The notes under the pieces: generated by a model
The model's database searches: none
Told to the model about the DNA's origin: nothing
The model's input: only the letters and a program-made list of their open reading frames with translations
IMG/VR virus record: IMGVR_UViG_3300025425_000192
Coordinates: 1-21,368 of that record
Origin: a virus
Direction: 5' to 3' (one strand)
Length of the DNA stretch: 21,368 nt
Shown here: positions 1 through 21,368 of the stretch, piece by piece
Layout of the letters: every line of letters begins with the position of its first letter
Position numbering within the stretch: the stretch's first letter is position 1
Translations under genes and position numbers: made by a program

Positions 1-253
1 CCTTTTTGGGCACCTCATCTGGAGCTGACAGCCTCGATAGAAGATCATGTATTCTATCGAAATCCAAAGCTTCCAATAGCTCCGAGAGTCTTTGTATCTG
101 GAAGATGACCTCTTCTGCGTCATCCTCGTCCAACTCTATTATTATCCGTTTACCCAACTTTTTTTGCGCTCGTTTGTTTTTCGGCTTCGTGTTTAACGCC
201 CAAGAGGGCCCGCCACATTTGCAGCTTTTCAACGTCTTCGCTGTTTGCGGCAC
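1..253 (-). CDS. Partial small protein with CxCGG motif and acidic C-terminal half (3' end outside window)
   Basis: I do not recognise this protein. The frame opens just after a TAG stop at 265-263, can start at GTG 253, and stays open for 84 codons to the window edge. The product has a Cys-Lys-Cys-Gly-Gly motif at residues 11-15, then a very basic stretch (residues about 23-36), then an acidic, helix-prone half beginning RIIIELDEDDAEEV. This basic-then-acidic layout looks like a real protein, not noise. It overlaps the 57-aa gene at 150-323 by 104 bases in another frame, so at least one of the pair is doubtful, unless both are translated. The start is weakly supported: only AAGG sits directly against the GTG. 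TTG 157, just after a run of seven A, is an alternative start with no clear ribosome site. Confidence 0.5.
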   Translation of the reverse strand, partial: MPQTAKTLKSCKCGGPSWALNTKPKNKRAQKKLGKRIIIELDEDDAEEVIFQIQRLSELLEALDFDRIHDLLSRLSAPDEVPKK

Positions 254-323
254 CCTTGGTTTCTATTTGCTTTTCCACAGTCTCTAATGCAACCCGGAAA
301 CTTTCTTCTATGGACTTAGACAC
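150..323 (-). CDS. 57-aa hypothetical protein, GTG start coupled to the upstream gene
   Basis: I do not recognise this small protein. It is highly charged and helix-prone, begins (M)SKSIEESFRVALETVEKQ, and has no membrane segment or Cys cluster. The GTG start is well supported: an AAAGGAG ribosome site lies 6 bases upstream, and the start overlaps the last 8 bases of the preceding ribbon-helix-helix-like gene, an arrangement typical of translational coupling. The last codons run over seven A (GCA AAA AAA GTT GGG TAA). A +1 slip there would enter the overlapping frame at 1-253. The gene could be a stand-alone small phage protein or the 5' part of a frameshifted product. Confidence 0.6.
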   Translation of the reverse strand: MSKSIEESFRVALETVEKQIETKGAANSEDVEKLQMWRALLGVKHEAEKQTSAKKVG

Positions 324-576
324 CTTCTGCTCCTTTCTTTAAAGAAAACACCGCATCTCTTTCGTCTTTCTTGGGCAACTCTGTACGGCTTTTAAAATCT
401 TTAACCTCGTCTGCGATGTAGCGCTTGTCTTTGTCGGACAAGTTGGCGTTCTTCCACGCCTCGTAAACAATACGTAGCTGGCCGCTAATAGTGCGCCCTT
501 CTACGTGGCTAATTACCACAATTTCTTGATAAACGTCCTTGGGAAGCAGGACGCTTTTCCACTTTGATGTATCCAT
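316..576 (-). CDS. 86-aa ribbon-helix-helix-like small protein (possible DNA-binding regulator)
   Basis: The N-terminal 45 residues read as a strand (KSVLLPKDVYQEI) followed by two helices (VISHVEGRTISGQL, then RIVYEAWKN). That is the size and pattern of an Arc/CopG-type ribbon-helix-helix DNA-binding fold. Proteins of that fold act as dimers that repress or tune promoters. The remaining 40 residues are charged and helical. The gene follows the DNA polymerase gene and its 3' end overlaps the next small gene by 8 bases. The ATG at 576 has GAGGTG 8 bases upstream, held partly inside a small hairpin. The fold call is from pattern only. It could be an unrelated small helical protein. Confidence 0.65.
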   Translation of the reverse strand: MDTSKWKSVLLPKDVYQEIVVISHVEGRTISGQLRIVYEAWKNANLSDKDKRYIADEVKDFKSRTELPKKDERDAVFSLKKGAEGV

Positions 577-582
577 ATTACA

Positions 583-598
583 CGCACCTCTGTGTGCG
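583..598 (-). promoter_or_regulatory. Small inverted repeat covering a ribosome binding site
   Basis: On the minus strand CGCAC and GTGCG form a perfect 5-bp stem with a 6-base loop. The loop and 3' arm contain the GAGGTG ribosome site of the 86-aa gene. Folding would partly hide the site. There is no T-run after the stem, so it is not an intrinsic terminator. The stem is short and may be incidental. Confidence 0.3.
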
Positions 599-611
599 AT
601 TATATAAGACT

Positions 612-2525
612 TTATTCGACAATGTCAAAATCTCCCCAGCTAGGGCCTATCTCAATATCGCACTTGTTAGGCACCGATATCTTGATGGCGTTCTGCATCA
701 TGACCGCAAGTTCCTTGGCCTGTTCCACCGACTTCACGCTAAACGCCAGTTCGTCATGGACTTGCAGCAAAGGCACCGTTCCGCTCTTGTAAACGTCAAC
801 CATGGCCTGCTTTGTCATGTCCGCAGCACTCGACTGGATTAGCCGGTTGAGCGCTTTATAGGTGTAGGCGCGCTTGAGTCTTGTGGTAGGCCCGTAGGCG
901 TTCACAGCGTCCTGATACGACATTGCTTTGTTCATAGCGAACTCATCGGGTTCCCACATATGAAAGCGTGCCTTACGGCCTCCCAGAGAGCGCAGAGAGC
1001 CACTAGATCTCTTGTCTTCTAACGATCTTTGTACGCCTTGCATCAGTCCTTTAACAAAAGGCACCCGGGCGTGGTACTGCTTAGTCAGTTCTTTGGCCTC
1101 GGGCAGCGTTATATCTAGCTGCTCCGACAGGTTAGTCACCCCCATTCCGTACATCATCGCAAGGTTTATCACCTTGGCCTGTTTACGTGGGATGTCCGCC
1201 ATCTCCGCTACCATCGTATGGAAGTCCATGTCGGGGTTTTCGTTATAGGCTTCTACAAACTCAGCTACTCCGGGCATATCCATGTTCTTATACTCGGCAA
1301 ACGCATGCGCGTAATGAACCAAGATCCGTGGTTCCTGCTGCGAGAAGTCTACGGCCGCCCACTGCTCCCCCTCTTCTGGTAGGAATAGCCTGCGGATCAT
1401 AGGGCCAAGCTCCGGGTCGCGGGCCGGGATCTGTTGTAGGTTAGGGTTGTTCATTGAAAGGCGGCCTGAGACGGCACCTCCGCCCTCTGAGCGTAGCTGA
1501 TTGATGTGCCCATGCACTCGGCCATCTGTTGCCACAAAGCGCAGGATGGAGTCGATAAACGTGCCTTGTATCTTGTTCAGGTTGCGGGCCTCAACGATCC
1601 GTTGCGCGAGTTCCGCGGGGTGATCTTCTAGAAACTTCTTAGTGAAGCTTGGAGACCCTTTCTCGGTTTTGGGATAGGGGATGCTTGCGGCATCAAAAGC
1701 CTTGGCTATTGAAGCGCCTGCCCAGATCTCTACCTCTTTGCCGGCTATTTCTTTTATGCGCTTGCGCACAAGCTTCTCGCGCCGCATCAGTTCCTGCTTT
1801 GTACGCTCCGCCTGATCCACGTCCACGCGTATTCCGCGCTCAGTCATCTCAACCAGACAGGGAAGCAGGTCGGTCTCTACCGTCCAGATCGCCCACAGGT
1901 CTTCTTTGTTAAGGATGTTTCGGAAGTGATCCCACAAATCTAAGGTAATCTCCGCATCGACCTCCGCGTAAGGGCCAACATACATAGCGGGCAACTTCCA
2001 CATTTCAGCCTTCGGATCCACGCCAAACTCACGAGCAGCCTCGGTCAGCATCTTCTCGGACTTAGTTTTACCAAGGTAGTCGTAGCACAAAGCGTTCAAG
2101 CTATAAGAGAAACGGTTCTCGTCAATCAACGCCGCAGTCATCATGGTATCGATGATGCGTCCGTTTACGGTAAACCCCATTCTCCGTATCCACCCAAGGT
2201 CGTACTGAGCGTTATGCATGATCTTGTCTGCGGGTGAAGCAAAGATCTTTTGCAGATACTTGTTGATGATGCGCTTGTCCATGTTGCCGCCGCCGGCATG
2301 CGCTACGGGGAAGTAACCTTTCCAACCCGCTACAGCAATGGCGTAACCCACGACTTCACCGTTTCCGGTAGCCCAACCCGGCCCCATGGTTTTTATGCCC
2401 GGGTCGCGTGTTTCTACGTCAATTGCAATTTCTTTAGCATCAAGGATGCCTTCGGGAAAAGGATGCTCCGGTGGAAGCCAGTCAGACTTTGGGGGGAACA
2501 TTGCCACCTGTAATCGATTAACCAC
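612..2525 (-). CDS. polA: Family A DNA polymerase with 3'-5' exonuclease, Leu at the '762' position
   Basis: Replicative phage DNA polymerase, 637 aa from the chosen start. The proofreading domain is intact: IAIDVETRD (D36, E38), HNAQYD (104-109) and YAEVDAEIT (Y186, D190). The polymerase domain carries SGRLSMNNPNLQQIP (353-367), motif A DFSQQEPR (393-400), motif B RKQAKVINLAMMYG (447-460) and motif C VHDE (589-592). In motif B the residue matching E. coli Phe762 is Leu455, and the next Gly is Ala. There is no 5'-nuclease domain, as expected for T7-type enzymes. I chose GTG 2525 because TTGGAGA lies 7 bases upstream and the start overlaps the stop of the zinc-ribbon gene by 8 bases. A longer ATG form from 2597 is possible, but would lie wholly over that gene. 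It ends the primase-helicase-zinc ribbon-polymerase run. Confidence 0.95.
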   Translation of the reverse strand: MVNRLQVAMFPPKSDWLPPEHPFPEGILDAKEIAIDVETRDPGIKTMGPGWATGNGEVVGYAIAVAGWKGYFPVAHAGGGNMDKRIINKYLQKIFASPADKIMHNAQYDLGWIRRMGFTVNGRIIDTMMTAALIDENRFSYSLNALCYDYLGKTKSEKMLTEAAREFGVDPKAEMWKLPAMYVGPYAEVDAEITLDLWDHFRNILNKEDLWAIWTVETDLLPCLVEMTERGIRVDVDQAERTKQELMRREKLVRKRIKEIAGKEVEIWAGASIAKAFDAASIPYPKTEKGSPSFTKKFLEDHPAELAQRIVEARNLNKIQGTFIDSILRFVATDGRVHGHINQLRSEGGGAVSGRLSMNNPNLQQIPARDPELGPMIRRLFLPEEGEQWAAVDFSQQEPRILVHYAHAFAEYKNMDMPGVAEFVEAYNENPDMDFHTMVAEMADIPRKQAKVINLAMMYGMGVTNLSEQLDITLPEAKELTKQYHARVPFVKGLMQGVQRSLEDKRSSGSLRSLGGRKARFHMWEPDEFAMNKAMSYQDAVNAYGPTTRLKRAYTYKALNRLIQSSAADMTKQAMVDVYKSGTVPLLQVHDELAFSVKSVEQAKELAVMMQNAIKISVPNKCDIEIGPSWGDFDIVE

Positions 2526-2697
2526 GGTCGCTTCTCCAAGTTTTCTCTCGAAGAATCGCTTCGGAGAAATGTTTGCACAAGGCGCAGTACCAACCAAGCC
2601 TCTCGTTGATTTGTGTATTGACTACAGCAGTAGCTTTCTTGTCGCCGCATTTCTCGCAGGTGTTGTAATACATCGGATCAAAATCTTCTTTTTTCAT
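2518..2697 (-). CDS. 59-aa zinc-ribbon protein between helicase and polymerase
   Basis: A short protein with two Cys pairs, CEKC (C14, C17) and CALC (C38, C41), spaced 20 residues apart: a classic four-Cys zinc ribbon. Such ribbons bind DNA or dock onto polymerase and helicase partners; the actual partner here is not shown. Context supports a real gene. Its ATG overlaps the helicase stop as ATGA (2697-2694), and its last 8 bases contain the ribosome-coupled GTG start of the DNA polymerase gene. So the helicase, this protein and the polymerase form an unbroken chain of overlapping genes. No Shine-Dalgarno core is evident directly upstream, consistent with re-initiation after the helicase. It is hidden by a longer alternative start of the polymerase frame. 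Confidence 0.85.
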   Translation of the reverse strand: MKKEDFDPMYYNTCEKCGDKKATAVVNTQINERLGWYCALCKHFSEAILREKTWRSDRG

Positions 2698-4199
2698 AAG
2701 TCATAGGCTCTTGAAAAATCATCGGGATCTATTAAAAATAGATTTTCTTTTGTTCGGGTAACTCCCACATAGAAAACTCGGTGAAGGTCATCTATCTGAG
2801 AATTTCTAATCGCCGCATAAGTAAGGTCGGTTAACAAGACAACGTTATCGGCTTCACCGCCCTTTGTGCCGTGAATCGTGGACAGTTTAATACGGGGAAC
2901 GGCGTTAAACTTTTCTCCTTTGCGCAGTAGAGCCGTAATATAAAGACGATCGTTCCCGGTAATCTTGTCCATGGCTTCGTGCCATATCAAGCTGTCGTCT
3001 ACGAGAAGCCCATAATTTTTTTGTAAAAGATCAATGGTAAACAACTGGTCTTCGGGGGCGTCTATTTTCTTCATGCCGCGCGCAATATGCACGTTGTTAC
3101 CGTACATAAAGCTGTACACAACCTGTGCGGCTTTAAGCGTAATGGGGCGTCCCTTCCGCATTTGTTCCCATGCATTTACCGCAATAGAAAGTCTTTCTGA
3201 AATGGACCGTGAGCCGTTGCGTTCGAATAAGTATCCATTAGTCTTTAACTGAGCCGCTACGTCGGAGAGCATGTAGTTAGCCTGAGCCATTATTAGCCAC
3301 GTGCCCTCCGACATATCCAGTTCGGCTATGTCCGACATCCTCGTTACGGATCCTTCTTCTTCCTTCGGTTTATACTGTTTAGGAAAACGACGGTGGATTC
3401 TTTTGGCGATGCCTTCTGCAATCCGGTGTACTGACCGAGGTATACGGTAGGATTGACTAAGCACTTCGCTACCCCCGGGGAGGTTGATGAAATGGTCAAC
3501 GTCTGCGCCTGCCCACCGGTAGATCGCTTGGTCGTCATCTCCAGCACAATACATTCGTTGTGATTTTTTATCGATGGCATGGGCTATATCCCATTGTAGG
3601 GGTGAAAGATCTTGAGCCTCGTCTAAGAAACAAAGTTTAAACTCGGGGCATATACGAGGCGCTTCATGAGCAAACATTTCTAACATGTCGGTGTAATCTA
3701 ATACCCCGTGGAATTGCTTGTATGAACGGTACGCTTCAGCAATATATTCAACTTCTGGCCAAGACTCCTCGATATTAGTCTGGTTATATTCGCTGCGTAG
3801 TTCTGTTTTTTTTAAACGTGCCAGATTGATAACGCCCAATACAGGATGCTCGGCTGCCTTGGTCAACGTGTCCCCAAAGTCATAGTGTGGCCGAGTATGT
3901 AATTGTACTTTTATCTTTTTAGACAGGTCGTCGAAATGTTCCTTCGACATCAAGTCCTTGTCTCGAATACCAAGCAGCCGGTATGACAAACTGTGCAGTG
4001 TACGAAAGTAAGGCAAGTCTTCTTTTTCATCCAAGTTAAAACGGCGAGCGGCGCGTTCCTTCGCACCGCTTGCGGCCTTTCGGGTGAAAGCTAAGAAACC
4101 AATTTCTCTAGGGGACATGCCCCCTTCCAAAGCTTGGTCTACGTAGTTAAGTAGCGTAGTTGTTTTCCCTGTGCCCGGTGGTCCAAAAATTCTAAACAT
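2694..4199 (-). CDS. SF1 UvrD/Rep-like DNA helicase
   Basis: ATP-driven DNA unwinding enzyme of superfamily 1A, 501 aa. All the main motifs are present: Walker A GPPGTGKT (6-13), Ia FLAFTRKAA (35-43), Ic FRTLHSL (65-71), Walker B FLDEAQD (191-197), III GDDDQAIYRWAGA (220-232), IV LSQSYRIP (247-254), V STIHGTKGGEAD (440-451) and VI VFYVGVTRTKENL (475-487). It is shorter than bacterial UvrD (about 720 aa), so the accessory 1B and 2B subdomains are reduced. The ATG shares one base with the primase stop (TAATG), and the stop overlaps the zinc-ribbon start (ATGA). With no DnaB- or gp4-type helicase in the window, this is a candidate replicative or accessory helicase of the phage. Confidence 0.93.
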   Translation of the reverse strand: MFRIFGPPGTGKTTTLLNYVDQALEGGMSPREIGFLAFTRKAASGAKERAARRFNLDEKEDLPYFRTLHSLSYRLLGIRDKDLMSKEHFDDLSKKIKVQLHTRPHYDFGDTLTKAAEHPVLGVINLARLKKTELRSEYNQTNIEESWPEVEYIAEAYRSYKQFHGVLDYTDMLEMFAHEAPRICPEFKLCFLDEAQDLSPLQWDIAHAIDKKSQRMYCAGDDDQAIYRWAGADVDHFINLPGGSEVLSQSYRIPRSVHRIAEGIAKRIHRRFPKQYKPKEEEGSVTRMSDIAELDMSEGTWLIMAQANYMLSDVAAQLKTNGYLFERNGSRSISERLSIAVNAWEQMRKGRPITLKAAQVVYSFMYGNNVHIARGMKKIDAPEDQLFTIDLLQKNYGLLVDDSLIWHEAMDKITGNDRLYITALLRKGEKFNAVPRIKLSTIHGTKGGEADNVVLLTDLTYAAIRNSQIDDLHRVFYVGVTRTKENLFLIDPDDFSRAYDL

Positions 4200-5743
4200 T
4201 AGAAAGGAGCCTCTTTATCGCTACCGATGTTTTTTGCCTTTACGGACATGCTACTAACGTCATACGCCGGGATTCCCCAGACTCGGACGCTCTTTCCTGC
4301 AACCTTCATGACCGTAGACTGACCGTTTATGTCCCGCAGGCGCTGTGCAATCTTATGGCCTTTGTATTCAAAGAAACGATTCTTGTGCAAGTAAGCCGTG
4401 AAATCTTTCAGGCGGAAATACGTACGCCCTTCATCTTCATCTGTATACGGACGCCGCAAGATTATTTCTTCTTTATTCTCGGCTTGCTGCATTACCGTAC
4501 AAAACTCTTCCAGATGGTCATAGAACTGTCCTGCAAAGCTTGCGTCTTGAGACACTTCAACGATAGCGCCGTCAGTTTCAGACATCTCGGTCAACAACTG
4601 GTTTATGCGTCCTTCCCACATCTGCTTACTTACACTGCGCGGCATGAAGTTTAGCTGCTCAACGCAAGATCTCTGGAACGCGGCTTGATTCATCAAAGCC
4701 TCTGTATCCATTTCCAGCGGCTGCCCATTGACGTCCATGAACCAGACAGGAGGCGTGCTGTTGTACTTGCGCAGGTTAGCGATAGTCGCACCGGATACCG
4801 CAGCTTCAATACCGTACTTACGCGTTTTGCATAAGTCTGCATTGCAGTAATCACAGATGGGTGCATCTTTACATTTGTAAGCGTAATCTTTTTTGCCGAG
4901 TTGCTTGGCTACAAGGTTCACTTCGTTCAACGGAAGAGGTGGATCAAAATAACGTGCGTTATACACGAGTATCTCTGACTCCCAAGAGTCTGGAAACGCT
5001 TTACGAAGGTAAACGCCTACGTTAAACAAACCATTGTTACGCCCGCCCTCGCTAATCTTCTGCGAGCAAAGAGTCTGCAAACACGGCGGTCCATCCTTTA
5101 CGATGATGTTAGTTTCTTCTTTAGCTACGGTCAGTGACTGTATCTGATCCGGGTCTTGCGCATATGTTTCGTGAAGCGCAAAGAATTCTTCGATCGTACC
5201 GGACTGCCCATCATCTTTAATGACGTAACGAAGTCCCTCCTCTGCATCGTAGTACGGAAGGTTAAGAAAGTTACCCACGTCCCCACGTTCAAGGAAGAGC
5301 TTGATTTGCTTAGGAAATATCTCACAACCACCGTAGCCCATCTCGGCTGCAATGTGCTGCAAGGTATCTTGCATTTGTTTAGCGCTAATCCAGTCGGTAG
5401 TAAACAGAAAACAATGCGCACCCCCTGACTTGCTGCGGCAAACAACAAGCGGGATCTTCATGCGTCTAATTTTCTCAACTAACTCTAGGTGATCAAGAGG
5501 GTACTGATCTATGTCGATGCAGCCCCACTTACAATTATTGTCCTCGTTTATAGGTATGATGCCTATCGCATCACCCTTACCGGAGAGGTGTCCTTCCCAA
5601 GTTGCGTCGTTTCTGGGTTGTTTTAGTACCGTAGCTTTACCGGTGTTCTTTCCGTTCTGTGCCTTGCGGTCAATTCGATATGTGCCGTATGCCTGTTGTA
5701 GACCGTCGAAAATTCCCGCAAATTTCTTTGCGTTATCTGACAT
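4199..5743 (-). CDS. Archaeo-eukaryotic-type primase (TOTE-like AEP domain) with Cys cluster
   Basis: Probable primase or primase-polymerase of 514 aa. The catalytic core shows the archaeo-eukaryotic primase signature: metal-binding DID at 77-79 (WGCIDIDQYP), SKSGGAH at 104-110 with the conserved His, and EIFPKQ at 141-146 followed by GNFLNLPYY. This is the layout of the AEP domain found in TOTE conflict systems and many phages. A helical middle follows, with C221, C226 and a cluster at C291, C297, C300 and C305 (CDYC, then LC before RKYGI), suggesting a zinc or iron-sulfur site. The C-terminal 100 residues look like a winged helix. No helicase motif is fused; the next gene supplies one and shares a base with this stop (TAATG). 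GGGTGA lies just upstream of the ATG. An intrinsic terminator precedes the gene. Confidence 0.85.
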   Translation of the reverse strand: MSDNAKKFAGIFDGLQQAYGTYRIDRKAQNGKNTGKATVLKQPRNDATWEGHLSGKGDAIGIIPINEDNNCKWGCIDIDQYPLDHLELVEKIRRMKIPLVVCRSKSGGAHCFLFTTDWISAKQMQDTLQHIAAEMGYGGCEIFPKQIKLFLERGDVGNFLNLPYYDAEEGLRYVIKDDGQSGTIEEFFALHETYAQDPDQIQSLTVAKEETNIIVKDGPPCLQTLCSQKISEGGRNNGLFNVGVYLRKAFPDSWESEILVYNARYFDPPLPLNEVNLVAKQLGKKDYAYKCKDAPICDYCNADLCKTRKYGIEAAVSGATIANLRKYNSTPPVWFMDVNGQPLEMDTEALMNQAAFQRSCVEQLNFMPRSVSKQMWEGRINQLLTEMSETDGAIVEVSQDASFAGQFYDHLEEFCTVMQQAENKEEIILRRPYTDEDEGRTYFRLKDFTAYLHKNRFFEYKGHKIAQRLRDINGQSTVMKVAGKSVRVWGIPAYDVSSMSVKAKNIGSDKEAPF

Positions 5744-5753
5744 TATTTCACCC

Positions 5754-5779
5754 GAAAAATAGGGGCGCGAACGCCCCCT
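5754..5779 (-). terminator. Intrinsic terminator with UUCG loop
   Basis: Reading leftward, GGGGCG-TTCG-CGCCCC forms a six-pair, all-GC stem (extendable by one G-U pair) with the very stable UUCG tetraloop, followed by TATTTTT. It lies 7 bases past the stop of the SSB-like gene and just ahead of the primase gene. It should end or reduce transcription between the two, leaving primase, helicase and polymerase dependent on read-through. Confidence 0.85.
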
Positions 5780-5785
5780 TATTGT

Positions 5786-6625
5786 CTACCAAGGAATATC
5801 TTGGTTTTCTGCGGCGGCTTCGTCTGTATGCTTCACGCTAACCTCGCCTTTAAGAATGCTTTCGGCGAATTTTTTAGCTTGCACGTAAAGAGTCGGGTCA
5901 GAGACAACTTTGTCTAAGCTGATTTCCCAACCGTGCCAAGAACCCTTCGAATTTTCTTCCGAAGTAGTCTTGAGGGCATAGACGTGACTAAAGCGCGGTG
6001 GCGTAAACGGACCGTTCTTGCCAATCATATTTCTGCTTTGGACCATAGAGTTCCACTTGCGCGACTTCTTTAACTGCGTTGACTTCATTGCAACCAAGGC
6101 AAACTGCGAAGTGCCATCGGGGTTCAGGATGATAACGAAATGCTGATGAGTTTCCTCTAAGTAGCTTCCGTCTCCGCCTGTAACGTATTCCCGGTTGTCG
6201 TCTTTACTGCGTTCTGTCGGAGGACGCTTGTCTTCCGGGGTATAGATGTTAACCGGTGCGCCGGAACCTGCGCCACGGGGCATCCATTCTATGAAGCGGC
6301 GCTGATATGCGCAAGGTATTACGTTTACGCCATCCTTGCCTTTATACACTTCGCCAGTAACGGTGTTGTATATATCACCGGCTTTGGCATTTTCTAGCTC
6401 ATCCAGAGTAGGATCCTGTCGGCTAAGAACCTTAAGGAACGGAAGGGCAAGATCGTCTTGTCCTACGTTTTCTAAGCCCACACCGGCGTCTGCTTCGAAC
6501 ATATTCATGTCCACGACGGCTAGTTGAGTAGTAGCTTCAGCTTTTGCTCCGGCTACGGTTACTTCAGCTTTTGCTCCGGCTACGGTTACTTCTGCGTTTT
6601 CTTTTACTGCTTCTGCTTTAGTCAT
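5786..6625 (-). CDS. Candidate single-stranded-DNA-binding protein with acidic DIPW tail
   Basis: 279-aa protein of a family I associate with phage replication clusters but cannot name securely. The last residues (EAAAENQDIPW) mimic the acidic -DIPF tail by which bacterial SSBs recruit partner proteins, here with a terminal Trp. The body (about 50-250) is rich in short strands with many aromatic and basic residues (YQRRFIEWMPRG, KSRKWNSMVQSR), compatible with an OB-type fold. The N-terminal 35 residues are Ala/Glu/Lys-rich and hold two near-identical copies of a 9-residue unit from a 27-base tandem repeat. ATG 6625 has AAGGG 10 bases upstream. It sits behind the 189-aa gene with a 5-base gap and is followed by a strong terminator, which would favour higher expression than the enzymes downstream. 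The SSB role is inference. Confidence 0.6.
   Translation of the reverse strand: MTKAEAVKENAEVTVAGAKAEVTVAGAKAEATTQLAVVDMNMFEADAGVGLENVGQDDLALPFLKVLSRQDPTLDELENAKAGDIYNTVTGEVYKGKDGVNVIPCAYQRRFIEWMPRGAGSGAPVNIYTPEDKRPPTERSKDDNREYVTGGDGSYLEETHQHFVIILNPDGTSQFALVAMKSTQLKKSRKWNSMVQSRNMIGKNGPFTPPRFSHVYALKTTSEENSKGSWHGWEISLDKVVSDPTLYVQAKKFAESILKGEVSVKHTDEAAAENQDIPW
6534..6587 (-). repeat. 27-base tandem repeat, two copies, in frame
   Basis: Two adjacent 27-base copies (6534-6560 and 6561-6587) differ at one base and are followed by 9 bases that begin a third. They encode a repeated Ala/Val/Lys-rich 9-residue unit at the N terminus of the SSB-like protein. The near identity at DNA level points to recent duplication by slippage. 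Confidence 0.9.
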
Positions 6626-6630
6626 AATGA

Positions 6631-7200
6631 TTAACCCTTTTTAATATTAGCTCGTTGACCTACATATGCCCCGAATATATCCATGGGGAACTCGTTACCC
6701 GATTCAACCTGATCCCTCACAAACGCTTTAAGAGTTTGTGGGTGGATATCTCTTTTCTGCTCCGGGGAGAACCCGGCTTCCGTAGTAAGTGAGACAAGAC
6801 TTTCTGCCAGACTTTCTTCGCCACGACCAAACTGACACGTAACAACATTTTTGATAATGTCGTCATAGCCGTTTTCCTTAAGCCAACTAAAGGCTTTGTC
6901 GCGGTTATCTACTTTGATATATGCACCGTAGGTAGGTTTAAGCTCTACTTTGGAACCATCATCTAGTTCTATCTTAGAGACGCCTATCTCGTGCAGTAAT
7001 GCAGGAAGGTCTTCATCGGTAAGTTTCAGCAGGTCTTTCTTAGTTTGCTTAAGGGTGTCCTCAAGTTTTAAGACTTCGTCCTGCTTATTGCGAACAGCTC
7101 TTGCAAGCTCTGCAATGGTTGATACGCCGCTGGTATCGAGGGATTCCATAGAGGAAGCTGCGGCTTGATCGGCTTCCATGGTATCGAACAAATTACTCAT
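6631..7200 (-). CDS. Conserved phage protein with N-terminal coiled coil, function unknown
   Basis: 189-aa soluble protein. Residues about 25-65 form a charged coiled coil (ELARAVRNKQDEVLKLEDTL). A compact domain follows with strand-like segments around KIELDDGSKVELKPTYGAYI, the segment RDKAFSWLKENGYDDIIKN, and a C-terminal part with IHPQTLKAFVRDQ and FGAYVGQRANI. I recognise this as a recurring hypothetical protein of phage replication regions but know no function for it. I chose ATG 7200 over upstream starts because AAAGGAG lies 8 bases before it; a longer form from 7263 would put coding sequence into the promoter region. It is the first gene of the leftward replication operon and is 5 bases from the SSB-like gene. 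Confidence 0.8.
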   Translation of the reverse strand: MSNLFDTMEADQAAASSMESLDTSGVSTIAELARAVRNKQDEVLKLEDTLKQTKKDLLKLTDEDLPALLHEIGVSKIELDDGSKVELKPTYGAYIKVDNRDKAFSWLKENGYDDIIKNVVTCQFGRGEESLAESLVSLTTEAGFSPEQKRDIHPQTLKAFVRDQVESGNEFPMDIFGAYVGQRANIKKG

Positions 7201-7239
7201 AATGAGTCTCCTTTCGTGGTTAAAGGACTTTTTAGGCCC

Positions 7240-7268
7240 TTGCGATGTAAGATATTCTCGCATATAAT
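7240..7268 (+). promoter_or_regulatory. Rightward sigma70-like promoter for the SNF2 gene
   Basis: TTGCGA (7240-7245) and a perfect TATAAT (7263-7268) are separated by exactly 17 bases. Transcription would begin near 7275. That falls at or after the ATG at 7274 and therefore favours ATG 7298 as the SNF2 start. Confidence 0.6.
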
Positions 7269-7280
7269 CTCACATGTCAA
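7252..7280 (-). promoter_or_regulatory. Leftward sigma70-like promoter for the replication operon
   Basis: On the minus strand a perfect TTGACA (bases 7280-7275) is followed after 17 bases by GAATAT (7257-7252), a weak -10. Transcription would start near 7245, giving an untranslated leader of about 45 bases before ATG 7200 and its AAAGGAG site. It overlaps the rightward promoter almost completely. Confidence 0.45.
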
Positions 7281-7297
7281 CTAATTTTGTGGTCGCT

Positions 7298-8746
7298 ATG
7301 TATACATTTAAAACAACGCCCTATCAACACCAGCAAGAAGTCTATGACAAATCTTGCGAAGAGAAGTATTACGCCTTGCTTATGGAAATGGGTACAGGCA
7401 AATCAAAAGTAGCTATCGACACGATGGGCTATCTATTCGAGAAGAAAGAGATTAACACGGCTTTGGTGATTGCGCCAAAAGGCGTATATGACAACTGGTT
7501 CTTGAAAGAAATCCCAGTTCATTTGCCCGAAAGAATCAAAACACTAATGGTTCGATGGCAGCCAAACTTCACTAAAAAGTTTACAGAAGACATAACTAAA
7601 TTAGCTTTGAGGGAAGAAGACGACGACTCCTTGCACATTCTGGTTATGAACATTGAAGCGTTGTCCACGAAGAAAGGTGCGGCGTCTGCGCTTCGTTATC
7701 TGGAGCTTAACCCGGACAATATGGTCATCGTAGACGAAAGCACTACGATAAAGAACCGGGCAGCAAAACGTACCAAGACTGTTATAGATCTTGGCAGAGC
7801 CGCTAAATACAGGCGTATTCTGACAGGAAGCCCTATTACCAAGTCGCCCATGGACTTGTTCAGTCAGTGCGCTTTCTTAAGCAGCAAAGCACTTGGGTTC
7901 AGCAACTTCTACGCGTTCCAGAGCCGTTATGCGGTATTGCAAAAGCGAACCATGGGACACAGAAGCTTCCAAAAGCTTGTCGGATACAGGCGTCTGGACG
8001 AGCTTAGTGAAAAGCTTGAGACCTTTAGTGCGCGCATACTAAAGCGCGATTGTCTGGACCTTCCGGACAAAATCTACATGTCTCGCGTCGTAGAATTGTC
8101 AGACGAGCAGGTCTCTGTCTACAACCAAATGAAAGAATTGGCGTTAGCTCAAGTAGCCAATGGAGAGCTTGCAACAACGGCGTCCATCCTTACTCAGCTA
8201 ATGCGCTTGCAACAAATAGTTTGCGGTCATCTTCGAACAGATGACGGTGAGATACAGGAACTAAAGAATTCTAGGCTTTCTGCTTTGATGGAGATAGCCG
8301 AAGAAGTACAGGGTAAGGCCATAATTTGGGCAACGTGGACACACGATATCCAAGCGATAGCTCCGGCCCTGCGCGACCGTTACGGAGACGAAGCAGTCGC
8401 AACATACTACGGAGAAACGCCGCAGGAAGAACGGCAGGAGATTGTTACTCGGTTTCAAGATGAGGAATCAGAGTTGCGCTTTTTTGTCGGACAACCTAGA
8501 ACGGGAGGGTACGGTATTACTCTGACCGCCGCAGACACTATGGTCTACTACTCTAATTCTTACGATTTAGAAATCCGGTTACAGTCAGAAGATCGTGCGC
8601 ACCGTATCGGGCAAACAAAATCAGTTACGTACATTGATCTTGTGACACCCGATACGACGGACGAGATGATATTAGACGCCCTTCGAAGAAAAATTAACAT
8701 AGCCAGCACCGTTCTCAATGAAGATTTCGGTGACTGGCTGCGTTAA
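7298..8746 (+). CDS. SNF2-family SF2 helicase/ATPase
   Basis: DNA-dependent ATPase of the SNF2 branch of superfamily 2, 482 aa and the only rightward gene. Motifs: I MGTGKS (31-36), Ia VIAPKG, II DEST (146-149, in place of the usual DEAH), III LTGSP (175-179), V TGGYGITL (402-409) and VI QSEDRAHRIGQ (429-439), the last being typical of SNF2. Phage relatives are usually annotated as helicases in replication or recombination; DNA translocation without strand separation is also possible. I chose ATG 7298 (MYTFKTTPYQHQ) because the predicted promoter would initiate near 7275, past the ATG at 7274. The ribosome site is weak in either case. The TAA overlaps the stop of the convergent 1245-aa gene, and no terminator separates them. 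Confidence 0.9.
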   Translation: MYTFKTTPYQHQQEVYDKSCEEKYYALLMEMGTGKSKVAIDTMGYLFEKKEINTALVIAPKGVYDNWFLKEIPVHLPERIKTLMVRWQPNFTKKFTEDITKLALREEDDDSLHILVMNIEALSTKKGAASALRYLELNPDNMVIVDESTTIKNRAAKRTKTVIDLGRAAKYRRILTGSPITKSPMDLFSQCAFLSSKALGFSNFYAFQSRYAVLQKRTMGHRSFQKLVGYRRLDELSEKLETFSARILKRDCLDLPDKIYMSRVVELSDEQVSVYNQMKELALAQVANGELATTASILTQLMRLQQIVCGHLRTDDGEIQELKNSRLSALMEIAEEVQGKAIIWATWTHDIQAIAPALRDRYGDEAVATYYGETPQEERQEIVTRFQDEESELRFFVGQPRTGGYGITLTAADTMVYYSNSYDLEIRLQSEDRAHRIGQTKSVTYIDLVTPDTTDEMILDALRRKINIASTVLNEDFGDWLR

Positions 8747-11700
8747 CCACCACTCCTGATTACATCGCTAGTTATATCAAACGGATACATCTGCGCAAAT
8801 CTTGCCCTACTTTCTGCTGAAGATGCAGCAGGCTGTGGGGCGGGAGCCGCGGGCCGTGGGGCAGGTTGCGGTCTAGCTTGTGCTTGAGGCGTGGGCTGTG
8901 GTCTAGGACGCTGCTCAAGGGTAACCGGGTCTCTAGCCAACGGCCGCCGCATAGGCTGATCGAAGTCAGTTCCTCTTGGCTGCATCTGCGCGGTAGGCTC
9001 TCCTTCGTAATCAGAGAACTCTAAAGAATCGGTTAACGCACGACCACCCGTGGTCCTTATTACACTTTTTAACCTACCGTATACTTGCGTAGCTTCTCTT
9101 TTATTCTTAGTTCGTCTAAGAAGATCCGCCATCTGTTTAGGGTCTTTGGTAGCTTCAGTTATGATGTCCCAAGAACGGCCATACGGTAATTTATTTACTA
9201 GGGAATTAAAATAACGCGCACCCGCAGCAGGAGTTTGTATGTCTCCTCCGACCATTCCTAATGCTCTCGTGATTGCCGAGGTTCCCTTAGCACCAATAAC
9301 TCGGCTTACTAAGCTACTAAGCATAGAGGGGTTGCCTACAACTTCCCGGTCTATTGCGGCGATGTCTCCGCTATCTAACGTTTTTTGAAAACGTTCAGCC
9401 GAGTTAAAGAACGAAGTCCAGTTCTTAACTTCGTCGGCCGATACCACTCCACGGCTCTCAAGAACGTTTAATACCGATTGATTTCCGCGAGAGACAGGCC
9501 CCATTAAATAGTTACGCAGCTTAACGAAATCTACACCGGCTTCTGTATTTCCTCCAGCGTGACGCCACGCGGAGTCATAAATGGTCTGCTTAAGACCTTC
9601 CACCACTTCGGGTTTTTTGGCAGAGTTAGCAAACCTAATAATCCCTACAAGGTTTTTAACTGCGTTTGGTTTAGGCGATTGACCGGGAACGCCAAGCAAT
9701 CTATCTATTTCTAAAGAAGGTGACTCATCTTTACCTAAGAAAGTTTTAAAAGATCCAATGGCGTCTAACTTGGTGTTAGCTCCGGCTTGTCTTTCTCTAA
9801 GACCCGCGAGCATAACTTGAGCTTTAGCCGCGTCTTGAAGGTCTTCAAAAAGCTTAGGAAATTGAGTTTGAAGCAACTCGCCTTGGTTGCGCATAAAGGT
9901 GTTTAATGCGTTAACGTTAACTTCACCGGTAGTCGCATTAACAATGTTGCGGTCACGAGCAAGGCGACGCAGGACTACTTCTTCTGCGCCACGCATAGTT
10001 CCTTTTAAAGATTCTAATTCAGCTCTTTCGGCTTGCGGTACTTCTCGGATAACAAAGTCTAGTGCGTCATCAAGCTCTTTCATCCGTAGGGACGTGGGAA
10101 GACCCGTTGTAGCGCGAAGCTTATCCCCGGCCAACTCAGGTATTAAACGATTGCCACCTTTTGTGTTTTTGGCATACAACGTTCCTCCGAATCCTCGGGT
10201 AAATACATCGTTCAGAGACTTGGAGAAAGAGTATGCCGCGTCTAAATTCTTTATTGCATCTAACTGAGCCGGGTTCATGGCCGCAATTTCTTCCGGGGTC
10301 ATACGGCCCAAGCTGCGCGTTCCAAGATCTTCGCCAGCCGCATTAGCTAGTTTAGAATAGAATCCCGCATCCGAGGCTCTGTTGGAATCGGCGGCACTTT
10401 GTCGAGCAAGTTTAAGCACATGCGAACGGAAACCGATCAAGTCTCCGGAAGTTACCTTAACCGCATCGGGTACTTGGTCTGCCGCGTCCATGATTCGTTT
10501 TTGAGTAGTGTTTAGTGCCAAGCTTTTCTTAGCCAGTTTTAACGCCGCATTTTTCTGACGGGTCAATGCGGGACGGTTTTCTCGCGCTAAGCCTTGAAAT
10601 TCACCGCTATCCGCTCGGGCTTCCGCTTGCATCGCCCGAAGTTCATCTTCTAATCTAACCAAATCATCCTGAGTCTGGATATTTCTTAGAGTTTTTACCG
10701 TGTCTCCGTCATTACCCAGCGCCTTACCTATGGCCAACTGCAACCTATCGCCGGTTTCATTGACCTGAGACAAGATAGGTAAGGCAGACGATTCAATCTC
10801 CGCAATCTCTGCTTGCAGTTTAGCTATTTGATCTATCTGAGCATCATTTACTTCAGGAGCAATGCGCTTAATAAACTGCCTAACAACCGGATCAAAGGTC
10901 AAAGCCTTTTCTGGAAGACCCCCGGTCCGTGGGTTTAGCTCATCTAAATAAGCTTTAAGGATATTACCCGCGTCCAACTCTAGGGTCTTGTCTACCTCCC
11001 CATAAAGACGCCCTTCGATTTCACGCGCTTTGGTTAGGGCAGTGTTGACCGTGTCAAAAATAGCGTTACCCGCCGCGGCGTATTCTTCGTCGGTAGTGGC
11101 CGCGACCCGTGAAGCGCGGTCTAAGGCTCGTACGGTGTATTGATTTAGAAGACCCTCTAGGGCCTTTGTAAATTGATCGTTTTGCATTTTAGACGCAGTG
11201 GCTAGGACCGAAGGATCCATGCTATCCATTAATCCGTCAATCATCTTGCTTATTGCGCCGGAACCTTCTCGCGCACGTTTCAGTATAAGAGCCGCGGCTT
11301 TTGGGTCACGCTGCATTACAACTTCTTGAAGAGCGCGCAAAAACTCATTGTCTGTTTTTTCCGCAGTGTTATACAACGGAACTTGAGTCTCACCTTCGGC
11401 AGCCTGAGTTCTGGCCCTTCCAAAAATAACTCGGTCTTCTTCTGGCAAATCGGAAACTAAGTCGTCTATCAGCTTTTGGAGATCGGGACGCATGTCTTCC
11501 GGAGCGTCATCTATTACTTTATTCAAAGACCTAGCTACGCGGTTTAATTCAGCTTCATTACCGCCTCTGAAAGAAGAAATGCCGTTTTTTATCAATTGAG
11601 AGCCACGGTTGGCTATAATCGATACGGGGTTAAAAATGCCCGCAGCCAGTTCCGCGGTTAATCTTGCCCCCAATTCTCCGGGAAGAACTGCTTCCGATAG

Positions 11701-12480
11701 ACCTCCTGCGGCGGATATGCCTACTCCCGCAACCGTTTCCGTTGCCAAAGTAGTAAGGGGACGATTTATAGCACCTTCGGCAGCTTTACCGAAAAATCTT
11801 TCGGCTTTACCCAAACCACTACCCATGGCGCGGTTTACCGCCGCCGACATTCCGGGGTTATCTCCCGCTGCCGCAAGAAACTCTCCTGCGCCAAAATTAG
11901 GTTTTGAAACCGTACCAACAGAACTTATTCCCGGAGCTACTCTTTCCAACGCAGAAGAACCGACTTTTCTAGCAAGTCCTTTGGCCACAAAAGGAGCGGT
12001 TGCCCCGCCTATAAAACCAAACGTTTCACCGGCTACTTGGGCAGGGCGTCTAGATGGGGTTAATTGTCCTTCAATGTCCAGCTCTTCTTTTATCTTTTCT
12101 TTTCCGAACTCACCGGCTATCGCACCGGCGGCACCGCCTATTAGTGCGCCACCTAATCCGCCAATCAACTTTGGCCAAGGGCCTCCGGGAAGTTGAAGAC
12201 CGGCTTTAAATCCTTGCTTTAATCCGATTAATGACGCGGGGGCCGTGGTCACCGCAGTAAGGCCCGCTTCTTCACCGAACGCGCGCAAACGACCAATGTC
12301 CCTTACGCCTTCTACGTTGTAGGAGATGATGTCGGAATCGGTAAGGCCGGCTTTACGTGCGCCGTCGTAGTCGTAACTTCTACGACTGGATACATGCCTA
12401 GCAATGTCTTCTTCGTTAAGACCGGCTTCGGTGGCGCTTTTTATGTCAAACTGAATTTTATCTGGGAAACCGTTTGCCAC
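8743..12480 (-). CDS. 1245-aa internal virion / ejection protein candidate
   Basis: Very large, mostly helical protein, close in size to T7 gp16 (about 1,300 aa). The N terminus has two copies of a short unit, ATEAGLNEEDIARHV (16-30) and ARKAGLTDSDIISYNV (41-56). A glycine-zipper stretch, LIGGLGGALIGGAAGAIAG (105-123), and further small-residue hydrophobic segments to about residue 290 could insert into membranes. Long charged helices fill the middle. A Pro/Ala/Arg/Gln-rich linker then leads to a terminal peptide, MYPFDITSDVIRSGG. No lytic transglycosylase or peptidase motif is evident. Placed last in the structural block and preceded by AAGGAG 9 bases before the ATG, it is best read as a DNA-ejection or internal core protein. 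This is inference from size, composition and order. Confidence 0.7.
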   Translation of the reverse strand: MANGFPDKIQFDIKSATEAGLNEEDIARHVSSRRSYDYDGARKAGLTDSDIISYNVEGVRDIGRLRAFGEEAGLTAVTTAPASLIGLKQGFKAGLQLPGGPWPKLIGGLGGALIGGAAGAIAGEFGKEKIKEELDIEGQLTPSRRPAQVAGETFGFIGGATAPFVAKGLARKVGSSALERVAPGISSVGTVSKPNFGAGEFLAAAGDNPGMSAAVNRAMGSGLGKAERFFGKAAEGAINRPLTTLATETVAGVGISAAGGLSEAVLPGELGARLTAELAAGIFNPVSIIANRGSQLIKNGISSFRGGNEAELNRVARSLNKVIDDAPEDMRPDLQKLIDDLVSDLPEEDRVIFGRARTQAAEGETQVPLYNTAEKTDNEFLRALQEVVMQRDPKAAALILKRAREGSGAISKMIDGLMDSMDPSVLATASKMQNDQFTKALEGLLNQYTVRALDRASRVAATTDEEYAAAGNAIFDTVNTALTKAREIEGRLYGEVDKTLELDAGNILKAYLDELNPRTGGLPEKALTFDPVVRQFIKRIAPEVNDAQIDQIAKLQAEIAEIESSALPILSQVNETGDRLQLAIGKALGNDGDTVKTLRNIQTQDDLVRLEDELRAMQAEARADSGEFQGLARENRPALTRQKNAALKLAKKSLALNTTQKRIMDAADQVPDAVKVTSGDLIGFRSHVLKLARQSAADSNRASDAGFYSKLANAAGEDLGTRSLGRMTPEEIAAMNPAQLDAIKNLDAAYSFSKSLNDVFTRGFGGTLYAKNTKGGNRLIPELAGDKLRATTGLPTSLRMKELDDALDFVIREVPQAERAELESLKGTMRGAEEVVLRRLARDRNIVNATTGEVNVNALNTFMRNQGELLQTQFPKLFEDLQDAAKAQVMLAGLRERQAGANTKLDAIGSFKTFLGKDESPSLEIDRLLGVPGQSPKPNAVKNLVGIIRFANSAKKPEVVEGLKQTIYDSAWRHAGGNTEAGVDFVKLRNYLMGPVSRGNQSVLNVLESRGVVSADEVKNWTSFFNSAERFQKTLDSGDIAAIDREVVGNPSMLSSLVSRVIGAKGTSAITRALGMVGGDIQTPAAGARYFNSLVNKLPYGRSWDIITEATKDPKQMADLLRRTKNKREATQVYGRLKSVIRTTGGRALTDSLEFSDYEGEPTAQMQPRGTDFDQPMRRPLARDPVTLEQRPRPQPTPQAQARPQPAPRPAAPAPQPAASSAESRARFAQMYPFDITSDVIRSGG

Positions 12481-12502
12481 GAGTTATATCTCCTTGTTCA
12501 GT

Positions 12503-15154
12503 TTAACGACCTTCAAACATTGCGGGGTCAGGCTTATTTGGGTTGAGGGACGTTTCAAAATTCATTACGGCCCGGTCGTAATTTTCAATCAATGGGGCCA
12601 AGCGTCGAACGTCTTGTCGTGCCGTAGTAACCTGCGCCGTAGTAAATTTCTCAGGAGTATCCAGTATGCTAGTTGCTAAGTCTTGGACTTCTAACAACTG
12701 GTTGCGCATGTTAGTAAGTTTTTCAAGAGTAGTTTCTTCTGTACTTATACCGGGCTTTGCCAGTTCTGCGGCAAGAGCTTCAACCTCGTCCTTTAACGCC
12801 CTTCCACCCACTGATTCTCTAACAAAGCGCTGAGTCACGTTAGCCAAAGAAGTTAACTGTGTTTGAGCGTCGGCTATTTCCGAAAAAGGAGCTTCGCGAT
12901 CCGTTATGCCTAATTCACGGGCATAGGACATACCGGACCTAATCGGATTAAGCACCGTGCTCAAGCCCACTCCCGGAGTTAAATTGGGCGTTTCTGGAAT
13001 AATCCTTCCCGGAAGTTCAATGTCTTGCTCGGTCATAGGCGCGCTAGGATTTAGCATTTCGTTTACACGATTCCAGTCACTTCCGGAGTTTAAGGCACCA
13101 CCTTTTTGATATTTACGAACTTCTCCGCCATCAGCAAACGGAGCAGGTAAGCCCCGTTCTTGTCTACCCGCCAAAGCGTCTTGCAACTGACGAGGAATTA
13201 CCGGCTTCTGCTGTTCAAACTGTCCCGTAGCCGGATTATATTGTGCTTTAGGCGTAGCGTAGTACGAAATAGCGGTGTTAAGCATCGCTAAAGCTTGTGG
13301 ATTTTCTTTGTCCAAGTTACCTAGCTCAAAGTCACGCATGAGGATCATGTCAGAAACCATGTCTCGTGCTACTCCTTCTATGCTATTACCAAAGGTATAC
13401 TGCGATTTCTGCATTGATCCTAACGCGGCAATCTGCGCTTGATTTTGCATTTGCGCTTGTCGCATAGCTATGTTTGCATTAAAACCCATTTGCTCAAAAG
13501 CAAATTGATCTCTTGCAAGTTGTGCATTGACTCCTTGCCATTGGTCGTTCAAGAAAGACTGGCGCGTTTTAAAGTCTTGGTTAAAGCCTTGAACGTCTGC
13601 CGCCAACTCTGCTGCGCTTGGGGTCCTCCACCAAAGCATTCCAGTTCCGCCTAAAGAAAGATTCATCTGTTCCCGGGCAAAGTCTAACTGACGCCCTTGC
13701 TGTTTTAATTGATATCCGTTTATAACACCCCTTTCTTCTAAAGTGTTTTCAAAATTCGTTTCAATTTCGTTAGCCCTACGAGCTGTCTCTGCGTCAAATA
13801 ACGTGCGCTCGGCAGCAGCCCTAGCCTCTAACTGAGATAAAGCTTGCTCACCTATTACGCCTTGTAGTTTTAACCGACCGTCTTGGCTCAACTGCTCTAG
13901 AGCCGTGCTTATTTCACCTTGCTCAGTCAAACGAGACATAGCGCCTTCGTCTATCAAACCTTGCAGAGCGCTGCGCAATTCTCCGCTCGTTATGATTTGA
14001 TTCATTTGTTGATCTCCCTTCATTCCTTGCAAAGTTTCTCTTGCGCCTATTTCAAGCTTAGCTATGCGCTCTTGGAAGGCAAGATTGCTTTCGTTTTCGC
14101 CTTGAGTAAACTCTCTACCAAGTTGACTCTCGCCCGCGATAAATTGATTTTGCTGGCCTTGGAGTTCGCTCCGTCCGCCTATGTCTATAAGACTTGCGCG
14201 TTCCCGTCCTACTTGCTCCAGACGGGCAACTTGTTCTGCTTCCGCACTCTGAAGGGCCGCGACGCGTGCTCCGCGCTGCGCGTCAGTTACTTCTGCGCCT
14301 GCGCGCTGTGCAGATTCGGCTACGGGCAACGCCGCACGAGCTATCTGAGCGCCAAGAGGCGCTCCGGTCATAGACTGACCAGTGCTTGGGTCTACGCCAC
14401 CCGCAAGATTTAATCCTGCCTTGGCGATGTCAAAAAAAAGGCTTGACTGAGCCTGCTTGCGACGGTTTTCGGTGTCACCTAAAAGCTCTTCGTACAAAGG
14501 CGCGCGGGCCTCGTACGATTGGCGCACGGCGCTCGGGTCAAAGTCGGTCATCGCGCTAAAGCCCGAAGCTTGAGCTAAGAGGCTATTCGGGTCTCCACCA
14601 AGGCGCATTTTTACAACAGGGCCTCCCATGTAGTACTGCTGAACCGGCATAGGCATAGGCTCTGCCGCAGAAGCGCCCATCATCAACTCGCCAACGCCTT
14701 GGCCCATAGGAGTAGCCATGCCTTGCTCGTCTTCCATTTCCACGCCACCGGTTAAGCTTTGCATAAGCTCACCAATGCCGGTGTCCATAGCGCCTTGCTC
14801 GGTCATCATTATGCTAGGCTGAACTAAAGCCAAAACCGATTCAGGAGTAGAGCGCGCGTCTTCTATACCTACGATACCCGCTAGTTCGTCATAACGAGAA
14901 TCAATAGGCTGAGAGTTTCCGCGGATGGCATTGATAACCTCTTCCGCAGACTCGGCGCTGTCTAACCCTGTCATCATCTCCTCTACATACGCCCGGCCGT
15001 ATCCTTCCATTTCTCCCGCAGCAGATTGCTCTGCCTGCTGGACTTGAGCTTGCATCTCTGGCGGAATTGCGGCCATAGCCGGCATGTCCGTGGCCATAGG
15101 GGCTGCGGGTCCGCCAGCTTGACGGAAGAGTGGGCGCTTATAGATGTTCATCAT
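12503..15154 (-). CDS. 883-aa Gln/Ala-rich virion protein with repeated GG motifs
   Basis: Large structural protein of unknown exact role, probably internal or tail-associated. The N-terminal 190 residues are Met/Pro/Gly/Ala-rich and low in complexity. They include LFRQAGGP (9-16) and YYMGGPVVKMRLGG (174-187). A long helical, coiled-coil-prone region (about 215-620) is rich in Gln, Glu and Ala. A second GG pair, FADGGEVRKYQKGG, lies at 673-686, followed by a helical C-terminal domain. I recall similar 'aromatic-x-x-GG' turns in virion proteins of marine phages, with no known function. AGGA sits 7 bases before the first of two ATG codons (15154; 15151 is equally possible). Only one base separates it from the preceding stop. 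Confidence 0.7.
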   Translation of the reverse strand: MMNIYKRPLFRQAGGPAAPMATDMPAMAAIPPEMQAQVQQAEQSAAGEMEGYGRAYVEEMMTGLDSAESAEEVINAIRGNSQPIDSRYDELAGIVGIEDARSTPESVLALVQPSIMMTEQGAMDTGIGELMQSLTGGVEMEDEQGMATPMGQGVGELMMGASAAEPMPMPVQQYYMGGPVVKMRLGGDPNSLLAQASGFSAMTDFDPSAVRQSYEARAPLYEELLGDTENRRKQAQSSLFFDIAKAGLNLAGGVDPSTGQSMTGAPLGAQIARAALPVAESAQRAGAEVTDAQRGARVAALQSAEAEQVARLEQVGRERASLIDIGGRSELQGQQNQFIAGESQLGREFTQGENESNLAFQERIAKLEIGARETLQGMKGDQQMNQIITSGELRSALQGLIDEGAMSRLTEQGEISTALEQLSQDGRLKLQGVIGEQALSQLEARAAAERTLFDAETARRANEIETNFENTLEERGVINGYQLKQQGRQLDFAREQMNLSLGGTGMLWWRTPSAAELAADVQGFNQDFKTRQSFLNDQWQGVNAQLARDQFAFEQMGFNANIAMRQAQMQNQAQIAALGSMQKSQYTFGNSIEGVARDMVSDMILMRDFELGNLDKENPQALAMLNTAISYYATPKAQYNPATGQFEQQKPVIPRQLQDALAGRQERGLPAPFADGGEVRKYQKGGALNSGSDWNRVNEMLNPSAPMTEQDIELPGRIIPETPNLTPGVGLSTVLNPIRSGMSYARELGITDREAPFSEIADAQTQLTSLANVTQRFVRESVGGRALKDEVEALAAELAKPGISTEETTLEKLTNMRNQLLEVQDLATSILDTPEKFTTAQVTTARQDVRRLAPLIENYDRAVMNFETSLNPNKPDPAMFEGR

Positions 15155-15155
15155 A

Positions 15156-16307
15156 TTAGAATCCTAACCCTGCTGTTCTGGCTCCGGTCATTGCGCCGAG
15201 GCCCGCGATGCCATAACCCAGAACCTGCTGTGCAGTAGAGGGTTGTTGTACCGCTTGGCTGGTAACCGTGGCTTGCGAGCTTGGCGTGCCACGATAGATG
15301 TCCGACAAAAATCCGTACTGTTGGTACGGAGCTGCCATTTGTTCAATGTTGGACCGACGTACTGCATCCAGTTCGGATTGCTGCTGCTGACGATCCATAG
15401 CACCAAGGCCACCCAAAGTAGCAATGTCGTTCTGAGTCAGAGTCTGGCCCAACTGACCAAGACCTGCTTGCTGCAAGCCTAACGAACCGGCTTGTCCGGC
15501 TATGCCCGCGGCCTGTGTGCCAAGCGAACCTAAGCCCTGTCCTATGTTCATCAACTGGCTTACATCTTGCTGACCTAGTTGACCGTACTGAAGACCTAGC
15601 GCACCCATGCCCGTACCGGCGGCTTGCCTACGGGCTTGCGTCGCTTCGAAGGCTTGTTGTGCGGCACTACGCGCTGACTCAAAACCTGCGGCACGCATAC
15701 GCGCACCAACGTCGCCTTGTTCTTGCAGGATATTGCTCGCCAGTTCGGACTGCATGATGCCTTGTCTAGCCCCACCAAACGCGCCTTGGCTTACAGCTTG
15801 AGCGGCTTGTTGGTTTTGAGCCAACAGGCCCTGCTTGGCAATGTCTTCTTGAGTTTTCTGTATAACCTGTTCTTCGTAGGGGTTATAGAACTGCGAAACG
15901 TTTATTGAGGGATCGTATGTGCCCGTAGAACCTAAAAGCGCTTCGCCCGCAGCGCGTTGATACTCGTAGGGTACTTCGCGGGTTTGCTGCGCAAGATCAC
16001 CGGCTTCGGCATAAAACTGTTGAGCCTGTTGAACCGTGGGGAACGCAAAGTTTTCCAGTGCCCCTTGTCCGGCAAGCACCTGATCCACGCCGCCTTGAAG
16101 GTACGGCTGGAACGCGCCAACGCCTTGCTGGCCTAACGCCATAGCGGATTGTTCTAGTCCGCTTAGTCCCGCTACTTGGTATGCAGGAGGAAGAGCGGCG
16201 GTATTGCCAACCCTCTGGCTAACTAAATCTTGAACATTGGCAAGAAGACCAAGACGATACGCTTCAATCTGTGGATTTTCTTGAACTATCTGGGTTGTTA
16301 CCGCCAT
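15156..16307 (-). CDS. 383-aa Gln/Gly/Ala-rich virion protein
   Basis: Probable structural or internal virion protein. The composition is dominated by Gln, Ala and Gly. A recognisable centre, FYNPYEEQVIQKTQEDIAKQ (140-159) followed by GAFGGARQG, recurs in phage virion proteins I have seen. Residues about 230-305 form a quasi-heptad Leu-Gly/Gln repeat (GALGLQYGQLGQQ, GSLGLQQAGLGQLGQ), which would build a long amphipathic helix or bundle. The C terminus is a short hydrophobic Gly/Ala stretch. ATG 16307 shares a base with the stop of the 569-aa gene (TAATG), so translation is likely coupled. By size and order it belongs with the ejection-type proteins around it. An exact role cannot be given. 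Confidence 0.7.
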   Translation of the reverse strand: MAVTTQIVQENPQIEAYRLGLLANVQDLVSQRVGNTAALPPAYQVAGLSGLEQSAMALGQQGVGAFQPYLQGGVDQVLAGQGALENFAFPTVQQAQQFYAEAGDLAQQTREVPYEYQRAAGEALLGSTGTYDPSINVSQFYNPYEEQVIQKTQEDIAKQGLLAQNQQAAQAVSQGAFGGARQGIMQSELASNILQEQGDVGARMRAAGFESARSAAQQAFEATQARRQAAGTGMGALGLQYGQLGQQDVSQLMNIGQGLGSLGTQAAGIAGQAGSLGLQQAGLGQLGQTLTQNDIATLGGLGAMDRQQQQSELDAVRRSNIEQMAAPYQQYGFLSDIYRGTPSSQATVTSQAVQQPSTAQQVLGYGIAGLGAMTGARTAGLGF

Positions 16308-18016
16308 TACGCGACTCCCTCGAATTGTCTCATTACTTGATACATCTTACGTATGCCTTTTTCTCGGTCGCCGTTTCCGGCTCCCTTTACGGCTCTTGCA
16401 GTAAACACAAACTCACCGTCAGAAAGCATTGCGGGAATGTCGTCAGAAGTACCCGTGCCCAGGCCATTTATGGCTCCGTTACGGCGCGGGAAATTTCGGC
16501 TGTCCATTATTCCACCTTGCGCCGCACCCGCTACTGGGGCAGAGACGCGTCTAGGTTGGTATGCCGCAATAGCTGCCTGAGTTTCAGGAGAACGGGCTAG
16601 ACGTGTATACGGAACAACGGGCGCTGACGCCACTTGAGTTGTTTCACGTGGAGCATAATTCAGAGGGCCACTGCGGTATAACTCCGGATTTTGTTCCAGA
16701 AGATCTTGTCCGGTTACGCCGCCAAAAGGCATTTCGGTTTCTAACTCCGGAGCCTTGAAACCACCGGTAGCGCCTAACACCGCAGTGCCGGCAGCCACCA
16801 ATGGCGCATAAGAACGAAGTGCTCCGCCGATACCCGGACCCATTCCAGCGGCGGTGTTATACGCTAACGCCTCCTTGGCGGCTTGTTCTTTTGCAGCCGC
16901 AGAGGCGTTTGCAAAAGCCTCGGGGGAAGAAAAGAAATCTTTAGCCGTATAACGTTTTGGAATAAAAGCGTCTTTCATGCTTTCGGCAAAGTTACGGCCG
17001 CCCGGAGCAAACGCGTCTTTTACGCTGTCTCGGAATCCCGGAATAACGCGTTGACTAATTAACTCGTTTTTAGCCATCTGTCCCGTAACCACGGGGGCCG
17101 GAGCCGCAGCCGTGACAACAGTGCTTGGTATTCCAACCGGAGGTTGTCGCATACCCGCAGTAAGCGCTTCTTGGGCCGTGACAGGAGCACCGGACGCATT
17201 TAGCGACGTACCCGCGGCTCTAGCCAAGATAGATTCACTCTGTGTTTCGGCTAGTTCCGCAACCATCATGTCGCTGCTTTTAGCTACGTCAGAAATCGTG
17301 TTCTGTGCGGCGCTTTGTGCGGCGCTTTGTGCGCCGGGTAGTGCGCCAGTAACGCCTTCTTTAAACCCGGAGCCAAACCCTGTTCCAGCTTTAGCGCCTT
17401 GAATTCCGCCCTGCACGCCGCTAAACAACCCGCCAATTGCGCCACCCAAAGCCGCGCTCTTAAGGGCGTCTTTAAGGCTTCCGCCTTGAACTAATGTGCC
17501 GATACCACTACCAAGCGCACCGGCGGCAATAGTGCCAAGGCCCGGGGCTATAAAGTTTAAACCAACGGATAAGATAATAGGCGCGGCTTTCTTAATTACT
17601 TTGATTACGCCCTTTACGGCTTTTTTAAGACCCCGAGCAAGCTTCTTAAGAAAGAACTCGGGCTGGCCGGTTACGGGATTAATCGAGTTTAGCTCACTGC
17701 CTACAACGTAACGGTCAGGGTCAATGCCCATAGAGCGCATCTGTCGAAACAAAGAATCTTTGAGGCGGGGGTTTTCTTCAAACACGGCCATAGGAATAAC
17801 GGTCTCGCCTTGCGCGGCGTGAACTACGTACGTATCTTCGTAACGGCCAAACTTAGCTAGGTCATCGGCTATTCGCTTAACAGAGGCCACACCGCTGCTA
17901 GGCAAAGGTGCGTCGTCATCGGCCCAATCGCCAATATCTGCGGTCAGAAAAGACGCAAGGCCGCCATCCGGAACCTCAAACGGGTCGGGGCGTGAATATA
18001 CGGACGTTTCGGACAT
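16307..18016 (-). CDS. 569-aa virion protein with cationic membrane-active segment
   Basis: Structural protein with three parts. Residues about 60-118 form a compact domain (TYVVHAAQGETVIP, then FRQMRSMGIDPDRYVVGSEL). Residues 121-145 are Lys-rich and amphipathic (FFLKKLARGLKKAVKGVIKV), followed by a hydrophobic Gly/Ala segment to about 200 (NFIAPGLGTIAAGALGSGIG), a pattern suited to membrane binding during DNA entry. An Ala-rich linker leads to a C-terminal box (520-569) with GTGTSDDIPAMLSDGEFV and GNGDREKG, which I recall as a recurring phage virion module of unknown function. GAGGAG lies 8 bases before the ATG. It opens the run of ejection-type genes and is preceded by a 75-base gap. Confidence 0.75.
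   Translation of the reverse strand: MSETSVYSRPDPFEVPDGGLASFLTADIGDWADDDAPLPSSGVASVKRIADDLAKFGRYEDTYVVHAAQGETVIPMAVFEENPRLKDSLFRQMRSMGIDPDRYVVGSELNSINPVTGQPEFFLKKLARGLKKAVKGVIKVIKKAAPIILSVGLNFIAPGLGTIAAGALGSGIGTLVQGGSLKDALKSAALGGAIGGLFSGVQGGIQGAKAGTGFGSGFKEGVTGALPGAQSAAQSAAQNTISDVAKSSDMMVAELAETQSESILARAAGTSLNASGAPVTAQEALTAGMRQPPVGIPSTVVTAAAPAPVVTGQMAKNELISQRVIPGFRDSVKDAFAPGGRNFAESMKDAFIPKRYTAKDFFSSPEAFANASAAAKEQAAKEALAYNTAAGMGPGIGGALRSYAPLVAAGTAVLGATGGFKAPELETEMPFGGVTGQDLLEQNPELYRSGPLNYAPRETTQVASAPVVPYTRLARSPETQAAIAAYQPRRVSAPVAGAAQGGIMDSRNFPRRNGAINGLGTGTSDDIPAMLSDGEFVFTARAVKGAGNGDREKGIRKMYQVMRQFEGVA
17304..17333 (-). repeat. 12-base tandem repeat, 2.5 copies, in frame
   Basis: TGTGCGGCGCTT (plus strand) occurs at 17304-17315 and 17316-17327, with half a copy to 17333. 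On the coding strand it gives a repeated Ala-Gln-Ser-Ala unit in the linker of the 569-aa protein. The exact DNA identity suggests slippage expansion. Confidence 0.85.
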
Positions 18017-18051
18017 TGAGTCGCTCCTCGATTAATCTGGGCCTCTGCCCG

Positions 18052-18080
18052 ATTTTATCAGTACTTAAAGCACTATTCTA
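18052..18080 (-). promoter_or_regulatory. Weak promoter-like sequence with an imperfect palindrome in the 18017-18091 gap
   Basis: The 75-base gap ahead of the 569-aa gene holds, on the minus strand, TAGAAT (18080-18075), 17 bases, then TAAAAT (18057-18052). The -10 is good and the -35 poor. An imperfect palindrome, AGTGCTTTAAGTACT, fills the spacer. No terminator with a T-run is seen. It could be an internal promoter for the ejection-protein genes or nothing. Confidence 0.25.
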
Positions 18081-18091
18081 CAGCATCTTAT

Positions 18092-18394
18092 CTAAGGTGT
18101 GTTAACTGTAACAGACCCTACGCTACCTGTCCCAGAGACCCCTAATGCGTTCGGGGAATAGGCCAAAGTTATCTTCAAAAACCCCTCTTTCTCGTATACG
18201 GCTCCGACTTCCAGACCTTGATCACTGCCGCTTTGCAAGTTAGTCAAAGTTATGTCGGTAGCCCGCACATCGCCCGGGTTCTGTATCTGGCGGATCAGGG
18301 TCTCATACGCTTCCTGAATAGCCGCAATCGTATCCTGCTGGTATTCCGCAGGCGGGTTAGGAAAATAGACACGGGTAAGTTGTCTAGATGACAT
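18092..18394 (-). CDS. 100-aa hypothetical virion-block protein
   Basis: Small acidic protein with no signal peptide, membrane segment or enzyme motif. It starts MSSRQLTRVYFPNPPAEYQQ, continues with one amphipathic helix (TIAAIQEAYETLIRQI), and ends in a strand-rich half (ATDITLTNLQSGSDQGLEVG and onward). The ATG shares a base with the stop of the tail-nozzle-like gene (TAATG), and GGGAGAAG lies just upstream, so the two products are probably made in ratio. That pairing suggests a small tail or neck component, but this is context only. A 75-base gap follows before the next gene. Confidence 0.65.
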   Translation of the reverse strand: MSSRQLTRVYFPNPPAEYQQDTIAAIQEAYETLIRQIQNPGDVRATDITLTNLQSGSDQGLEVGAVYEKEGFLKITLAYSPNALGVSGTGSVGSVTVNTP

Positions 18395-20313
18395 TATCTT
18401 CTCCCGTCGGGCCTAATATCTACTCTAGGAGTACCTAGCCGCCACTGCGTATCGGTCGTATCAGACTCAACTTTTAACGCAAAGGACCGACCCCGTAACC
18501 GTATAAAAGTCTGCTCAGTAAACTGTTCCACGGGCGTAGTGGCTGTCTGCACCACGCTAGAGTTATCACTCTGTAAATAAGCTCCGCCCGGGAAGTTACG
18601 GGCCTGCAACGTAAAAGTAGCGTTAGGCGCGTCGGATATAGAGTTTTCAAAGGTCAGATCAGGAATAAGCTTGCTCAAGAACACAAAGTTGTTGCCTTCG
18701 CCTATGCTCATCTGACTGCTTTCAATGTAGCTTGTAATAGCGCTAGGAGGATTAGTACTACCGTCGTTCTGACCCGTTTCGTGGTTATACAGATAACCGT
18801 CTGTGGAGGCCGCAATCGGGGCGTTAAACAAACCGCGGTCCTGCCACGCGGTTCGAGTCAGAGTGCCCACCGCCCACGTGTTCTCTACGTAATTGAAGAC
18901 CACATAACGGTCGTTCTCGTTAGAACTTGCAGACGGGTAGAACCACCAAACTTCTGAGAAAGTGCTGTTAAGCGCGCAAACGGTCAGATCTATCTGAGAG
19001 TTGTTGATATCGTCAAAAATGTACGCTCTAACCGGGCACGGAAGCTTCTGTGTTTGACCGGTGTAGACGTAGAAGTCCCCGATGCCCATCCAAAACACCT
19101 TGTCGTCCACCGCAGTAACCGCAGAAGGCCCCGCAATAGTGATGTTTTCGGCAACTTGCGCCAGACCAAAGGTAAAGGGCGGCCCTAAAAATTGCATAGA
19201 GTGCAACGAGATGTCGGTAAACACCAAGACTTGGTTGCGCGTTTCTACCGCGACTATAATTTCGGAGCCAGAACCTACCCGCAAATCGCCCGCAGTATTA
19301 GTTACTTCCGCATCCCAATCGGTTAAAGATTCTTGCGACGAGAAGCGTATTAACAATGGATCTTGTACGCCCACGTTGTTTTGAGCATCACACCCAAAAG
19401 CAATGATGTGGCGATCCGTGTCGCTGACAAGCACTTGTTTGGCAATAGTAGGAGTGCCCGGATCGGCTCCCGGCAAGTCCGCTAAAGCAACCGCCCTATC
19501 TACGCCGTAATCGCTGGCGCTGGTGTCCCAGTAGTAAATACCGCCGTCACGAGCGTTAAACAAAAGGTCTTCACCAAAATTGTCTATGCCCCACAAACGT
19601 ACGTTGTTTACGGTGCTCAGTGTAGACGAAGAACCCCACGTGCCACGGCCCCAAGTGCTGGATCCCCAGCCGGTGCCCGACACTACTACGCCAAGGCCGG
19701 AGTTTATTTGATAAACGCCTACTACCGCTGCACCCCCATTACCGGTATCTGACCCGTCGGCCGTGACCGGCGTAGGGTTAAGCACGCCATCTACAGTAAT
19801 GCTTGCGATTGTCGATACAGTGCGCGCTTGAACAGTGTAGTTGTTCTCGTCCACGACGTTTATCTGATATTCCTGATTCAGAACATCTGCGGTAATTTGA
19901 CCGCCAAGAGTGGCTGCACCGCTAAACGTCACAAAGTCCCCTGTAGCCGCCCCATGACCGGTGTCCGCAACGTCAATAGTAGAGGATCCGTTGGTCGCGC
20001 CAAACGTTACGTCGCCCGCGGCAGTGGTAGCCCGGATAGGGGTAATGTCGTAGTAGAAGCCGCCTTCGTTAATATAGAACTTAAAACGAGTGCCCACGGC
20101 CATGAGCAACGAGCCTTGCAGGGTTACGTAGGAGTGAAGGGCGCGACAGGGCGCAAGAAAGCTGTAGTTAGACCGCCTAGTCCAACCGCCTATTTTCTCG
20201 GGGAATCCAAATCGGAACCGGATCTTGTCGGAGTCCGACCAACCGCCTTCGTTAGAATAGCTGGTGTTTTCTTTGTTAACACCGGGTCTGAATTGTAATT
20301 TCGCTAAGGGCAT
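18394..20313 (-). CDS. Tail nozzle / DNA-stabilisation-like protein (P22 gp10 or T7 gp12 type) with inserted beta domain
   Basis: 639-aa beta-rich structural protein. The start MPLAKLQFRPGVNKENTSYS, with GGWSDSDKIRFR and EKIGGW, is a pattern I know from short-tailed phage proteins annotated as tail nozzle or packaged-DNA stabilisation. Repeated strand-turn units such as DNFGEDLLFNARDGGIYYWD and NRYVVFNYVENTWAVGTL-like segments fit the beta-propeller of T7 gp12 and P22 gp10. Residues about 97-165 look like an insertion: DTGHGAATGDFVTFSGA and LNQEYQINVVDENNYTV resemble the FCCH-type beta domain seen in phage tail proteins. A Gly/Trp-rich linker, GWGSSTWGRGTWGSS (216-230), follows. GAGGT lies 7 bases before ATG 20313. 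This is the main evidence for a short, non-contractile tail. Confidence 0.75.
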   Translation of the reverse strand: MPLAKLQFRPGVNKENTSYSNEGGWSDSDKIRFRFGFPEKIGGWTRRSNYSFLAPCRALHSYVTLQGSLLMAVGTRFKFYINEGGFYYDITPIRATTAAGDVTFGATNGSSTIDVADTGHGAATGDFVTFSGAATLGGQITADVLNQEYQINVVDENNYTVQARTVSTIASITVDGVLNPTPVTADGSDTGNGGAAVVGVYQINSGLGVVVSGTGWGSSTWGRGTWGSSSTLSTVNNVRLWGIDNFGEDLLFNARDGGIYYWDTSASDYGVDRAVALADLPGADPGTPTIAKQVLVSDTDRHIIAFGCDAQNNVGVQDPLLIRFSSQESLTDWDAEVTNTAGDLRVGSGSEIIVAVETRNQVLVFTDISLHSMQFLGPPFTFGLAQVAENITIAGPSAVTAVDDKVFWMGIGDFYVYTGQTQKLPCPVRAYIFDDINNSQIDLTVCALNSTFSEVWWFYPSASSNENDRYVVFNYVENTWAVGTLTRTAWQDRGLFNAPIAASTDGYLYNHETGQNDGSTNPPSAITSYIESSQMSIGEGNNFVFLSKLIPDLTFENSISDAPNATFTLQARNFPGGAYLQSDNSSVVQTATTPVEQFTEQTFIRLRGRSFALKVESDTTDTQWRLGTPRVDIRPDGRR

Positions 20314-20322
20314 TCGCTAACC

Positions 20323-20748
20323 TCATAATAGGTATTCACCTGTCTCGATCATAGATGCGAGTTCATGTGCGCGGCCTTTAACGTCCCGACTCCACTTTGA
20401 GTCAAGGAACTCCTTTGCTGCGAGGGTATAATCTGCCACTTCCATGGCAGCTAATGCGAGTCTGAAACCACGAAGTCGAGTGGCACCAAGGTTAAAACTA
20501 ATGTCTATAATAGCATCTTTTCGGACATCATCAAGGTCGGTAAACCACGGATATTCCAAAGAAAGCTCTTTAATTACTCGCGCTATGTCGTTCTCAAGCA
20601 GGTAATCGACTTCATCATCGAACAGGCCCATACCGGTGTTCGAGATATTCCTACCCACACCGATAGTTTCGTATCCGGCAGAACACAGGTAAACGTGGCT
20701 TTTTACGCCTTCATGGCGCTTGAGCATTTCAAGTAGTTTTTCGGCCAC
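20323..20748 (-). CDS. Phage lysozyme (GH24 muramidase) with Glu-Cys-Thr triad
   Basis: Peptidoglycan-cutting endolysin of the T4 lysozyme family, 141 aa. The active-site region KRHEGVKSHVYLC then GYETIGVGRN gives E13, C22 and T28, matching T4 Glu11, Asp20 and Thr26 with the exact E-8-C-5-T spacing. Cys replaces the usual Asp; an Asp20Cys change is known to be tolerated in T4 lysozyme. The C-terminal lobe has the family signature ISFNLGATRLRGF and the helix ending KGRAHELASMI. There is no signal peptide or N-terminal membrane anchor, so release should need a holin, which is not seen here. I chose GTG 20748 because it shares a base with the upstream stop (TAGTG), like its neighbours. TTG 20757 is the alternative, and no strong ribosome site supports either. 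Confidence 0.93.
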   Translation of the reverse strand: MAEKLLEMLKRHEGVKSHVYLCSAGYETIGVGRNISNTGMGLFDDEVDYLLENDIARVIKELSLEYPWFTDLDDVRKDAIIDISFNLGATRLRGFRLALAAMEVADYTLAAKEFLDSKWSRDVKGRAHELASMIETGEYLL

Positions 20749-20984
20749 TAGTCGCAAAGCTCAGCTAATTCTTTCCAGTCTTGTGCAGTCCAGTTAGAGG
20801 TATCCACAGAGGCAGGAAGCTCAACCGTAATTCCGGAAACACTAGCACCAAGGAAAGCGCCTGCGGCGTTAGTGTTACCCTTCAAACAGGCCATAGCGTT
20901 GTCTTCGGGTGTAATCTCTAAGCTATTCAACTGGGTACAAGCAGCTAGTGCGTAGCACGCAACACCTAAAATAAGTACTCTCAT
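20748..20984 (-). CDS. 78-aa lipoprotein in the lysis group
   Basis: Small lipoprotein. MRVLILGVACYALAAC is a short signal peptide ending in a lipobox (LAAC) with the lipidated Cys at position 16; the mature part is about 63 residues, mildly acidic, with two further Cys and no membrane segment. ATG 20984 is preferred to ATG 20993 because AAAGGA lies 8 bases before it and it overlaps the upstream stop as ATGA. It lies between a DUF1353 gene and the lysozyme gene, sharing a base with the latter. An outer-membrane spanin subunit or an exclusion lipoprotein is conceivable. However, it lacks the Pro-rich character of Rz1 and the C-terminal anchor of a unimolecular spanin, so the role is open. It implies a Gram-negative host. 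Confidence 0.75.
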   Translation of the reverse strand: MRVLILGVACYALAACTQLNSLEITPEDNAMACLKGNTNAAGAFLGASVSGITVELPASVDTSNWTAQDWKELAELCD

Positions 20985-21349
20985 GAGAACCATCCTTTAA
21001 TAGACTGAAATGTGCGCACTGGGTAGTACAGAGCGCCTGACTTAAACCGTCCAAGACCTAGTACGCTCAGGGCTTCTCGAAACACCTTGTCCGCCTGCTT
21101 TTGGTTCTTAACAACGCCGTCTCCGTGGGTGCATAAATAATCGTGTACCACTGCCGCCTTTCGGTTTTTTGCGTTTGCTACGGGTACTAGCCACCGAAGC
21201 AGCTTAGGTACACTCGCCAGATCAGTGCAATACCCCGCAGGCACAGTAACGGTGCGCCCCAGAACGTCGCTATAATACACCAATGGGGCATGTAGCCGCC
21301 ATCCACCATCCACAGCTTCGGCAACTAGCGCGGTCTGGAAGTGGCTCAT
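20981..21349 (-). CDS. DUF1353 family protein
   Basis: 122-aa protein of the DUF1353 family, recognised by VTVPAGYCTDLASVP (residues about 35-49) and the conserved HDYLC with its His-Asp pair. The family is common in tailed phages, often beside lysis or tail genes, and its biochemical role is not known to me. The His, Asp and Cys residues could form a metal or catalytic site. ATG 21349 is chosen because AGGTG lies 8 bases before it; the in-frame GTG at 21358 overlaps that site. The stop overlaps the lipoprotein start (ATGA), so it leads the lysozyme transcript in this window. The 19 bases upstream are too short to interpret. Confidence 0.85.
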   Translation of the reverse strand: MSHFQTALVAEAVDGGWRLHAPLVYYSDVLGRTVTVPAGYCTDLASVPKLLRWLVPVANAKNRKAAVVHDYLCTHGDGVVKNQKQADKVFREALSVLGLGRFKSGALYYPVRTFQSIKGWFS

Positions 21350-21368
21350 AATACGCACCTAGGGCTTG

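Follow-up and report, generated by a model that had tools for sequence, protein, structure and literature searches.

A candidate ringless replication module with an AEP primase, an SF1A helicase and a family A polymerase in a tailed phage

Gene content of the replication block

The window analyzed here, a stretch of 21,368 nucleotides from an aquatic phage (IMG/VR record IMGVR_UViG_3300025425_000192), carries on its minus strand a run of genes whose products point to DNA replication. The first gene of this replication operon (6631-7263) encodes a DUF7307 (Pam3 gp33-like) protein, and is followed by genes for a Pam3 gp34-like protein of 279 aa (5786-6625; SSB-like hereafter), an AEP primase of 514 aa (4199-5743), an SF1A (UvrD/PcrA-like) helicase of 501 aa (2694-4199), a zinc ribbon of 59 aa (2518-2697) and a family A DNA polymerase, PolA (612-2525). 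A terminator-like GC hairpin followed by ATTTTT (5761-5778, same strand) separates the SSB-like and primase genes, and a SNF2-type SF2 translocase, a conserved neighbor of the module, is transcribed divergently on the plus strand (7274-8746). The first-pass annotation had described a chain of four genes (primase, helicase, zinc ribbon and polymerase) at 2518-5743. All four protein assignments are supported, and with them the combination of an archaeo-eukaryotic-type primase, a bacterial-type polymerase and a UvrD-like helicase. The interval itself contains the first three genes and leaves the polymerase outside, at 612-2525, and the proposed unit overlooked two core genes, those for the SSB-like and SNF2 proteins.

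The primase matches AEP-TOTE above the Pfam cut-off (1e-12) and PriCT_1 below it (0.0014), and aligns with a PHROGs 'primase' family over nearly its full length (2.3e-98). Residues 1-206 make up a Prim-Pol core of the CAPP/TOTE type and residues 227-284, approximately, are PriCT-1-like, while the predicted model suggests a likely winged helix at about 403-495. When the AF2 model is compared with PDB structures, the core matches Marinitoga CAPP (7nqd/7p9j) with a Z of 20.5 and an rmsd of 2.5 over 186 aligned positions, and the two share the motifs DxD, H and EIFPKQ. The DxD, SxH and third acidic motifs of the AEP fold are all present, with PF22548 found in 42 of 43 members; D77, D79 and H110 occur without exception wherever the alignment has a letter (193, 193 and 194 of 199 rows, the others being gaps), and E141 is conserved. 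CAPP is an enzyme demonstrated to prime and extend (PMC8211822), and primer synthesis by the window primase is predicted from its CAPP-like core. CAPP belongs to a CRISPR context and bears a TPR region at its N-terminus (PMC8211822), whereas the phage primase has the PriCT-1 region, four cysteines and the likely winged-helix C-terminus. These cysteines (C221, C291, C300 and C305) are invariant and constitute a putative metal site. An AAA+ remnant in the C-terminus was also considered, but the VIA matches to SCCmec Cch (Z 6.8) and SaPI Rep (Z 6.4), spanning residues 317-498 with an rmsd above 16, were too weak to retain it.

The helicase matches UvrD-helicase in Pfam (5.6e-31) and a PcrA profile (8.5e-47), the alignment with the latter beginning at PcrA residue 29. 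It displays the Walker A, DExQD and GDDDQ sequences and motifs V and VI of SF1A enzymes, and motifs II and III (DExQD and GDDDQ) are present in 207 of 207 rows. Cellular UvrD and PcrA feature an N-terminal Q motif and a full 2B domain, which acts as a brake on UvrD-type motors. The window protein begins directly at motif I, leaving no room for a Q motif; fewer than 15 residues precede this motif in 106 of 172 cases, and the 2B region is short, with about 60 aa between aligned blocks versus about 148 in PcrA. On these two features, the protein falls outside UvrD/PcrA proper. A helicase scan with MW202510 returned no matches.

PolA combines DNA_pol_A (9.2e-62) and DNA_pol_A_exo1 (4.1e-14) in Pfam. 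Its 3'-5' exonuclease motifs are intact, and both exonuclease and HDE motifs are kept across relatives. A leucine occupies the position of E. coli residue 762 (L455 in the GTG-started frame), as it does in 159 of the 160 aligned PolA rows with a letter there. Together with the UvrD and SNF2 neighbors, this residue points to the Leu762 group, an assignment based on residue and neighbors rather than on the published PolA tree. With catalytic residues that vary little or not at all among relatives, the gene assignments are far beyond chance.

The zinc ribbon bears the signature CxxC...GWYCxxC..F..AI.RE and has a single, sub-threshold Pfam match (DUF5816, 0.0027). Its proposed place in the module did not survive the survey of loci: GWYC marks 28 of the 75 primase-first loci and none of the 80 DSL-type, 42 genome and 10 phage-record loci (28/207 overall), and four invariant cysteines are already present in the primase itself. 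The zinc ribbon was therefore rejected as a core subunit, and it is treated here as an accessory gene restricted to close relatives. The gene junctions, on the other hand, are as first described. Primase and helicase meet at TAATG, where the final A of the stop codon TAA (4201-4199) is common to the ATG at 4199-4197; helicase and zinc ribbon share ATGA (2697-2694); and the zinc ribbon overlaps PolA by 8 bases (2525-2518) if the latter starts at GTG 2525, a figure that is uncertain because an alternative start, TTG 2597, is also open. Overlapping stop and start codons are common in phage operons and prove nothing by themselves, and tight translational coupling is not supported as a conserved property: primase and helicase genes overlap in only 34 of 62 testable relatives and lie 129-706 nt apart in the other 28.

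The SSB-like protein matches Pfam PF23977 (1.5e-64) and yields an AF2 model with a pLDDT of 88.3. By VIA, this model resembles the phiC31 RDF (Z 8.7) and the RB69 gp32 core (Z 6.5), scores below 8 being such as may reflect a common arrangement. Most rows listed for this comparison are ssDNA-binding OB folds, and every Foldseek match has an E above 0.04. From its model, the product of 5786-6625 is predicted to be an OB-fold ssDNA-binding protein, and it is through this predicted fold and a C-terminus reading ...QDIPW that it might be set beside T7-type SSBs (gp2.5, DUF2815). The primase, in turn, ends in ...EAPF. Among representatives of 60%-identity clusters, the C-terminal residue is aromatic in 27/32 SSB-like proteins and 16/32 primases, versus 60/1717 background ORFs. 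Primase tails are mildly acidic (mean net charge -1.3 over the last 20 residues); strictly acidic tails were ruled out, many terminating in KARSPF or TQRSPF.

Distribution of the module in relatives

The co-occurrence search began from the helicase alone and was blind to the other genes. In genome contigs, with a helicase profile cut of 260 bits chosen after the list was seen, the 42 loci at or above the cut encode the primase in 36 of the 37 cases with room for it, the SSB-like protein in 26/28, SNF2 in 23/24 and PolA in 21/24, versus no primase (0/17), SSB-like protein (0/16) or SNF2 (0/15) at the 23 loci below it. Viral contigs found from the DSL-LC04 helicase have the primase (64/64), the SSB-like protein (57/57), PolA (73/73) and, on the opposite strand, SNF2 (50/50). 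Gene order is identical in 74 of the 75 helicase-first loci (L095-L216) with all six genes. The survey thus supports co-occurrence of primase, helicase and PolA in a conserved order, with the SSB-like and SNF2 genes being no less constant members than PolA. The latter is a replaceable member: three of 24 genome loci have no PolA nearby, and its gene is 13-14 kb distant and encodes Phe762 in the Nanhaivirus phages Pan1 and R5C. In Klebsiella and Acinetobacter relatives it is the SF1 helicase that adjoins PolA, several kb from the primase.

The first-pass annotation saw no DnaB- or gp4-like enzyme, and its reading was exposed to any second replicative helicase or primase. DnaB_C is found in none of 25 relatives and not in the window, which is a fragment; canonical SSB (PF00436) and D5_N are likewise lacking in the 25 relatives, as are the DnaG zinc and D5_N/SF3 domains in the relatives tested, and the annotation of a complete relative, OR003939, lists no additional helicase or primase. 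These negatives apply to the families named; RecA-like helicases, helicases of unknown type and loaders of a host helicase lie beyond them. One of 22 records, the distant MW202803, has a sub-cut-off DnaB match; it is devoid of PolA, and its primase was matched over only 27% of the query. Within these families the expectation stands as regards DnaB-type helicases and second primases, but SNF2 sits in the module and a second helicase-like enzyme is therefore present. SNF2 proteins are described in PMC9069017 as translocases that do not separate strands.

Proposed working and competing readings

We consider it probable, at roughly 0.6, that these genes constitute a ringless replication module of a tailed phage, in which SSB-coated DNA would be primed by an AEP, opened by an SF1A motor and extended by PolA within a single replisome. 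The predicted OB-fold protein would coat single-stranded DNA, and the primase would make primers through its CAPP-like core, its PriCT-1 and winged-helix domains possibly marking or opening the origin. Fork opening would fall to the helicase, which presumably travels along the leading-strand template in the 3' to 5' direction, in the fashion of the UvrD family, and the proofreading Leu762 PolA would extend the primers, possibly aided by its own strand displacement, while SNF2 would clear or remodel the DNA ahead. A single partner, with PolA or the helicase as the likeliest candidates, might receive the aromatic tips of both primase and SSB-like protein, so that handing over the primer and coating ssDNA would compete for one site in a T7-like manner, and the hairpin downstream of the SSB-like gene may keep SSB abundant and the enzymes scarce. 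The sequences show which genes are present, their conserved linkage, the intact catalytic residues, the tails and the hairpin; the SSB-like fold is predicted, and the activities, the polarity, the origin role, the docking of the tails and a single physical replisome are inferred. A bolder version, by which the tail-exchange logic of T7 has been rebuilt from unrelated parts around competing tips and a brake-less 3'-5' SF1A fork motor, in one of the commonest types of aquatic phage, strikes us as rather unlikely. Several observations weigh against the ringless machine itself: UvrD and PcrA serve in repair and show low processivity, and their relative might play an accessory part in this module, PolA can be replaced, the helicase is distant from the primase in the Klebsiella and Acinetobacter relatives, and the SSB-like fold has the Foldseek and VIA values given above, with Pro-aromatic primase tails confined to 8 of 32 clusters and no more than mildly acidic.

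It is quite conceivable, if short of even odds, that the module is a genuine replication system of an already known kind, the 'Leu762 Group II' virioplankton replisome type, with nothing mechanistically new. The association of PolA with UvrD and SNF2 is already published: of 247 Leu762 Group II PolA genes, 68% have a UvrD neighbor and 45% an SNF2 neighbor (Nasko 2018, PMC6302109). The window conforms to this pattern in its Leu762 PolA beside UvrD-like and SNF2-like genes, and primase, helicase and PolA are annotated as such in existing GenBank records. Yet the primases mentioned in the available parts of PMC6302109 are DnaG or general ones, with no AEP named, and the same parts do not describe the primer-maker, the SSB-like protein, the gene order, the hairpin or the tail tips; PMC9069017 contains 0 occurrences of 'primase'.

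Somewhat less plausible, in our judgment, is an accessory SF1 helicase, active in restart, recombination or repair, beside a fork opened by Leu762 PolA displacement, SNF2 torque or a captured host DnaB; the module would then be a set of replication genes instead of one ringless machine. Phages are known to capture host helicases. Some viral PolAs encoded near SNF2 genes displace strands in vitro, as did two of five primer-extending Leu762 enzymes, and the authors propose that the polymerase itself separates the strands (PMC9069017); UvrD processivity is, moreover, low (PMC6302109). Against this, the helicase almost always accompanies the primase, with motifs II and III kept in every row, and its shortened 2B region suits an uninhibited motor. 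Finally, a phage-carried defense or conflict system built on a TOTE/CAPP-like primase and a GajB-like helicase is very improbable, for although the Pfam name AEP-TOTE and PADLOC matches to CRISPR-associated PrimPol (2.6e-5), GajB (2.7e-23) and ZorD-type SNF2 (1.6e-38) evoke one, the TOTE link is a match to a domain name, the PADLOC matches reflect shared helicase folds, GajA, Cas and TOTE partner genes are absent from the neighborhoods listed, and linkage to a proofreading PolA and the SSB-like gene is steady.

Relation to known replication systems

The closest annotated counterparts of the module are found in phage DSL-LC04 (OR003939), pelagiphages HTVC023P and HTVC027P and phage 023Pt_psg01, which hold an annotated primase, a UvrD-type helicase and PolA in a single block. 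They differ from the window in the absence of the GWYC zinc ribbon, in extra small genes between the enzymes and in primases that are 24-50% identical. RepE/RepS and PrimHYQ primases also join AEP, PriCT-1 and HTH domains with no fused helicase, but their elements are without a helicase gene (Kazlauskas 2018, PMC5862659), whereas the window pairs its primase gene with one for an SF1A helicase. The module shares with the T7 replisome (gp4, gp5, gp2.5) a family A polymerase, a predicted OB-fold SSB and an aromatic SSB tip, and differs from it in having no ring helicase, no TOPRIM primase and no fused primase-helicase. The contrast with T7 drawn at first thus applies to helicase and primase, and less so to the aromatic tips of the SSB-like protein and primase, which are T7/SSB-like. 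What is apparently new is the CAPP/TOTE-type primase with its likely winged-helix C-terminus and four invariant cysteines, the aromatic tips on primase and SSB-like protein, and the hairpin between their genes.

These elements provide candidates for the primase and SSB of a module recognized by its polymerase and helicases. The phage also resembles a type to which many of the PolA-bearing virus reads of a Chesapeake survey belong, Leu762 Group II genes accounting for 16.4% of PolA-contig reads there (Nasko 2018, PMC6302109). With five or six proteins, the set is small enough to be rebuilt in a test tube, and it makes it possible to test directly if tail competition arose separately from that of T7. 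If the set does open and copy phage DNA, it would represent a replisome in which an SF1A helicase with a single motor works beside an archaeal-type primase.

Layout and conservation of the replication module

The window spans the complete virus record (21,368 bases), and its minus-strand replication genes start with a DUF7307 protein (gp33-like; 7263-6631), followed by an SSB-like protein of the Pam3 gp34 type (6625-5786; Pam3_Gp34, 1.5e-64), an AEP primase (5743-4199; AEP-TOTE, 1e-12, with PriCT_1 below cut-off), a UvrD-like helicase (4199-2694; UvrD-helicase, 5.6e-31), a zinc ribbon (2697-2518) and a family A polymerase, PolA (2525-612; DNA_pol_A, 9.2e-62; 3'-5' exonuclease family, 4.1e-14). 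An SNF2 enzyme (7274-8746, plus strand) runs in the opposite direction. The GTG at 2525 is a choice of PolA start, TTG 2597 being open too, and the best NCBIfam model for this polymerase is DpoZ_1, at 325 bits and under its 500 cut-off. A perfect TTGACA-18-TATAAT lies within the 3' end of PolA (628-599, minus strand); the short ORF downstream of it (576-316) is conserved and weakly matches a ribbon-helix-helix family. The remaining genes are assigned to ejection, tail, virion or lysis, or are without match.

The first-pass annotation had proposed a chain of primase, helicase, zinc ribbon and polymerase, and the core of this chain stands, with co-occurrence and order kept in relatives; the SSB-like and SNF2 members had been overlooked. 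A primase-first survey kept 80 of 266 viral loci, and wherever there was room the helicase was found downstream (78/78), together with the gp34-like gene (67/67), an opposite-strand SNF2 gene (61/61) and PolA (50/50). Because these loci are all close relatives (66-100% identity), helicase-first surveys were added. With the helicase of the annotated relative phage DSL-LC04 as query, 80 of 150 viral loci were kept, and those with room carried the primase (64/64), the gp34-like gene (57/57), opposite-strand SNF2 (50/50) and PolA (73/73). A helicase profile search of bacterial and archaeal genome contigs yielded 65 loci, 42 of them at or above 260 bits, a cut chosen only once the table had been seen. 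These were accompanied by primase in 36/37, gp34-like in 26/28, SNF2 in 23/24 (18 on the opposite strand) and PolA in 21/24; two of these 36 primases match only weakly, with 39 bits in L213 and 63 bits in L216, and the genes not found were the primase in L215, gp34-like in L213 and L216, SNF2 in L213, and PolA in L213, L199 and L201. The 23 weaker helicases had no primase (0/17), gp34-like gene (0/16) or SNF2 (0/15), and PolA in 3/15. Gene order is identical in 74 of 75 six-gene loci among L095-L216, and of 25 phage records that bear the primase, at least 23 are among the helicase matches listed (30 of 107). A helicase relative in an Archaeoglobaceae MAG (L217, 249 bits) sits on a cellular-looking archaeal contig without the other module genes.

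Ring helicases and variable features

The original remark that no DnaB-like enzyme is visible also holds: DnaB_C was detected neither in the window nor in 25 relatives; any of the virus-contig records may be a fragment. An overlapping set of 22 relatives gave one DnaB_C match below cut-off, in MW202803 (L093), which has an annotated DnaB-like gene, lacks PolA and has the primase only partly in common. This phage, with a distant AEP primase near a DnaB-like helicase, is a natural contrast case. The DnaG zinc domain was found in 0/22 relatives, and D5_N and canonical SSB in 0/25 each. The annotation of the complete circular OR003939 (DSL-LC04) contains one primase, a UvrD-like helicase and an SNF2-type enzyme, and no further helicase.

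The weight given to the zinc ribbon is not sustained, its signature being present in just 28 of 207 loci, near relatives only. The gene overlaps noted earlier are present in the window, and that of primase and helicase recurs in 34 of 62 loci, the remaining 28 being separated by 129-706 nt. PolA has Leu762 (E. coli position) in 159 of 160 rows. Pan1 and R5C (L240, L241) carry the same primase-helicase block with a Phe762 PolA 13-14 kb off the primase, a natural polymerase swap. Klebsiella and Acinetobacter phages (L087, L088) have this primase, an SF1 helicase and a Leu762 PolA, and also carry adenylosuccinate synthetase genes (2-aminoadenine type).

The SSB-like gene and the primase are separated by a hairpin, GGGGGCG-TTCG-CGCCCCT-ATTTTT (5778-5761 plus tail). 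The case for it depends on relatives, since terminator-like sites in the window alone (11) equal the expectation from shuffled sequence (10.2). A strict stem with T-run occurs in 35 of 121 distinct SSB-like/primase junctions, 21/119 after PolA, 1/110 after gp33-like, 0/146 after the primase, 0/161 after the helicase and 4/579 within primases; for any 6-bp GC stem, the respective counts are 61/122, 32/119, 5/110, 4/146, 6/161 and 27/579.

Primase, helicase and SSB-like protein

The AF2 model of the primase has a pLDDT of 88.6 and a pTM of just 0.49, so that domain placement is uncertain. Residues 1-206 align with the CRISPR-associated Prim-Pol, CAPP (Z 20.5, rmsd 2.5, 186 aligned), which is also matched by sequence profile (3.9e-14); the portion consulted of PMC8211822 reports priming and extension by CAPP in vitro, a mixture of NTP and dNTP working best. 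Residues 403-495 are likely a winged helix, a reading kept at this strength because the structural matches, to winged-helix and other DNA-binding proteins, are just moderate (Z 7.6 to a pCW3 relaxosome protein). Cysteines C221, C291, C300 and C305 occupy 195, 197, 196 and 196 alignment rows with no other letter, an invariance equal to that of the catalytic residues. The layout of PriCT-1 and HTH without fused helicase is already known in the RepE/RepS and PrimHYQ primase families (PMC5862659, in part).

The helicase profile matches PcrA only from residue 29 on, a stretch of about 60 residues stands in place of the roughly 148 that PcrA has ahead of motif V, and 106 of 172 distinct helicases have no space for 15 residues before motif I. 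In Rep, shortening of the 2B region reportedly abolishes self-inhibition.

For the SSB-like protein, with a predicted OB fold (AF2 pLDDT 88.3), VIA returned the phiC31 RDF (Z 8.7), BRCA2 (6.6) and the RB69 gp32 core (6.5), then mostly SSB and RPA chains; Foldseek gave no match better than E 0.04. We take phiC31 gp3 to belong to the DUF2815 group. PMC5686142, in the sections consulted, describes Enc34 ORF6 (DUF2815) as an SSB similar to gp2.5 of T7; the acidic tail of gp2.5 is implicated there in contacting both the T7 polymerase and the primase-helicase. Over distinct complete proteins, a C-terminal Pro-Phe/Tyr/Trp occurs in primases (131/163) and SSB-like proteins (123/154), and in none of the helicases (0/167), PolA (0/142), SNF2 (0/102) or gp33-like proteins (0/124), with 2/1717 in background ORFs; both tips occur in 140 of 186 loci. 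Two large clades supply most of these tails, and among 60%-identity cluster representatives the Pro-aromatic end falls to 8/32 primases and 16/32 SSB-like proteins, any final aromatic being present in 16/32 and 27/32 (background ORFs, 60/1717). T7 gp4 has a tail similar to that of gp2.5.

Published parts of the module and possible hosts

Keown 2022 (PMC9069017) describes strand-displacing PolAs near SNF2 genes, with zero occurrences of 'primase'. The Leu762 Group II PolA with UvrD and SNF2 is a published part of the module (Nasko 2018, PMC6302109, in part), and in a pelagiphage study, as far as consulted, PolA, primase and a DEAD/DEAH helicase serve as marker genes (PMC9599517). No description of the full module with AEP was found in the literature searched, partly covered, with subscription papers mostly outside it. 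The module also lies within single-cell assemblies of Pelagibacterales (L182, L183, L198), which suggests SAR11 hosts for some relatives. The replication module itself is real and widespread, and known in part.
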